Shown: positions 1 to 64,000 of the stretch, piece after piece
How the letters are laid out: each line of letters opens with the position of its first letter
Numbering within the stretch: position 1 is the stretch's first letter
Assembly (NCBI GenBank): GCA_016926755.1
Contig: JAFGNZ010000326.1
Span: 1-64,000, forward strand
From: Myxococcaceae bacterium
GTDB lineage: Bacteria; Myxococcota; Myxococcia; Myxococcales; Myxococcaceae
Direction of reading: 5' to 3'
DNA: 64,000 nucleotides
Notes under the pieces: generated by a model
What the model was told of the DNA's origin: nothing
The model's database searches: none
Seen by the model: the letters and a program-made list of their open reading frames with translations, nothing else
Translations under genes and position numbers: made by a program

Positions 1-65
1 CAGTTGGCGCCGACGAACCCGAGCAGCACCGCGCCTCCCGCCCCCCTCTACAGAGCATGGGTGGG
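1..65. other. Left edge, no assignable gene
   Basis: These bases lie downstream of the minus-strand immunity-like gene. A short minus-strand frame from a possible GTG at 27-29 reads as a hydrophobic Gly/Val/Leu stretch and runs off the edge, after a purine-rich stretch. That is too little to call a gene. Confidence 0.3.
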
Positions 66-455
66 TCATTTCTGGAGAGCGCTGAAGGTGTGGGGCACCG
101 CGACCACCCGCAGGCACCGGATGCTCAGCCTCCGGGCCATGGAGCGCATGGGGCTGGCGGCATCCGTCCCGGTCCACCCGTTCTCGACGTAAGCTGTCCA
201 AGCGCTGCGTGTCGGGATGAACAGGTGCCGCCCTATCTCCACACCGTTCAGGGGCAGCAGGCTGGAGAGGGTATGCTCCAGGGTGCCCGAGACGGGGAGC
301 ACCTCCACGGTGATGCCACGGGGCGTCATCAGCCCTCTCTGCCACGTGGCGAAGGCTTGCGCCGCCTGCTCCGCACCCAGCTCCAGAAAGCCCATCTCTG
401 AGGTGACAGGCGCCCAACGGTCCTCCAGCAGCAGTCCCTTCATCTCTTGCGTCAT
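66..455 (-). CDS. Probable immunity protein for the adjacent toxin fragment
   Basis: A 129-residue protein with no signal peptide or membrane segment. It starts 11 nt after the stop of the upstream toxin-like gene on the same strand, the usual order in polymorphic toxin/immunity cassettes. I do not recognise a named domain. The N-terminal half is acidic and aromatic, typical of soluble immunity proteins. The C-terminal end, around Arg-Val-Val-Ala-Val-Pro-His-Thr, stops abruptly after a basic Met-Arg-Ser-Met-Ala-Arg-Arg segment, so the gene may be truncated by a premature stop. The role is inferred from position only. It could instead be an unrelated small cytosolic protein. Confidence 0.5.
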   Translation of the reverse strand: MTQEMKGLLLEDRWAPVTSEMGFLELGAEQAAQAFATWQRGLMTPRGITVEVLPVSGTLEHTLSSLLPLNGVEIGRHLFIPTRSAWTAYVENGWTGTDAASPMRSMARRLSIRCLRVVAVPHTFSALQK

Positions 456-466
456 TCAGGCCTGCC

Positions 467-883
467 TCATTCCTCAGGGATGATTATCCGAATGATGGTG
501 GCTTCCGGGTCGTTGGCGGTGAGGCGCGACTGGTGGCCAGGGCCACGGCCCGAAGTGGGTGAGTCGTACTCCACATCGTAGCGGCGGCCCTTGTAATCGA
601 ATTGCAGGTCCGGCCGATTGATTCCCACGCGCTGGCCGTTCTCCAGCGTGAGCTGCTGCTGGTTCACCCGGATGTTCGTGGCGCCTAGCTCGTCCTCCAG
701 GTACTTGATGTCCCTCTGGAGTTGCGCATTTTGCCTGGGGCTAGGGCTAATGGGACGGCCCGTCTTGAGTGGCCTTGGCACCTGCCCCGGGGTGGAGCAA
801 CCAGCCGGGCAATTACGTTCCACCTGGAGTGGGAACGGGGCGCGGAGAACTCTGACGCGGTGTCCGTCTGGCGGACTCCACAC
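467..883 (-). CDS. Orphan polymorphic-toxin C-terminal domain (probable nuclease fold)
   Basis: A 138-residue frame with a GTG start. The first 40 or so residues look like poor coding sequence. From the Gly-Arg-Pro-Ile-Ser-Pro-Ser-Pro segment onward it reads as a compact domain: a helix (PRQNAQLQRDIKYLEDEL), then INRPDLQFDY, YDVEYD, a GRGPGH loop and a final beta strand. The RPD...VEYD arrangement resembles a restriction-endonuclease-like core, but I see no clear catalytic lysine, so nuclease is a guess. There is no delivery domain (Rhs, filamentous hemagglutinin or signal peptide) upstream. This looks like a detached toxin tip, typical of orphan cassettes left by recombination. The real start may lie further inside the frame. 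Confidence 0.5.
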   Translation of the reverse strand: MWSPPDGHRVRVLRAPFPLQVERNCPAGCSTPGQVPRPLKTGRPISPSPRQNAQLQRDIKYLEDELGATNIRVNQQQLTLENGQRVGINRPDLQFDYKGRRYDVEYDSPTSGRGPGHQSRLTANDPEATIIRIIIPEE

Positions 884-946
884 GCTCGGCAGGCCCGCTG
901 CTTTTCCGCTCCTCCGACGGGCTACGGCGATCAGCTACGAACCTCG

Positions 947-968
947 GTATCCGTTCGTCGTGCCCCGT
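947..968 (+). repeat. Short repeat, copy 1
   Basis: A 22-nt unit with core TTCGTCGTGCCCCGT. It matches 1014-1035 at 19 of 22 positions in the same orientation. The function is unknown. It could be a regulator binding site or a remnant of a mobile element end. Confidence 0.45.
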
Positions 969-1013
969 GAGGGCCCCTGGATGAACAGGGCTGCCCACGG
1001 GGCGAGCAGTTGT

Positions 1014-1035
1014 GTATCCACTCGCCGTGCCCCGT
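1014..1035 (+). repeat. Short repeat, copy 2
   Basis: A direct copy of 947-968. Its core CGCCGTGCCCC (1023-1033) pairs perfectly over 11 bp with 1053-1063, leaving a 19-nt loop, so this copy is also one arm of a hairpin. Confidence 0.45.
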
Positions 1036-1048
1036 AGCGGCGGCGTGG

Positions 1049-1066
1049 GGATGGGGCACGGCGAAC
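1049..1066 (-). repeat. Short repeat, inverted copy 3
   Basis: Read on the minus strand it gives GTTCGCCGTGCCCCATCC. This matches copies 1 and 2 in the core and matches the 1842-1859 copy at 16 of 18 positions. It forms the right arm of the hairpin with 1023-1033. Confidence 0.45.
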
Positions 1067-1191
1067 CCTTTCCTTTCTGCCCATGCTTTCCAGCGGCTCG
1101 CCCTTCCGCACGTTCGGGCTGAGGGTTGCGCTATCCTTTGGTGCATGTGTGAGAGTCAACGACCGGGCCGCGTGCCCGCCACGAGGGGGCC

Positions 1192-1797
1192 ATGAGCAGA
1201 TTCTGGGGCGTGATGAGTTGCCTTCTGCTCTGGATGGGGTGCAGCCCGACCAAGCCGTATATGGCTCGACCGGAGCAGCTCTCGGAGTTGCCCGAGGAGA
1301 CCGGGGTCGTCGTCGGCTCGATCGCGCGAGTCTCCTCCATGAGCCTCTATCACACCTTCGTGGTCAGGTTCTCGGACAAGAAGTTTCGGCAAGAGCGCAT
1401 CATTTCCATGAGGCACGTCCCGCGTGGTCCCGAATTCGATTTCTCCGACTTCGAGCGTTCGGGGGACCTCTTTGCGTTCGTGCTCCCCGCGGGAGAGTAC
1501 GCGGTGACGTCCGCCCGCCTCGAGAATAAGGCCGGTGGATTCGAGACCGGGAGCGACGTGTCCATTCCCTTCATGGTCACTTCGGGAAGGATTCTCTATC
1601 TGGGGGAGATCTCCTTCAGCCCGGTGGAGAGCTCTTACGTCGATTCCCGCAGTCGCGTGCCCTTGTTGCAGCGGTTGGTCTTCCGGGACGAGTGGGGCCG
1701 GGACTCCGTGCTGCTCAAGGCCCGGTACCCGAACGTGGCCTGGAGCGAGGCCCTCCTCTCCCCGATGCTGGCCAGCGGCGCGCGCGAGGGCGAGTAG
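1192..1797 (+). CDS. Hypothetical lipoprotein
   Basis: A 201-residue protein with a type II signal peptide. The lipobox LLLWMGC puts the acylated cysteine at residue 17, so the mature protein should be anchored in the envelope. The ATG is preceded by a GAGGGGG Shine-Dalgarno about 3 nt away. The mature part is predicted mostly beta, with an Asp/Phe-rich segment near residue 83 and a conserved-looking LPAGEYAVTSA strand, a pattern seen in carboxypeptidase-regulatory-like or transthyretin-like folds. I do not recognise a family. It stands alone, convergent with the PAP2 gene, and its base composition is a little less GC-rich than the genes to the right, which suits an accessory gene. Confidence 0.75.
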   Translation: MSRFWGVMSCLLLWMGCSPTKPYMARPEQLSELPEETGVVVGSIARVSSMSLYHTFVVRFSDKKFRQERIISMRHVPRGPEFDFSDFERSGDLFAFVLPAGEYAVTSARLENKAGGFETGSDVSIPFMVTSGRILYLGEISFSPVESSYVDSRSRVPLLQRLVFRDEWGRDSVLLKARYPNVAWSEALLSPMLASGAREGE

Positions 1798-1841
1798 TTG
1801 CTCAGGGGCCGCAGTGGTGCGTCCGTAGTAAAAACGTAAGA

Positions 1842-1859
1842 GTTCGCCGTGTCCCATCG
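1842..1859 (+). repeat. Short repeat, copy 4
   Basis: It matches the inverted copy at 1049-1066 (read on the minus strand) at 16 of 18 positions. The repeats therefore flank the lipoprotein gene on both sides in opposite orientation. Confidence 0.4.
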
Positions 1860-1887
1860 CGCGACGAGGGGAGCCACCCATGGGACA
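1850..1887. terminator. Hairpin between convergent genes
   Basis: TGTCCCAT at 1850-1857 pairs perfectly with ATGGGACA at 1880-1887 across a 22-nt loop. It lies between the stop of the lipoprotein gene and the stop of the PAP2 gene. There is no immediate T-tract, so termination is only a possibility. Confidence 0.35.
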
Positions 1888-1915
1888 ACCCCTTGGGTGT
1901 ACTGCTCCCGGTCTT

Positions 1916-2812
1916 TTAGAAGCTCCCCGAGAGCACCAGGGTGTGAGGGCCGCCGCTCACCCGGAGCGAAGTCGTGCCCGGCTGCTGCGCGTCCACGCGC
2001 CCGTGCAATAGCAGCGGGAGCGCCACCCCGAAGGCCGAGCCCATCAGCGCTCCGGTGGCGACGTCCGTGAGGTAGTGCTTGTCCGCCGCCATGCGCAGCA
2101 TCCCCACGGAGGTCGCCAGCGGCAGCCCGGCCACCCAGATCCACATCCGATGCTTGTAGCCGCGCAGCTCGGCCACGGTGCCCGCGGACACCACGAGCGC
2201 GAAGGCCAGGTTCGTGTGGCCGCTATAAAAGGAGAGGTTGTTGTCCGTGGGGTGGGGCGTGAGGCCCTTCTGGTCCTCGGGCAGGACGTGGACGAAGGGG
2301 CGCTCGCGGCCGACGATGAACTTCACCGTCTGGTTGAGCACCGACGACAGAATCGCCGTCTCGAGGATGATGCCCGCGTCCTGGTAGAAGATGCGGTTGC
2401 GCGCGCCGCTTCCGTGCGCCAGGGCGTACTGCGCCCCCAGCACCCCCACGGGGAGCAGCCCGAAGCCCACCACGTTGCTCCAGGTGTCCGCGCGCTTGCG
2501 CTGCGCCTCGGTGGAGCCGGCCAGGCCGCGCCCCCACGTGTCCAGGCCGTTGAGCCGGTCCGTCCCGTCCGCGGCGCGGTCGCACCAGCGGCACGTCTCC
2601 GGGGCGAGCTCCTTCTTCAGAAGGGCCTCGCTGCCTATCCAGAGCACCGCACCTACACCCGTGAGCACCCCATCCCGGGTCCAGTTGAACCGGAGCTCAT
2701 GGACGCCGGGCGCCTGCTCGGCCGCCTGGAGGGCCTCCGGGGGCACGGGAGATGCAGCAAGCAGGGAAGCGATCGCCAGGACACAGTGAGAGGCCAGCAC
2801 GGAAGGAAGCAT
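1916..2812 (-). CDS. PAP2-family phosphatase, membrane-associated
   Basis: A 298-residue member of the phosphatidic acid phosphatase type 2 superfamily, which dephosphorylates lipid phosphates such as undecaprenyl pyrophosphate or phosphatidate at the membrane. The three superfamily motifs are visible: KFIVGRERPF near residue 163 (KxxxxxxRP), FYSGHTN near 196 (the PSGH motif with Tyr for Pro), and RMAADKHYLTDV near 248 (RxxxxxHxxxD). A signal peptide (MLPSVLASHCVLAIASLLAA) sets the ATG at 2812. A longer frame to 2845 would leave only a few bases to the divergent nuclease gene. The N-terminal domain before the motifs has two Cys (CRWC), which is unusual. The substrate cannot be told from sequence. 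Confidence 0.88.
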   Translation of the reverse strand: MLPSVLASHCVLAIASLLAASPVPPEALQAAEQAPGVHELRFNWTRDGVLTGVGAVLWIGSEALLKKELAPETCRWCDRAADGTDRLNGLDTWGRGLAGSTEAQRKRADTWSNVVGFGLLPVGVLGAQYALAHGSGARNRIFYQDAGIILETAILSSVLNQTVKFIVGRERPFVHVLPEDQKGLTPHPTDNNLSFYSGHTNLAFALVVSAGTVAELRGYKHRMWIWVAGLPLATSVGMLRMAADKHYLTDVATGALMGSAFGVALPLLLHGRVDAQQPGTTSLRVSGGPHTLVLSGSF

Positions 2813-2852
2813 AAACGGTGGCACCTCGGACGTTCTACACTCCACTCACGGA

Positions 2853-5800
2853 ATGTCCCGTCCCGGCCGCACCCTCCAGGTCCTCCCCGACGCGAACCGG
2901 CGCCAGCAAGTCCTGCGCGCCGCACGGGAAAAGCGCGGCCTCGTTCTGGGATCGGGTTGTCTGACGTGGGACGAATTCGTCTACGCGCTGGGTGGAGCGG
3001 GCGAGCTCAATCGGCGCCCCTGTGCGGCCCCAACCTCGCGCGTCGTGATCAGCGCGCTGGCGCAGGAGCTGGGGGACACGCCCTTCGGGGACTTCGTGAG
3101 CGAGCCAGCCTTCGCGCGCGCCGCGCTCGAGCTGGTGCTGGACATGAAGGCCGGCCGGCTGACGCCGCGCGAGCTGCAGGACGCCGTCGAGGCCCTCCCT
3201 CCGGAGCGGCGCGCGCGGATCCGCGTGCTCGCGGGCCTGTTCGACGCGTACGAGCGGCGCATGGCCGCGCTGGGGCTCGCGGACCGGGAGGAGGTGCTGC
3301 GGGGCTCGCGCGAGGCGCTCAGGCAGGGCCTGTGGCCCTCGGACTGGAAGGACGTGGAGTCCATCGTCCTTCACGGCGTGTACGACGTGCGCCCGTCCGG
3401 GCTGGAGCTCCTCCTGGCGCTGGCGAAGGTGTGCGAGGCGCGAGGCGTCTCCCTGCGGGTGGAGACGCCGGTGGGCGGCTCTCCGGTGGCGGACGCGGCG
3501 CTGGCCTCGCTCTTCCGCGCCTTCGAGAGCCGCGGCGAGCTGGTGGGCCACGTGGACCTGTTCAAGGCGGATCTCACCTTCGAGGCCCGCCCCCTGGCGG
3601 AGCTGGGCCGCCACCTGTTCTCGCCGCGAGTGCCACGCGGGGCGCTGGCGGCCACGGCGGCGGGCACCCTGAGGATGTGGAGCGTGGGCACGGCGCAGGA
3701 CGAGGCCCGGCAGGTGGCTCGGGACGTGCGGCGGCTCGTGTCGGAGGGGATCGCTCCCGATCGGATCGCCATCGCGTGGCGTGCGCCGGGGGCGGAGGTG
3801 CGGTGGCTGGCCGAGGCGCTCGAGGAGCTGGGCGTGCCGGTGCGCCTGCCCTGGGGTGAGCCGCTCGCGGTGACGGGGCCGGTGCGCCTGGCGCTGGAGC
3901 TGCCGCTGCTCGTGGAGGATGGCTTCCCCTCCGAGCGCGTGGCGGAGCTCGTGGCCAGCCGCTATGCCCCTTCGCTCTCCCGAGGGGGGCCCGAGGCTCC
4001 TGGGACGCTCTTCACGCTGGCCGCGGTGCGGGATGACCGGCTGGGCGCCCAGCGCGGGCGCGGCGCGTATGACGTGCGGCTGGAGGCCCTGGCGCGGCGC
4101 ATGGTGGCCTCCCGGGACGAGCGCGCCCACGCCGCGCGGGTGCTGCGCGAGCGGTGCCTGCGGCTGATGGAGTGGTGCCGCCGCATCCCCGAGGCAGGCA
4201 GCGCGCTGGAGCTGCTGGGGGCGTGGTGGCGCGTGGCGCAGCAGCTCGGGCTGCAGGACTCGGAGGGCCCGCTGGAGCCGCGCGAGGAGGGCTCGCTGGG
4301 GGCGCACGCGCTGGAGGCCCGGGCTCGGGACGACGCCGCGCGCCAGGCCCTGCGACTGCGGGTGGGCGAGCTGGAGCGGGCGCTGCGGAGGGTGGGCGGT
4401 GGCCCGAGGCTGTCCCGGCGCACCTTCGGGCGGTGGCTGGTGGACGCGATGCGGGAGGTGTACCTGCCTGCCCGTGGGCCGGCCTCGGGGGCGGTGGAGG
4501 TGCTGGACGTCCGCGAGCTGCCCGGGAGGACGTTTGGCTTCCTCTTCCTCGCGGGGATGACGGAGGGGCGCTTCCCTGGCCGCGAGGAGCCTCACCCGCT
4601 GCTCGGGGATGCCGAGCGCGCCGAGCTCAACCAGCGCCTGGGGCGGGAGGTGTTCCGCCTCACGGGCGGCGAGTTCGAGGATCGCGCTCCCTGGCGGCTC
4701 ACCGAGGATCGGCTGCTCTTCGCGAGCGCGCTCGTGGCGGCCGAGGAGCAGGTGTGCCTGTCCTACGCGGTGGCGGGGGCAGGGGGGCAGGAGCAGGTGC
4801 CCTCGGCCTTCCTGGAGGAGGTGCGGCGGCTCACGGGCATGACGTGGGAGGCGCGCGCGCTGATGGCCGTGCCTCCGCTGCACGAGGTGCTCACGGAGGC
4901 GGAGCTGCGCCAGCGGGTGGCGCTGGAGACGATGGCGCCCGCGCGGCTGCGCGTCACCGAGCCGGACGTGGCGGGGCCGCTCCTCCGGCGGCGCTTCGAG
5001 GCCGAGCCGTGGTTCTCCGCGGCGCACGAGCTGGCCCGGGTGGAGGTGGAGCGCCTCCACTTCTTCAGCAACCCCTCGAGCCAGGTGGGGCCCCACACGG
5101 GCGAGGTGGATGGGCCGGGAGTGCGCGAGGCGCTCCGGGAGGCGTTCCGCTTCGACATCACGAAGCCGCTGTCGGCCTCGGCGCTGGCGCGCTTCGGCAA
5201 CTGTGGCTTCCAGGGCTTCCTGGCGTACGGGCTGAAGGTGGCCGAGGTGGAGGAGCCGGGCGAGGAGTTCGACGCGCGCGGGCGCGGGACGTTCTGGCAC
5301 CGGGTGGTGGAGGAGGTGTTCCAGCGGCTCAAGGAGAAGGGGCTGCTGGGCAAGGCGCCGGAGGAGATCCCCGAGGCGGTGCTGGCCGAGGCGCTCGACG
5401 AGGCGGTGCGCTACTTCGAGGATCGCTACCACGTGGGGCACCCGGTGCTGTGGCAGCTCGCGAAGGAGCGCGCGCGGGCCATGGTGCGGCGCATCCTGAA
5501 TGACGAGCGGCGCGGCCTGCCCTTCGAGCGTTACCTGCCGGAGGGCTTCGAGCTGAAGTTCGGCCCGGGCGCGGACGAGGACCCCTGGCAGAACGTGTTC
5601 CTCTACGCGGGCGAGGAGGCCATCTACTTCGAGGGGAAGATCGATCGGCTGGACAAGAGCGTGGGAGACGTAGGCGTCATCGACTACAAGTCGGGACGCC
5701 TGGACAAGCGGGCGCTGCGCGAGCGGCTGTTGTCCTCGGACTTCCAGCTCCCGCTCTACCTCTACGCGGCGCGCGCCAGCGGCCATCGGGAGGCTCGCAA

Positions 5801-6071
5801 CGCCGCGTGGTTCTCGCTGCGCACGGGGACGACGCTGCACCTGTCGGAGGTGCTGTCGGAGGCCGAGGTGGAGGCCATGCTCTCCACGGATCCAGCGGAG
5901 CGCGCGCGGCTGGCGGAGGAGGGCGGCCTCAACCTGGCGAACGCGGTGGAGGGGCTGGTGCGCGCGGCGCGCGAGGGGAAGTTCGCGATGCGACCGAAGG
6001 ACTGTGGCGGGTGCGGCTACCGGGCGGTGTGCCGCATCACGGAGCGGCGGGTGGTGGAGGAGAGCGCATGA
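2853..6071 (+). CDS. addB: AddB-like nuclease subunit of a helicase-nuclease
   Basis: A 1072-residue protein with an inactive helicase-like body and a C-terminal RecB-family nuclease. The N-terminus lacks a Walker A loop, as expected of the AddB side. The nuclease core reads GTFWHR, then GKIDRLD and VIDYKSG (catalytic Lys near residue 946), then FQLPLYLYA. One cysteine near residue 783 (GNCGF) and three near 1050 (C-x2-C-x5-C) match the iron-sulfur cluster staple of AddB and RecB-type nucleases. Its stop overlaps the start of the next gene by 4 nt (ATGA), so the two subunits are translationally coupled. Together they would process double-strand ends for RecA-dependent repair. The similarity is to the AddB/RexB group generally, and the exact subfamily is uncertain. 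Confidence 0.9.
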   Translation: MSRPGRTLQVLPDANRRQQVLRAAREKRGLVLGSGCLTWDEFVYALGGAGELNRRPCAAPTSRVVISALAQELGDTPFGDFVSEPAFARAALELVLDMKAGRLTPRELQDAVEALPPERRARIRVLAGLFDAYERRMAALGLADREEVLRGSREALRQGLWPSDWKDVESIVLHGVYDVRPSGLELLLALAKVCEARGVSLRVETPVGGSPVADAALASLFRAFESRGELVGHVDLFKADLTFEARPLAELGRHLFSPRVPRGALAATAAGTLRMWSVGTAQDEARQVARDVRRLVSEGIAPDRIAIAWRAPGAEVRWLAEALEELGVPVRLPWGEPLAVTGPVRLALELPLLVEDGFPSERVAELVASRYAPSLSRGGPEAPGTLFTLAAVRDDRLGAQRGRGAYDVRLEALARRMVASRDERAHAARVLRERCLRLMEWCRRIPEAGSALELLGAWWRVAQQLGLQDSEGPLEPREEGSLGAHALEARARDDAARQALRLRVGELERALRRVGGGPRLSRRTFGRWLVDAMREVYLPARGPASGAVEVLDVRELPGRTFGFLFLAGMTEGRFPGREEPHPLLGDAERAELNQRLGREVFRLTGGEFEDRAPWRLTEDRLLFASALVAAEEQVCLSYAVAGAGGQEQVPSAFLEEVRRLTGMTWEARALMAVPPLHEVLTEAELRQRVALETMAPARLRVTEPDVAGPLLRRRFEAEPWFSAAHELARVEVERLHFFSNPSSQVGPHTGEVDGPGVREALREAFRFDITKPLSASALARFGNCGFQGFLAYGLKVAEVEEPGEEFDARGRGTFWHRVVEEVFQRLKEKGLLGKAPEEIPEAVLAEALDEAVRYFEDRYHVGHPVLWQLAKERARAMVRRILNDERRGLPFERYLPEGFELKFGPGADEDPWQNVFLYAGEEAIYFEGKIDRLDKSVGDVGVIDYKSGRLDKRALRERLLSSDFQLPLYLYAARASGHREARNAAWFSLRTGTTLHLSEVLSEAEVEAMLSTDPAERARLAEEGGLNLANAVEGLVRAAREGKFAMRPKDCGGCGYRAVCRITERRVVEESA

Positions 6072-9000
6072 GCGCGGTGTCTCCCCTGGCGCTGGAGCGC
6101 AACCTCGCGCTCATGGCGGGCGCGGGCGCGGGCAAGACGTACAGCCTGGTGACGATGGTGCTGCACCTGCTCGCGGGGGCGCGCGAGGCGGGCGCTCCGC
6201 TCAGGCCTTCGCGGCTGTGCATGCTGACGTTCACGGACAAGGCCGCGGCGGAGATGCGCGCGCGGACGCGGGCCCGCCTGGACGCGCTGGCGCAGGGCGA
6301 GGCGCAGGAGCCGGAGCTGCGCGCCTCGCTGGAGCGGCTGGGGCGCCCGTTCCCCGCGCAGGACACCTGGCGCGCGCTGCGGGAGGAGCTGGGCGCGGCC
6401 ACGGTGGGCACCTTCCACTCTCTCTGTGGTCAGCTGCTGCGCCGCGCGCCGCCCGGGCTGGGCATCGACCCGGCCTTCGAGGTGCTCGATGAGCTGGAGG
6501 CGCTGGGGCTGGTGCAGGACGTGTGCGAGCGCGTGGTGCTGGACGCGCTGGAGCTGGGCGATGGACAGGTGCGCGAGCTGTGCCAGGAGCTGACGTTCTC
6601 CGGCACGGGGTTCTCCGATGGCCTCGTCGCCTCGCTGAGGCAGGTCTACGGCAAGCTGCGCGAGGAAGGGCTGCGAGCGATCTCCGCGGCCATCTCGAAC
6701 CCGGAGGAGGCCCGACAGGAGCTGGAGGCGCTCTTCCACGAGGCGCTGCGGCAGTGCGCGTCGGCGCGGGAGCTGGACGCGAAGGGCGAGTGGAGCCGCC
6801 TGCGCGCCGCCTGTGAGCGGGCGTTGGAGGGGATGACGCCGGAGAACCTCTTCGAGGCGGAGCGGCTGCCTTCGCTCAAGGCCGCGTTCCTGGCGGACGG
6901 CCGCAACTTCGCGCGGCTGAGCAAGGGCGCGGCGGGCCCCATCCGGGCGCTGTACTGGCTCGTGTTCGGCAAGAGCGACGGCTCGGTGATGCGGCTGGAG
7001 GATGGGTACGCCGCGTGGCGGACCGCGCCCTTCGAGGCCACCTTCCGCGAGCTGCTCCACCGGGTGGAGGTGCGCCACGACGCCGAGTTCGTCCGGCGCA
7101 ACGTCTTCGACTTCACGGCCCTGCTGGTGAAGGCCAGGGATCTGCTGCGCGATCACCCGGCCTTCCGCCGCCAGGTGCAGGAGCGGATGGGCGCGCTGCT
7201 GGTGGACGAGTTCCAGGACACCAACCGCCTGCAGCTCGAGCTGGTGCTGTTGCTGGCGGAGCGGCGCGAGGGAGGGCCGAGGCCGGTGCGCCCGGACGAG
7301 GAGCTGCGGGCCGCGCTCCCGCTGGAGCCCGCGTTCCTGTGCGCGGTGGGTGATCGCAAGCAGTCCATCTACGAGTTCCGCGGCGCGGACGTCTCCGTCT
7401 TCGCGCTGCTGGCGGACAAGATCGTCTCCGAGGGAGGGACGCGAGACTTCCTGCGGCACAACCGTCGCTCGGTGCCGGCGCTGCTGGACTTCTTCAACCG
7501 GGCCTTCGCGGGCGTGTTGGTGGCGAGAGATCCACCACGCCCCTACGAGGTGGCGTACGTCCCCGAGGAGGATGATCTGGCGCCGGTGCGCCGCGCGCTG
7601 GCCGATGGGCCCGCGGTGGAGCGGCTGCTGCTGGGCGAGTCGGAGTCCACGGCGGAGGCCCGCGGCAAGGACGCCGAGGCGGTGGCCATGCGGCTGCGGG
7701 CGATGCTCGCTCCGGGCGCCACGCCCTGTGTGACGAACGAGGACGGCCAGCGCCAGCGCCCCGCGCGCGGCGGAGAGGTGGCCATCCTCCTGAGGACCTT
7801 CACCCACCTGGAGGTGTACCGCCAGGCGCTCATCCGCCACGGCGTCCCGCACCGGGTGCTGCGCGGGCGTGGCTTCTACGGGGCCCAGGAGGTGCTGGAC
7901 CTGGCCTCGCTGCTGGCGCTGCTCTCGGACTCGGACGACACCCTGGCGCTGTCAGCCGTGCTGCGCTCGCCGCTGGTGGGCCTGTCGGACGCCTCGCTCT
8001 TCCGGCTGGCCGGCGAGGAGGGGCTGAGGCTGGAGCGCGTGCGGAAGACGGAGCTGTCCGCGTGCGAGCTGCCTCCTCGCGAACGGATACGGCTGGAGCG
8101 CTTCCTGGCGGCGCTGCCGGCGCTGCGGCGTGAGCGGGATCGGCTCGGGGTGCGCGCCCTGCTGCAGGTGGCCCTGGAGGTGACGGGCTACCGCGAGGCG
8201 ATGGCGGGCACGCCCTACGCGGAGCAGGCCAGCGCCAACATCGACAAGCTGCTGGCGCTCGCGGGCCGGCGGGACGAGCGCGGGACGGGCGGGTGCACGG
8301 CGTTCGCGCGGGAGCTGCGGATGCTCGCCGACGCGGATCCCACCGAGGCGCAGGCGGATCTGCTGGACGCGGGAGATCCGCGCGCGGTGCAGATCCTCAC
8401 GATCCACCGGGCCAAGGGGCTCGAGTGGCCCGTGGTGGTGGTGCCCGCGCTCGGGGGCAAGCGGCGCGTCATGAGCGCCCGCGCCTGGTTCGAGCGCACC
8501 CACGGGCTGGCGCTGCGGCCCTGGCTCCCGGACACGCTGGCGGACTTCCGCTCCCGGCGCTTCGAGCGGGTGAAGGAGGAGCTGAAGGCCCGGGAGCTGG
8601 CCGAGTACCGGCGGCTCCTCTACGTGGCCCTCACCCGCGCTCGGGACATGCTCATCCTCTCCGGCTCCGCGGAGCGGGGGGCCTCGGACTCCTGGTGGCA
8701 CATGCTCGACGCGGGCCTGGGCGCGGACTCGGAGCTGCGCGCGCGGGTGCGGGACGTGGACGTAGACGCACTCCCTCCGCCCGCGGATCCGCTGCCGCCG
8801 AGCGCGGACGAGCTCGAGGAGGCCGCGGCCCGGGTGGAGGCCGCGGTGCAACGGGTTCGAGGGGGAGATACCATGGCCGAGCCAGAAGACGCCTTCTCCT
8901 CGACCGCGTCGCTCCAGGACTTCATGGCCTGCCCGCGGCGCTACCGGTACATGCACCAGCTCGGCATGTGTGGCCCTCACCCATGGGAGCTGCCTTCGCG

Positions 9001-9706
9001 GAGCGTGCCGCCGTGGGTGGAGCTCGAGTCCTGGCTGGCGACCCTCGGGGCGGCGCAGCTCATCCCGCGCCTCCTCGGGAGGGTGGATCTGCGGATGGCG
9101 GGAGCGCCCGCTCCGGAGCGCCGCGCGCACGTGGAGAAGCTCCTGCGAGGCTTCGGGAGGCTCCCGGGCGAGGAGGGGATGGAAGAGGTGCTGGGGATGG
9201 TGGAGCGGTTCCTGGCGTCCGCGTTCGCCCAGCGGCTGGCGGCGAGCCCGGCGCCGAGCGTCCATCGCGAGCTGTCCTTCGTGCTCGATCTCCCCTCGAG
9301 CGGCGCGCGGGGGAGGACGTCGGTGAGCGATGAGATGGATCTGCTGTGGGAGACGCCGGAGGGCGAGGCCTGGGTGGTGGCCTGGCGGCCGTGTCGTCGT
9401 CACCCGCTGGGCGCGGCGGCGTACGCGCATGAGCTGGTGGCCCAGGGGCTGGCGGCGAGGCGCCTGGTGCGCGAGGGGGTGACCGTACGGGTAGGGGTGC
9501 TCTTCCTGGGCGAGCCCTCCCCGGAGCCGGAGTTCCTCGCCATCCCCGGAGGGCTGGAGGAGGCGGCAGGACGGCTGGGGGAGGGCGTGCGGGCCCTGAC
9601 CCGGGGCAACCTGCGGAAGGAGTGGCCCGGCCGCGAGCGGGCAACCTGCCAGGCCCTGCACTGTGGCTTCGCGGAACACTGTCACCCCTCCCCCAGCACA
9701 TGCTAA
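6068..9706 (+). CDS. addA: AddA-like UvrD/Rep helicase with degenerate nuclease domain
   Basis: A 1212-residue superfamily 1A helicase. Visible motifs: Walker A AGAGAGKT (residues 17-24), motif II LLVDEFQDT (near 380), motif III GDRKQSIYEFRGAD, motif V TIHRAKGLEWP and motif VI YVALTRARD. The C-terminus keeps the nuclease fold and its iron-sulfur cysteines: CPRRY near 955, then C-x4-C-x5-C near 1195-1206. The active site is altered. DEMDLLWE keeps the first acidic residues, but the expected D-Y-K-T strand is VAWRP. The nuclease of this subunit is therefore probably dead, leaving cutting to AddB. The ATG at 6068 is fixed by the 4-nt overlap with addB. Confidence 0.9.
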   Translation: MSAVSPLALERNLALMAGAGAGKTYSLVTMVLHLLAGAREAGAPLRPSRLCMLTFTDKAAAEMRARTRARLDALAQGEAQEPELRASLERLGRPFPAQDTWRALREELGAATVGTFHSLCGQLLRRAPPGLGIDPAFEVLDELEALGLVQDVCERVVLDALELGDGQVRELCQELTFSGTGFSDGLVASLRQVYGKLREEGLRAISAAISNPEEARQELEALFHEALRQCASARELDAKGEWSRLRAACERALEGMTPENLFEAERLPSLKAAFLADGRNFARLSKGAAGPIRALYWLVFGKSDGSVMRLEDGYAAWRTAPFEATFRELLHRVEVRHDAEFVRRNVFDFTALLVKARDLLRDHPAFRRQVQERMGALLVDEFQDTNRLQLELVLLLAERREGGPRPVRPDEELRAALPLEPAFLCAVGDRKQSIYEFRGADVSVFALLADKIVSEGGTRDFLRHNRRSVPALLDFFNRAFAGVLVARDPPRPYEVAYVPEEDDLAPVRRALADGPAVERLLLGESESTAEARGKDAEAVAMRLRAMLAPGATPCVTNEDGQRQRPARGGEVAILLRTFTHLEVYRQALIRHGVPHRVLRGRGFYGAQEVLDLASLLALLSDSDDTLALSAVLRSPLVGLSDASLFRLAGEEGLRLERVRKTELSACELPPRERIRLERFLAALPALRRERDRLGVRALLQVALEVTGYREAMAGTPYAEQASANIDKLLALAGRRDERGTGGCTAFARELRMLADADPTEAQADLLDAGDPRAVQILTIHRAKGLEWPVVVVPALGGKRRVMSARAWFERTHGLALRPWLPDTLADFRSRRFERVKEELKARELAEYRRLLYVALTRARDMLILSGSAERGASDSWWHMLDAGLGADSELRARVRDVDVDALPPPADPLPPSADELEEAAARVEAAVQRVRGGDTMAEPEDAFSSTASLQDFMACPRRYRYMHQLGMCGPHPWELPSRSVPPWVELESWLATLGAAQLIPRLLGRVDLRMAGAPAPERRAHVEKLLRGFGRLPGEEGMEEVLGMVERFLASAFAQRLAASPAPSVHRELSFVLDLPSSGARGRTSVSDEMDLLWETPEGEAWVVAWRPCRRHPLGAAAYAHELVAQGLAARRLVREGVTVRVGVLFLGEPSPEPEFLAIPGGLEEAAGRLGEGVRALTRGNLRKEWPGRERATCQALHCGFAEHCHPSPSTC

Positions 9707-11029
<1,323 letters not shown>

Positions 11030-11039
11030 CGCGCGGGAT

Positions 11040-11064
11040 CCCCCTCGCGCGCCGAGGGGGTTTT
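11040..11064 (+). terminator. Intrinsic terminator after purA
   Basis: An 8-bp perfect stem (11040-11047 with 11053-11060), loop CGCGC, followed directly by TTTT. It lies 11 nt after the purA stop. Confidence 0.85.
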
Positions 11065-11106
11065 CTGCTACGGCAAGCTCCAGTGACTCGTTCGGGAGCT
11101 GCCCTG

Positions 11107-12462
11107 ATGGTTCGTTCCATCCTCATCGGTCTCATGGCCGCGCTCGTGCTGGGCGCGGCGACGCCGTCCGCTCCGGCCAAGGCGGCCTTCGAGCGGGGAG
11201 AGAAGGCGCTCGCGGGCAACAAGCTGGACGAGGCCGCCGCGGCCTACCGCAAGGCCCTCCAGGCCACCCCGAACTGGGCCCCGGCGCTCAATGGCCTGGG
11301 CAGCGCCCTCTTCAAGAAGGGCCAGGCGGTCGAGGCCACCGCCCTGTTCAAGTCCGCGACGGAGGCTGACCCGGAGTTCAAGCTGGCCTGGTTCAACCTC
11401 GGCTACGCCGCGCGCAAGTCCGGAGACTTCGCCGCCGCGGCGCGGGCCTACGAGCGCTACACCCAGCTCGATCCGAATGATCCGGACGGCTTCTACGGGC
11501 TCGCGGAGAGCTACCGCCAGCTCGGCCAGCCCGACAAGGCCATTGCCGCGTACGAGACCTATATCGGCCGTGAGAAGCGCCCCGGCGAGCAGAAATGGGT
11601 GGAGAAGGCGCGCGAGCAGGTGACGGCCCTCCGTGCCCAGGCCGCCGATGCGGCCGCGCCGTCCGCCACGTCCACGGCCCCCGCTTCCGCGGCTCCCGGC
11701 TTCCAGACGCCGAGCTTCGCCGCCTCCTCGGGCGAGCTCCCCGCGGGCGCCACGCCCAACCTGAACCTCTCCATCACCCGCGTCCGCGACGGGGATGCGC
11801 TGATGAAGGAGCGTCGGTATCGCGAGGCGACCTTTGCCTACCTGGACGCGACGCACGCGGATCCAGGCAACGTGGAGGCGCTCTTCAAGCTGGGCAATGC
11901 GCTGGCGGTGCTCGGCTACTACTCGCAGGCCGTCGAGCGCTGGAACCGCGTGGCGCAGCTCACCCCGGACGCCGCCATCCGCCAGAGCGCGCAGGACAAC
12001 GTGGCCCGGGCGCAGGTCCGGATCGCGCAGCAGGGCGGCTCGCCCCAGGCTCAGGGGGTGGCTCCGGGCTTCGGGCCGGTGGCGGAGGCGACTCGCAACC
12101 AGGCCCGCCGCGCCTATGAACAGGGCGTCCAGCGCATCCAGGCCCGGGACTACGCGGGCGCCCTCCAGAGCCTCACCCAGGCCATCCAGCTGGAGCCGAC
12201 GCTCTCGGTGGCCTACACCGCGCGTGGCAGCGCCTACATCGGCCTGCGGCGCTACGCCGAGGCCGCGGTGGACTACGAGTACGCCCTGCGGCTCGCACCG
12301 GACATGGCATCCCCCTTGTACGGCCTGGGGGAGGCCTACCGGATGCTTGGCCGCAACGCGGAGGCCCGCGCCAGCTACCAGCGCTATGCCACCTCCACGG
12401 CTCGGGACGTGCGGCCGGAGCTCCAGGCCGAGGCCCGCCAGAGTGCCGAGCGCCTCAAGTGA
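11107..12462 (+). CDS. Secreted TPR-repeat protein
   Basis: A 451-residue protein with an N-terminal signal peptide (MVRSILIGLMAALVLGAATPSAPAKA), so it is probably periplasmic. Residues about 25-180 hold four tetratricopeptide repeats with the W/L-G-Y-A-F-A-P pattern. A low-complexity Ala/Ser/Pro linker follows (about 180-225), then a further TPR (about 235-300), another disordered stretch, and two or three TPRs to the end. TPR arrays act as protein-binding scaffolds, and the partner is unknown. The ATG at 11107 is chosen for the signal peptide. A longer in-frame extension runs back into the purA terminator and can be discarded. Confidence 0.85.
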   Translation: MVRSILIGLMAALVLGAATPSAPAKAAFERGEKALAGNKLDEAAAAYRKALQATPNWAPALNGLGSALFKKGQAVEATALFKSATEADPEFKLAWFNLGYAARKSGDFAAAARAYERYTQLDPNDPDGFYGLAESYRQLGQPDKAIAAYETYIGREKRPGEQKWVEKAREQVTALRAQAADAAAPSATSTAPASAAPGFQTPSFAASSGELPAGATPNLNLSITRVRDGDALMKERRYREATFAYLDATHADPGNVEALFKLGNALAVLGYYSQAVERWNRVAQLTPDAAIRQSAQDNVARAQVRIAQQGGSPQAQGVAPGFGPVAEATRNQARRAYEQGVQRIQARDYAGALQSLTQAIQLEPTLSVAYTARGSAYIGLRRYAEAAVDYEYALRLAPDMASPLYGLGEAYRMLGRNAEARASYQRYATSTARDVRPELQAEARQSAERLK

Positions 12463-12490
12463 ATATGCAGGCGGTATTCCCGCAGGACGG

Positions 12491-12520
12491 TTGGCGGATG
12501 TCACACCCGGGCCTTAGCTT
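12491..12520 (+). promoter_or_regulatory. Candidate promoter giving a leaderless mRNA
   Basis: TTGGCG (12491-12496), an 18-nt spacer, then TAGCTT (12515-12520). The ATG of the PH-domain gene begins 7 nt after the -10 box, where transcription would start. No Shine-Dalgarno is visible there. Confidence 0.4.
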
Positions 12521-12526
12521 GTCCGT

Positions 12527-12961
12527 ATGGACGGGCTTCATTCTGAAGCAGGCGGTCGGCAGGTCTTTCGCCCTCGGCGTGTCCTCGCGGCCTTGATGGC
12601 GGGGGCGGGTATCCTCTGGGTGACGGTCCTGGTGTACCTGCTGCGCTTCGACGGCGTGCCGTTGAAGACCTTCCTGGCGGCGATCTTCTTCGTCGTCTTC
12701 TTCGGTGTGTCGCTGATGTACTACGCGCGCACGCGGATCGTGGTGGACGCGGGAGGCATCACCTACCGTGGCATGGTTCGCACCCGGCGTTTCTCGTTCA
12801 CGGAGATCCGGAAGGTGGACGTGCTGCCGGGGCCGGTGACGGTGTACGCCATCCGAGGAACCAGCGGTGGGTTCGTCCACTTCACGAGCTTCTTCCAGCA
12901 CCACCGCCGGCTCGCGGCGCTACTCGTGGAGCGCGCGGGGCTGGCGCCAATGATCTCGTGA
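12527..12961 (+). CDS. Membrane protein with bacterial PH domain
   Basis: A 144-residue protein with two transmembrane helices (about residues 20-40 and 47-66) in a hairpin, then a soluble beta-rich domain. RIVVDAGGITYRGMVRTRRFSFTEIRKVDV is typical of the bacterial pleckstrin-homology (bPH/DUF304-like) fold, in which a strand is followed by Arg-rich turns and a hydrophobic strand. The biochemical role of these proteins is mostly unknown, though some bind peptides at the membrane. The gene appears to have its own promoter and no ribosome-binding site. It converges with the FHA gene, with 4 nt between stops. Confidence 0.78.
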   Translation: MDGLHSEAGGRQVFRPRRVLAALMAGAGILWVTVLVYLLRFDGVPLKTFLAAIFFVVFFGVSLMYYARTRIVVDAGGITYRGMVRTRRFSFTEIRKVDVLPGPVTVYAIRGTSGGFVHFTSFFQHHRRLAALLVERAGLAPMIS

Positions 12962-12965
12962 GCGT

Positions 12966-13793
12966 TCAGCTCACCAGGGCGTAGGTGACGAGCACTCCGG
13001 CGAGGGCTGTCGCCACCCCGAGTCCGATGAACCAGCACCCTCCCTGCTCCTTCTCCCGAGTCACCGCGACCGGGGACCGCGGGGGCGTGTCGAGGGGCGG
13101 CTCGGGCTCCGCGGCTGACTCGAGCGAAGCAGGGGACTCCTCCACGGCGGCCTGGAAGCGCAGGAGCGTCTGTCCCAGCTCGAGGACGTCCCCGTCGGCA
13201 AGGGGCGCGGAGCCCTTCACCCGGCGACCGTTGAGGTAGATGCCATTGGGGCTGTCCAGGTCCACGAGGGTGAACGCGGAGTCCTCACGGAGGATGCGCG
13301 CGTGGGAGCGGGAGACGGCGCGATCCCTCAAGCGGAAGTCCACGTGGGTCCCGCGGCCGAGGTCGGTCTTCGCCTCGGCGAGGGGGAAGGTGCGGCCCAC
13401 ATCCAGGCCGATGAGGCAGGTGAGGGTGGCGGCGCGGCAGGGGACCTGGCCATCGCCATCGGTCAGCAGGTGCTTGAGCACGGCCAGGGTGCCCACGGCG
13501 CGCTCGGCGGCGTGGGGCGCCTGGAGCACCTTGAGGCGCATCTCTTCGGGCAGGCCCACGATCTCTCCTGGGAGCACCAGCCGCGGCACACCCGGAGGGA
13601 CGAGCACTTCATTCACCGTGAAGGTCCTTGCCGCCTTCACCGTCAGGCGAGGGCCCTCGATGCGCAGCATCAGGAAGCCGGGGGGAAGGGCCTCCAGGCG
13701 AACGTGATCGTCGGGGCCTCCCCCGAGCAGGTGCTGGCCCTCCGAGAGTTCAAAGGCCGTCGTCGTCCCCAGGTGCTCGAATTCGAAGTGCAT
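12966..13793 (-). CDS. FHA-domain protein with C-terminal membrane anchor
   Basis: A 275-residue protein. The classic forkhead-associated domain spans about residues 120-220, with GRG near 144, SRSHA near 160 and the PNGIYLNG turn, all phosphothreonine-recognition elements. Residues 1-95 look like a second, degenerate FHA-like fold (LLGGGPDDHVRL lacking the Arg/Ser-His set). A Pro/Glu-rich linker leads to a single C-terminal helix (about 250-272), so the FHA domains would face the cytosol in a tail-anchored layout. It is likely a reader of Ser/Thr kinase signalling, which is abundant in myxobacteria, though no kinase is nearby. The ATG at 13793 is preferred over a TTG 18 nt upstream. Confidence 0.85.
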   Translation of the reverse strand: MHFEFEHLGTTTAFELSEGQHLLGGGPDDHVRLEALPPGFLMLRIEGPRLTVKAARTFTVNEVLVPPGVPRLVLPGEIVGLPEEMRLKVLQAPHAAERAVGTLAVLKHLLTDGDGQVPCRAATLTCLIGLDVGRTFPLAEAKTDLGRGTHVDFRLRDRAVSRSHARILREDSAFTLVDLDSPNGIYLNGRRVKGSAPLADGDVLELGQTLLRFQAAVEESPASLESAAEPEPPLDTPPRSPVAVTREKEQGGCWFIGLGVATALAGVLVTYALVS

Positions 13794-13960
13794 GAGGGGG
13801 CCCTGGAGCAACCTTGGTGCCGGAGGCCACCCTGACGGTTCTCCGAGGGAGGAGGACCCCAGACCTCCTGTCGCCGGGCGAGCGGACCGTCCACGTCCGC
13901 GGACGGACCGTCTCCATTCCGAGACTTTGGCGGGAGACCTTCCTAGGATTCGCCAGCCCG

Positions 13961-15163
13961 ATGCGCCTCTCCCGCCTGTGTATCCTCCTGCTGACGCTCC
14001 CCCTGCTCCTCGCCGCCTGTCGCGACGAGCAGGCCGGGCCGCGCCCGCGCACCTCGCGCGTCCCTTCGCCCGAGCAGACCCAGCCGCGCACCCTGGACGC
14101 CGCGCCGGCGGACCTCACGTTCCGCAGCGGGGCCACGCTGGGCGGCGGCACGGTGGCCTATCTGGGCTCGCGAGTGACTCCGGCGCAGGCCTCCCCGGGT
14201 CAGCCCGTGATGCTCTCGCACTACTTCCAGGCGCTGCGCCAGCCGCCCGAAGGGTACGGCTTCTTCGTCCATGTCGTGGACGCGACCACCGGGCAGATGC
14301 TCATGAACGCGGACCATGACATCCAGAACGGCCTGGCCCCGCTCGCCACGTGGCCGTTGGGTAAGGTCATCGAGGACTCGCACACGATCCCCATGCCTCA
14401 GAGTCCCGCGCGGGTGATGCTCGGTTTCTGGCGCGGCGACGAGCGGCTCCCGGTGGATGATCCGCGCGCCCAGGACGGCATCAACCGCGTGCTGGGGCCG
14501 ACGCTCGGCGATGCCCCCGAGCTGCCCGAGTACAAGGTCCCTCGCGCGAAGAAGCCGCCCGTCATCGACGGGGCGCTCGAGGATGAGGCGTGGAAGGAGG
14601 CGGCCCCCGTGGTGCTGCGCGGCAGCTTCGACGGTCGGCCCACGGCCCTGCGCACCACGGCGCGGCTGCTCTACGACGACGCGCACCTCTACGTGGCCTT
14701 CGACGTGGAGGATCCGGACATCTGGGGCACGCTGCGCAAGCGGGACGATCCCCTCTACGAGCAGGAGGTGGTGGAGATCTTCCTCGACGCCAACGCGGAC
14801 GGGCGGACGTACAACGAGCTGCAGGTGTCTCCGCACGACGTCACCTTCGACGCCTACTTCCCCGCGCGGCGGCAGGGGATGGACCTGAGCTGGGACTCGG
14901 GGATGAAGTCGGCGGTGAAGGTGCGCGGGACGCTCGACAACCCGGCCGACCGGGACGAGCGCTGGACGGTGGAGCTGCAGATCCCCTTCGCCCGGCTGGC
15001 GGAGGTGCCGAGCGTGCCTCCGAAGAAGGGCGAGCGCTGGCGCTTCAACCTGTACCGCCTGGAGCACCGGGACCGGCGCGACGTGGAGGGGCACGCCTTC
15101 TCCCCGCTCTTCGTCGGGGACTTCCACGCGCTGCCGCGCTTCGGCTGGCTCACCTTCGAGTAG
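13961..15163 (+). CDS. Lipoprotein with CBM9-like C-terminal domain
   Basis: A 400-residue lipoprotein. The signal peptide ends in LLLAAC, with Cys20 as the lipidation site. Residues 40-190 form an N-terminal domain that I do not recognise. Residues about 195-400 match the carbohydrate-binding family 9-like (DOMON-related) sugar-binding fold: PPVIDGALEDEAWKEA opens it, then a YDDAHLYVAFDVEDPDIWG strand pair and EVVEIFLDANADG. In secreted proteins this domain binds glycans or heme-like ligands. Divergent from the FHA gene across 167 nt. A longer frame reaching back to 13814 lacks a signal peptide and is rejected. Confidence 0.82.
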   Translation: MRLSRLCILLLTLPLLLAACRDEQAGPRPRTSRVPSPEQTQPRTLDAAPADLTFRSGATLGGGTVAYLGSRVTPAQASPGQPVMLSHYFQALRQPPEGYGFFVHVVDATTGQMLMNADHDIQNGLAPLATWPLGKVIEDSHTIPMPQSPARVMLGFWRGDERLPVDDPRAQDGINRVLGPTLGDAPELPEYKVPRAKKPPVIDGALEDEAWKEAAPVVLRGSFDGRPTALRTTARLLYDDAHLYVAFDVEDPDIWGTLRKRDDPLYEQEVVEIFLDANADGRTYNELQVSPHDVTFDAYFPARRQGMDLSWDSGMKSAVKVRGTLDNPADRDERWTVELQIPFARLAEVPSVPPKKGERWRFNLYRLEHRDRRDVEGHAFSPLFVGDFHALPRFGWLTFE

Positions 15164-15175
15164 GAGCCCGGGCCG

Positions 15176-15430
15176 CTACGCGTGCGGCGTGATCTCCCAC
15201 AGCGCATCCGCGACGGAGCGCTCGGCGGGATCGCCCAGGAAGCGGAGGAAGCCGCGCGCCTCCAGGGTGTCGATGAGCTCCTCGGCCTCCAGCTCGGAGA
15301 AGCCCTTCAACTCGACGAGGAGGTTGCGCATCAGGGACTTGCCCCGGAGGTAGCCGACGGGCTCTCCGGGGCCGAGTGCCTCCTTGAGGTCCGCGGTGAG
15401 CTGTTTCAGGTCAAGATCGTCCGAGATCAT
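15176..15430 (-). CDS. Small conserved hypothetical protein in operon with comEC
   Basis: An 84-residue acidic, mostly helical protein starting MISDDLDLKQL. The second half (GFSELEAEELIDTLEARGFLRF) resembles a winged-helix or UBA-like helical repeat that senses or binds, but I cannot name a family. Its ATG lies 4 nt after the comEC stop on the same strand, so it is very likely co-transcribed with comEC. No signal peptide or membrane segment. It converges with the CBM9-like lipoprotein gene. Confidence 0.75.
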   Translation of the reverse strand: MISDDLDLKQLTADLKEALGPGEPVGYLRGKSLMRNLLVELKGFSELEAEELIDTLEARGFLRFLGDPAERSVADALWEITPHA

Positions 15431-15434
15431 CCCC

Positions 15435-17939
15435 TCAAGGCTGGGGATGATGGGCGATCGGGGCAACGGCAGGCGTAGGACGTGCCTCCTCGCGCGGCAG
15501 GTGGCCATGCAGGCGGACATCCCGCCCATCACTCTCCAGCGTGATGGCGCCCTCCAGATCCGTCCGGAGGCACTCGCTGCCGAGCGACTGGTAGCGCTCC
15601 AGGATCTCCGGGTGGGGGAAGCCGAAGCGGTTGCGGCGCCCCACGCAGAAGACGACATACCGGGGGCGGGTGCGAGCCAGGAAGGGCTCGGTGGAGGACG
15701 TGCGCGATCCATGGTGGGGCGCCTTGAGCACCGTCACGGGCGCCAGGCGGTCGAGCAGCAGCTCCTCCCCAGCCTCTTCGACATCCCCGGTCAGCAGCAC
15801 GGTGACGTCGCCATGGCGCACGAGGAGCACCACGCTGCGGTCGTTCACGCCCTCGAGCAGCTCGCGATCCTCGGGCAGCGGTGGGCCCAGCACCTCCAGG
15901 GTGGCCTCGCCGAGCGTGAACGCGGGCCAGCCCGCCTGGACCTCCTCCACCTTCGCGCCGGCCGCGGCGGCGATGAGCTTGCGTGACAGCGGGCCCTCCG
16001 TGCTGCCCGCGGGCAGCCACAGGCGCTCCGTGGGCACCTGGCCCAGCGTGGAGATCAGCCCGAGCGCGTGATCCGGATGAGGGTGGGAGAGGACGGTCAG
16101 GTCCAGCCGGTGGATCTGCTCATGGCCGAGGAAGGGGAGGACGAAGCGGGTGCCCGTGTCGCCGCCTTGGGGAACGCCGCCGCCATCCACGAGCGCGTGG
16201 TGCCCTCGCGAGCTGAGGACCATCGCGTCTCCCTGGCCCACGGAGAGGAAGGTGATGCGCAGGGGCGCCTGGGGCGCGAGCACGGGCGCGAGGAGGGCGA
16301 CGCCCACGGCCACGGGCGCCAGCAGCCCGCCGAGCCGCCACCGCCCGACGCCCAGCGCCCACATCGCGAGCCCGAGGCCGTACAGCAGGGTAGGGCCGGC
16401 GCCGAAGACGGGCAGCTTCATCGTGGCGAGCGGCACCGCCGCGAAGAAGCGCGTGAGCAGCAGCAGCAGCTCCGAGGCCCAGGCGCCGCCCCACAGCACG
16501 GGAGTGGCCAGCACCGGGGAGACGGTGAAGAGCGCCGCGCCGCCCGCGGCGAAGCCGGTGAGCAGGCCGCACAGGGGCATGCAGACGATGTTGGAGACGA
16601 GGCCCGCGAGGCTCGCCCGTCCGAAGGCGCTGGCGACGAGGGGCAGGCTCGCCACCGTCACGGCGGCGCTCGCGCAGAAGGTCTCGAGGATGGTCTCCCG
16701 GGCCTTTCCAGCCAGGCGCACCAGCCGGCGCTCCTCGCGCGGATCCGGAGGGGCGATCGGAACGGCGCCGCGCAGCGCGGGGGTGAGCAGCAGCAGGCTC
16801 ATCACGGCGAGGAAGGAGAGCTGCAGCGACAGATCCACGACGCTGGAGGGCGCCCAGGCGACGAGCAGGATCGCCGCGGCGGCCAGGCTGTTGAGCCCAT
16901 CCGAGCGCCGCCACAGCGCCAGCCCCAGGAGCACCACCGTCGCCATCACGGCCGAGCGCACGGCGGGGGGCTGGTTGCCGGTGAACACGACGTAGGCCCA
17001 GACGAAAGGCACGGACGCGGGGGCCGCCACCCGGCGCGCGTCCACTCCCCTGAAGCGAACGCCCACCCGGGTGAGCACCCGCCGCAGCAGCGCCAGCGTC
17101 ATCAGCGCGAGCGCGGCCACGTGCAGCCCGCTCACGCTCAGCACATGGGCCAGCCCGCTGCGGGAGAAGGCCTCCTCCAGCGAGTCATCGAGCGCCGCAC
17201 GCTGCCCGGCGGCGAGCGTGAGGAACAGGGCCGCGGCGTCCTCGGAGGGAGCCACGCTCCGCACCGAGGCGGAGAGCCCTTCCTGCGTCCGCGCGACGTA
17301 CCGCCGCCATGCGGGCGCGGCGGAGAGCACCAGGAGTCGCTCCGCCCTCGCACTGCCAGAGAACAGGAGCGCCTGCCGCCGGCGCACCGCCGTGAGGCTC
17401 TTCTCTCCCGGGTTCGACGGAAGTGCCAGCGGCTGGAGCCGAGCCTCCACCCGGACGCGTTGCCCAGGCTGCAGCGGGGGAGGCGCACCGTGCAGGTAGA
17501 GGCTCGCGCGGAAGCGGGCCGGCGTGGTGGAGCGGGCCTCGGCCCCCGCGCGCGCCACGGCCAGCTGCACGCGTGTAGTGCCCTCGAAATGATCCACCCG
17601 CTCGAGCTCTCCCTCCAGCGCGGCGGCTCCGCCCTGGATCAGCTCGGGAGGAACCTCCACCCGGGCCTCGAGCCCCGCCAGGCCCGCGCCCGCCAGCCCC
17701 AGCGAGAGCAGCACGCCCAGGTGAGCACCAGGCAACCGAGCAAGCGCTAGAGCCGCTGCACTCAGGACAGCCGCGATGATCAGGAATTTCCCGCTCAGGG
17801 CGCCCGTTCTCTCGGCACTCATCGCAGCGCCTAGCATCAGCGCTAATGCAGGAAAGAAGAGAGAGCGCGCACTGAGGTCGCGCCACACATAGCGATCCAC
17901 AACCCACCCCGCCCGTCCTATCGCTTGCGTGTCACCCAC
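15435..17939 (-). CDS. comEC: ComEC/Rec2-family DNA-uptake channel protein
   Basis: An 834-residue polytopic membrane protein with the three ComEC parts in order. An N-terminal DUF4131-like region has two or three helices and an OB-like loop (about 20-190). The competence core has many helices (about 220-520), including LSVSGLHVAALAL. The C-terminal metallo-beta-lactamase-like domain (about 555-800) starts ITFLSVGQGDAMVL, with SHPHPDHALG near residue 617 and LTGDVEEAGEE and APHHGSRTSS further on. In competent bacteria it carries single-stranded DNA across the inner membrane. The start codon is GTG at 17939, and an internal ATG near residue 35 is possible. No other competence genes are nearby. 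Confidence 0.93.
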   Translation of the reverse strand: MGDTQAIGRAGWVVDRYVWRDLSARSLFFPALALMLGAAMSAERTGALSGKFLIIAAVLSAAALALARLPGAHLGVLLSLGLAGAGLAGLEARVEVPPELIQGGAAALEGELERVDHFEGTTRVQLAVARAGAEARSTTPARFRASLYLHGAPPPLQPGQRVRVEARLQPLALPSNPGEKSLTAVRRRQALLFSGSARAERLLVLSAAPAWRRYVARTQEGLSASVRSVAPSEDAAALFLTLAAGQRAALDDSLEEAFSRSGLAHVLSVSGLHVAALALMTLALLRRVLTRVGVRFRGVDARRVAAPASVPFVWAYVVFTGNQPPAVRSAVMATVVLLGLALWRRSDGLNSLAAAAILLVAWAPSSVVDLSLQLSFLAVMSLLLLTPALRGAVPIAPPDPREERRLVRLAGKARETILETFCASAAVTVASLPLVASAFGRASLAGLVSNIVCMPLCGLLTGFAAGGAALFTVSPVLATPVLWGGAWASELLLLLTRFFAAVPLATMKLPVFGAGPTLLYGLGLAMWALGVGRWRLGGLLAPVAVGVALLAPVLAPQAPLRITFLSVGQGDAMVLSSRGHHALVDGGGVPQGGDTGTRFVLPFLGHEQIHRLDLTVLSHPHPDHALGLISTLGQVPTERLWLPAGSTEGPLSRKLIAAAAGAKVEEVQAGWPAFTLGEATLEVLGPPLPEDRELLEGVNDRSVVLLVRHGDVTVLLTGDVEEAGEELLLDRLAPVTVLKAPHHGSRTSSTEPFLARTRPRYVVFCVGRRNRFGFPHPEILERYQSLGSECLRTDLEGAITLESDGRDVRLHGHLPREEARPTPAVAPIAHHPQP

Positions 17940-18018
17940 AGAGGAGGGAAGCGCGCACGAAATGCGACACGCTAGTGGGTTGCTTCTGGGGCGGTCAAGA
18001 TCTTCCCGAGGGGGAATG

Positions 18019-18047
18019 TTGCTGGGGGGTGTGGTTTGTGGTAGTAG
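18019..18047 (+). promoter_or_regulatory. Candidate promoter for cdnL
   Basis: TTGCTG (18019-18024), a 17-nt spacer, then TAGTAG (18042-18047). The start site would be near 18054, leaving a leader of about 45 nt that ends in the AAGGAGG ribosome-binding site at 18084-18090. The boxes are weak matches to the consensus. Confidence 0.35.
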
Positions 18048-18099
18048 TGCCGGGCTTTCGCAGGAACCGGAGCCGGATCATTCAAGGAGGCGGTAACGA

Positions 18100-18597
18100 G
18101 TGCAGACCAGCTTCAAGACTGGTGACAAGGCGGTTTACCCGGGGCAGGGCGTGGGCGAGGTGATGGGCATCGAGCACACCGAGGTGGCCGGGCAGCGCCA
18201 GTCGTTCTACGTGCTGCGCATCCTGGAGAACGGGATGCGGATCATGATCCCAATCAACAAGGTTGGGTCCGTCGGCCTGCGAGAGATCATCAGCGAGGAG
18301 GACGTCAAGCAAGTCTACTCGATCCTCCGGGAGAAGGACATCTCGGTCGACTCCACCACCTGGAACCGCCGCTACCGGGAGTACATGGAGAAGATCAAGA
18401 CGGGCTCCGTCTTCGAGATCGCCGAGGTGCTGCGCGATCTGTACCTCCTCAAGGGTGACAAGGATCTCTCCTTCGGTGAGCGCAAGATGCTGGACACGGC
18501 GCGCTCGCTGCTCATCAAGGAGCTGTCGCTGGCCAAGGACTGCTCCGAGGAAGAGATCGAGGCGGACCTGAAGAAGATCTTCAACATCACCGCCTAG
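18100..18597 (+). CDS. cdnL: CdnL, CarD-family RNA polymerase-binding factor
   Basis: A 165-residue protein whose sequence I recognise as nearly identical to myxobacterial CdnL. Residues 1-70 form the CarD/TRCF Tudor-like domain (FKTGDKAVYPGQGVGEV, MIPINKVGSVGLR) that contacts the RNA polymerase beta subunit. Residues 75-165 form the helical C-terminal domain that stabilises open complexes at sigma-A promoters, including rRNA promoters; CdnL is essential in Myxococcus xanthus. Start GTG with a strong AAGGAGG 10 nt upstream. Closed by an intrinsic terminator. It lacks the high-mobility-group-like AT-hook tail of CarD, which separates it from that paralogue. Confidence 0.97.
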   Translation: MQTSFKTGDKAVYPGQGVGEVMGIEHTEVAGQRQSFYVLRILENGMRIMIPINKVGSVGLREIISEEDVKQVYSILREKDISVDSTTWNRRYREYMEKIKTGSVFEIAEVLRDLYLLKGDKDLSFGERKMLDTARSLLIKELSLAKDCSEEEIEADLKKIFNITA

Positions 18598-18625
18598 CGA
18601 ACGCTGCGCCGCTGGCGCATGCTCG

Positions 18626-18659
18626 GCCCCGGGACCCCGAGAGGGACCCGGGGCTTTTT
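18626..18659 (+). terminator. Intrinsic terminator after cdnL
   Basis: GCCCCGGG (18626-18633) pairs with CCCGGGGC (18647-18654), 13-nt loop, followed by TTTTTC. It abuts the start codon of the next gene. Confidence 0.85.
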
Positions 18660-18660
18660 C

Positions 18661-19329
18661 ATGTCCGAAGATCAGCTCGTCCGAGAGGAGCGGGAGCGGC
18701 GCATCGCGGAGCTGGAGGCGCGGCTGGCTCGGCGCCCGCGGAGCCCGTTGAGGGCGCCGGTGTCGCTGGTGGCCATCGGGGTGGCGGTGGCGCTGCTGTG
18801 GATGCAGCGGCGGGAGCTGCTGTACTTCTTCTCGTCCCGGGAGCCGCTGTCGCTGGGGGCGGAGGGGAGCTACCGCTACCCGGCGCTGGTCTCCAATCGC
18901 TACGCCCAACTGCACGGCCTGCCCACCTCCGTTGGTGCCTATGAGCGTGACGGGAGCGCGGTGTTCGTCCTGGTGGGGCTGAGGGAGTCCCCCTTCGTGG
19001 TGCGCCGCCCGGCGCTGCCGGGGGAGGACTGGCTCCCCGGGAGGACACCTCCGCGCCCGGACCAGCGCCCCTTCGCGGTGAGGGGGCGGCTGCTGGCCGA
19101 GCAGGATGCGCCCCGCTACCAGGAGGCGTTCACGCTGCTCCGCTCGAAGGGGGAGGTGCAGCCGCTGGAGGGGCGGCTGTGGATCGTGATCGAGGGGGAG
19201 CGACCAGGAGAGGACGTGGGGCGGCTGATGGTGTCGCTGCTGCTGGTACTCGTCATCGCCGCGAACGGCGTGCTCCTGGTGCGAGGTCTGCGCCGGGGCC
19301 CGGCTCCTTCCGGGGAAGGGCGGGAGTGA
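18661..19329 (+). CDS. Hypothetical membrane protein with two membrane segments
   Basis: A 222-residue protein. An Arg/Glu-rich coiled-coil start (about 5-28) leads into one transmembrane helix (about 38-50), a roughly 140-residue extracytoplasmic domain starting after YFFSSREPLSLG, and a second helix near the C-terminus (about 188-208). The middle domain has FAVRGRLL and LWIVIEGERPGED strands, but I recognise no family. The ATG at 18661 lies directly after the cdnL terminator with no ribosome-binding site. An upstream ATG at 18619 would put the start inside the hairpin. The start is therefore uncertain, and the terminator may read through or the true start may be internal. Confidence 0.7.
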   Translation: MSEDQLVREERERRIAELEARLARRPRSPLRAPVSLVAIGVAVALLWMQRRELLYFFSSREPLSLGAEGSYRYPALVSNRYAQLHGLPTSVGAYERDGSAVFVLVGLRESPFVVRRPALPGEDWLPGRTPPRPDQRPFAVRGRLLAEQDAPRYQEAFTLLRSKGEVQPLEGRLWIVIEGERPGEDVGRLMVSLLLVLVIAANGVLLVRGLRRGPAPSGEGRE

Positions 19330-19362
19330 AGGGCAGCGCCCTCTGGGGCCTTGCCGGACGCT

Positions 19363-20859
19363 CTACGGCTTGCCGTCCAGCGCCTGGAGCTCCGCCTTGG
19401 CCCAGGTGTTGGAGGGATCGTACTTGAGGGCTGTCTCGAAGGACGCGCGGGCCGCATCCCTGGAGCCTGCTTTCACCTGCGCCTGACCGGCTTGGGTGTA
19501 GAGCCGGCCGAGCTGCTGGCGGAGCTTGCGCCCCTGAACGCTCCACCCCTGGGACAGCTCCTGATCCACGGCGAGGGCGGTGGTGAGGTGCCGGATCGCG
19601 CCGGCGGTATCCCGAGCGCTGAGCGCCTTCTGCCCTTCGGTCGCGGCGCTCTGATACTCGGCGATCTGCTTCGCCAGCGGCGCGTACGGACTCTTGCGAG
19701 CCAGGCTCAGCGCGACCTCCACCTCCCCCTTCTCATAGAGGGAGAGGATGTCGGCGCGCGCCACGGTCGCGGGCGGGGCGACGGGGGCCTTCTTGGTGGC
19801 AGAGGAGGGCTCGCTCGAGGCCTCCTGGCGCTTCGGGGCTCTGGCGATCGATCTGGAACCGGACTCCTTCCGGGACGAGGAGGACTTCGCGACAGCGGCG
19901 CTGCCGCGAGGGTTCTCGGCCTTGGGCTCCGCCGGCTCTGGCGCCTCCTCCCGAGGCAGGACGACCGCGAGGGTGGGAGGGGGCTCCTCTGCCGGCTCCG
20001 GGGCCGCCGCCAGGCTCTCCTCCTCCGAGGCGGGAGGCGGCGGAATGGAGTCGCTCTCGGCCTCCTGCGCGGGGGCGTCCGTGGGCGCAACCGGGGCGCT
20101 CTCGGCCTGCTGCGCGTCGGAGGCCGGCTGCCCGGGGTCCGAGAACTTCACCAGGGCCACGGTGAGCAGGGCCGCCGCCGCCGAGCCCACGGCTGTCGCC
20201 ACGAGGGCCACGCGCGGCAGGCTCATGCCCTTGCGCTTGGACGGGCGGACCGGGAGCGAGACCTGGGGCACCTGGTCCGAGGTGATGGATCCATGCCCCC
20301 GCAGCTTCAAGATCGCGTTGCCCAGGGAGATCTCGTCGCCGAGGTGGATCTCCTTGTCCCCGCTGAGCTTCACCCGGTTCACGAAGGTGCCGTTCTGGCT
20401 GCCCAGATCGCGCAGGACGAAGCGGTCCGCCTGGCGTACGAGCTGGGCGTGGCGGCGGCTGATGGAGGGGTGCTGCAGGCGCAGATCACACGCGGACGCG
20501 CGGCCAATGACGAGCGGGCCCTGCTTGACCGGGATGAGCTGCCCGGCGCCGGGGCCCTTCTCCACGTACAGGTAGGCCGGCACGTGGCCGGGGTCCGAGT
20601 ATTCGTTCGTGTCGAACCGCGTGGCCAGCTCCCGATCCTTGGTGACCTCGCGCGTGCCGCGGTGGCCGCGCGCCATCCGACGTGGCCCGGCGGGGAACTG
20701 CGGGACGCGCTGCGGACGCGGATCGTCCTCCTGCAGCGGCGCCACCTCGTCGTCATCGAACGGCAGCTCCACTTCCTCCTTCTTGGGCGCAGCCGCGGCC
20801 GGGGGGCGGGGAGGGCGCGGCGGGCGTTTGGGGTTGGAGGGAGCCATTCCAGGAGCCAT
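19363..20859 (-). CDS. FHA-domain membrane protein with C-terminal TPRs
   Basis: A 498-residue protein. A disordered Pro/Ala/Lys-rich start (1-30) leads to an FHA domain (about 95-190) with VIGRASACDLRL, SISRRHAQL and SQNGTFVNR, the full phosphothreonine-binding set. One transmembrane helix follows (about 212-235), then a long Ala/Glu/Pro-rich linker (about 240-375). The C-terminus (about 380-498) is helical with TPR-like repeats (ALSARDTAGAIRHLTTALAVDQ). It would read kinase signals in the cytosol while its TPRs sit outside the inner membrane. The same logic (FHA plus anchor) is seen in the smaller protein at 12966-13793. Convergent with the gene ending at 19329. Confidence 0.87.
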   Translation of the reverse strand: MAPGMAPSNPKRPPRPPRPPAAAAPKKEEVELPFDDDEVAPLQEDDPRPQRVPQFPAGPRRMARGHRGTREVTKDRELATRFDTNEYSDPGHVPAYLYVEKGPGAGQLIPVKQGPLVIGRASACDLRLQHPSISRRHAQLVRQADRFVLRDLGSQNGTFVNRVKLSGDKEIHLGDEISLGNAILKLRGHGSITSDQVPQVSLPVRPSKRKGMSLPRVALVATAVGSAAAALLTVALVKFSDPGQPASDAQQAESAPVAPTDAPAQEAESDSIPPPPASEEESLAAAPEPAEEPPPTLAVVLPREEAPEPAEPKAENPRGSAAVAKSSSSRKESGSRSIARAPKRQEASSEPSSATKKAPVAPPATVARADILSLYEKGEVEVALSLARKSPYAPLAKQIAEYQSAATEGQKALSARDTAGAIRHLTTALAVDQELSQGWSVQGRKLRQQLGRLYTQAGQAQVKAGSRDAARASFETALKYDPSNTWAKAELQALDGKP

Positions 20860-20941
20860 TCTCCCAGAAAGGTGGCTGGCTCTGCCACATTCAGGTGTCT
20901 AGAGTGCCGCCGTCCGTTGACTGATGGGAGGAACCCCCACT

Positions 20942-22420
20942 GTGGCGCAGCCGTCGATCACGCTCTTCAACACGCTGACGATGCAGAAGGAACCCCTGGT
21001 CCCCACCGAGCCAGGAGCTGTGCGGGTTTACGTCTGTGGCCCCACTGTCTACAGCTACATACATGTGGGCAATGCGCGCACCTTTACGTCCTTCGACGTG
21101 GTGGTGCGGTACCTGCGGTACCAGGGGTACCGGGTGACGTACGTGCGCAACTACACGGACGTGGACGACAAGATCATCAAGGCGGCGCACGAGACGGGGG
21201 AGGATCCGGTCGCGCTGGCGGCGCGGTTCGTGGAGATCTTCCGAGAGGACGCGCGAGCGCTGCACATGCAGGAGCCGGACGTCTCGCCGAAGGTGAGCGA
21301 GCACATCCCGGAGATCATCCGAATCATCGAGAAGCTGGTGGAGCGGGGCGTGGCGTACGAGTCCCAGGGGGACGTGTACTTCTCGGTGAGCCGCTACCCG
21401 GAGTACGCGAAGCTGTCCAAGCGCAACCTGGACGACTTGAGGGCGGGCGAGCGCGTCCAGCCGGGCGAGCAGAAGCACGAGCCGCTGGACTTCGCGCTCT
21501 GGAAGGCGGCCAAGCCGGGCGAGCCGGCGTGGGATAGCCCGTGGGGGAAGGGGCGGCCGGGCTGGCACATCGAGTGCTCGGCGATGAGCGCGCGGTACCT
21601 GGGAGAGTCGTTCGACATCCACGGGGGCGCGCTGGATCTGATCTTCCCGCACCACGAGAACGAGATCGCCCAGAGCGAGGCGGCGAGCGGTAAGCGCTTC
21701 GCGAAGTACTGGATGCACTGCGGCTTCCTGGACATCGAAGGCGCGAAGATGTCCAAGTCGCTGGGGAACGTGGTGCGGCTGCGGGACGCGCTGGCGAAGG
21801 TGGACGCGGAGGCGCTGCGGCTCTTCTTCCTGTCCACGCACTACCGGCACCCGCTGGATTTCTCGGACAAGGCGATCGCGGATGCCGAGCAGCGCATGGA
21901 GTACTTCTACGAGACGCTGCGCAAGGTGGACGAGAAGGTGGCGGGCAAGGACTTCGGGAAGGGGCCGCTGCACGGTGAGCCGGGCCGCTTCCTGAAGGAG
22001 TTCGAGGCGGCGATGGACGACGACTTCAACTGCGCGGGGGCGCTGGGCGGGCTGTCGGGCCTCTTCGGGCTGATGAACGAGCTGGTGGACAAGCCGCCGG
22101 TGAAGGACAAGGCGCTGGTGGGGCGGACGCTCCAGGCGCTGCGTGAGGACGTGCGCAAGGTGTCCGGGGTGCTGGGGCTGTTCGAGGACGATCCGGGGCA
22201 GTGGCTCCTGCGGCGGCGGGAGCGGGCGGTGCGCGAGCGCGGCATCGACGTGGCGGAGGTGGAGCGGCTGATCGCCGACCGCAACGAGGCGCGGAAGGCG
22301 AAGAACTTCGCGGAGGCGGATCGGCTGCGCGCGGAGCTGAAGTCCAAGGGCGTGGAGATCATGGACACGGCCGGCGGCACCACGTGGAAGGTGGCTCCCC
22401 CCGCGGCAGAGACCGCCTGA
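20942..22420 (+). CDS. cysS: Cysteinyl-tRNA synthetase
   Basis: A 492-residue class I aminoacyl-tRNA synthetase that charges tRNA-Cys. Signatures: CGPTVYSYIHVGNART (zinc-binding Cys plus the HIGH-type motif), TDVDDKII, the second zinc region GWHIECSAM, HHENEIAQSEA, and AKMSKSLGN (the KMSKS loop). The start is taken as GTG 20942, because GGGAGG at 20926-20931 sits 10 nt upstream. An in-frame ATG at 20924 overlaps that ribosome-binding site and is less likely. Divergent from the FHA/TPR gene. Confidence 0.96.
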   Translation: MAQPSITLFNTLTMQKEPLVPTEPGAVRVYVCGPTVYSYIHVGNARTFTSFDVVVRYLRYQGYRVTYVRNYTDVDDKIIKAAHETGEDPVALAARFVEIFREDARALHMQEPDVSPKVSEHIPEIIRIIEKLVERGVAYESQGDVYFSVSRYPEYAKLSKRNLDDLRAGERVQPGEQKHEPLDFALWKAAKPGEPAWDSPWGKGRPGWHIECSAMSARYLGESFDIHGGALDLIFPHHENEIAQSEAASGKRFAKYWMHCGFLDIEGAKMSKSLGNVVRLRDALAKVDAEALRLFFLSTHYRHPLDFSDKAIADAEQRMEYFYETLRKVDEKVAGKDFGKGPLHGEPGRFLKEFEAAMDDDFNCAGALGGLSGLFGLMNELVDKPPVKDKALVGRTLQALREDVRKVSGVLGLFEDDPGQWLLRRRERAVRERGIDVAEVERLIADRNEARKAKNFAEADRLRAELKSKGVEIMDTAGGTTWKVAPPAAETA

Positions 22421-22439
22421 ACCCGCCGGTCTCCCTCCT

Positions 22440-22472
22440 GGCTGGCGTGCAGGCATGCAAGAAGTGCCAGCC
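22440..22472 (+). terminator. Hairpin after cysS
   Basis: GGCTGGC (22440-22446) pairs with GCCAGCC (22466-22472), 19-nt loop, 19 nt after the cysS stop. There is no T-tract, so it could equally be a leader structure of uvrB. Confidence 0.35.
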
Positions 22473-22504
22473 TGCCTCATGGGCGGATGTTAAACCTCCG
22501 GGTC

Positions 22505-24604
22505 ATGCCGGACTTCCAGATCGTCAGTGACTACAAGCCGCAGGGCGACCAGCCGAGGGCCATCGCCGAGCTGACCGAGGGGGTGCTGCGCGGGGACAGG
22601 TACCAGACCCTGCTCGGCGTCACCGGCTCGGGGAAGACCTTCACCATGGCGAACGTGATCGCCAACGTGAAGCGGCCCACGCTGATCATCGCGCACAACA
22701 AGACCCTGGCCGCCCAGCTCTACGGCGAGTTCAAGGAGGTCTTCCCGAGCAGCGCCGTCGAGTACTTCGTCTCCTACTACGACTACTACCAGCCCGAGGC
22801 CTACGTCCCCTCGTCGGACACCTTCATCGAGAAGGACTCGTCCATCAACGACGAGATCGAGCGGATGCGCCACTCGGCCACCCACAGCCTGCGCACCCGC
22901 GACGACGTGATCATCGTGGCCAGCGTGTCCTGCATCTACGGCCTGGGCACCGCGCGCTCCTACGTGGACATGGCCATCCAGGTGAACCTGGGCGCGGAGC
23001 TGGGGCGCGACACGCTCATGCGCCGGCTGGTGGAGGCCCAGTACGAGCGCAACGACTTCGACTTCCACCGCGGCACCTTCCGCGCCCGAGGAGACACCGT
23101 GGAGATCTTCCCCGCCTACGAGGAGGAGCGCGCCGTCCGCGTCAGCTTCTTCGGGGACGAGGTGGAGAAGATCACCGAGTTCGATCCGCTGCGCGGCCTC
23201 ACCCTGGGCACGCTGGAGAAGATCGTCATCTTCCCCGCCAGCCACTACGTGACGGAGGAGGACACCCGCAAGCGCGCGCTCCAGACCATCCGCGACGAGC
23301 TGTCCGAGCGGCTCCAGCTCTTCAAGAAGGAGGGCAAGCTGCTGGAGGCGCAGCGGCTCGAGCAGCGCACGATGTTCGATCTCGAGATGATCGAGCAGGT
23401 GGGCTTCTGCAACGGCATCGAGAACTACTCGCGCCACTTCTCGGGCCGCGCGCCCGGCGAGCCGCCGCCGTGCCTGATCGACTACTTCCCGCGCAACCTG
23501 CTCGTCCTCATCGACGAGAGCCACCAGACGATCCCGCAGATCGGCGCCATGTACCGCGGCGACCGCTCGCGCAAGGAGACGCTGGTAAACTTCGGCTTCC
23601 GCCTGCCGAGCGCCCTGGACAACCGGCCGCTCAAGTTCGGCGAGTTCGAGGAGATGGTGCAGCAGGCCGTCTTCGTCTCCGCCACCCCGGCCGAGTACGA
23701 GCTGCAGAAGAGCAAGGGCGTGGTGGTGGAGCAGATCATCCGCCCCACCGGCCTGATGGATCCCCCGGTGGAGGTCCGCCCCGCCGCCAACCAGGTGGAC
23801 GATCTGCTGGAGGAGGTCCGCGTCCGCGTGTCCCGCCAGGAGCGCGTCCTGGTGACGACGCTCACCAAGCGCATGGCGGAGGATCTCACCGAGTACTTCA
23901 CGGACGTGGGCGTCAAGGTCCGCTACCTGCACTCGGACATCGACGCCATCGAGCGCACCGCCATCATCCGGGATCTGCGCAAGGGCGTCTTCGACGTGCT
24001 GGTGGGCATCAACCTGCTGCGCGAGGGCCTGGACATCCCCGAGGTGTCCCTGGTGGCCATCCTGGACGCGGACAAGGAGGGCTTCCTGCGCAGCCACGTC
24101 TCGCTCATCCAGACGATCGGGCGCGCGGCGCGAAACCTCCACGGCCACGTCCTCATGTACTCGGACCAGATGACCGAGTCGATGCAGAAGGCCATCGACG
24201 AGACCAACCGCCGCCGCGAGGTCCAGCGCCGCTACAACGAGGAGCACGGCGTCACCCCGCGCTCCGTCAAGAGCGCCATCCTGGATTTGTCCGCGCAGCT
24301 CTATGACGCGGACCCCATGGCCCTGCCCCTGGCGGCCGACGCCGCGAACGATCTGCTCATCCCGAAGGAGATCAAGCGCCTCATCGAGGAGTTCACGAAG
24401 GACATGCAGCGCGCCGCCGACGAGATGGAGTTCGAGAAGGCCGCGCAGTTCCGCGATCGCATCCTGCTGCTCAAGGACATGGATCTGGGCCTCAAGCCGC
24501 CCAGCCGCACGCTGCTGGCCGCCCCGCCCAAGCCCGCCGAGCCCCAGGGCTCCATGAAGGGCCGCCGAGGTGCCGCCGCCGCTCGGGGGCGGAGGAGGAA
24601 GTAG
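22505..24604 (+). CDS. uvrB: UvrABC excinuclease subunit B
   Basis: A 699-residue helicase-like core of nucleotide excision repair, which loads at damage from UvrA and then recruits UvrC. Walker A is GVTGSGKT (about 38-45). The beta-hairpin that opens DNA is [23 protein letters not shown] is the Walker B region, and [12 protein letters not shown] and QTIGRAARN are later helicase motifs. The C-terminal UVR domain ([24 protein letters not shown]) binds UvrC. It is slightly longer than typical because of a basic Pro/Arg tail (about 670-699). The ATG at 22505 gives the family N-terminus. uvrC follows after 6 nt. Confidence 0.97.
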
Positions 24605-24610
24605 GCCGCC

Positions 24611-26551
24611 ATGGATGCCCAGCTCCAGGAGAAGCTGGACTCCCTGCCCACCGAGCCCGGCGTGTACCTGATGAAGGACCGCCGCGGCCAGATCATCTAC
24701 GTCGGCAAGGCCATCAACCTTCGCAACCGGGTGCGCTCGTACTTCACCCGGACGGGTGACACGCGCGTCTTCGTCTCGATGCTCGACTCGGTGCTGGGGG
24801 ACATCGAGACGATGCTCGTCCACAACGAGAAGGAGGCGCTCCTCCTCGAGAACGAGCTGATCAAGAAGCACAAGCCGCGCTTCAACGTGCTGCTCAAGGA
24901 CGACAAGCAGTTCATCTCCTTGCGGCTGGACAAGACGCAGCAGTACCCGCGGCTGGAGGTGGTGCGCAAGTACGAGCGGGATGGGGCGCGCTACTTCGGG
25001 CCCTACTCGAGCGCGGGCGCCATCCGCGAGACGCTGCGCCTCATCAACCGCTACTTCCACCTGCGCACGTGCACGGATCACGTGCTGGCCAACCGCAAGC
25101 GGCCGTGTCTGCTGCACCAGATCGGCCGCTGCCCCGCGCCCTGCGTCTACCCGGTGCCACCCGAGGAGTACCGTCGCAGCGTGGACGAGGTGGTGCTGTT
25201 CCTGGAGGGCAAGGCGGGCGAGCTGGTGGACGGCCTCAAGGGCCGCATGCGGCGCGCGGCGTCCGAGCTGAAGTTCGAGGAGGCCGCGCGCCTGAGGGAT
25301 CAGCTCCAGGCCATCGAGCGCAGCCTGGAGCGCCAGAAGGTGGCCACCAGCGACTTCAAGGATCAGGACGTCTTCGCCTTCTACCGCGAGGGTGATCGCA
25401 TCCTCTTCTACGTCCTCTGGGTCCGGCAGGGCCGGCTCAACGGCGGCCAGGCCTTCCCCTCCGGCAGCCAGGAGTTCCCGGACGAGGAGCTGCTGCCCTC
25501 CTTCGTCAACCTCTACTATGATCAGGGCAGCCTCGTGCCCGAGGAGGTCCTCCTCCCGCTGGAGCCGGAGAGCCTGGAGGGCCTGGAGTCGCTCCTCTCC
25601 GAGCGCAAGGGCGAGAGGGTCCGCGTGCTGGTGCCCAAGCGCGGCGAGAAGCATGAGCTGGTGCTCATGGCCCGCAAGAACGCCGAGCAGGCCTTCGCCG
25701 AGCGCAAGCGCACCAAGGACGAGACGGACGCGGTGCTCTCCCGGCTCCAGCAGAAGCTGCACCTGCGCAACTTCCCGCGCCGCATGGAGTGCTTCGACAT
25801 CTCGCACTTCCAGGGCTCCAGCATCGTCGCCTCCCAGGTGGCCGTCACCGATGGGGACACGGACAAGTCGCGCTACCGCCGCTTCAAGATCAAGACGCTG
25901 GAGAAGCAGGACGACTTCGCCAGCATGTACGAGGTGCTCTCGCGCCGGCTCAAGCGGGGCCTGGAGGAGAAGGACCTGCCGGATCTGCTGGTGATCGACG
26001 GCGGCAAGGGCCAGCTCGCCAGCGCCCACGCGGCCATGAAGGACCTGGGCGTCGAGGGCGTGGATGTCGTCGGGCTGGCCAAGAGTCGCGACCAGGAGGT
26101 GTTCGATCGGGACGAGGAGAGCGCCCGCAGCCCCGAGCGTGTCTTCGTCCTGGGGCGCAAGGATCCCATCGTCCTGCCGCAGAACTCCGCCGAGATCTTC
26201 ATGCTCACCCGCATGCGGGATGAGGCGCACCGCTTCGCCATCACCTACCAGCAGAAGGATCTGCGCAAGAGCCGCGTCCGCTCGGCCCTGGAGGAGATCC
26301 CCGGTGTGGGGGAGCTGCGCCGGAAGGCGCTGCTGCGCCACTTCGGATCACTCAAGCGAGTGGGCGAGGCGAGCATCGAGGCGCTGGCGGAGGTGGTCGG
26401 CCCCTCGGTAGCCGAGCGGGTCCACGCGGCCCTCCATGGGCACCCCGAGGAGGAGGAGGCAGACCCCGTTCGCGAGGCCTCCCTGGCCGACGCCGGCGCG
26501 GCAGTAGACGAAAAATCCTCGCAGGGAGGGTCGCCAGCCGGCTCGGCGTGA
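24611..26551 (+). CDS. uvrC: UvrABC excinuclease subunit C
   Basis: A 646-residue nuclease that makes both incisions around the lesion bound by UvrB. The N-terminal GIY-YIG domain (about 15-95: [20 protein letters not shown]) cuts 3'. Its UVR domain (about 205-240, [16 protein letters not shown]) meets UvrB. The C-terminal RNase H-like domain carries [10 protein letters not shown] and [12 protein letters not shown], the acidic residues for the 5' cut. Helix-hairpin-helix motifs (about 580-635, [19 protein letters not shown]) bind DNA. It sits 6 nt after uvrB, an operon arrangement not universal in bacteria, where these genes are often apart. The acidic tail past 635 is divergent. Confidence 0.97.
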
Positions 26552-26591
26552 TTAATTTTCCGCTCGGGAATTTCGATGGGAAAAGTACGCC

Positions 26592-26617
26592 GGAACCGTG
26601 GGGTTCCAGGGGTTTTT
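26592..26617 (+). terminator. Possible terminator after uvrC
   Basis: GGAACC (26592-26597) pairs with GGTTCC (26602-26607) with a 4-nt loop, then AGGGG and TTTTT. The T-tract is displaced by 5 nt, so it is weaker than the purA and cdnL terminators. Confidence 0.5.
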
Positions 26618-26619
26618 CA

Positions 26620-26649
26620 TTGCGGCTGGGCGCGGCGCTGATTTATAGC
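26620..26649 (+). promoter_or_regulatory. Candidate promoter for the DUF507 gene
   Basis: TTGCGG (26620-26625), an 18-nt spacer and TATAGC (26644-26649). It lies just past the uvrC hairpin and about 45 nt upstream of the chosen start, in an AT-rich pocket unusual for this window. Confidence 0.45.
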
Positions 26650-26693
26650 GATCGCGTTCATAGGCACGCAAAATGAGGGTGAGGGAGCGACAC

Positions 26694-27212
26694 ATGAGGC
26701 TCTATCCGAAGGTGATCCCGATCATCTCGCGCGAATGCATCCAGCTGCTGATGCAGGACGGGGATATCGAGGTGGAGCCGATGCGGGTGGCGGATGCGGA
26801 GATGGACCTGTCGGCCATCATGCGGGAGTACCTCGCCAATGAGGAGCGTGTGAACCAGGCGACGCGCGAGGCCCTGGAGCGTCGCGGGTATGACTACTCC
26901 AAGTTCAACCAGGTGAAGCGTGAGATGGCGGACGTCCGCGGCTTCAAGATGGGGGACGAGGGCATCGAGTACGTCATCAACCAGATGATCGAGTTCCTGC
27001 TGATCAGCCGGAACGTCGAGGAAGTGTTCGCCGCCGACAATGTCCTGCGCTCGAAGATCCACAGCGTGATGAAGAAGCACCTGGACGTGGACGACGAGAT
27101 CGACAAGGAGGCCCGCTCCCGCCTGAAGCACCTGCAGGAGGGCACCAGCGCCTTCGACATCGAGTACAACAAGACGGTCGAGCAGATCCGCCGAGCGCGC
27201 GGCCTCATCTAG
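26694..27212 (+). CDS. DUF507 family protein
   Basis: A 172-residue, mostly helical soluble protein of the DUF507 family found in deltaproteobacteria-type lineages; no function is established. MRLYPKVIPIISRECIQLL is the typical opening, and the second half (residues about 80-172) is a highly charged helix with MKKHLDVDDEIDKEARSRLK. The ATG at 26694 has GAGGGAG 6 nt upstream. An earlier in-frame ATG at 26673 has no ribosome-binding site. It appears monocistronic with its own promoter after uvrC. Confidence 0.85.
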   Translation: MRLYPKVIPIISRECIQLLMQDGDIEVEPMRVADAEMDLSAIMREYLANEERVNQATREALERRGYDYSKFNQVKREMADVRGFKMGDEGIEYVINQMIEFLLISRNVEEVFAADNVLRSKIHSVMKKHLDVDDEIDKEARSRLKHLQEGTSAFDIEYNKTVEQIRRARGLI

Positions 27213-27266
27213 CGGGGCCTGCACGCTCCCGCACCGCTGCCTACCTTGTGTGGAAGGGAGGCAGCG

Positions 27267-28889
27267 ATGGCGGGTTCTCTTCTAGGCGTGATGGTGACAG
27301 GTCTCCTGGCCGCGGCGCCGGCGGGAGGCTTCACGTTCGAGGGCCGCGAGGCGAGCGCTCGGACGACTTCCCCAGTGGGCTTCTTCGCCCAGGGGACGAC
27401 TCCGTACCCCAACCTGTATGAGCGAGGCCTCGGATCAGCGACGCTGACCGTGGAGGACCGGGTCTCCGGGGCGGCCACGTACGGGGACAAGGCGCGCCTG
27501 GAGGCGCAGTTCCGGCTCGGGCAACTCGACTACCGGGTGGAGCTCACCCAGCCAGGCTTCCCTCCCCTGCAGGAGGGTGGGGGCTCGGCTGCTCGCGCGG
27601 CCCTCCCTCGGCCGGGCTACCCTGTCGAGGGCGGCGTGATCCTGGATCGGGACCTGAATGGCGCCAGCGGCCGCGGCTGGCCTGCGACGACGCAGGTGCA
27701 CGCGGCCATCGCCGTGTGGGGCGTGGGGAGCGTCTGGCGCAACGGGCAGCTGCTCACCGACAGCGCCGTGATCCAGGTGGATGCGCTGTCCCACGGCGCG
27801 CAGGCGGATGACGACTCCCACCAGCCCCTCGCGGTGGCGCGAGCGGGGGACACGGAGCTCGAGGTGCTCGTCTGGAACCTGCCCCTGAGCGCCGAGCCGC
27901 GCGGCTTCATCCAGTTCTCCTTCGAGGATGTGGAGATCGAGATAGGCGGGCAGTCCGTGAAGGCGGTGGCCGTGGTGCCGAACGCCCAGGGCCTGGAGTC
28001 GGGCGGCGTCGTGACGATCTTCGGGGGCGTGGGCGGAAATGCGACCTTCGTGCAGACCCCTCCTGCGCCGCAGCCGGGCGAGGGCGTCGGAGGCGCTGGC
28101 TTCGACTTCACGGCGGCGCCCGAGACGGGGACGCCGGGAGGGCCGGTGACTCCCGTGAGCCCGGGGACACTGGGCGGGCCTGCCTCCACTGATCCACTCG
28201 CCGTGAGCGGTGTCAGCGTGGGCACCGAGGGCACCCAGCAGGGGACGGCGGCGCTGGGCGTGTCGGGAGTGCCCGGACAGCCCATCAGCGGCCCCGTGAC
28301 GGTCGGCGGCCCCGTGGGGCCCGGGGCCGTGACTCCGGACACGATCAGCGGCACCTTCCCCACGACGGGGGCACCCACGCCGGCCGCGAACATCTCGGGG
28401 GTCATGCCGGGGACGCCGGCTCCGGGCTCCACGCTCGCCGAGGCGTCGCCCGAGGTTCCGGGGACGCCGGCTCCGGGAGGGGCCGCGGAGTCGGGCGTGT
28501 TGCTCGAGCAGCCGGTGCCAACCCTGTCCACCGCGGGCACCTTCACCGTGTCCATCTCTCCGCCGAACTTCGGCAACTTCGCGGGGACGGGCCAGGTGAG
28601 CCCAGGCATCATCGCCACCGCGCCTCCGATCGGAACCGATACCACCATCCCGACGCCGCCGCTGCTCGGTTCACCCGCGCCGCTCACGGCGGCCCCCGCG
28701 CCGCCGCTGCTCGGCACGCCCTCGCCGCTCAACGCCGCGCCCGCGTCGGCGCTGATCACCACTCCCGCGCCCACCAACGTGACGCCGGGCACGGCCACGT
28801 CGGGTGCTGGCGCTGCGGGCGCGACTCCGGCGGCGACTCCCACCACTTCGCCCGCACCGGGCGGCACGGGCGTTCCTCCCTCCATCTGA
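27267..28889 (+). CDS. Secreted protein with long Pro/Thr/Gly-rich tail
   Basis: A 540-residue protein with a signal peptide (MAGSLLGVMVTGLLAAAPAGG). Residues 25-260 form a beta-rich globular region with no family I recognise (GGVILDRDLNG, FIQFSFEDVEIEIGG). From about 265 to the end it is low complexity in Pro, Thr, Gly, Ala and Val. The tail contains PGTPAPG repeats and a 15-residue tandem, PPLLGSPAPLTAAPA then PPLLGTPSPLNAAPA, mirrored by DNA direct repeats at 28407-28426/28458-28477 and 28654-28669/28699-28714. Such tails are often disordered surface or matrix spacers. There is no lipobox or MYXO-CTERM tail. GGGAGG sits 6 nt upstream of the ATG. Repeat drift suggests length varies between strains. 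Confidence 0.78.
   Translation: MAGSLLGVMVTGLLAAAPAGGFTFEGREASARTTSPVGFFAQGTTPYPNLYERGLGSATLTVEDRVSGAATYGDKARLEAQFRLGQLDYRVELTQPGFPPLQEGGGSAARAALPRPGYPVEGGVILDRDLNGASGRGWPATTQVHAAIAVWGVGSVWRNGQLLTDSAVIQVDALSHGAQADDDSHQPLAVARAGDTELEVLVWNLPLSAEPRGFIQFSFEDVEIEIGGQSVKAVAVVPNAQGLESGGVVTIFGGVGGNATFVQTPPAPQPGEGVGGAGFDFTAAPETGTPGGPVTPVSPGTLGGPASTDPLAVSGVSVGTEGTQQGTAALGVSGVPGQPISGPVTVGGPVGPGAVTPDTISGTFPTTGAPTPAANISGVMPGTPAPGSTLAEASPEVPGTPAPGGAAESGVLLEQPVPTLSTAGTFTVSISPPNFGNFAGTGQVSPGIIATAPPIGTDTTIPTPPLLGSPAPLTAAPAPPLLGTPSPLNAAPASALITTPAPTNVTPGTATSGAGAAGATPAATPTTSPAPGGTGVPPSI
28407..28477 (+). repeat. 20-bp direct repeats within a low-complexity coding tail
   Basis: Two perfect 20-bp copies, 28407-28426 and 28458-28477, 51 bp (17 codons) apart and in frame. 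Both encode PGTPAPG. Confidence 0.8.
28654..28714 (+). repeat. 16-bp direct repeats, 45-bp period
   Basis: Copies at 28654-28669 and 28699-28714 mark a 15-codon tandem unit that begins PPLLG in the secreted protein. Confidence 0.8.
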
Positions 28890-28901
28890 TGGAGGAGGAG
28901 C

Positions 28902-28945
28902 CAGGCACGGCGCGGGCGAAAAATTGACCGTTCGCTACGTGCCTG
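28902..28945 (+). promoter_or_regulatory. Stem-loop containing a candidate promoter
   Basis: CAGGCACG (28902-28909) pairs with CGTGCCTG (28938-28945), with inner pairing GCGAA (28916-28920) with TTCGC (28931-28935). It may terminate the upstream gene. The loop side carries the -35 of the next promoter. Confidence 0.45.
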
Positions 28946-28951
28946 TAGCGT
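28924..28951 (+). promoter_or_regulatory. Candidate promoter giving a leaderless mRNA
   Basis: TTGACC (28924-28929), a 16-nt spacer, TAGCGT (28946-28951), then 7 nt to the ATG at 28959. Transcription would begin at or next to the A of the start codon, and there is no Shine-Dalgarno. Confidence 0.4.
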
Positions 28952-28958
28952 TCCGCGC

Positions 28959-29336
28959 ATGTCGACGTCCGTTGCAGCCTTTGCCGTCCCCGCGACTTCG
29001 CGCTCCGCCAGCGAGGATCCGCTGCGCGAGGCGATGGAGAACCTGGCTCGGATGCTGCCTGCGCGTACGGATGCGGCGGTGCTGGTGGACCTCCTGGGAG
29101 ATGATCTCCGCGAGGGGTTGGATGCCCTGGGGGACGTGGAGTGCCACTTCGCCGACGTGCTCGATGCCATGCGCCTGGCGCGCCCTTCGCCCATCAGCCT
29201 CATCTCGGCGGGCGATGATCAGCTCATCCTCGAGCGGCTCGAGGTGCTGGTGGGCGTGGTGTCCCAGGTCCGGCGTCGGCTCTCCCAGGCCGCGGGGATG
29301 ATGCGGCAGTTGCCGCTCCCGCTCGGGGACAGCTGA
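28959..29336 (+). CDS. Small helical hypothetical protein
   Basis: A 125-residue soluble protein with no signal peptide. After a Ser/Ala-rich start it is nearly all helix with leucine-rich heptads (LVDLLGDDLREGLDALGDVE; LILERLEVLVGVVSQVRRRL), suggesting a helical bundle or coiled-coil dimer. I recognise no family. It probably has its own leaderless transcript (promoter at 28924-28951). Next to the DUF1111 gene on the opposite strand, convergent with 32 nt between stops. Confidence 0.7.
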   Translation: MSTSVAAFAVPATSRSASEDPLREAMENLARMLPARTDAAVLVDLLGDDLREGLDALGDVECHFADVLDAMRLARPSPISLISAGDDQLILERLEVLVGVVSQVRRRLSQAAGMMRQLPLPLGDS

Positions 29337-29368
29337 CCCGCCGCCCATGGAGGCCGGGCCGCTTCGAC

Positions 29369-30691
29369 TCAGAGCGAGCCCAGGAACTTCACCAGCGCGG
29401 CGCGCTCCGTCGCGGACAGCGTCCGGAAGTGCTCCCGCGAGCGCTCGGCCTCGCCGCCGTGCCAGAGGATGGCCTCCTCCAGCGTTCGGGCTCGGCCATC
29501 GTGGAGATAGCCCGCGTACGGGAGGACCGTCTGGGTCAGCCCCAGACCCCACAGCGGCGCCGTCCGCCACTCTTGCCCATCCGCCACCCCATCCGGCCGC
29601 CCATCCGCCAACCCCGCTCCCATGTCGTGCAACAGCATGTCCGTGTAGGGGTGGATGCGCTGATGGGCCAGCTCCGGCAATGGGTGCTCTCCTGTCTCCA
29701 GCAGCTCGCGATGGCAGTGCCCACAGCCCGCCGCGAGGAAGAGCTCCTCGCCGTGCTGGACCTCTGCGTCCCCCAGGGCCGTGCGTGCTGGTACCGCGAG
29801 CGACTGGGCATAGAAGACCGCGGCCTCCAGCGTCTCTCGCGGCAGATCATGGGCGCCGTCGGGTTCGGGGAAGAGCGGGCTCGTGACGCCCATGTCGTTG
29901 AAGTAGGCCTCCGCCGACTGCTGGAGCAGGTTGGGACTGTTGGCCTTCAACCCGAATCGCCCCGGCGCGAGCGCACCGGCCTGGACGTCCCAGACCTCGT
30001 TGAGCCGGCCGGAGATGCCATCGCCATTGAGATCGTCGGCGTCCTCCAGGGCGCGCAAGGTGGAGACGTCCACGGCCTCGAGCAGCCCCAGGCCGAAGAC
30101 AGGGGGGGGCAGCCGCAGCGAGGTGAGCAGCTCCGGGGGCAGGGGAGCGCCGTCACTCCTCGCGATGTGGATGCCTGGCCTCCGCAGGCGATAGGGCGTG
30201 CCATCCCCGTAGGCCCCCTCCTCCTCCACCCAGCTCAGGGTGACGGAGGCCTCGGGCGTGAAGCCATGGGTGGCCTGATCCGCCACCTGGGCGCCCAGGC
30301 CTGGGACTGGCACGGGGCCGTTGGGATGGCTTCGCTCGCCCTCGGGCAGGCTGACACGCACGAGGAGCTGGGTGCGCTGCGGGCCAGGCCCCATCACGGG
30401 CATGCCGCGGCCGTTGCGCAGGTGGCACGCGTTGCACGAGTTGTTGTTGAAGAGCGGCCCCAACCCCGGGTTCACGGGGGCTGGCCCCGGGACGAACACC
30501 GCCCCGAACGCCGCATCGCCCTCCCGGTGGCGCTCGAAGTGCTCCGCGGAGAGGTTCGGCGCTGGCTGGGCGAAGGCCAGTGAGGTGCGATCTTCGATGG
30601 TGGTGTCCCCTCCCGCACGGGGAGGTGGCGCCGGCTCACCGCAAGCAGAGGCCAGCGCCATCCATGAGCACAGCGTGAGCGTCCGACGCAT
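29369..30691 (-). CDS. Diheme DUF1111 lipoprotein (thiol oxidoreductase-like)
   Basis: A 440-residue lipoprotein with lipobox Cys17 (LASAC). Two c-type heme motifs are clear: CNACH near residue 85 and CGHCH near 320. The family (DUF1111, di-heme, formerly 'thiol oxidoreductase-like') is commonly encoded beside imelysin-type proteins and is thought to take part in periplasmic iron handling, though direct biochemistry is scarce. The C-terminal YAGYLHDGRARTLEEAILWHGGEA is a family signature. It is the last gene of a three-gene operon behind the imelysin gene (18 nt gap). Maturation needs the heme supply made by the hem genes at 51-61 kb. Confidence 0.88.
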   Translation of the reverse strand: MRRTLTLCSWMALASACGEPAPPPRAGGDTTIEDRTSLAFAQPAPNLSAEHFERHREGDAAFGAVFVPGPAPVNPGLGPLFNNNSCNACHLRNGRGMPVMGPGPQRTQLLVRVSLPEGERSHPNGPVPVPGLGAQVADQATHGFTPEASVTLSWVEEEGAYGDGTPYRLRRPGIHIARSDGAPLPPELLTSLRLPPPVFGLGLLEAVDVSTLRALEDADDLNGDGISGRLNEVWDVQAGALAPGRFGLKANSPNLLQQSAEAYFNDMGVTSPLFPEPDGAHDLPRETLEAAVFYAQSLAVPARTALGDAEVQHGEELFLAAGCGHCHRELLETGEHPLPELAHQRIHPYTDMLLHDMGAGLADGRPDGVADGQEWRTAPLWGLGLTQTVLPYAGYLHDGRARTLEEAILWHGGEAERSREHFRTLSATERAALVKFLGSL

Positions 30692-30709
30692 TGTGTCTAC
30701 CTCGGGTGA

Positions 30710-31789
30710 TTACTGGATGAGCGGCTTGACGTCCGACTCGAACGTGTTCTGGGCCTTGCGGATGGCCGCCTGCGCGGCCTCGATCTCACCGGCTGCCGCC
30801 GGGTCCGTGATGGCGTCTCGGAAGGGCTCCGGGATGCGGCCGAGGGCGTCGATGGCGGCCGTCAGCTCCTGGCGGATCCGTGTATCCAGCTCCGGCCTCT
30901 CCCCCTTCACGAAGTCCGCGAGCGAGGGGCCCTTCGGCGTCGCGCCCGGCAGCCGCCCCAGATAGACGTTCTCCACGCTGCGGAGGTTGTCGGTGAAGTC
31001 CTTGAGCGAGTTGTAGGCAAACTGGCTCTCCACGAGCTGGGGATCCTTCGCGTCGTAGGGGTCGGCGATCTTCCCATTCGCCACCTCATCGAGGATGTTG
31101 ATGATGCCGCCCACCATCTCCTGGGCCGCCGCCTGCACGGAGGGATAGGCGGTGTTCCCCGCTTGCCCGGCGCTCGCCAGCACGTCGCGGTACGGCGGCC
31201 GACCTTCCACCGACTGGCTCCACTCGCTGGCCAGCGCGGCGCTCACGCTCTTGAGCTCCGTGGCGAGGGCCTTCAGGTAATCGAGCTGGCGCTGCGTCAA
31301 GTCCTCGACCTTCTTCGTGCGGCCCTCGCCGAAGAGCAGGTACTCCACCGTGTGGAACCCCTTCTGGGTCTCCTGGAGGTTTCGCACGTACTCGGGCGTG
31401 AAGGCGTCATTGCTCGCGAGCACGGCATCCAGGTCCGTCCGGTTCACCGGCCAGCTGTCCAGCGCCGGGTCGTAGCCGAAGGAGTCCACGGGGCCGAAGA
31501 GGAAGCCTTCGCTCTGCTCCCAGGGCGCTCGCGCGGCGATCCAGGCCTCCTGGGCGGCCGTGAGCTGGGCGGAGGTGGGCCCCGCTGAGAGCGCCGCGAC
31601 CGCGCTGTCCAGGGTGGCCAGGCGGGTGGCCAGCTGCTGGTAGGTGGGCACCACCACGTCATCCGCGAAGTGGGTGATGATCTCCGGCTGGAATCTGGAC
31701 TGCTCCGCGCCGCCATCGGAGCCGCAGGCAGTCAGCGCGAGCGCGCCAGTGAGGACGAGCAAATGAAGCGAGCAGCGGGGGAGTGACAT
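30710..31789 (-). CDS. Imelysin-family lipoprotein
   Basis: A 359-residue lipoprotein, lipobox LALTAC with Cys22. It belongs to the imelysin-like (IrpA/EfeO-related, peptidase M75-type) family: GFHTVEYLLFG near residue 148 is the GxHxxE signature, and PWEQSEGFLFGPVD is the paired motif. The fold is two four-helix bundles. Family members are iron-regulated and appear to bind metal or a metal complex rather than cleave protein. It sits between the porin gene (21 nt upstream) and the DUF1111 gene, so the three products probably work together at the outer membrane and in the periplasm. Confidence 0.9.
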   Translation of the reverse strand: MSLPRCSLHLLVLTGALALTACGSDGGAEQSRFQPEIITHFADDVVVPTYQQLATRLATLDSAVAALSAGPTSAQLTAAQEAWIAARAPWEQSEGFLFGPVDSFGYDPALDSWPVNRTDLDAVLASNDAFTPEYVRNLQETQKGFHTVEYLLFGEGRTKKVEDLTQRQLDYLKALATELKSVSAALASEWSQSVEGRPPYRDVLASAGQAGNTAYPSVQAAAQEMVGGIINILDEVANGKIADPYDAKDPQLVESQFAYNSLKDFTDNLRSVENVYLGRLPGATPKGPSLADFVKGERPELDTRIRQELTAAIDALGRIPEPFRDAITDPAAAGEIEAAQAAIRKAQNTFESDVKPLIQ

Positions 31790-31810
31790 GCGTGTCTTCC
31801 TTCAGGGGGG

Positions 31811-33121
31811 TCAGTAGGAGAAGCCGGTCGAGAGCCTGACGGTGTTCTCCGGACGGAAGCTCGAGGTGTCGCCGAGGCGACGGTGGCTGAAGTCGAGCTT
31901 GGCGAAGGCGAGCCCCGCCAGGGTGTAGGCCGCTCCGAGCGTGTAGATGGAGCGGGCGAAGCGCGGGTTGTCGAAGAGCTCGGTGCGCGGATCGAGCAGC
32001 GCGTCCGCGTAGTCAAAGCGGACGTAGGGCTCCAGCCGGTGGTCCTCGCCGAGCGCGAGGTACGGGGCGATGTCGAAGCCCAGCTCGGCCCAGACCGCGA
32101 GCGCGTGCTCGGCCACGGGCGTGCGCGGCACGTTCAGCAGGTTGGACAGGCGGGCGTTGCGCGCCGAGATGTCATCCGCGTTCTGGAGGTAGCCCCACAG
32201 CGCCAGGGCCTTGGCGCGCCAGGGGCCCCGGTCGAGCGACAGGTGCGCGTCCAGGATCAGCAGGGGCGCGGAGACATGGCCACAGGGCGCCACCTCGCGC
32301 TCGTCCGCCTCCTCGCACGCCTTCACCAGGTCCGGCTTGGGGCGATTGCGAGTCGTGTCCCCGTAGTAGCCGGAGGCTCCGAAGACGAGGCCCTCGAAGC
32401 GGGTGACGTCCGCCCGCAGCACCGCCGCCAGGTCCGTTGCGCGCACCAGCTCGAAGCGGCGCTGGTGCCCTTGCGCCACCCAGCGCTGAGAGCTGAAGCC
32501 CGTGGAGTCCAGCCCGTTGACCACCTGCGCCGTCAGCTTCAGGCCGCTCAGCTTCGCCTGCGCCTGGAGGCCCATCTCGTCCCAGGTGTTGGGGATGAGC
32601 AGCGTCTCCGCCTCTGAGCGCAGGGTGCCCAGGTAGTCGGTGGGCCGGTAGTACTCGCTCAGCGTCCCCACGGCCACGTAGAAGCGCCCCAGCGCCAACG
32701 AGAAGCGGTCCCCGAACTTCTTCTTCAGGTACAGCTCCTCGATGAGCACCTCGCCGCCCTTCTCCACCTCCTGCTCGAACTCCCCGAACTCCTCGTTCTC
32801 GAGCTCCATCGCGGCGCCCGTGCCGCCATGCTCGAACTCCACCTCCACCTCGGCCTCCAGCCCGTACTCGGGCAGGGCCGCCTCCAGCTCCAGCACCAGC
32901 CGCGTGGTGTCGAACGTCATCCGGGCATCACGCTGAGCTCCGCCCTCGCGGTTCTGGTTCTCCCCGTGGTTGTAGAAGGCGAACTGCAGGTCCGCATACC
33001 CGCCAAGCTCCAGCTCGAGCGCAGGCCGCTTCTTCTCAACCTCCTCCTCGGCACGGGCAGAGGGCGCGGAGAGCATGATGACGGTGCACAGCAGGGCGGG
33101 AATGGGGGCGTGGCGGCTCAT
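31811..33121 (-). CDS. Outer-membrane porin-like beta-barrel
   Basis: A 436-residue protein with a cleavable signal peptide (ends SAPSARAEE). The mature part has alternating aromatic/hydrophobic strands of a beta barrel (ELGGYADLQFAFYNH, LAFAKLDFSHRRLG) and ends in Phe-Ser-Tyr, a C-terminal aromatic of the kind the BAM machinery recognises. An acidic loop near residues 95-120 is very Glu-rich (EFEHGGTGAAMELENEEFGEFEQEVE), suited to cation binding. It lies first in the iron-type operon. The ATG at 33121 is chosen over an in-frame TTG 12 nt upstream. The transported solute is inferred, not shown. Confidence 0.85.
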   Translation of the reverse strand: MSRHAPIPALLCTVIMLSAPSARAEEEVEKKRPALELELGGYADLQFAFYNHGENQNREGGAQRDARMTFDTTRLVLELEAALPEYGLEAEVEVEFEHGGTGAAMELENEEFGEFEQEVEKGGEVLIEELYLKKKFGDRFSLALGRFYVAVGTLSEYYRPTDYLGTLRSEAETLLIPNTWDEMGLQAQAKLSGLKLTAQVVNGLDSTGFSSQRWVAQGHQRRFELVRATDLAAVLRADVTRFEGLVFGASGYYGDTTRNRPKPDLVKACEEADEREVAPCGHVSAPLLILDAHLSLDRGPWRAKALALWGYLQNADDISARNARLSNLLNVPRTPVAEHALAVWAELGFDIAPYLALGEDHRLEPYVRFDYADALLDPRTELFDNPRFARSIYTLGAAYTLAGLAFAKLDFSHRRLGDTSSFRPENTVRLSTGFSY

Positions 33122-33158
33122 CGAACGGGGCAACCCTAATCGATCCTGGAGTGAATTT

Positions 33159-33177
33159 GCAAACCAGAATCAAAATC
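33159..33177 (-). promoter_or_regulatory. Weak Fur-box-like site
   Basis: Read on the minus strand, GATTTTGATTCTGGTTTGC matches the 19-bp Fur consensus (GATAATGATAATCATTATC) at 11 positions. It lies about 38 nt upstream of the porin start, in an AT-rich pocket. The match alone is weak. The iron-type operon behind it is what makes it worth noting. Confidence 0.3.
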
Positions 33178-33181
33178 AGGG

Positions 33182-33207
33182 CAACAAAATCCCCCCTGCG
33201 AGGGGGG
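33182..33207 (-). terminator. Intrinsic terminator of the DUF3108 operon
   Basis: On the minus strand a 7-bp C/G-rich stem (33191-33197 with 33201-33207, loop of 3) is followed by ATTTTGTTG. It lies 35 nt after the DUF3108 stop at 33242 and upstream of the porin promoter. Confidence 0.75.
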
Positions 33208-33241
33208 AGAAGGGCCTCCGGCGCTCAGCGCTGGCCGCCGG

Positions 33242-34150
33242 CTACCACTTGAGCTCTTCCTTGCCCTGGGCTCGCTTCTCCCTCTCCCCAGGTCGCGAGT
33301 ACGCGGTCAGCGTGGCGCGCACGGCCCCCAGGTCGATGGTGCCCACGGCCACGAGCGGCAGCCGGCGCGCGTCATCCGAGATCCACACGTGCACCTCGCG
33401 CTTCTGCGAGGGCCTGTCGAGCCGCACCGCGGTCCCGGACAGGTACCAGGCATCGAACTGCCCGATGGGCAGCGAGACGCGTTCGCGCTTGACCACCGTG
33501 CCGGACATCCGCCACAGACGGCGGATGCCGTACACGTCGAAGCACACGGGCAGCCCCTCCTTCATCGGGAGCTGGCGCATCAGGTAGATGGCGCCCGCTA
33601 CATCCAGCCCGTCCTTGTCGTACGTGAAGTTCAGGCGGCCCGACCGCTTGCCGATCATGTAGTTGCCTTTGACCGAGCGCGCCTTGTGCTCGAAGGCCAC
33701 GTCTACCTTGCGGTGCGTCTCGTTCTCCGTGGCATCCTCGGTGTAGCGCGAAGGCCGCAGCGTCTTCGGGTGGAGGTAGCTCATCCCCACGCCCTTCACC
33801 CGCCGCACCTTGGAGAAGAAGGTGTTGGTCTGCGCCTCGATCTGGATGGGCAGCCGGCCGTTCTCGGGCCGCTGCACCTTCATCGTCATCTTTCCCGCCT
33901 GCGCGCCCATCGCATCCAGGTCGAACTCGAGCAGCTCACCCGGCATGAAGGCGATGGGCGTGCGAAGCGGAGGCAGGGGGTTCGTGCAGAGCGGCACGAC
34001 CGCGGCCTGCTCGGCCGGATCGACCTTCTCGGCCGGCTCTGCCGCGTCTGACTGCCGCGGCGAGCTCTCCTGGGCCGCGCTCCCCTGGGGTACCTGGGCC
34101 CGGGCAGCGGTTGCGAGGAGGACGAGGCTGACCACGAGGACGGAGCGCAT
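33242..34150 (-). CDS. DUF3108 periplasmic protein, copy 2
   Basis: A 302-residue protein with a signal peptide (RSVLVVSLVLLATAARAQ). After a Ser/Glu/Pro-rich linker the DUF3108 domain spans about 75-300: beta strands such as GELLEFDLDAMGAQAGKMTMKVQ and RREVHVWISDDARRLPLVAVGT mark a lipocalin-like barrel. DUF3108 proteins are envelope-associated and their ligand is unknown. ATG 34150 with AGAAGG nine nt upstream; an ATG at 34159 is also possible. Last gene of a three-gene operon that ends in an intrinsic terminator. A second DUF3108 paralogue opens the same operon. Confidence 0.83.
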   Translation of the reverse strand: MRSVLVVSLVLLATAARAQVPQGSAAQESSPRQSDAAEPAEKVDPAEQAAVVPLCTNPLPPLRTPIAFMPGELLEFDLDAMGAQAGKMTMKVQRPENGRLPIQIEAQTNTFFSKVRRVKGVGMSYLHPKTLRPSRYTEDATENETHRKVDVAFEHKARSVKGNYMIGKRSGRLNFTYDKDGLDVAGAIYLMRQLPMKEGLPVCFDVYGIRRLWRMSGTVVKRERVSLPIGQFDAWYLSGTAVRLDRPSQKREVHVWISDDARRLPLVAVGTIDLGAVRATLTAYSRPGEREKRAQGKEELKW

Positions 34151-34190
34151 GGGGAGCATCCTTCTTCCGGCAGGGGCGTGGAAACGGGTT

Positions 34191-35855
34191 TCAGGGTCGG
34201 ACGCCAGGACGCCTGGCATATTCGGAGGACTCCCAGCGCTTGCGCAGGTGGGCTGTCAGGTGCTGTCGGACCTGTTCCCATGTTTTGACGTTCTGCTCAA
34301 TCTCGTGGCCCGAGCGGGCGAGCCGGCGCGTGAATGCCCGCGCGGAGCCTTCATCCCCCAGCCGTGCCAGCAGGTGCAGGTACTCATAGTCCTCCAGTCC
34401 GTCGCGGATGTGCTTGAGCCGCAGCGACACCACCGGCTGGTGCTCCTTCGCCCCCAGCCGTGCCACCGTCCCAGGATAGAAGAGGGTCCCGTCACCGTTG
34501 CCGCCGAACTCGAAGACATCCTTCCAAGGGTCCTTCGTGTTGTAGGCGTAGACCGTGTCGAAATAGAGCTCGCCCTCCACCCCGCTGAGGAAGGCCAGCG
34601 GCCCCATCGCCCGGTTGAGTGGGGCAGGGTGGTCCACCATGTAGGAGGCCCAGCCGCTGTAGGCGCGCTCCACCGCGCGGTCCTCCGTGGGGCCACCCGT
34701 GCAGCCGTGCGAGTTGCAGCTCTGGTACCACCACACCCGCGTCCCAGCGGGCAGCTTCGAACGCAGCTTGGACAGCGGCAGCACGTTCCTGCAGGTCTCC
34801 GGGCCGGAGCGAGGGAAGAAGCAGTTGAGGGTCGGCGTGAGGATGTCCGCCGTCCCTCGCAGCGCCTCATCCAGCGGGGCCGTGACGAGCACCGGGATGC
34901 CGCCCGCCGCGCGCACCCGCGCCGACTGCGCCCGCACGAGGGGGACATCCTCCGGCTTCGGCTCGTCCTTCGCGTAGAAGAAGAGCTGCGCGGACCAGCC
35001 CTTGCGCCGGAAGTGCTCGACGAAGGCGCGGTAGTACGCCACCTTCTCCTTCTCGGTGCTGCACTGGCGGGAGTCCCGCACCTCGGCCGTGGTGAAGCGG
35101 GCGCCGGAGGGCAGCAGGGTCCCGTCGAAGAAGGGCCCCATCTCCTCATCATACGCCTGGAAGTCCACCACCGCGCGCCCATCCTCGAAGCGCACCGGCG
35201 GCGCCTCCATGCTCATTCCATGGGCGCTGACGCGGTGCTCCAGCAGGGCCCGTCCATACGCGCGCAGCAGCGCCCGGGCCTCCGCGGACTCCGGGGGGAG
35301 CCCGTGTCCGCGCGCGATGCTGAAGAGGGAGATGCCGAAGCTCGTCGGCAGCGAGGACGTCGCTGGCAGCTCGAAGGGCTGGACCTCCACTGTGAACGGC
35401 ACGGGCGCCACCGCGCTCCCGTCCGCCTTCACGCGCAGCTCGCCGCGGTACGTCCCGGGCTCCTGCTTGCCAGGCGCGCACACCTCCACGTAGAGCACGG
35501 CGGGCAGGGAGGGCTCCCCCAGCGTCTCCACCGGGACGAGCGGATCCGGCCAGGGCCCTGGCTGCCCCTGGCTGTTGGAGGGGATCTTCACGTCCACGAA
35601 GGCCTCGCGCCACAGTGAGGCGGACAGCCTTCTACCGGGGCCCTTCAGCACGAGCGGCTGCGCCGTCACGCGGCGGACGCTCCCGGGGAGGACCACCTGC
35701 GCGGCCTCGCACTCGCCCCGCGCCAGGCTCAGCCGGGCCTCCGAGGTGCCCTCCACCGAGACGCCTGGCCTCACCTTCACCAGCGATGACACCACCTTCG
35801 GCCCCGGCGCTGCAGCCAGCACCGCCGTGAGCGCCCACGCCCAACCCGCTCCCAT
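34191..35855 (-). CDS. DUF4091 secreted protein, glycoside-hydrolase-like
   Basis: A 554-residue protein with a signal peptide (MGAGWAWALTAVLAAAPG). Residues about 20-170 form an N-terminal beta domain. Residues about 170-540 are the DUF4091 region: RAYGRALLEHRVSAHGMSMEAPP, QLFFYAKDEPKPEDVP and WWYQSCNSHGCTG resemble a TIM-barrel glycosidase fold, and AKDEP is the site where an acid catalyst would sit. Family members are probable glycoside hydrolases or glycan-binding proteins, but no substrate is established. It lies between two DUF3108 genes on one strand, 40 nt upstream of copy 2 and 18 nt downstream of copy 1, pointing to a joint envelope-glycan or lipid role. Confidence 0.83.
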   Translation of the reverse strand: MGAGWAWALTAVLAAAPGPKVVSSLVKVRPGVSVEGTSEARLSLARGECEAAQVVLPGSVRRVTAQPLVLKGPGRRLSASLWREAFVDVKIPSNSQGQPGPWPDPLVPVETLGEPSLPAVLYVEVCAPGKQEPGTYRGELRVKADGSAVAPVPFTVEVQPFELPATSSLPTSFGISLFSIARGHGLPPESAEARALLRAYGRALLEHRVSAHGMSMEAPPVRFEDGRAVVDFQAYDEEMGPFFDGTLLPSGARFTTAEVRDSRQCSTEKEKVAYYRAFVEHFRRKGWSAQLFFYAKDEPKPEDVPLVRAQSARVRAAGGIPVLVTAPLDEALRGTADILTPTLNCFFPRSGPETCRNVLPLSKLRSKLPAGTRVWWYQSCNSHGCTGGPTEDRAVERAYSGWASYMVDHPAPLNRAMGPLAFLSGVEGELYFDTVYAYNTKDPWKDVFEFGGNGDGTLFYPGTVARLGAKEHQPVVSLRLKHIRDGLEDYEYLHLLARLGDEGSARAFTRRLARSGHEIEQNVKTWEQVRQHLTAHLRKRWESSEYARRPGVRP

Positions 35856-35873
35856 GTCTCCGCCTTTCGCGGC

Positions 35874-36671
35874 CTAGCCGCCCTGCACCTCGCCCATCGC
35901 CCACAGGCGCCCCTGCTTGTACTCGGTGAGCTCCGCGACAATGGAGCCCAACGCGAAGTCCGCCTCGATCCGCACCGGGACATGGCTCGAGTCCGTCGTG
36001 AAGTACGCGACGATGTCGCGCCGGGTCTGCAGCTTCTCGGAGAACTCCGTCTGGAGCTTCACCCGGAACACCTCCCGCTCCCCCAGCGCCGTCCTCAAGC
36101 GCTGCCGCCCCTCCACCTTCGCGCGCAGCGTGAAGCTCTTGCGGCCGGTGAAGACCGGGCAGGTGTACTCCTGGCCTTCGGCGATCCCCCGGCTGCGCAG
36201 CGCGAACGCCGCGGCCGCCATGTCCATCGAGCCCGCGGGCAGCTCGTGCGTCGCCTCGACAGGGGCCGCGCCCTCGTGCTGCCGGATGACGTGGGCCGTG
36301 CGCCCTTCATCCTGCAGCTTGATCCGCTGGCGGCGCCGCTTGTTGTTCTCGTCTACGAAGAAGTCGCTGCCCAGCGAGCGCTGGGCCTCCGCCTGCCAGT
36401 ACGTGACGAACTTGTCCTTGATGGGCCACACGCCGAGCGCCGGATCCGACTTCGCCAGCGAGACGATGGGCCACACCTGCTGCCCCCACTGCTTCATCGG
36501 CGCGCCCACGGTGATCTGGGCCGTCCCCGCCGTCATCCCCAGGTACTGGACCCGGTAGAGCGACTGCTCCCCTGGCCCGAATGCCTTGTTGGCCTCCTGG
36601 GCCGTGGCAACACTGGAGAAGATCATCCCTGACAGCAGGCCCACGATCGCACCCTTGAACCGCCTGTGCAT
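35874..36671 (-). CDS. DUF3108 periplasmic protein, copy 1
   Basis: A 265-residue protein starting MHRRFKGAIVGLLSGMIFSSVATAQ (signal peptide). DUF3108 spans about 30-260, with GEQSLYRVQYLGMTAGTAQITVG and AYFTTDSSHVPVRIEADFALGSIVAELT. Compared with copy 2 it shares the domain but little else, and its linker is short, so the pair is an old duplication. GGGAGC lies 5 nt upstream of the ATG. A longer frame back to 36812 lacks the signal peptide. First gene of the operon; the 340-nt gap to the right holds its promoter region. Confidence 0.83.
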   Translation of the reverse strand: MHRRFKGAIVGLLSGMIFSSVATAQEANKAFGPGEQSLYRVQYLGMTAGTAQITVGAPMKQWGQQVWPIVSLAKSDPALGVWPIKDKFVTYWQAEAQRSLGSDFFVDENNKRRRQRIKLQDEGRTAHVIRQHEGAAPVEATHELPAGSMDMAAAAFALRSRGIAEGQEYTCPVFTGRKSFTLRAKVEGRQRLRTALGEREVFRVKLQTEFSEKLQTRRDIVAYFTTDSSHVPVRIEADFALGSIVAELTEYKQGRLWAMGEVQGG

Positions 36672-37011
36672 GTTCGCTCCCGGACTTGGGGTCCTGCCCT
36701 CCCTCTCAAAGGTCGGGCGAATGTAGGTAGCCAGTCTTCGCGCCGCCAGCCGCGCCACCCAATCCATTCCCACTGGCATGCAATTCCCTGGACGGGGGGC
36801 CTCCCCCAGCATTCACCGAAAGGCACTCCCTTGGGTAGGAGCGGGTGGTAGAGGCGGGCTCTCGCCTGCCTGCACGCCGGCCGGGTGGGGAGAAGGGCGC
36901 GTGTCACCTCCTCGCAGAGTGAACGAGATCAAGCGGCCTCGGGAGGGCGCTGATAACCTGGGTGCGACGGCGCCCGATGCGCCGCGCCCACGCAGAGGAG
37001 AGTCGACGCTC
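36672..37011. other. Divergent intergenic region, no gene seen
   Basis: 340 nt between the DUF3108 operon and the zinc-ribbon gene. Open frames exist on the plus strand in frame with the zinc-ribbon protein, but the encoded stretch is Gly/Pro/Arg-rich noise and there is no start with a ribosome-binding site. Both divergent promoters must lie here. I see no convincing -35/-10 pair or strong palindrome. Confidence 0.5.
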
Positions 37012-37227
37012 ATGCAGAACTTCGACTTCAACGATGACGATGACAAGAAGGGCAAGGGCAAGCGCGAGGGCAAGGCGCTGAAGGAGTGGGACTGCCCGAG
37101 CTGCTACGCCAACAACCCCACGGATGAGCCCATCTCGGAAGGGGAAGAGCTCCGCTGCAACTACTGCGGCAACGAGTTCAAGACGTCCTTCACCGATGCG
37201 GGCAAGCTGCGCCTCAAGGAGCTGTAG
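37012..37227 (+). CDS. Small zinc-ribbon protein
   Basis: A 71-residue soluble protein. The first 20 residues are Asp-rich then Lys/Gly-rich (NDDDDKKGKGK). A zinc ribbon of four cysteines follows: C28-x2-C31 and C49-x2-C52, with 17 residues between the pairs. It is followed by a basic C-terminus. The pattern suits a nucleic-acid or protein-binding zinc knuckle, and no family name is certain. GAGGAGA lies about 11 nt upstream of the ATG. Convergent with the PLP-binding gene, 12 nt between stops. Confidence 0.82.
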   Translation: MQNFDFNDDDDKKGKGKREGKALKEWDCPSCYANNPTDEPISEGEELRCNYCGNEFKTSFTDAGKLRLKEL

Positions 37228-37239
37228 CCGCCGCGGGGC

Positions 37240-37905
37240 TCAGTCCCGCTCTCCGAAGATGGCGGTGCCCACCCGCACGACCGTGGCCCCTTCTTCGATG
37301 GCCAGCTCGAAGTCGTGCGTCGTCCCCATGGACAGGCCCATGAGCCCCTGCGCATGGGCCAGCTCCCGCAGCTGCCGGAAGTACCCGCGCGCCTGCTCCA
37401 GGTCCTCCGTAGGCGGGGGGAGCGCCATCAGCCCCTCCAGCCGCAGGCCCGGCAGCGCGCGCACCTGCTCCAGGAAGGGCCCGAGCGCCGCCGGGGCCAG
37501 CCCGCTCTTGCTCTGCTCGCCCCCCAGGTTCACCTCGACGTAGCAGGGCAGGGGCGCATCGGCCCGGCGCTTGGACAGCTCGCGCGCCACGTCCAGCCGC
37601 TCCAGCGCGTGGAAGGCGTGCGCCGCCCGGGCCACGTACTTCACCTTGTTCGTCTGCAGCGGCCCGATGGCGTGCCAGCGCAGCCCCTCCAGCCCGGCCA
37701 GCTCCGCGGCCTTGTCCCGCAGCTCCTGCGCGTAGTTCTCGCCGAAGTCTCGCTGCCCTGCCTCGTACGCCTCGCGGATGAGCGCCGAGGGCTTGAGCTT
37801 CGACACGGCCAGCAGCGTCACCGACTCCACGGGGCGCCCCGCGCGCGCGCACGCCGCGGCGATCCGGGAGCGGATCTCCCCCAGGCGCTCGGCCACACCG
37901 CTCAT
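37240..37905 (-). CDS. yggS: YggS-family PLP-binding protein
   Basis: A 221-residue member of the YggS/PLPBP family, which binds pyridoxal 5'-phosphate and helps balance B6 and amino-acid pools without a known catalytic activity. The PLP lysine lies in LAVSKLKPS (Lys36). Later signatures are [20 protein letters not shown] and [28 protein letters not shown], where the family usually has Met-Ser at the MGTT position, a mild deviation. It overlaps maf by 4 nt, so the two are translationally coupled. Confidence 0.95.
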
Positions 37906-38498
37906 GGTGCCCTCCAGGGCAGGGGGACCCCCGCGCGCGTCAACAGCTCCAGGGTCTCCCCCAGGGGCAGGCCAATGACGTTGGTGGGGCTGCCCTCCAC
38001 CGCGGCGACCAGGAACCCGCCTCGGCCCTGGATGGCGTAGGCCCCTGCCTTGTCCAGCGGCTCGCCGGTGCCCACGTACCAGTCGATCTCCCCGGCGGAG
38101 AGCGCTCGAAAGGTGACGCCGGTGCGGACCACCGTGGCGGAGTCGGCGCGGCCCGCCAGCGCTACACCCGTGTAGACGGCGTGGGTACGGCCGGAGAGCC
38201 GACCGAGCATCTCCTGCGCCTCGGCCGGCCCGCTCGGCTTGCCGAGCAGCTCCGCGCCCAGGACCACCGTGGTGTCGGCCGCCAGCACCCAGGCGCCCGG
38301 ATGCCGCTCGGCCACGGCGCGGGCCTTGGCGCGAGCCAGCCGCAGCACGTAGGCGTCGGCCGCCTCACCTGCCAGGGGGGTCTCGTCCAGATCCGCCGCG
38401 GAGACCGTGAAGCGCAGTCCTAGCTGGGAGAGCAGCTCGCGCCGCCGCGGCGAAGCGGAAGCAAGGACGAGGGGCGTGGGATCCTCTAGAGTGTGCAT
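37902..38498 (-). CDS. maf: Maf-family nucleotide pyrophosphatase
   Basis: A 198-residue Maf protein. The fold removes pyrophosphate from noncanonical or pyrimidine nucleoside triphosphates as a house-cleaning step. Signatures: [19 protein letters not shown], then [15 protein letters not shown] (catalytic Asp), [12 protein letters not shown], and [13 protein letters not shown] with [11 protein letters not shown]. The length is normal. It is followed by yggS with a 4-nt overlap. The ATG 38498 lies 51 nt from the divergent diguanylate cyclase start. Confidence 0.95.
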
Positions 38499-38549
38499 GT
38501 CGTACGGCTCGGAGCCCTTAGCAGAACTGCGCCTTGGAGTGGACCCCTG

Positions 38550-39632
38550 ATGAACCCCGCTGATCTCCTCTCGGCCATGAAGCGGACGGTGGAGCAGCTG
38601 GCCGCGTTCAACGAGATGGCGAAAGCGCTCACTTCCACACTCGAGCTGCGGGAGGTGCTGACCCTGGTGATGCAGAAGGTGAGTGATCTGCTGCAGCCGC
38701 GCAACTGGTCACTCCTCCTCCAGGACGAGAACACGGGGAAGCTCTACTTCGAGATCGCCGTGGGCGAGGGCGCGGGCGCCCTCAAGTCGCTCCAGCTCTC
38801 GCCGAACGAGGGCATCGCCGGCACGGTGTTCTCCACGGGCACGGCCCGGCTGGTGGATGACGTGAGCGGGGACTCCTCCTTCGCCCCACGCTTCGATCAG
38901 GCCTCCGCCTTCCGCACGCGCTCCATCCTGGCCGTGCCCCTCATCGCCCGAGGCCGGGTGCTGGGCATCATCGAGCTGGTGAACGGCCCCAAGGATCCGC
39001 CCTTCACCCCGGATGACCTGACGACGCTGGCGACCATCGCGGACTACGCGGCCATCGCCATCGAGAACGCGCGCAACTTCCGCCGGGTGCAGGAGCTCAC
39101 CATCACGGACGAGCACACCGGCTGCTTCAACGCCCGCCACCTGCGCGCGCAGCTCGATCACGAGGTGCGGCGCTCGCAGCGCTTCCACCACCCGCTGTCG
39201 CTGGTGTTCCTCGATCTGGATCACTTCAAGAACGTCAACGACACCCACGGCCACCTGGTGGGCAGCGCGCTCCTCAAGGAGGTGGGAGAGCTGCTGATGG
39301 CCTCCAGCCGCCAGCTCGACCTGGTGTTCCGCTACGGAGGAGACGAGTTCGCGCTGCTGCTGGTGGAGACCGATCCCGACGGCGCGCTCACCATCGCCCG
39401 GCGCATCCGGGACGCGTTCCGCGCCCGGCGCTTCATGCAGTCCCAGGGGCTCGAGCTCTGCCTCACCGCGAGCCTGGGCGTGGCCACCTTCCCGGACCAC
39501 GCGCGCTCCGCCACGGATCTGATCCGCGCGGCGGACTTCGCCATGTACGCCGCGAAGGCCCAGGGGCGCGACGGTGTGTGCCTCGCGGAGCGCGTGCCCA
39601 CCGATCCCGACGTGGTGCCTCCAGCACGCTGA
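38550..39632 (+). CDS. GAF-GGDEF diguanylate cyclase
   Basis: A 360-residue cytosolic protein. A GAF domain (about 15-170) senses an unknown ligand. A GGDEF domain follows (about 180-350) with the intact RYGGDEF active-site loop near 263-267, and an inhibitory I-site Arg-Gln-Leu-Asp five residues before it, so product feedback is likely. It should make cyclic di-GMP from two [19 protein letters not shown] is the metal-binding part. The ATG 38550 starts the GAF protein; an upstream start 57 nt before it is less likely. Divergent from maf. Confidence 0.93.
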
Positions 39633-39740
39633 GTCATCCGCGACTCCGCGGACCTTCCAGCAACAATAGCGTCAGGCGTGGCCGCTACACTTCTCGGCAG
39701 GTTCGGGATCGGCCCTGGCCTACGAACTGGTACGACACCC

Positions 39741-41396
39741 ATGCCCATCGACTACGACGCCAAGAAGATCGAGATCAATCAACGCCTCGCGGACTGGGCC
39801 AAGAGGCCAGATTCCGACTTCGCGCGGTTTCAGATGACTCGGCAGCAGGCGGCCGATCTCATGTGGGAGACCAGTGGGCGCCTCGTGTTCCCGTGGGATC
39901 CCGACTACGAGCAGCTGCGCGCGGTGGCGTACGTGAACTTCGAGAACGTGCGCCCGGCGGCGATCGGGGTGTGCGAGTCCCTGCACGACGTGCGGACCTT
40001 CATGAAGTTCATCCGCGAGCAGCGGGAGGCCAACCCCTCGTTCCGGTGGGTGACGCGCGCGGGTGGGCACAGCACCGCGGGCTACTCCACCGTCGAGGGC
40101 GGGCTGATGCTGGACGTGCGCGGCCTGGACAGCATCTTCGTCCAGCCCCAGCGCAGGCTCGTCCATGTGGGCCCCGGGACCCAGATGCGGGACTTCTACC
40201 GCACCATCGATGACTACGGCCTCTTCGCCCCGGCCGCCATCTGCCCGGACGTCCGCATCGGCGGCATGATGCAGGGCGGCGGCTTCGGCTTCGGCTCGCG
40301 CATGTTCGGGATGAGCTGTGACGCGGTGTCCGAGGTGGAGGTGGTGCTGGCCAGCGGCCGGCAGGTGGTGGCCAACGAGCGCCACAACCGCGATCTCTTC
40401 TGGGCCGTGCGCGGCGGCACCGGCAACAACTTCGGCATCGTCACCCGGGTGACCTACCGGCTCCTGCCGCTGCAGGAGGTGGGCGCCGTCCTCATGCGGT
40501 GGCGCCTGGGGACCGACGAGGAGGCGGCGAGGGGGGCCCACGCGCTCGACATCATGCAGCGGCGCTACATGGGCTCGAACAACGACCGGCGCCTCGGCTA
40601 CCTCGCGCTCCTCCAGCATGGCCCGAGCTTCGACGGGCCCTATCTGATCGTGCGCGCCATGTACCGCGGGCCGCGGGGCCTGTGGCAGCAGCTGCTCAGC
40701 GAGCTGATCGCCACGCCGGGCTGCGAGATCCAGTGGGAGGACGTGGGCACCTTCTACTCGATGAACAACAAGCTCATGGGCTACGCGCAGGAGCCGGACC
40801 TCCTGCCGTACCCGGAGAACCTGCTGGCCCTGTCTCCTCGGCAGGAGAAGCAGTCGCGGTACTACGACAAGCCGCTGGGCGTGGAGGGGTGGCGGCTGAT
40901 GGTGGACCACATCCGCAGCGCCCCGGCGACGATGAAGATCGGCCCTCAGATGGTGATCGAGCCCGCGGGGGCGGCCATCAACGACAGGCGGCGTGGCGAG
41001 AACGCCTACATCCACCGGCGCGCCGACTTCAGCACGTACCTCAACACGTACTGGGACAGTGAGGAGGAGAAGCCGAAGGCGTTCGCCTTCATGAACCGCT
41101 GGCTGGAGATCGGCGAGCCGTGGAGCAACGGGGAGGCCTACCAGAACTACCCCAAGCCGTACATCACCGACTGGTCGCGGCGCTACTGGGCCGAGTACTA
41201 CCCGGCGCTCTGCTTCGTGAAGCGGAAGTACGATCCGACCAACCTCTTCAGCTTCGAGCAGAGCATCGGCGCCGACGGCAAGTGCCGGGACTGCGTCATC
41301 GAAGACTTCGAGGAGCTCGTCCCGGAGATCGCCAGGAGCCTGCGCCAGCCGATCACGTTCCCGGAGGACATGGCTACCGAGGACGACGCGGCGTGA
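39741..41396 (+). CDS. BBE-type FAD-linked oxidoreductase, probably bicovalent flavin
   Basis: A 551-residue enzyme of the berberine-bridge-type FAD-linked oxidoreductase family (PCMH/FAD_binding_4 fold). His110 in AGGHSTAGYS and Cys168 in AICPDVRIGG are in the places where family members tether FAD twice. Spacing of 58 residues between them fits. The C-terminal BBE segment is YDPTNLFSFEQSI. Such enzymes oxidise sugars, amines or secondary metabolites. No biosynthetic cluster or signal peptide is seen, so the substrate is unknown. The ribosome-binding site is weak; an in-frame GTG at 39678 is an alternative start. A strong hairpin follows. Confidence 0.88.
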   Translation: MPIDYDAKKIEINQRLADWAKRPDSDFARFQMTRQQAADLMWETSGRLVFPWDPDYEQLRAVAYVNFENVRPAAIGVCESLHDVRTFMKFIREQREANPSFRWVTRAGGHSTAGYSTVEGGLMLDVRGLDSIFVQPQRRLVHVGPGTQMRDFYRTIDDYGLFAPAAICPDVRIGGMMQGGGFGFGSRMFGMSCDAVSEVEVVLASGRQVVANERHNRDLFWAVRGGTGNNFGIVTRVTYRLLPLQEVGAVLMRWRLGTDEEAARGAHALDIMQRRYMGSNNDRRLGYLALLQHGPSFDGPYLIVRAMYRGPRGLWQQLLSELIATPGCEIQWEDVGTFYSMNNKLMGYAQEPDLLPYPENLLALSPRQEKQSRYYDKPLGVEGWRLMVDHIRSAPATMKIGPQMVIEPAGAAINDRRRGENAYIHRRADFSTYLNTYWDSEEEKPKAFAFMNRWLEIGEPWSNGEAYQNYPKPYITDWSRRYWAEYYPALCFVKRKYDPTNLFSFEQSIGADGKCRDCVIEDFEELVPEIARSLRQPITFPEDMATEDDAA

Positions 41397-41415
41397 CGGC
41401 GGCGCCGAGGCCCTC

Positions 41416-41454
41416 CAGCCTCCTGACAGCGCCAGGCGCGTGGTCAGGAGGCTG
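41416..41454. terminator. Strong bidirectional hairpin between convergent genes
   Basis: CAGCCTCCTGAC (41416-41427) pairs perfectly over 12 bp with GTCAGGAGGCTG (41443-41454), loop of 15. It lies midway between the flavoenzyme stop and the PpiD-like stop. There is no T-tract on either side. Confidence 0.55.
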
Positions 41455-41489
41455 CAGCACGGCGGGCCGCCAGGCGACGTGAGGCGGAG

Positions 41490-43058
41490 CTAGCTGGAGC
41501 CCACCACGCTGTCGATGGCCTCGGTGTTGGTGACCACCGTGCCCTGCTTGCGCAGCGCCTTGAGGAAGGAGTCCTCGAGCTCGATCTGCTTGGCGCGGCG
41601 GGCCTGCTGGCGCAGCTCGTCCTTCTTCTTGTTGAACTCCTCGTCGCTGGCCTTCTGGCGCTCGGTGACCTGGGCCAGCACGAAGCCCTCGCCCACGGGG
41701 AACACCTGGTCCAGCACCTGCGGGCCCTGGGCGGCGAACGACGCCGAGATGAGCTGGGGCGCGGGGCCCAGGTAGGGCACCGACTCGCTGCCCGCGGTGA
41801 AGCTGCCCGTCTCCACCGCCTCCGGGCGCGTCTCCGTCTCGAAGCGCTGGAGCGCCGGCTGGCCCGCCTTCTCCGGCGGGAAGAGCTCCTGCAGCGTCCT
41901 GCCGCCCTTGAGGGTCGCCAGCGCCTTCTCCGCCTCTGCCTTCGCCATCTCCTTGGCCTGCTGCTGCTTGAGGAGCGTGGTGGCGATCTCGTTCTCCACC
42001 TCCGCCAGCTTCCGGTCCGCCGCGGCCTGCTTGTGCTCCACCTTCACCACGTGGAAGCCCAGCTTCGTCTCGATGGGCTCCGAGACGCTGTTCGGCGCCA
42101 GCGCGAAGACGGCGTCCGTCAGGGCCGGATCCAGGCTGCCGCGCTCCACCAGGCCCAGGTCGCCGCCCGCGGCCTTGGTGCCGGGATCCTCGCTGCGCTC
42201 GCTGGCCACCGTGGAGAAGTCCTTGTTGGCCTCGACGATCTCCTTGCGGATCGCCTCCGCGCGGGCCTTGGCCTCCGCCTTCTGCTCCGCCGAGGCGTCC
42301 GCCGGCAGCTTCACCAGGATCTGCCGCGCCTTCACGCGCTCCGGCTGCTGGTACATGAAGCGGTTCGTCTCGTAGTAGTCCGAGATCTCCTGGGCGTGCG
42401 CCTTCTTGAACTCCTCGATCTGCTCGGGCGTGGGGGGCGGCACCTTCGCCGCGTACATGGTGGGCAGGAAGCGCGCGAACACCACCTTGGCCTGGTTGGC
42501 GTCCTTCTCGTAGCGCGCGCGGACCTCTTCATCCGAGACGACGGCGCCGTTGCGCACCACCTCCATCATCTTCCGCGCCGCCAGCTCATGGCGCAGATCC
42601 TCCTCGTACTGCTGCTCCGTCATCCGGTAGAAGTCGCGCAGCATGGTGCGGTAGTGCTGGAAGTCGAACTGGCCGTCCTTCTGGAAGTCCGTGTTCTTGT
42701 GGAGGACCTCCACCAGCTCGGCGTCCGAGGCGACGATCCCGTACCGGTTCGCGGCCTGGGAGACCAGCTCGCTGTCCACCAAGCCCTGCACCACCTGCTG
42801 TGGCAGCATCTGCCGCACGTAGGACTCGGGGATGGGCACGCCGCGGTTGCGCAGGTTGTTGAGCTGGTTGTTGTAGCGGAGGATGAAGTCGCGCAGCGGG
42901 ATCTCCTCACCGTTGACGACCGCCACGGTGCTTGGGGCAGCCTGCTGGCCACTGCCGCTGAAGCCCGTGCTCCCCGGCCCGAAGCTCAGGGTAAACACCA
43001 CTGCGATGGCGATGATGAACGCCAGCGAGACGACCTTCCGGGGGCTCAAACCTTCCAT
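41490..43058 (-). CDS. PpiD/SurA-like membrane-anchored peptidyl-prolyl isomerase
   Basis: A 522-residue protein with an N-terminal membrane anchor (residues about 9-30) and a periplasmic body. Residues about 40-190 are the SurA/PpiD N-terminal chaperone module (VAVVNGEEIPLRDFILRYNNQL). A parvulin domain follows at about 255-365, with VKARQILVKLP, FSTVASERSEDPGTKAAGGDLGLVERG and LGFHVVKVEHK; the helical rest extends to 522. It probably folds newly exported outer-membrane proteins. Divergent from the mre operon with 223 nt between starts. Confidence 0.9.
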   Translation of the reverse strand: MEGLSPRKVVSLAFIIAIAVVFTLSFGPGSTGFSGSGQQAAPSTVAVVNGEEIPLRDFILRYNNQLNNLRNRGVPIPESYVRQMLPQQVVQGLVDSELVSQAANRYGIVASDAELVEVLHKNTDFQKDGQFDFQHYRTMLRDFYRMTEQQYEEDLRHELAARKMMEVVRNGAVVSDEEVRARYEKDANQAKVVFARFLPTMYAAKVPPPTPEQIEEFKKAHAQEISDYYETNRFMYQQPERVKARQILVKLPADASAEQKAEAKARAEAIRKEIVEANKDFSTVASERSEDPGTKAAGGDLGLVERGSLDPALTDAVFALAPNSVSEPIETKLGFHVVKVEHKQAAADRKLAEVENEIATTLLKQQQAKEMAKAEAEKALATLKGGRTLQELFPPEKAGQPALQRFETETRPEAVETGSFTAGSESVPYLGPAPQLISASFAAQGPQVLDQVFPVGEGFVLAQVTERQKASDEEFNKKKDELRQQARRAKQIELEDSFLKALRKQGTVVTNTEAIDSVVGSS

Positions 43059-43281
43059 GGTGCTGTCGCTTCTTCCTGCTGGGCGCCGGAAATCACCTCC
43101 GCGGAAGGACTCGCGGCGCGGGTTTGTTGGATGCCCGGCTGGTAGGTAGACGGTTCTGCTCCACCCCCGCGCAGGGCCTTGACTGCGTAGGATAACCCCC
43201 CAGAAAATGCAAGCGATTTACAGTGTTTAGCCGCCCGCCCTCCTTGCTGATCCTCATTCCCTACACGGGGACTCCGGCCCA

Positions 43282-44133
43282 GTGCTATCGCTCTTCAAGC
43301 GGTACCGTCAGCTGCTCATCGTGAGTGTGCTGCTGCTCTACCCGCTGGTCGCCTTCCTGGTGACCGGCCGGCGGGGCCGTGAGCCCAACTTCCTGGATCG
43401 CGCCCTCATCGCCATGACGTCGCCGCTCCAGTCCGGACTCAACTGGATCATCGACGGCGTGGTGGGCACGGTGAACCACTATGTGGACCTGCGGGGCGTG
43501 CGGCTGGAGAATGACGCGCTGCGACTGGAGAACATGCAGCTGCGCGCGGCGGTGCAGGCGCTGGGAGAGGCGCGCTCCGAGAACGAGCGGCTGAGGCAGC
43601 TGCTGGCCTACGCGGAGGCGGCGCCGGGGCCGGAGATCCCCGCGCGGGTGGTGGGGGTGAACCCGGTGGCGCGGCTGCTGTCGGTGCGGATCAGCAGCGG
43701 GGAGCAGCAGGGCGTGTTCCAGGGCATGTCGGTGGTGACGCCGGATGGCATCGTCGGGCAGGTGATCCGGACGACGGGAGGCTACGCGGACGTGGCGCTG
43801 GTGACGGATCCGCAGAGCCGGGTGGGCGTGAGGGTGCAGCGCTCGCGGGCGCGGGGCACGGCGGCGGGCGCGGGCAACGGGCCGCTCAGGCTGGAGAACA
43901 TGCTGCGCACCGAGGACGTGGAGAACGGCGAACTGATCATCACCTCCGGGACGGATGGCGTGTACCCGCCGGGGCTGGTGGTGGGGCGCGTGGCGAACCT
44001 CGCGAAGAAGGAGCACGGCATGTTCCAGGGCGCGGACATCCTGCCCGCGGTGGACACGACGAAGCTCGAGGAGGTGCTCGTGGTGGGCAGCCCGTACCGC
44101 CAGGCGGCGCCGGTGGTGGAGGGGACGCGATGA
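43282..44133 (+). CDS. mreC: Rod-shape protein MreC
   Basis: A 283-residue bitopic protein: one transmembrane helix (about 10-28), a coiled coil (about 70-105: LENDALRLENMQLRAAV) and two beta domains outside. It scaffolds the elongation complex of MreB, MreD, RodA and PBP2 along the lateral wall. Start GTG 43282 with no strong ribosome-binding site. Its stop overlaps mreD by 4 nt (ATGA). First gene of mreC-mreD-mrdA-rodA; mreB itself is not in the window. Confidence 0.95.
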   Translation: MLSLFKRYRQLLIVSVLLLYPLVAFLVTGRRGREPNFLDRALIAMTSPLQSGLNWIIDGVVGTVNHYVDLRGVRLENDALRLENMQLRAAVQALGEARSENERLRQLLAYAEAAPGPEIPARVVGVNPVARLLSVRISSGEQQGVFQGMSVVTPDGIVGQVIRTTGGYADVALVTDPQSRVGVRVQRSRARGTAAGAGNGPLRLENMLRTEDVENGELIITSGTDGVYPPGLVVGRVANLAKKEHGMFQGADILPAVDTTKLEEVLVVGSPYRQAAPVVEGTR

Positions 44134-44633
44134 AGTTCCTGGTGACGGTGGGGCTCGCGCTGTTGCTGCTCACGCTGGAGTCCGTGCTGGTGCAGCGGGC
44201 GGGCCTGGTGCTCACCCGCATTGACGTGACGGTGGTGCTGCTGTCGTTCCTCGCGCTGCGCGCCTCGCTGCTGGAGGGGGCCTGCTCCGCCTTCGCGGTG
44301 GGCTACCTGCTGGATCTGATGAGCGGCCAGCCCACGGGCCTCTTCACCTTCCTGGGCGTCTTCATCTTCCTGGCCGGGCGGCTGGTGTACTCGCTGCTGG
44401 ACGTGCGCGGCACGCCCGCCTTCGTGCTCTTCACCATGGGCGCGGACATGGCCCATGGGCTGCTGGCGGCCTTCTTCGGCTGGCTGACGGTGAAGGACGG
44501 CTCGGCCACGGCGGTGCTGCCGGGCCTGCCGCTGCAGGTGGCGCTCACTGGGGCGGCGGCGCTCGCCCTCTATCCGCTGCTGCGCAGGATCGAGGCGCGC
44601 CAGGAGCGCACCCAGGCCGGAGGGCTGCTGTGA
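44130..44633 (+). CDS. mreD: Rod-shape protein MreD
   Basis: A 167-residue membrane protein with about five transmembrane helices. It bridges MreC and the RodA/PBP2 synthase in the elongation complex. GYLLDLMSGQPTGLFTFLGVFIFLAGRL is the conserved core. Overlaps of 4 nt on both sides tie it to mreC and mrdA. Confidence 0.93.
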   Translation: MKFLVTVGLALLLLTLESVLVQRAGLVLTRIDVTVVLLSFLALRASLLEGACSAFAVGYLLDLMSGQPTGLFTFLGVFIFLAGRLVYSLLDVRGTPAFVLFTMGADMAHGLLAAFFGWLTVKDGSATAVLPGLPLQVALTGAAALALYPLLRRIEARQERTQAGGLL

Positions 44634-46618
44634 CGCCTCCGACGCTTGGCAACACCACGCCAGGCCGCGATCTCAAGCGGCGCTTCCTGTGGCTGGGCCT
44701 GGCCTTCGTGGGGGGCCTGCTCGTGCTGTCCATGCAGCTGTACCGGCTGCAGATCATCCGCGGCGAGGAGTACGCCGCCAAGAGCGTGGCCAACTTCGTG
44801 AAGGAGGTCCGCCTGCGCGCGGACCGCGGCGTCATCAAGGACGCGCGCGGCACCATCCTGGTGGACAGCCGCCCCTCGTTCGACGCCTTCATCACCCCGG
44901 CCTTCTGCACGGACTGCGCGGCGCAGGTGCTGCCTCGGCTGGCCGAGCTGCTGGGCTGGGACGCGGAGCAGCGCCAGAAGGTGGAGGAGCTGGTGCGCGT
45001 GGGGCGCCGCAGCGCCCCCTTCCAGCCGGTGCCGATCCGCATCGATCTCACGCGGGACGAGCTGGATCTGCTCAACGCGCGGCGCGACATCCTGGACGGC
45101 GTGGAGGTGGTGCCGGTGCCGCACCGCAACTACCGCACGGGCTCGGTGCTCTCGCACGTGCTGGGGTACATGAACGAGATCACCCAGGACGAGCTGGGGC
45201 GGCTCAACGCGGACGGGGCGAAGTACGCGCTGGGCGACTACATCGGCCGGCGTGGCCTGGAGCGCTACTTCGAGTCGCGGCTGCGCGGGGTGGACGGGGT
45301 GCGCAAGGAGGTGGTGAACGCGCGAGGGCAGACGCTGACGGATCTGAACGAGAAGCTCGGAGAGAACTCGGTGGTGTTGCCCCAGGCGGGCAGCAACGTG
45401 GTGCTCTCGCTCGACATGCGGCTCCAGGAGGAGGCCGAGAAGGCCTTCCCGGGCGTGGCCGGCGCGGTGGTCGCCATCGACGTGAACACCGGCTTCATCC
45501 GCGCGGTGGTGTCGAGGCCGGGCTTCGATCCCAACCTGCTCACCGGCCGCGTCACGTCGTCGCAGATGGTGGAGCTGATGAAGGATCCGCTCCAGCCGAT
45601 GATCAACCGCGTGGCCGCCCAGCACTACAGCCCGGGCTCCACGTTCAAGGTCGTCACGCAGCTGGCGGCCTTCAAGTCCGGCCAGTTCCGGCCGGAGTCG
45701 GTGGTCAACTGCCTGGGCGGCTACAAGCTCGGCGCGCGCACCTGGCGCTGCCACAAGGACGCCGGCCACGGCCCCATGGATGCGAAGCACGCGCTCCAGT
45801 ACTCGTGCAACACCTGGTTCTACAAGGTGGCGGACACGATCGGGCTGGATGCCATCTCGGAGATGGGCAAGGCGCTCGGGCTGGGCAGCCCCACGGGCAT
45901 CGGCGTGCTGGGCGAGGTGCCCGGCATCATGCCCAGCACCGAGTACCATGATCGGCTCTCCCCGGGCGGCTACGCCAAGGGCATGGCGCTCAACAGCGCC
46001 GTGGGCCAGGGCGACGACAACGTGACGCCGCTGCAGCTGGCGCTGGTGTACGCGGCGATCGCCAACGGCGGCACGCTGTACAAGCCCCAGCTCGTGCAGC
46101 GCATCGAGGACCTGGATGGCCACGCCATCGAGGCGTTCGACCCGCAGGTGGTGCGCCAGATGGAGATCAACCCCGCGCACCGCAAGGCCATCGTGGACGC
46201 GCTGGTCGCGGTGGTGCACGAGGCGGGAGGCACTGCCTATCGGACGCGGCTCCAGGATGTCCTGGTCGCGGGCAAGACGGGCACCGCCCAGGTGGTTCGC
46301 ATCGGCGCGGTGCGCCTGAAGACGCACCAGATGGACTTCTTCGCGCGCCACCATGCCTGGTTCGCCGGGTTCGCGCCCGCCGACAACCCGGAGATCGCCG
46401 TGGTGGTGCTCAACGAGCACGGCGGGCAGGGCGGCTCGGACGCGGCGCCCACGGGCATGGCCGTCATCCAGAAGTACTTCGAGCTGAAGAAAGAGGACGC
46501 GAGCTCTCCGCCGCCGCGCTCCAACCAGCCCTACGTCCTGACGCTGCCTCCGGCGCCGAAGCTGGAGGACGTCATGCTCACCCGCGGCGCGAGCCCCCCG
46601 AATGCAGCTCAGCATTGA
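44630..46618 (+). CDS. mrdA: Penicillin-binding protein 2 (elongation transpeptidase)
   Basis: A 662-residue class B PBP. After a transmembrane anchor (about 20-42) comes the pedestal domain and the transpeptidase. Active-site motifs: SxxK as STFK with Ser337, SCN near 392 and KTG near 548. It cross-links peptidoglycan made by RodA during elongation and is a beta-lactam target. Start GTG 44630, overlapping mreD by 4 nt. The last 17 nt overlap the start of rodA. Confidence 0.96.
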   Translation: MTPPTLGNTTPGRDLKRRFLWLGLAFVGGLLVLSMQLYRLQIIRGEEYAAKSVANFVKEVRLRADRGVIKDARGTILVDSRPSFDAFITPAFCTDCAAQVLPRLAELLGWDAEQRQKVEELVRVGRRSAPFQPVPIRIDLTRDELDLLNARRDILDGVEVVPVPHRNYRTGSVLSHVLGYMNEITQDELGRLNADGAKYALGDYIGRRGLERYFESRLRGVDGVRKEVVNARGQTLTDLNEKLGENSVVLPQAGSNVVLSLDMRLQEEAEKAFPGVAGAVVAIDVNTGFIRAVVSRPGFDPNLLTGRVTSSQMVELMKDPLQPMINRVAAQHYSPGSTFKVVTQLAAFKSGQFRPESVVNCLGGYKLGARTWRCHKDAGHGPMDAKHALQYSCNTWFYKVADTIGLDAISEMGKALGLGSPTGIGVLGEVPGIMPSTEYHDRLSPGGYAKGMALNSAVGQGDDNVTPLQLALVYAAIANGGTLYKPQLVQRIEDLDGHAIEAFDPQVVRQMEINPAHRKAIVDALVAVVHEAGGTAYRTRLQDVLVAGKTGTAQVVRIGAVRLKTHQMDFFARHHAWFAGFAPADNPEIAVVVLNEHGGQGGSDAAPTGMAVIQKYFELKKEDASSPPPRSNQPYVLTLPPAPKLEDVMLTRGASPPNAAQH

Positions 46619-47753
46619 ACGACGCATGGTGCCCCACGTCCCGTGGGGCCTGATCTTCTGTGTCCTGGCCATCGCGGGGCTGGGCATCTGGAACCTGGCC
46701 TCGGCGGCGCGGCCCCCGCACTCGTCCGTCTGGTCTACCCAGCTGATCTACCTGGGCGTGGGCCTGGGGGCGGGGCTCATGGTGTGCCTGGTGGACTACC
46801 GCTGGATCCAGCGGATGGTGGTGCCCATCTACGTGCTCAACATCCTGGCGCTGATCGCCCTGCGCTTCGTGGGGCACAAGGCCAAGGGCGCCGAGAGCTG
46901 GTTCGTGCTGGGCCCGGTGCGCGTGCAGCCCGCCGAGTTCATGAAGATCGGCGTGCTGCTGATGCTGGCGAAGATCTACCACGACGACTTCCGGCCCAAC
47001 CAGGAGTCCTACGGGCTGCTGCGGCTGTGGAAGCCGGTGCTGGTGGTGGCGGTGCCCTTCGTGCTCGTGCTGGTGCAGCCGGATCTGGGCACGGCGATGA
47101 TGATCTTCCTGTCCTCGCTCACCGTCATCCTCTTCGGCCGGGTGCGCTGGTACCTGGTGGCGGTGATGGTGGTGGGGGTGCTGACGGCCGCGGGCGTGAT
47201 CTGGAACGACTACGTGCGGGAGGCGCCGGAGCCGAAAACGACGATCCTCCGGCACCACCTGAAGAAGCACCAGAGCCAGCGCATCTCCGGGTGGCTGGAT
47301 CCCGAGGCGGATCTGCGGGGCAGTGGCTACCACGCCGCGCAGTCGAAGATCGCCGTGGGCAGCGGCCTGATGATGGGCAAGGGCTGGCGGGAGGGCACCC
47401 AGACGGGCCTGTCCTTCCTCCCCGAGCAGCACACGGACTTCATCTTCTCCGTGTGGGCGGAGGAGCACGGCTTCCTGTTCTGCCTGATGCTGCTGGTGCT
47501 CTATGGAGGGCTGTTCTCCCTGGCGCTGGCGGTGGGCTTCAACGCCCGGGACCGGTTCGGCTCCTTCGTGGCCGTGGGCGTCACCGCCATGCTCTTCTGG
47601 CAGGTGTTCGAGAACATCGGCATGGTGATTGGCCTGCTGCCGGTGACGGGCATCACGCTGCCGCTGATGAGCTACGGCGGCTCCTCCATGCTCTCGGTGA
47701 TGCTCAGCATCGGCCTGCTGGTGAACATCAGCATGCGCCGCCACATGTTCTGA
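46602..47753 (+). CDS. rodA: RodA peptidoglycan glycosyltransferase (SEDS)
   Basis: A 383-residue SEDS protein with about ten transmembrane helices, which polymerises lipid II into glycan strands with PBP2. SEDS signatures: AESWFVLGPVRVQPAEFMKIG, QPDLGTAM and, near the end, GITLPLMSYGGSSML. The start overlaps mrdA by 17 nt, and the coupling keeps both in step. It ends 1 nt from the convergent mgtE stop, so no room for a terminator remains; antisense overlap of transcripts is likely. Confidence 0.96.
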   Translation: MQLSIERRMVPHVPWGLIFCVLAIAGLGIWNLASAARPPHSSVWSTQLIYLGVGLGAGLMVCLVDYRWIQRMVVPIYVLNILALIALRFVGHKAKGAESWFVLGPVRVQPAEFMKIGVLLMLAKIYHDDFRPNQESYGLLRLWKPVLVVAVPFVLVLVQPDLGTAMMIFLSSLTVILFGRVRWYLVAVMVVGVLTAAGVIWNDYVREAPEPKTTILRHHLKKHQSQRISGWLDPEADLRGSGYHAAQSKIAVGSGLMMGKGWREGTQTGLSFLPEQHTDFIFSVWAEEHGFLFCLMLLVLYGGLFSLALAVGFNARDRFGSFVAVGVTAMLFWQVFENIGMVIGLLPVTGITLPLMSYGGSSMLSVMLSIGLLVNISMRRHMF

Positions 47754-47754
47754 G

Positions 47755-49134
<1,380 letters not shown>

Positions 49135-49223
49135 GCAAACTCCGCGCGCGATGAAGGGGGCGCATGGTGTATGAATCGCGCCGGTTCCGATACGGGATTC
49201 TTCCAGAGGCCGCGGAGGCGATG

Positions 49224-50048
49224 ATGCAACGAAAGGGTGCCCAGAAGGGCAGGGCTCCCGCCCATGTGGCGGGCACTCAAGCGCCCGCCGTGAAGGCTGG
49301 GGAGCCGAGCCGTGCGCCGGGTGAGAAGGGCGTGAGCCGGCCAGTGGAGGGCTCAGGCCCTGGCGGATCCTCAGCAGGGGGAGCGCCCATCCCCACGGAG
49401 GGGGCAGCCCCGGATCGGGGAGGCCGGCGCCCGGGTGTCCATGTCCCTCGGATCTCCATGCCGGCGCCAGAGGAGCGGCGCTCCGGAGGACGCACGGAGG
49501 AGCCCAGGAGCCAGGCCGGGCGGTCCGCTCCGCCCGCGCTCGCGCCCATCATCGAGACCCAGGTGGGCGATGAGCCGGAGCACCGGCACTTCCCGCGGGC
49601 GCGGATCGCGACGCGCTTCGATCTCTGGAGGGAGGAGGGCGGGCAGCGGACCTTCTCCGCGACGTTCATCTCCCAGAACGTGAGCGTGAGCGGCGCCTTC
49701 CTGGAGAGCACCTTCTTCCTGCCCTTGGGCACGGAGGTCCAGGTGCGCTTCTCACTGGAGGAGGGCACCGAGCCGGTGCTGGCGCGCGCGGAGATCCTCC
49801 GCGAGGAGCGCTCTCCCTCGGGCGGACGCTCCGGCTTCGGCATCCGCTTCGTGGAGTTCACCGGGCAGACCGAGGTCTCCCTGGCCCGGCTCTTCCTCGG
49901 CATGCGGCTGAGGACCTTCGCCGAGGGCTACCTGCAGTCCCGCCGGGCCCGCTCGCTGCCCAATGAGCTGGAGCGGGTGGTGGACGTGCTCGCCGCGTGG
50001 GAGCTGCTCAAGGCAACCTCCCCCGGCGATCCCTGGCGCGGCGAGTGA
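49224..50048 (+). CDS. PilZ-domain protein
   Basis: A 274-residue protein. The first 115 residues are disordered (Gly, Pro, Arg, Ser-rich). The PilZ domain (about 118-225) has RxxxR (RIATR near residue 128) and the NVSVSG motif near 152, both needed for cyclic di-GMP binding. The last stretch is helical. Start at 49224 with GGAGG 5 nt upstream. An upstream in-frame ATG at 49164 would leave only 29 nt to the divergent mgtE. Likely a c-di-GMP effector; not coupled to the cyclase at 38.5 kb. Confidence 0.85.
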   Translation: MQRKGAQKGRAPAHVAGTQAPAVKAGEPSRAPGEKGVSRPVEGSGPGGSSAGGAPIPTEGAAPDRGGRRPGVHVPRISMPAPEERRSGGRTEEPRSQAGRSAPPALAPIIETQVGDEPEHRHFPRARIATRFDLWREEGGQRTFSATFISQNVSVSGAFLESTFFLPLGTEVQVRFSLEEGTEPVLARAEILREERSPSGGRSGFGIRFVEFTGQTEVSLARLFLGMRLRTFAEGYLQSRRARSLPNELERVVDVLAAWELLKATSPGDPWRGE

Positions 50049-50055
50049 GCCGCGC

Positions 50056-50394
50056 TCAGGCGCTCTTGCCGTTGGCGAGCTGGCGGCGCCGCGCGGCCTG
50101 GTAGTGCGCCGAGCACAGGCCCTTGGAGCGAGACTCGCGCTCGCAGCCGGTCACCGTGCAGCGCCGATCCGTCGGCACCGGCGCGCCAGACACCATCTTG
50201 GGCGGCCGCCCGCGCCGCCGCATGGGGGCCGCGGCGTTGCCATTCGGGGGGACGTAACCGTTGGTGTGAAGAGCCTGCGCCAGCGCCCGCCCCATCGCGG
50301 ACCCGAACGCCTCTGCCAGCATGACCAGGGAGGGGGGCAGAGACGCGCTGCCGGAGGACATCGAGGACATTGAAGACTTTCGAGGGCGTGCCAT
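50056..50394 (-). CDS. Small AT-hook protein with Cys3His cluster
   Basis: A 112-residue basic protein. Ser-rich start (1-20), a helix (about 20-45), then RRRGRPPK (59-66), an AT-hook-type minor-groove motif. A putative zinc site follows: C79-x4-C84-x9-C94-x2-H97. A basic ARRRQ segment closes it. AT-hooks occur in myxobacterial regulators such as CarD, so a nucleoid or regulatory role is reasonable but unproven. AGGAG 7-8 nt upstream sets the ATG 50394. Convergent with the PilZ gene, 7 nt between stops. Confidence 0.78.
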   Translation of the reverse strand: MARPRKSSMSSMSSGSASLPPSLVMLAEAFGSAMGRALAQALHTNGYVPPNGNAAAPMRRRGRPPKMVSGAPVPTDRRCTVTGCERESRSKGLCSAHYQAARRRQLANGKSA

Positions 50395-50453
50395 GGGAAA
50401 CTCCTGGAAATCAGAGATAGCTGGTTAAGCGTGGAAGGGATGCTGGTCTGCTT

Positions 50454-50481
50454 ATTTGGACGTTGAATGTACGTCTGTCAA
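50454..50481 (-). promoter_or_regulatory. Candidate promoter for the AT-hook gene
   Basis: Read on the minus strand: TTGACA (50476-50481), 16-nt spacer, CAAATA (50454-50459), about 60 nt upstream of the start. The -35 is perfect and the -10 is poor. Confidence 0.35.
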
Positions 50482-50581
50482 CACATGGATGAATGGCTTG
50501 ACACGAATTCTCAACTGCTGAGGGACATGTCTGGGCGGGGACTGCAGGGCTGCGAGGAATGAGCAGCGCGTGGGCGACTGC

Positions 50582-50725
50582 TCACCGGGGATGAGGCTCA
50601 TCCCCATCGATCAGGAGGGGCAACGCGGACGCTTCCAGGAGCGCGAGCCAGGTCTGCTCGAGCACTCCGAACGTCGGGCCGGACGTTCCTGTCTGGGTAC
50701 TGAAGGCCCCACCCGGGCGAGGCAC
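50582..50725 (-). CDS. Doubtful small open frame after trxA
   Basis: A 47-codon frame with GTG at 50725, 26 nt after trxA on the same strand, ending in a Leu-rich helix then acidic residues (PLLIDGDEPHP). Third-position GC looks lower than in neighbours. It could be a remnant or noise. Confidence 0.22.
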   Translation of the reverse strand: MPRPGGAFSTQTGTSGPTFGVLEQTWLALLEASALPLLIDGDEPHPR

Positions 50726-50751
50726 GAGGCCCCGCGCGGGTAGAGGAAGGG

Positions 50752-51081
50752 TCAAAGCGCCTGGGTGATGGCGGCTTCGATCTTGGCTTTGGGGACCGCG
50801 CCGACGATCTGGCTCACCACCTTGCCACCCTTGAAGACGAGCAGCGTGGGGATGGAGCGGATGCCGTACTGCTGCGGCGTGTCCTGGTTGTCGTCGATGT
50901 TGAGCTTGGCGAACTTCACCTTGCCCTTGTACTGCGAGGCCAGATCCTCGACGGCTGGGGCGATGGCCCGGCACGGGGCGCACCAGGTAGCCCAGAAGTC
51001 CACCAGCACCGGCGTATCGGACTGCAGCACCTCCTTGCTGAAGTCCCCGTCCCCGATGTTCATCACGTCAGCACCTGCCAT
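50752..51081 (-). CDS. trxA: Thioredoxin with WCAPC active site
   Basis: A 109-residue thioredoxin. The redox motif is W33-C34-A35-P36-C37, where the usual thioredoxin has Gly in place of Ala. The cis-proline loop is SIPTLL, followed by [13 protein letters not shown]. It reduces disulfides in cytosolic proteins; Ala in place of Gly may shift the redox potential. ATG 51081 with AAGGAGA 6-7 nt upstream, so an in-frame extension to 51123 is rejected. No signal peptide. Confidence 0.95.
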
Positions 51082-51281
51082 GGGTGTCTCCTTACGGGCC
51101 GCTCCGCTGCGGGCCCCGGCCATGCGCGTCGTCTAGTACGCACGCCAGGGGCACTGCAAGGATCGGTAGATCCCCGGCGGCCTCGTTCCGTGAGATGCAG
51201 ACGCTGGAGGTACGTTTCAAGCAGGCAGGCGCCAAGAGAGACGGGCTCCCAGGCCGGGGGTGATGTAAGCTGGTAGACGTG

Positions 51282-51650
51282 ATGAAGCTCTTCCTGCCCC
51301 AGAGCCAACTCGAGGAGTGGGCCCTGGCAGACAAAGCGGACCTGAAGGACGGCAAGCTGGTGGTGATGGTGGAGGGGGGCGCGAGCTTCCCCGCCGTTCC
51401 CGCCGTGCACTTCGTGCAGCTCGTCTCGGGGGATGACACCCACAAGCTGGTCGCCAAGGTGAAGACCGAGACCCAGCTCGCCAGCCTGGGCGCCGAGCAG
51501 ATGGCGGACTCGGTCATCGTGGGAGAGACGGCCTACGAGGTCGTCCCAGGTTATCTCACAGAGGTGGCGCTCGCCCCACGCCCGGCTGACAAGAAGCCGA
51601 GCAACGAGACGGACCTGCTGGCTGCCTTCATTCTCAACAAGATGGGCTGA
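51282..51650 (+). CDS. Conserved hypothetical protein
   Basis: A 122-residue soluble protein, mixed alpha and beta. HFVQLVSGDDTHKLVAKVKTE and ETAYEVVPGYLTEVAL look like a small beta domain, and KPSNETDLLAAFILNKMG is a helical tail. No family recognised. Start ATG 51282, or GTG 51279 directly before it. A TAAGCT box 7 nt before the GTG hints at a leaderless transcript, but no -35 is clear. It precedes the hemX-like gene by 34 nt and could be its operon partner. Confidence 0.72.
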   Translation: MKLFLPQSQLEEWALADKADLKDGKLVVMVEGGASFPAVPAVHFVQLVSGDDTHKLVAKVKTETQLASLGAEQMADSVIVGETAYEVVPGYLTEVALAPRPADKKPSNETDLLAAFILNKMG

Positions 51651-51684
51651 CCCGCCGGTCGCCCAGCGTTATGTCGCTGCCGCT

Positions 51685-52494
51685 ATGAACCAGAACCTGG
51701 TCTCGCTCGCCTGCCACGCCTACGCCTTCGCCGCGCTGGTGTACCTCACCTACCTGGCGCGCCAGTGGAGCGCGCTGGCCATGGCGGGCCGCGTGCTGCT
51801 GGGCGGCGGGCTGGCGCTGCATGGGGTGGCGCTCGTCTCGCTGCTCGGCGCGCAGGGGGGGAGGCCGGTGGGGGCGGCCCAGGGCTTCTCCACTCTCGCC
51901 TTCCTGCTGCTGGTGCTGGGGCTGGTGCTGGATCTGCGCTACCGCAAGCCGGTGATCGGCGCGTTCATCACCCCGCTGGCGGTGGCGGTGCTGCTGCCCG
52001 GGCTGCTGCTGCAAGGGGGGCAGGAGCCGCTGGCCCCCGGCCTCCGCCAGCCGCTGCTGCCGGTGCACATCGCCATCGCGTTGCTGGGGATGGCGGCCTT
52101 CGCCGTCGCGGCGGGGGTGGGCGTGATGTACCTGCTGATGGAGCGGCAGGTGAAGGGCAAGCGCTTCGGCCTGCTCTTCTCGAGGCTGCCCTCGCTCGAG
52201 TTCCTGGACACCCTCAACCGCCGGCTGGTGGTGGCGGGCTTCATCGCCCTCTCCATCACGCTGGCCACCGGCGCCTTCTTCGCCGTGGGCTCCAGCCAGG
52301 GCTTCACCTGGATGCTGGACGCCAAGGTGATCGCCACCTTCGTGGCCTGGGGGCTCTTCGCCGGGCTGGCGGGCGCGCGGGTGCTCGTGGGCTGGCGGGG
52401 CCGGCGCGTCGCGCTGCTGACGATGGCGGGCTTCGCGCTGGTGCTGGTGTCCTTCCTTTCCTCCTATGACTTCTCCGACGGGGGGATCCGCTAG
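51685..52494 (+). CDS. HemX/CcsA-like membrane protein
   Basis: A 269-residue integral membrane protein with about eight transmembrane helices, of the CcsA/HemX cytochrome-assembly family. In Bacillus-type hem operons the HemX protein lies beside hemA and affects its level; CcsA proteins handle heme for cytochrome c. The position 2 nt before hemA fits the hemX role. The WD-type heme motif of CcsA is not clear in the sequence, which favours HemX, so I leave the symbol blank. Confidence 0.85.
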   Translation: MNQNLVSLACHAYAFAALVYLTYLARQWSALAMAGRVLLGGGLALHGVALVSLLGAQGGRPVGAAQGFSTLAFLLLVLGLVLDLRYRKPVIGAFITPLAVAVLLPGLLLQGGQEPLAPGLRQPLLPVHIAIALLGMAAFAVAAGVGVMYLLMERQVKGKRFGLLFSRLPSLEFLDTLNRRLVVAGFIALSITLATGAFFAVGSSQGFTWMLDAKVIATFVAWGLFAGLAGARVLVGWRGRRVALLTMAGFALVLVSFLSSYDFSDGGIR

Positions 52495-52496
52495 CC

Positions 52497-53825
52497 ATGG
52501 AGTTGATATGCATCGGGCTGTCCCACCGGACGGCGCCCCTGGAGGTACGCGAGCGGCTGGCGCTGCCGGAGGCACGGCAGGTGGAGGTGCTGCAGCGGCT
52601 GGCGCAGGCCTCCTCGGAGGCGCTGCTCGTCTCCACGTGCAACCGGGTGGAACTGTATCTGACGTCGCCGGAGCTCGCCCGGGCCGCGGCCCGGGCGCGC
52701 GAGGAGCTCTGTCAGCTGGGAGGCCCGAAGACGCTCGAGCACCTCTATGAGCACCATGGGGCGGGGGCGCTGGAGCACCTGTTCCGCGTGGCCTCGAGCC
52801 TGGACTCCATGGTGGTGGGCGAGGCGCAGATCCTGGGGCAGGTCAAGGAGGCCTTCGAGCTGGCGCAGGCCGCGGGCGCCGTGCGCGGGGGGCTCACGCG
52901 CATGTGCGCGGCGGCGTTCAGCTGCGCCAAGCGCGTGCGCACCGAGACGGCCATCGGCCGGGCGGCGACCTCCATGGCCTCGGCGGCGGTGGCGCTGGCC
53001 GCCAAGGTGTTCGATGAGCTGTCGGACAAGACGGGGCTGGTCGTGGGCGCGGGGGAGATGGGGGAGCTGGCGGCCCGGCACCTGAAGCAGGCGAAGGTGA
53101 AGCGGTTGATCATCACCAACCGGACGCTGGCGCGGGCCGAGGCGCTGGCGGCGGAGGTGGGCGGCGTGGCTCGGCCCTACGAGGAGCTGCACGCGCTCTT
53201 GAAGGAGGCAGACGTGGTGGTGTGCTCGACGGCCTCGCCCGCCCCCCTGTTCACCCAGGAGAACGTGGGCGCGGTGGGCCGGCCGCGCCGGTTCCGGCCG
53301 CTGTTCATGGTGGATCTGGCGGTGCCGCGGGACATCTCCCCGGACGTGGCCGAGCTGGACTGGGTGACGGCCTACGACGTGGACGACATCCAGAAGTTCG
53401 TCGCGGAGAACGAGGCGGCGCGGGCCGAGGAGGCCCAGAAGGCCGGCGTCCTGATCATCCAGGAGGTGTCGCGCTTCATGCGCGACCGGGCGGTGCGTGA
53501 CGGGGTGCCGGTGCTGGCGCGGCTGCGGCAGCGGGCCGAGCAGATCGCCCGGGCCGAGGTGGAGAGGACGCTGGGGGCGATGGGCGAGGACTTGAGCGAC
53601 AAGCAGCGCAAGAGCATCGAGGCCATGGGGCGCGCCATCGTCAACAAGCTGCTGCACGAGCCCACCGCGCGGCTGCGCGCCGTGGGGCCCGAGCAGGAGG
53701 GCAACCGGCTCGCGGGCGCCGCCGCCGAGCTGTTCGGGCTGGTGGAAGAGGCGGCGCCGTCACCCGTCGCCGAGGCCGAGGCCGGGAGCGCTCCCGCCAC
53801 GGTCGCGAGCGGAGGCAAGCGATGA
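52497..53825 (+). CDS. hemA: Glutamyl-tRNA reductase
   Basis: A 442-residue enzyme that reduces glutamyl-tRNA to glutamate-1-semialdehyde, the first step of the C5 route to 5-aminolevulinate. The N-terminal catalytic domain has [16 protein letters not shown] and the nucleophile Cys in [28 protein letters not shown] is a signature. The NADPH domain (about 165-315) holds [15 protein letters not shown]. The C-terminal helical dimerisation part follows. An Ala/Glu-rich tail closes it. Overlaps hemC by 4 nt. The C5 route here rules out the glycine-succinyl-CoA route for this cluster. Confidence 0.97.
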
Positions 53826-54766
53826 GTCGCAAGGTTCGGATCGCCACCCGCCAGAGCCCGCTGGCGCTCTGGCAGGCCCGCCACGTGGGGGCGCTGCTCG
53901 CCGCGCGCCACCCGGGCCTCGAGGTGTCCCTGGTGGAGATGACCACCGAGGGGGATCGCTTCCTCTCGGCGCCCCTGTCCCGGGTGGGGGGCAAGGGGCT
54001 GTTCGTGAAGGAGATCGAGCAGTCGCTGATCGACGGGCGCGCGGACATCGCCGTGCACAGCCTCAAGGACATGACGTCCGTGATGCCCGAGGGCCTGGTG
54101 CTGGCGGCGGTGCCGGCGCGGGAGGATCCGCGCGACGCGTTCTGCAGCCCCACGGGGCTCACGCTGGACCGGCTGCCCCAGGGGGCCCGCGTGGGGACCT
54201 CCTCGCTGCGCCGCAGCTGCATCCTGCGCTCGCGGCGGCCGGATCTGGAGATCGTCAGCCTGCGCGGCAACGTGCAGACGCGGCTCCAGCGGACGCGGGA
54301 GCAGGGGCTCGCGGGCGCGATGCTGGCGTACGCCGGGCTCAAGCGCCTGGGCCTGGAGCACGAGATCACCGAGGTGCTGTCGCCGGCCACGAGCCTCCCC
54401 GCGGTGGGGCAGGGCGTGCTCGCCATCCAGTGCCGCGCCGGGGACGCCGAGGTGCTGGCGCTGCTGGCGCCGCTGGAGGACGCGGTGACGCGCGTGGCGG
54501 TGACGGCCGAGCGGGCGCTGCTGGCGAAGCTGGAGGGCGGCTGCACGGTGCCCCTGGCGGGCCATGCCACCGTCGAGGGCGGCGTGGTGCACCTGCGGGG
54601 CCTGGTGGGCCGGCCGGATGGCTCCGATGTGGTGAAGGGCGAGGTGCGCGGCCCGGCGGGGGAGGCGCACGCGCTGGGGGAGCGGCTCGCGGACGAGCTG
54701 CTGTCGCGCGGCGCCCGGGAGATCCTCCGCGACTTCGGCCGCACCGGCTTCACCCCGAACTCCTGA
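53822..54766 (+). CDS. hemC: Hydroxymethylbilane synthase
   Basis: A 314-residue porphobilinogen deaminase that joins four porphobilinogens into hydroxymethylbilane. [17 protein letters not shown] opens it, [15 protein letters not shown] and GTSSLRRSC are signatures, and the dipyrromethane cofactor cysteine lies in [16 protein letters not shown] overlaps the hemA stop by 4 nt. A hairpin spans its stop codon. Confidence 0.97.
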
Positions 54767-54783
54767 GGCGCCATCAGCGCCTC
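54765..54783 (+). terminator. Hairpin overlapping the hemC stop
   Basis: GAGGCGC (54765-54771) pairs with GCGCCTC (54777-54783), loop of 5. No long T-tract, only a CTCTCTT stretch. It could end or attenuate the hemA-hemC transcript before hemD. Confidence 0.45.
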
Positions 54784-54852
54784 GCCTCTCTTCCAACCCA
54801 TGGCGTTGGATCTCCGGGCAGACGCGGGGCAGGTGCACTAGAGTCCGCGCCC

Positions 54853-55614
54853 GTGGAACGGCGACTGGAAGGCAAGCGCGTGCTCATCACGCGCCCGAAG
54901 GAGCGGGTGGAGGAGCTGTGCTTCCTCCTGGAGGACGAGGGCGCGGAGGTGCTCAGCCTCCCCGTGCTGGAGCTGCGGCCTCCGGAGGATCCCCGGCCGC
55001 TGGCGGCCGCGGCGGAGTCCATCCAGCGCTACCGGTGGGTGGTGTTCGCCAGCCCCTCGGCCGTGGAGGCGGTGATGGAGGCGCTGCGCGAGGCCGGGAC
55101 GGTGGAGCGGATGCGCCACGTGCGCGTGGCCGCGGTGGGCCCTCGCACCGCCCGGACCGCCGAGGGCTTTGGCCTCCAGGTGGCAGCCGAGCCCGCCGAG
55201 GCGACCGGCCTGGGGCTCTTCGAGGCGATCCGGCCCGAGCTGCATCCGGAGGATGAGGTCCTCCTCCCCGCCGCCGAGGAGGGCCGCCGCGAGCTGGAGC
55301 TGGCGCTGCGCGAGCAGGGCGTGCGCGTCACCCGGGTGACGGCCTACCGGACCACCCCCGCCGAGCTGTCTCCCGAGGCCCAGCAGATGCTGCGGGAGGC
55401 GCCGCCGGACGTGGTGCTCTTCGCCTCGCCGCGCACGGCGGAGCTCTTCCTGGAGGCCGCGGGCCGCGAGCGGCTGGGCCAGGCTCGGGTGGTGGCCATC
55501 GGCCCCACCACCGCAGGAGCGCTCTCTCGGCTGGGCGTCGAGGTGGCGGCGGTCGCAGCGCGTCCCACCCCCGAGGGCCTCGTCGAAGCCGCGATCCGCG
55601 CCATTCACGGGTAA
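54853..55614 (+). CDS. hemD: Uroporphyrinogen-III synthase
   Basis: A 253-residue two-domain enzyme that closes hydroxymethylbilane to uroporphyrinogen III with inversion of ring D. The family is weakly conserved. Visible marks are KRVLITRPKERVEELCFLL, VVFASPSAVEAV, VAAVGPRTARTAEGFGL, LPAAEEGRRELELALREQGVRV and FASPRTAELFLEA. Start GTG 54853, 86 nt after hemC. The extra gap and the hairpin suggest separate or weaker expression than hemA-hemC. Confidence 0.92.
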   Translation: MERRLEGKRVLITRPKERVEELCFLLEDEGAEVLSLPVLELRPPEDPRPLAAAAESIQRYRWVVFASPSAVEAVMEALREAGTVERMRHVRVAAVGPRTARTAEGFGLQVAAEPAEATGLGLFEAIRPELHPEDEVLLPAAEEGRRELELALREQGVRVTRVTAYRTTPAELSPEAQQMLREAPPDVVLFASPRTAELFLEAAGRERLGQARVVAIGPTTAGALSRLGVEVAAVAARPTPEGLVEAAIRAIHG

Positions 55615-55671
55615 GCTGGGGCGCGGCCGGCGGGCGAACCTGCTCCCGGCGCTGCAGGAGAGGGGCAAGCG

Positions 55672-57516
55672 ATGAACCGCAGGCTGCAATGGAGCGTGGC
55701 GCTCGTGCTGATGGCCTTCAGTGTCACGGCCTCCGCGCAGACGACCGGGCTGGGCTTCAAGATGATGAACACGCGGGACAACCCGTTCCGCTACTACCTC
55801 GACGCGCGCCGCCCCACCCCCGCGGGGATCACCCTGGCGCAGGTGGAGAACGTCACCAAGGCGGCGTTCCAGACCTGGGAGGACGTGGGCTGCGCGTATC
55901 CGGACTTCCAGTACATGGGCCAGATCGCCACCAGCGACACCCTCAAGGCCGCCAACATCGGCGATCAGTATGACGGGTTCAACGTGAGCACCATCTGGGT
56001 CACCGAGGCCACGGACCCGTACTACGCGACGGCGCTCGACAACGGCAACTTCAAGTCGGGCACCGCCCGCGTCGCCTTCGGGGGCTTCCTCTACCGGTGT
56101 GACATCTTCATCAACGCCGTGGACTTCAAGTGGACCACGCTGCCCACCACGAACCCGGCGGAGGAGTTCCTGGACGTCCAGACGGCGATCACCCACGAGA
56201 TCGGCCACTGCCTGGGGTTCGCGGACAACCAGGTCCCCCTGGAGTCGGTGATGAACCCGGACTTTCCGGTGGGGAGCAACCGGCGCACGCTCGCCGCGGA
56301 GGACGTGCAGCTGGTCTGTGACACCTACCCGGAGAACGGCGCGGTGGGCTCGCCCTGCTCCGTGAGCGATCCGTGCACCAACGGCCTCTCCTGCATCCCC
56401 TTCACGGCGCCGAACGGGAGCGTGCTCTACCGGTACTGCTCGAAGAGCTGCCCCAACGTCACCACGGGCGAGTGCCCCTCGCCCTTCACGTGCGAGTCCT
56501 CCAACCTCATCTCGGGCGCCACGCACGCGTGCCTGGCCGTCCCCGACACGTACGTCACGCAGGTGGGCAAGGCCTGCAACCCCAGCGAGCCCAACGTCCT
56601 GCAGGTGTGCGGCTCGGGCTTCGCCGTGTGCCAGGGGCCTATCCCGGGGATGCCCTCGGGAGCAACGAACTGGCCGGATGGGTACTGCCAGGAGACCTGC
56701 CTTGCCGGAGAGCCCGCCTACAGCAAGACGTGCCCCGCGGGCTCGATCTGCGCCAACACGGCGCGCGATCCCCAAGATCCCCAGGATCCCGATCCCAACA
56801 AGGATGTGCTCGCCAACGACCGCTGCCTCAAGAGCTGCAATCCCGGCGGCAATGACTGCCGCCCGGGCTACTCCTGCGCGCCGCTCGCCGAGGGGAATGC
56901 CTGCGTCCCCAGCTGCTACTCCAACGCTGACTGTGGCCAGGGCTTCTCCTGTCGCCTGTGCGATCGCGTCTGCCTCCCGAGCACGCCGTCGGGACGCTCC
57001 GTGGGCGATCCCTGCACCAACACCGCGCAGTGCGGCACGGGCCAGGCGTGCCTGTTCTTCAACAACGCCGCACAGGGCGTCTGCACGCAGGGCTGCGGCA
57101 CGGGCGGGTGCGACTGCCCCAGCGGGACGGCCTGCAAGACCGTGGGGCAGGCGACCGTGTGCATGAAGGACTGCGCCCAGGGCACCTGCGCCTTCCCCCT
57201 GCAATGCAACCCGGTGGGGGAGACCTTCTCGTGCGTGCCGGCCTGCAGCACCAACGCCGACTGCCAGGCGGGCTTCCAGTGCACCGTGAACGGCTGCGTG
57301 GATCCCTCGCAGGTGCCGGATGGAGGTTGCACGCTCTGCGGCGACGCCGGCACGCCGCCTCCACCTCCCCCGGACGGCGGTCCGGGCGGTGGGGGAGGGA
57401 ACGGGGGGCCGGAGGGGTGCGGCTGCAGCGGCGCGCCCGCCTCCGCGCTGGCGTTCTTCGGGGCGCTCGCGCTGCTGCTGATCGCCGGAGGTCGCCGCTC
57501 TTGGCTGCGCCGGTGA
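55672..57516 (+). CDS. Secreted matrixin-like metalloprotease with MYXO-CTERM tail
   Basis: A 614-residue protein with a signal peptide (ends VTASAQ). The protease domain (about 25-225) has the zinc motif H175-E-I-G-H-C-L-G-F-A-D185 and a Met-turn (VMNPDF), as in matrixin-type metzincins; here the third ligand is Asp rather than His, as some families use. From about 230 to 560 it is Cys-rich with repeated C-x(n)-C patterns (GSPCSVSDPCTNGLSC, CSTNADCQAGFQC) like secreted disulfide modules. A Pro/Gly linker leads to a MYXO-CTERM sorting tail: GCGCSG, a helix and basic RRSWLRR end, implying cell-surface anchoring. GAGAGG lies upstream of the ATG. Confidence 0.9.
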   Translation: MNRRLQWSVALVLMAFSVTASAQTTGLGFKMMNTRDNPFRYYLDARRPTPAGITLAQVENVTKAAFQTWEDVGCAYPDFQYMGQIATSDTLKAANIGDQYDGFNVSTIWVTEATDPYYATALDNGNFKSGTARVAFGGFLYRCDIFINAVDFKWTTLPTTNPAEEFLDVQTAITHEIGHCLGFADNQVPLESVMNPDFPVGSNRRTLAAEDVQLVCDTYPENGAVGSPCSVSDPCTNGLSCIPFTAPNGSVLYRYCSKSCPNVTTGECPSPFTCESSNLISGATHACLAVPDTYVTQVGKACNPSEPNVLQVCGSGFAVCQGPIPGMPSGATNWPDGYCQETCLAGEPAYSKTCPAGSICANTARDPQDPQDPDPNKDVLANDRCLKSCNPGGNDCRPGYSCAPLAEGNACVPSCYSNADCGQGFSCRLCDRVCLPSTPSGRSVGDPCTNTAQCGTGQACLFFNNAAQGVCTQGCGTGGCDCPSGTACKTVGQATVCMKDCAQGTCAFPLQCNPVGETFSCVPACSTNADCQAGFQCTVNGCVDPSQVPDGGCTLCGDAGTPPPPPPDGGPGGGGGNGGPEGCGCSGAPASALAFFGALALLLIAGGRRSWLRR

Positions 57517-59324
57517 GCACCGCCAGCCGGAGCCTGGCGGACTTCAACACCCCGTTCGTGCTCGAGGCGCTCGTCGCCCAGGGCCTGCTCACGCCGCAGC
57601 AGGCCCAGGAGATCCTGGCGCGCGAGCCCGCCGCCCGCGCTCGTGTGCTCAAGGCGCGGGCGCAGGGCGGCTCCAAGGAGGCGGCGCGCTATGATGTGTC
57701 TCCGGTGGAGATCATCGCCGCGTTCCAGATCCAGCTCACGGAGGGCCGGGGCCTGCTGGACGAGGATCGGGTGACGGAGGCCGCGGCCCGCGCCGCCGGC
57801 ATGACGTACCGGAAGATCGATCCGCTCAAGCTGGACATGGCGCTGGCCACGCGCACGGTGTCTCGCCCCTTCGCGCAGAAGCACGCGCTGCTGCCGCTGG
57901 AGCGCACCGCGCAGGGGCGGCTCGTGGTGGCGGTGGCCAACCCGTTCGACCGCGAGCTGTTCGAGAACCTCTACCGCCTGGCCGGCCTGCCCATCGAGCC
58001 GGTGCTGTCGGCCAAGGCGGACATCCTCAAGTCCATCTCGGAGATCTACGGCTTCAAGAAGACGCTGGCGCGCGCCGCGGACGACTTCTCCGCCTCGCCC
58101 CAGGTCGCCAACTTCGAGCAGCTCGTGTCGCTCAGCGGCACGCAGGAGCTGGACGCCGCCGACAAGCCGGTGGTGCAGGCGGTGGACTACCTGCTGCGCT
58201 ACGCCTTCGACAACCGCGCCTCGGACATCCACGTGGAGCCCAAGCGCGCCCAGTCCCACGTGCGCCTGCGCATCGACGGCGTGCTGCACACCGTCTACAC
58301 GCTGCCGGCCGGCGTCCACCCGCCCATCGTCTCGCGCGTGAAGATGCTCTCGCGCATGGACATCTCCGAGAAGCGCAAGCCGCAGGACGGCCGCATCAAG
58401 ACGGAGCGCGAGGGCCGCGAGGTGGAGCTGCGCGTGTCCACCCTGCCCACCGCCTTCGGCGAGAAGGTGGTCATCCGTATCTTCGATCCGGACACGCTGG
58501 TGCAGGACATCGCCCAGCTCGGCTTCGAGCCGGACGAGAAGGGCGCCTTCGAGTCCTGGATCGATCAGCCGCACGGGCTGATCCTGGTGACGGGCCCCAC
58601 GGGCAGCGGCAAGACGACGACGCTCTACTCGGCGCTCAAGGCGGTGGCGGGCCCGGAAGTGAACGTCACCACCATCGAGGATCCGATCGAGATGGTGTGG
58701 GAGGGCTTCAACCAGGTGCAGGTCCAGCCCAAGGTGGGCTTGGACTTCGCCGGGGCGCTGCGCCACATCCTCCGCCAGGATCCGGACGTCATCATGGTGG
58801 GCGAGATCCGCGATCCGGAGACGGCGGAGAACGCGATCCAATCGGCGCTCACGGGCCACCTGGTGCTCTCCACGCTGCACACCAACGACGCCATCGGCGC
58901 GGTGGCGCGCATGAAGGATCTGGGGGTGCCGCCGTTCCTGCTCTCGCAGAGCCTCGTCGGGCTGATGGCCCAGCGCCTGCTGCGGCGCAACTGCGTCCAC
59001 TGCGCACAGGAGGCCTCGCTGACCCCGGACGAGCTGACGTCGCTGTTGGTGCCCATCCCGCTGCTGCCGGGCGGGGTGAGGCTGCTCAAGGGGGCAGGGT
59101 GCGTGCGCTGCCGCGGGACGGGGTACTTCGGGCGCACGGGCGTGTTCGAGATCGTCAGCATCGGGGCCGAGCTGAAGGAGCTCATCACCCAGGGCGCCTC
59201 ACATCACGAGCTGGTGGCGGCGGCGCGGCGGGGAGGGATGCGCACCCTGCGCGAGGCCGCCGTGCGCAAGCTGGCGCAGGGGCTCACCACGTTTGACGAG
59301 GTGATGCGGATGACCTCCGTGTGA
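57513..59324 (+). CDS. GspE/PilB-family secretion ATPase
   Basis: A 603-residue ATPase of type II secretion or type IV pilus assembly. The N-terminal MshEN-like region (about 10-160) is helical. The ATPase core holds Walker A GPTGSGKT near 361-368, an Asp box (TIEDPIE), Walker B DVIMVGEIRDPETA, and a tetracysteine zinc site (CVHC near 495 and CVRC further on) typical of GspE. GTG start overlaps the metalloprotease stop (GTGA), so the two are coupled. Which system it drives is unclear, since no pilin or secretin gene is present. Confidence 0.93.
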   Translation: MSTASRSLADFNTPFVLEALVAQGLLTPQQAQEILAREPAARARVLKARAQGGSKEAARYDVSPVEIIAAFQIQLTEGRGLLDEDRVTEAAARAAGMTYRKIDPLKLDMALATRTVSRPFAQKHALLPLERTAQGRLVVAVANPFDRELFENLYRLAGLPIEPVLSAKADILKSISEIYGFKKTLARAADDFSASPQVANFEQLVSLSGTQELDAADKPVVQAVDYLLRYAFDNRASDIHVEPKRAQSHVRLRIDGVLHTVYTLPAGVHPPIVSRVKMLSRMDISEKRKPQDGRIKTEREGREVELRVSTLPTAFGEKVVIRIFDPDTLVQDIAQLGFEPDEKGAFESWIDQPHGLILVTGPTGSGKTTTLYSALKAVAGPEVNVTTIEDPIEMVWEGFNQVQVQPKVGLDFAGALRHILRQDPDVIMVGEIRDPETAENAIQSALTGHLVLSTLHTNDAIGAVARMKDLGVPPFLLSQSLVGLMAQRLLRRNCVHCAQEASLTPDELTSLLVPIPLLPGGVRLLKGAGCVRCRGTGYFGRTGVFEIVSIGAELKELITQGASHHELVAAARRGGMRTLREAAVRKLAQGLTTFDEVMRMTSV

Positions 59325-59362
59325 AGGGCTGGGCACGCCTCTTCGCCTGGCCCCCGAGCGGG

Positions 59363-59406
59363 CCTGGGCGCAGGGCTTTCACGGGCGCGCAAAACTTGCG
59401 CCCAGG
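59363..59406 (+). terminator. Hairpin between the secretion ATPase and hemN
   Basis: CCTGGGCGCA (59363-59372) pairs perfectly with TGCGCCCAGG (59397-59406), 24-nt loop. There is no T-tract. It could end the ATPase transcript or act as a leader of hemN. Confidence 0.4.
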
Positions 59407-59481
59407 AGGCGCCGGAGGCCTGTTTCTCCGAAGGGGACTCGCCGGGAAGATCTGGCACGAACCTTGGAATTGTCAGGAGGT

Positions 59482-60852
59482 ATGATCGCGCCACTCGAAG
59501 CACCGACCCCCTCCGAGGAGTTGATGCGCCGGTACGACGTGCCCGGCCCTCGGTATACGAGCTACCCCACCGCGCCCGAGTGGCGGTACGATCTCGACGC
59601 CCAGGACTTCGCGGAGCGGCTGGAGGCCGCCGGGACGGCGGGCGAGCAGGCTCCGCTGTCCCTCTATGTCCACCTGCCGTTCTGCCGGAGCCTCTGCTGG
59701 TACTGCGGGTGCAACGTCGTCATCTCGAAGGACCAGAGCGCGGCGGACCGCTACATCGATCACCTGTGCTGCGAGCTGGACCTGGTGGCCGAGCGGATCG
59801 GGTCGCGGCGGACGTTGACGCAGGTGCACTGGGGCGGTGGGACACCCACCTTCCTCTCCGAGGCGCAAATCGTGCGCCTCTGGTCCGAGATCACGCGGCG
59901 CTTCAAGCCGCTGCCGGACGCGGAGGTGGCCATCGAGGTGCACCCCGCGGTGACGACGCCCGAGCAGCTCACGCTGCTGCGGCAGCTCGGGTTCAACCGT
60001 GTCTCCATGGGCCTGCAGGACTTCAATCGTCGGGTCCAGGAGGTGACGAACCGCCTCCAGACGCCCGAGCAGACGCGGGCGCTGCTGGAGCACGCGCGGG
60101 AGCTGGGCTTCACCGGGGTGAACTTCGATCTCATCTACGGGCTGCCGTTCCAGGAGCCGGAGGGCTGGGCGAAGACGCTGGAGCAGGTGCTGGAGATGCG
60201 GCCGGATCGGCTCGCGGTGTACTCGTTCGCGTTCATGCCGGAGGTGCTGAAGCAGCAGCGGCGGATGCCCGCGGAGGCCATCCCCACCGGGCGCGCGAAG
60301 CTGGAGCTCTTCCGCGCGGCCTACTCCGCCTTCGTGCGGGCGGGCTACCGGCCGATCGGCATGGATCACTTCGCGGTGCCGGAGGACGAGCTGGCGCGGG
60401 CCCAGGAGCAGCGCAAGCTGGGGCGCAACTTCCAGGGCTACACGGTGAACTGGGACACGGACGTGGTGGCGCTGGGCAGCACCGGGATCAGCGACGTGGC
60501 GGGCGGCTACTTCCAGAACGTCCGCGCGCTGCCGCGCTACGCCGCGAACGTCAAGCATGGCAGGTTCGCCACCGAGCGCGGCATCCGCCTCTCCACGGAT
60601 GACACGCTTCGCCGCTCGGTCATCACCCAGCTCATGTGCAACTTCTGGGTGGAGCTGGGCGAGACGGGGGCCCGCTACTTCGAGCCCGAGCTGGAGCGGC
60701 TGCGCGCCTTCGAGGACGATGGGCTGTTGGTGCGCACGGGGACGCAGCTGGAGCTGACGCCCCTGGGGCGGCTCTTCGTGCGCAACGTGGCCATGGTCTT
60801 CGACGCCTACCTGGCCAGGGCCCAGCGGCCTCGCTTCTCCCGGACGATCTGA
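59482..60852 (+). CDS. hemN: Oxygen-independent coproporphyrinogen-III oxidase
   Basis: A 456-residue radical SAM enzyme that decarboxylates coproporphyrinogen III to protoporphyrinogen IX without oxygen. The cluster-binding motif is C-x3-C-x2-C in LPFCRSLCWYCGC, near residue 72. HWGGGTPTFLS and GVNFDLIYGLPFQ are signatures, and GISDVAGGYFQN lies later. The AGGAGG ribosome-binding site is only 1 nt from the ATG, a very short spacing; no better start is in frame. It sits about 4 kb from hemD and completes the pathway end without O2. Confidence 0.95.
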   Translation: MIAPLEAPTPSEELMRRYDVPGPRYTSYPTAPEWRYDLDAQDFAERLEAAGTAGEQAPLSLYVHLPFCRSLCWYCGCNVVISKDQSAADRYIDHLCCELDLVAERIGSRRTLTQVHWGGGTPTFLSEAQIVRLWSEITRRFKPLPDAEVAIEVHPAVTTPEQLTLLRQLGFNRVSMGLQDFNRRVQEVTNRLQTPEQTRALLEHARELGFTGVNFDLIYGLPFQEPEGWAKTLEQVLEMRPDRLAVYSFAFMPEVLKQQRRMPAEAIPTGRAKLELFRAAYSAFVRAGYRPIGMDHFAVPEDELARAQEQRKLGRNFQGYTVNWDTDVVALGSTGISDVAGGYFQNVRALPRYAANVKHGRFATERGIRLSTDDTLRRSVITQLMCNFWVELGETGARYFEPELERLRAFEDDGLLVRTGTQLELTPLGRLFVRNVAMVFDAYLARAQRPRFSRTI

Positions 60853-60853
60853 G

Positions 60854-62383
60854 TCAGAACCGCGCCTGGAGCAGCGTGTTGAAGCCCAGCGCGTGGGGCT
60901 CCTCGAAGCGCGGCTGCGCCACGCCCGTCACGTCGTCCCGGAACGTCGTCCGGTTGTTGTCGTACGTGTAATAGAGCTCGCCCACCGCGGCGACCGACTC
61001 CGAGAGATCCCACCGGAAGGTGGCCTTCGCGGAGAAGATGGGCTCGGCCTCACAGGCTGCCCCGCCGCACGTCTCCGGGAGGATGCTGAGCTGGTTCACG
61101 TCCCGCACCACCACCGTGCGCGTGCCGGACAGCCCCGGCGGCGGATCGTTGCCCCCGCCCGGGAACTCCGGGCTCCGGAAGGAGGCCGGCTGCTGCACGC
61201 CGATGATGAAGCCCGGGGTGAGGTGCAGGTCCGGCAGGTGGTAGTCCGCGCCGACCGCGATGAACATCTCCGGATCGAGCGTCGTGCCGTCCGGGAAGTC
61301 ACGGAAGGGTGGCAGGCCCGGCACGTCGAACTGGATGAAGGAGAGGCTGCGATACAGCCCCAGCAGGTGCAGGCGCAGGTAGTTCAGCTTGGCCCGCGCC
61401 TGGAGCGCCACCGCGGTGGCCTCCTGCGGCACCGTGCGGGCGAACACGTCCGGATCCTCCAGCGTCTGCACCAGGTAGCTGCCCTCGACCGAGACGGAGT
61501 AGGCCAGCCCGCCCGGGTACGACTCCGGGGCGAAGAAGCGCTGGTACACCTCCGGATCGTTCCGGTAGAGCCGGAAGTCCACGCTGGTGCCCACCGGCAC
61601 GCCCACGTGGTAGACGGCCTGCGCGGACACGCCCGAGGCGTTCACCGGCGCGCGGATGCCCTGGTTGGCCAGGCCCGGGATGATGCCCTTCTGGAAGTAG
61701 CCGCCGCCGGCCTCCAGCCGCAGCGTCTCCAGCACGTCCACGCCCGCGCCCGCCATCACCCCGTAGAGCGTCTCCTTCTCCAGGATCAGATCGTTGAGCA
61801 CCAGCGCCGTCTTGCCGCCCACGTACGCGTACCAGTTGTCCCGCGTCACCTGCAGCTTGGCGCCGGGCACGCCCTCCGCGGCGGCGCGGTTGGTGAAGAT
61901 GCCGCTGCCCCCCCAGGAGATCCGGTACGCGTAGCCCAGCCGGAAGCGATCAGCGGACACCGGGAAGCCCGTGAGAGAGATCCCCTCCTTCTCGCCCCAG
62001 CCCGGCGGGGTGTAGTTGAGCCGGATGTAGCTGGAGTTGTCCCGCAGATCCACGCCGCCCGAGGGCCGCTCCAGCACGAGGATCGTGAGGGCCGCCTCGG
62101 TGGTGAGGCCCTCGAAGAACGCGGGCATGCGCTTGTAGAGCACCACGTTCGACAACGTCTCGAAGCCGGAGAACCTGGTGTTGAAGTTGTCGTAGAACTG
62201 GGTGTTCTGGTTGCCCGCGCCGAAGCGCGCGTTGGGGCTGTTGGGCGTCGTCTCTCCCGCGCCAGCCAGCACGTTGTCGTCCGCGAAGACGAAGGACAGG
62301 CGGGTGTCGACGAAGTCCCCGGCCCAGGCGGGCGCGGAGAGGGACAACAGCCCGGTGAGGGCCAGGGTGCGCAGCGTTTTCAA
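60854..62383 (-). CDS. Outer-membrane beta-barrel protein
   Basis: A 509-residue protein with a signal peptide (LRTLALTGLLSLSAPAWA) and a barrel of alternating hydrophobic strands ending in Gln-Ala-Arg-Phe. Start is TTG 62383 with GGAGGG 4 nt upstream; the longer frame would hide the signal. Segments such as SVSVEGSYLVQTLEDPDVFA and YTYDNNRTTFRDDVTG are strand and loop. Family not recognised. It is 78 nt after the Cys-rich gene on the same strand, so they may be one operon. Convergent with hemN, 1 nt apart. Confidence 0.83.
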   Translation of the reverse strand: MKTLRTLALTGLLSLSAPAWAGDFVDTRLSFVFADDNVLAGAGETTPNSPNARFGAGNQNTQFYDNFNTRFSGFETLSNVVLYKRMPAFFEGLTTEAALTILVLERPSGGVDLRDNSSYIRLNYTPPGWGEKEGISLTGFPVSADRFRLGYAYRISWGGSGIFTNRAAAEGVPGAKLQVTRDNWYAYVGGKTALVLNDLILEKETLYGVMAGAGVDVLETLRLEAGGGYFQKGIIPGLANQGIRAPVNASGVSAQAVYHVGVPVGTSVDFRLYRNDPEVYQRFFAPESYPGGLAYSVSVEGSYLVQTLEDPDVFARTVPQEATAVALQARAKLNYLRLHLLGLYRSLSFIQFDVPGLPPFRDFPDGTTLDPEMFIAVGADYHLPDLHLTPGFIIGVQQPASFRSPEFPGGGNDPPPGLSGTRTVVVRDVNQLSILPETCGGAACEAEPIFSAKATFRWDLSESVAAVGELYYTYDNNRTTFRDDVTGVAQPRFEEPHALGFNTLLQARF

Positions 62384-62461
62384 ACTTCCCTCCAAGGACG
62401 CGGCCGGCAGGGCCGCGCCTCCCAAGGCCCCGTCGCCGGGGCGCGCTTCTCTACCACGGCA

Positions 62462-64000
62462 CTACTCGGCAGGGCACGGCTTGATCGGGCGGGGGCACTC
62501 GGCCTCCGGTCCCGGGAAGCAGCAAAGATCATCCACGTCGCGCGGCAGCACGATCCACCGGGGCCGGGCGGCGCTCACCTGGCGCAGGTGGCCGGTGACG
62601 TTGAAGGTGGCCCTGTGCAGCAGGCGGCACTGGCGGGCGCGCTCGGCGTCCGGATCCCGCTCGTTGCAGTCCACCTGGAGATCCGGCACGGCGTCCCGTG
62701 TGACGATGTTGATGCGCGTGCGGCTGTTGAGCGCCACGTGGCACTGTCTCTGGTTGATCAGCTCCCCGTCCGCCAGGAAGGCCACGTACAGCTCGTCGCC
62801 CGTGAGCGTGTGCTCCAGGAGCTCCTTGGCGGCCAGCGGGGCGTCCTCCAAGGTGGCCTCCACCGAGGAGGGGCCGAACTTCACCCGCACCGGCGTGTCA
62901 CACCACACGCGCACCTGGGCCGGGCCGGTGACGCCCGCATTCAGCGCCGTCGTCGTCCTGCTGGACTGGGTGAGGGACACCTTGACGATCTGCGTGCGGT
63001 AGGGCAGCGAGTCATCGAACCCCGCCTCGCGCGGGCCGGGGCCGGACATCTCCACCACGAACTGGCCGAAGCTGTTGTACGTGCTGCGCTCCGAGCAGAT
63101 CTTCCCGGCGAACTCACCCAGGCCCACCGTGCAGTCGATGTTGCACTGGCGCTCGCTGACGTCCGGATCGGTGGGGTTGTCCTCGAAGCAGGAGGTGTAG
63201 GGCGCGCCGCCCTGGCCCGGACAGAAGAAGGGGACGGTGCCATTGCCGTTGGCGTCACAGCTCTTGAAGGCCTGCGGGAAGCGCACGCGGCGCAGCTTCA
63301 CCAGCGAGGACTCCAGGCTCTCCATCTTCATGTTGCCGTAGCTGTAGCCGCACAGCGTGTCGGTGACGTAGGGCTCCACCCGGTTGTCCATCCCGCAGTA
63401 GCGCCCGGTGATCTCCGTCGCCGGCACCTGGTCCAGGTACTTGGTCCACTCCGCTGGCGGCAGCTCGCGCACCCGCTCGCGGATGACCCAGGCGGGGAAG
63501 GTGAGCTGCGTGGTGGCCGCGAAGTCCTGCACCGAGCCGGAGATGGCCCAGAGCAGATCCCCCGGGTACAGGCCTTCGGGGAACGAGTAGTTGTAGATGT
63601 AGATCGAGCCGTAGGTGCCGGGCAGGAAGCCACTCGGCTCGGGCGTGCGGACGTTGGAGCCGGCGCCGGTGTACTCGCGCACGCGGCAGGCCGTCATGTC
63701 CGTGACGAAGAAGCCGCCGGGATCCAGCCCCGTCACCACCATGGTGACGAGCTTGCCGTCGTTGGGATCCTTCCTCGACGGATCGTTGGGGGCATACCCC
63801 GGGGGGCAGCTCTGCGTGAGGGGCTCGCCGGACTCCGGGGGGCGCCCCACGGTGAGGAACTGCCCGACGAAGGGCGAGCCGCGGTTGTCGTTGTAGCTGT
63901 CCGGCTCCTGCACGCGCGAGAGCGTGGGCTCCTCGAAGTAGACGGGCGCCGTCAGGCCCGTGGCGTAGCTGTACGGGCCGGAGTCCCGCGGCAGTGGCCC
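62462..64000 (-). CDS. Cysteine-rich secreted protein, 5' end cut by the window edge
   Basis: At least 512 residues; the frame is open through 64000 (reading PRDSGPYSYATG near the edge), so the start lies outside. Many cysteines (CRVREY, RYCGMDN, TLCGYSYG, CFEDN, CNIDCTVG, DDLCCFPG, CPRPIKPC) point to an exported, disulfide-bonded protein. There are no clear catalytic motifs or membrane segments, and the family is unknown. Its placement before the outer-membrane barrel suggests a surface or envelope role. Confidence 0.78.
   Translation of the reverse strand, partial: GPLPRDSGPYSYATGLTAPVYFEEPTLSRVQEPDSYNDNRGSPFVGQFLTVGRPPESGEPLTQSCPPGYAPNDPSRKDPNDGKLVTMVVTGLDPGGFFVTDMTACRVREYTGAGSNVRTPEPSGFLPGTYGSIYIYNYSFPEGLYPGDLLWAISGSVQDFAATTQLTFPAWVIRERVRELPPAEWTKYLDQVPATEITGRYCGMDNRVEPYVTDTLCGYSYGNMKMESLESSLVKLRRVRFPQAFKSCDANGNGTVPFFCPGQGGAPYTSCFEDNPTDPDVSERQCNIDCTVGLGEFAGKICSERSTYNSFGQFVVEMSGPGPREAGFDDSLPYRTQIVKVSLTQSSRTTTALNAGVTGPAQVRVWCDTPVRVKFGPSSVEATLEDAPLAAKELLEHTLTGDELYVAFLADGELINQRQCHVALNSRTRINIVTRDAVPDLQVDCNERDPDAERARQCRLLHRATFNVTGHLRQVSAARPRWIVLPRDVDDLCCFPGPEAECPRPIKPCPAE

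Follow-up and report, generated by a model that had tools for sequence, protein, structure and literature searches.

An AddAB helicase-nuclease of Myxococcaceae in which the AddA nuclease site appears dead while its iron-staple cysteines are retained

In the AddAB enzyme of Bacillus subtilis, the 3′-terminated strand is served by the AddA nuclease and the 5′ strand is degraded by AddB; AddB also holds Chi, which keeps the 3′ strand away from AddA (PMC4824097, PMC4027173). The iron-sulfur cluster described for AddB and Dna2 staples the extensions at the two termini and holds up a loop that turns a channel into a tunnel (PMC4716839); domains of this kind have been named iron staples (PMC7430649). 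RecC carries a dead nuclease that acts as a hoop for one strand (PMC1185551), and in isopod Wolbachia the addA gene of six strains has a premature stop, AddAB being thought still to work (PMC4224334). No publication about a dead myxobacterial AddA was found in the literature searched, although Cromie 2009, on the distribution of AddAB and RecBCD, might mention one, and a stapled AddA, active or dead, was not the subject of any paper in that literature.

The 64,000-nucleotide stretch of DNA analysed here (the window) belongs to a draft Myxococcaceae genome of 9.6 Mb in 409 contigs and contains two adjoining genes that overlap by ATGA:

2853–6071, forward strand: addB, 1072 aa, an open frame from the ATG at 2853 to the stop at 6071
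6068–9706, forward strand: addA, 1212 aa, an open frame from the ATG at 6068 to the stop at 9706
6068–8707, forward strand: motor region of AddA, approximately residues 1–880

AddB contains a Pfam PDDEXK_1 domain (124.6 bits, stretch 773–1061) and AddA a Pfam UvrD-helicase domain (162.8 bits); the AddB profile matched B. subtilis AddB with E 9e-40, and AddA matched B. subtilis AddA (PDB) with E 3.2e-36. Both subunits score far below the NCBIfam curated cut-offs (AddA, 214.8 vs 860.75 bits for TIGR02784 and 205.2 vs 707.65 bits for TIGR02785; AddB, 81.4 vs 903.7 bits for the AddB model) and are thus divergent members of AddA and AddB. The assignment of AddA is supported by the SF1A helicase motifs (Pfam UvrD-helicase; motif columns invariant), adjacency to addB and a predicted C-terminal nuclease fold of RecB type; the catalytic nuclease residues are lacking. 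Likewise, the pair has the intact iron-staple nuclease on AddB but, as far as the residues tell, not two working nucleases. In AdnAB both subunits, AdnA included, carry a helicase motor domain, and the pair was not assigned to AdnAB since AddB has no UvrD match (Pfam, E up to 0.001). In PADLOC, AddA matched helicase models of UvrD type, GajB for example (among the best 25 of 38 matches).

The arrangement is like that of B. subtilis AddAB, with two subunits, a motor and a RecB-type domain in AddA and an iron-staple nuclease in AddB. In the B. subtilis enzyme, as described in the sources cited above, both nucleases work, one per strand, and the staple is described for AddB, whereas here the AddA site is dead and AddA also has four cysteines. 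Close active relatives are the stapled AddAB enzymes of other Myxococcales (for example loci L031, L037 and L063), which are orthologous and have four cysteines in both AddA and AddB but differ in keeping all catalytic residues (47 of 47 sequences).

The nuclease of AddB is intact. Its features in the window are:

5160–6038, forward strand: AddB nuclease domain, approximately residues 770–1062, the Pfam stretch, with intact catalytic positions
5202–5204, forward strand: iron-staple Cys784, invariant in alignment A2
5682–5690, forward strand: D944-Y945-K946, invariant in alignment A2
6003–6032, forward strand: iron-staple Cys1051, Cys1054 and Cys1060, invariant in alignment A2

The catalytic positions are H816, E900, D931, D944-Y-K, Q965 and Y969. 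An earlier reading of the window, made from the sequence only, had AddB keeping IDYKSG; IDYKS is present, and the remaining catalytic positions and the cysteines are intact as well. All eight catalytic positions and four cysteines occur in 59 of 60 loci of the main clade with a dead AddA site (defined below) and in 36 of 39 active loci, the four remaining loci (one main-clade, three active) having gaps at some positions and being intact in the aligned part. In a second dead lineage the AddB of L044 is complete and intact and that of L046 is intact where aligned; L086 yielded no AddB. No loss was seen at the aligned catalytic positions of the AddB nuclease in the main clade, the second lineage or the active loci.

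The corresponding features of AddA are:

8810–9703, forward strand: nuclease-like domain, residues 915–1212 (AlphaFold pLDDT 92.0, pTM 0.86)
8930–8932, forward strand: Cys955, the first staple cysteine
9065–9067, forward strand: Pro1000 in the motif-I His column, which is His in 43 of 43 active sequences
9269–9271, forward strand: Glu1068, retained here
9338–9340, forward strand: Asp1091, retained
9380–9388, forward strand: Ala1105-Trp-Arg, replacing Asp-Tyr-Lys
9431–9445, forward strand: Glu1122 and Gln1126, replacing Gln and Tyr
9647–9682, forward strand: Cys1194, Cys1199 and Cys1205, the remaining staple cysteines

The sequence-only reading placed VAWRP where a D-Y-K-T strand was expected, and this holds: the five residues are 1104–1108 of AddA (window positions 9377–9391), in the column where all 47 active orthologues have DYK or DFK. 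It likewise correctly noted that the iron-sulfur cysteines (C955, C1194, C1199 and C1205, which span the domain as the four cysteines of an iron staple do) and the first acidic residues (Glu1068 and Asp1091) are kept. The loss extends further than it had indicated: besides the metal-binding Asp and the Lys, the PD-(D/E)XK site is without the His of motif I (P1000 here), the Gln (now E1122) and the final Tyr (now Q1126). Glu1068 is atypical for the clade to which this AddA belongs, Glu being present in 2 of 61 sequences. The domain scores 19.9 bits against PDDEXK_1, where the Pfam cut-off is 22 and three active orthologues reach 84–87; two other copies of the same clade exceed the cut-off (33 and 48 bits), and in the second dead lineage one copy scores 14 bits and one gives no match. 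Among PDB entries, the same column is DWK in wild-type AdnB, AWK in the AdnB mutant D1014A and AYK in the B. subtilis AddA chain of 3u44, the last presumably an engineered change.

AddA was sought in 145 Myxococcales genomes, and its domain could be read in 115 (108 plus 7 added later); the other 30 lacked a clear orthologue, gave fragments or were not retrieved. Every catalytic residue (the middle residue of DYK being Tyr or Phe) and the four cysteines are present in 47. The metal-binding Asp is absent from 68 sequences, of which 65, the main clade, comprise all readable members of nine genera of Myxococcaceae (g1, g2, g3, g5, g6, g7, g8, g19 and g20; g19 includes a Myxococcus and g6 a Corallococcus), and three belong to a separate lineage (genomes G086, G122 and G123). 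The active site is intact in the readable members of families f2, f3, f5 and f6 and of several Myxococcaceae genera. Whether the change is fixed across myxobacteria, as the sequence-only reading asked, thus has a divided answer: the change is shared by every member that could be read of one large clade of Myxococcaceae, and there is a second, smaller loss, but it is not fixed in other families or in the Myxococcaceae genera that keep the active site. Chance and sequencing or assembly error were rejected as explanations, given that the Asp is absent in 65/65 sequences of nine genera and in the separate three and present in the other 47.

Within 62 main-clade sequences the Asp column holds A in 31, L in 16, V in 7, S in 4 and T in 4, so that Ala is the commonest natural residue there; in AdnAB, the natural AdnB has DWK and the laboratory mutant D1014A has AWK. 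The Lys column holds K in 34, R in 25 and L in 3, and because Lys is still so frequent, the argument rests on loss of the Asp and not of the Lys. Should a shifted residue supply the Lys, which the sequence-only reading named as a refutation, the metal-binding Asp would still be missing from all 68 dead-site sequences. In the His column, His is found in 1 of 61 main-clade sequences (L022, which lacks the other residues). The four cysteines are present in 61/61, 58/58, 58/58 and 58/59 main-clade sequences, the exception (L132) lying at a contig end; of the three main-clade copies added later, one carries the full set and two stop short of the last three. In both dead lineages the AddA cysteines are retained wherever the contig reaches them.

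A tree of 77 of the 108 sequences, built from helicase columns only, needs two losses of the site, and well-supported branches force two. The active genera g10 and g14 cluster with the main dead clade in this tree. The long branches of L044 and of L046/L086 come together, which leaves a single origin of the second loss unsure; it may represent two losses.

Among columns conserved in active relatives, the main dead clade retains 60/63 in the helicase part and 7/16 in the nuclease domain; the second lineage retains 57/63 and 5/16, and four of these five are the cysteines. Relative to the helicase part, the distance in the domain is 2.48, 2.06 and 2.01 for dead pairs in three distance classes and 1.80 (the closest class, 3 pairs), 1.36 and 0.93 for active pairs; the dead domain changes at about double the rate of the helicase part. 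The rates were compared at matched helicase distance because the omega of active pairs is saturated. The median omega of dead pairs is 0.415 in the domain and 0.337 in the helicase part (1756 non-independent pairs). Constraint on the dead AddA domain is relaxed, not gone, and purifying selection continues. Faster evolution of the domain than in active relatives would also be given by early decay.

These rates bear on the view that the domain is merely decaying, cutting having become unimportant and no role being left. Its faster evolution and the loss of 9 of 16 conserved nuclease columns fit such decay, as does the natural deletion of the entire AddA nuclease domain in isopod Wolbachia (PMC4224334). 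Decay alone is nevertheless improbable in view of the cysteines retained in both dead lineages, Asp1091 conserved across the entire main clade, an omega well below 1, AddA lengths of about 1150–1257 aa in all but three fragments, and the confident fold. Wolbachia of isopods is like the present case in having lost the AddA nuclease naturally with AddAB presumed to work, but there the entire domain is cut off, whereas here the predicted fold and the cysteines are kept and the loss is fixed across nine genera.

The conserved residues could also be read as a rearranged site with which AddA still cuts, composed of Asp1091 and the newly conserved His1066, Trp1094, Glu1100 and Arg1111. Asp1091 is indeed invariant in the main clade (62/62, and the three sequences added later), and 28 domain columns are at least 97% conserved in the dead clade and either not conserved or occupied by another residue in the active set. 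However, the lost Asp has no acidic replacement in its column, the His, Gln and Tyr are gone as well, and in L044, from the second dead lineage, Asp1091 is replaced by Ala; a working rearranged site is therefore very improbable. Part of the conservation in the 28 columns only reflects the closer relatedness of the dead clade.

The dead AddA domain is predicted still to fold as a nuclease of the RecB family. Its AlphaFold model was computed from 56 sequences, dead and active, so the shared fold is partly built in through the active rows; the model of the active sister L031 (pLDDT 92.1, pTM 0.85) has its main elements in the same order. The top solved match in VIA-align is AdnA (Z 14.3, 244 aligned, rmsd 5.1), followed by ACE1 (13.4), AddB (13.2), Cas4 (12.6), RecB (10.7) and RecC (6.2); VIA-align reports the best chain per entry, and the Z of B. 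subtilis AddA itself is therefore absent from the list. In this respect the domain is like AdnAB of mycobacteria, AdnA chains being its top structural matches. Foldseek found AddA chains with E 2.2e-6 to 4.1e-6 and query-length TM-scores of about 0.5 at best. From the cysteine spacing and homology, our guess is that the domain binds a 4Fe-4S cluster. The proposal of the sequence-only reading, in so far as it concerns a loss of cutting with the cysteines kept, gains support from the 115-genome comparison, the tree, the domain rates and the fold model.

No second enzyme of AddA or RecB type was found in the draft genome. None of its proteins exceeds the RecB family cut-off, the best score (122.4 vs 696.05 bits) being that of this AddA. 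Other matches to the RecB model lie in frames of 305–836 aa, two of them at contig ends, where they could be halves of one gene of UvrD size. PDDEXK_1 was found in AddB and in one 412-aa Cas4-like protein. A second AddAB covering the loss was rejected across the family, an additional gene resembling AddA (53% or more identity to L079 in the best piece, up to seven candidates per genome being scored) occurring in 18/96 family genomes and in 0/68 dead-site ones. Six such genes, four from Myxococcaceae and two from f2, have a (D/E)FKTD motif and lack the cysteine triple.

Taken with the AddB data, these observations point to an AddAB with one working nuclease, that of AddB, which would trim the 5′ strand while the stapled AddA domain served solely as a guide for the 3′ strand; we give this reading a probability of about two in three. 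The AddA motor would draw in and unwind the DNA, and the iron-staple nuclease of AddB would cut the 5′ strand. AddA, having neither Asp, His, Lys, Gln nor Tyr at its site, would be unable to cut the 3′ strand, and its domain would be kept because, tied by the predicted cluster, it contributes to the 3′-strand exit channel and to the AddA-AddB body. We infer the absence of AddA catalysis, the cutting of the 5′ strand only, the channel role of the domain and an altered resection of ends. A 3′ tail would then be left from the outset, as it is once B. subtilis AddAB has met Chi, and protecting the 3′ strand from AddA would cease to be a way for Chi to act.

The single nuclease of AddB might instead have taken over both strands, as in RecB, leaving an enzyme that remains fully degradative up to the point of a Chi-like signal. 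In RecBCD a single nuclease suffices, that of RecC being dead (PMC1185551), and neither the scanner region nor the nuclease of AddB is relaxed: relative rates are 1.19–1.33 in dead pairs and 1.07–1.31 in active pairs for the nuclease, and 0.77–1.11 and 1.14–1.51 for the N-terminal scanner (small numbers; 7–24 dead pairs). Such a takeover is unlikely, however, as the AddB nuclease has no rate shift and unchanged catalytic positions, and the B. subtilis enzyme has a separate channel and nuclease for each strand (PMC4824097, PMC4027173).

Positions for Chi recognition were numbered as in B. subtilis (PMC4824097) and counted on the AddB profile alignment. The F210 position is V or I in 10/10 readable main-clade AddBs and variable in active ones, the E129 position is D in nine of the ten and A in one, and the R629 position is R in 46/46 AddBs; these positions are not very informative. 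Because the scanner shows no relaxation, Chi-like recognition may still serve pausing or some other step, and the unrelaxed scanner does not favour lost Chi recognition.

With the 5′-trimming, one-nuclease AddAB as the preferred reading, a broader suggestion is possible, though tentative: in a large predatory clade including Myxococcus, this break-repair enzyme may be locked in its recombination-promoting state, the motor nuclease having become an iron-stapled strand guide, a mirror of RecC, at least twice independently and with no loss seen in the AddB nuclease. RecBCD is similar in that a helicase complex for break processing combines a working and a dead nuclease of RecB type; the difference is that in the published description of RecBCD the dead copy lies in RecC, likened to AddB, and here in the motor subunit. 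The iron staple and catalysis, normally fused, would have been separated naturally in at least two lineages. Two questions thereby become testable: does the staple serve for holding and guiding DNA and not for cutting, and can cells forgo the destructive phase of AddAB, which is thought to be Chi-controlled? The finding bears on the origin of RecBCD and other machines with a single nuclease, and Myxococcus, a laboratory genus, belongs to the clade.

Of 96 loci sampled across phyla, 92 were classed by regular expressions; the domain was full-length and had a DxK-like motif in 72, and 13 of these 72 carried the C-terminal cysteine triple, the part of the staple that was checked.

Asp1091 of AddA, which is invariant, is surrounded by His1066, Trp1094, Glu1100 and Arg1111 (positions 9263-9400 of the window). 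These four residues are 98-100% conserved in the dead clade, whose members lack the metal-binding Asp of the nuclease site and keep the staple cysteines wherever the contig reaches them, and are not conserved in active relatives.

A second AddA-like gene (L079-L084 type) is present in 18 of 96 Myxococcaceae genomes. All six copies read, four from Myxococcaceae and two from another family, carry (D/E)FKTD, and the cysteine triple is absent from each of them. Among the candidates scored, at most seven per genome, this gene was found in none of the dead-site genomes. Stapled AddA, with one upstream cysteine and a C-terminal cysteine triple, had no good match in genomes G049, G053, G084, G092 and G124, which are 87-98% complete; G049 and G053 contain the further AddA in its place.

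A regular expression covering only the DxK motif and the C-terminal cysteine triple detected both in 13 AddA-like loci (L150, L151, L154, L158, L161, L166, L168, L181, L183, L189, L202, L223 and L229) from other Myxococcota and other phyla, and stapled AddA may thus represent a wider type. Six other AddA-like proteins (L197, L200, L205, L212, L217 and L224), whose sources include Acidobacteria, Verrucomicrobiaceae and one Cyanobacteria MAG, lack a nuclease domain in their reading frame and stop about 50-100 residues past helicase motif VI. Elsewhere in the Myxococcaceae bacterium genome, locus L240 encodes a lone Cas4-like PDDEXK_1 protein of 412 aa with WKTG and C-terminal cysteines.
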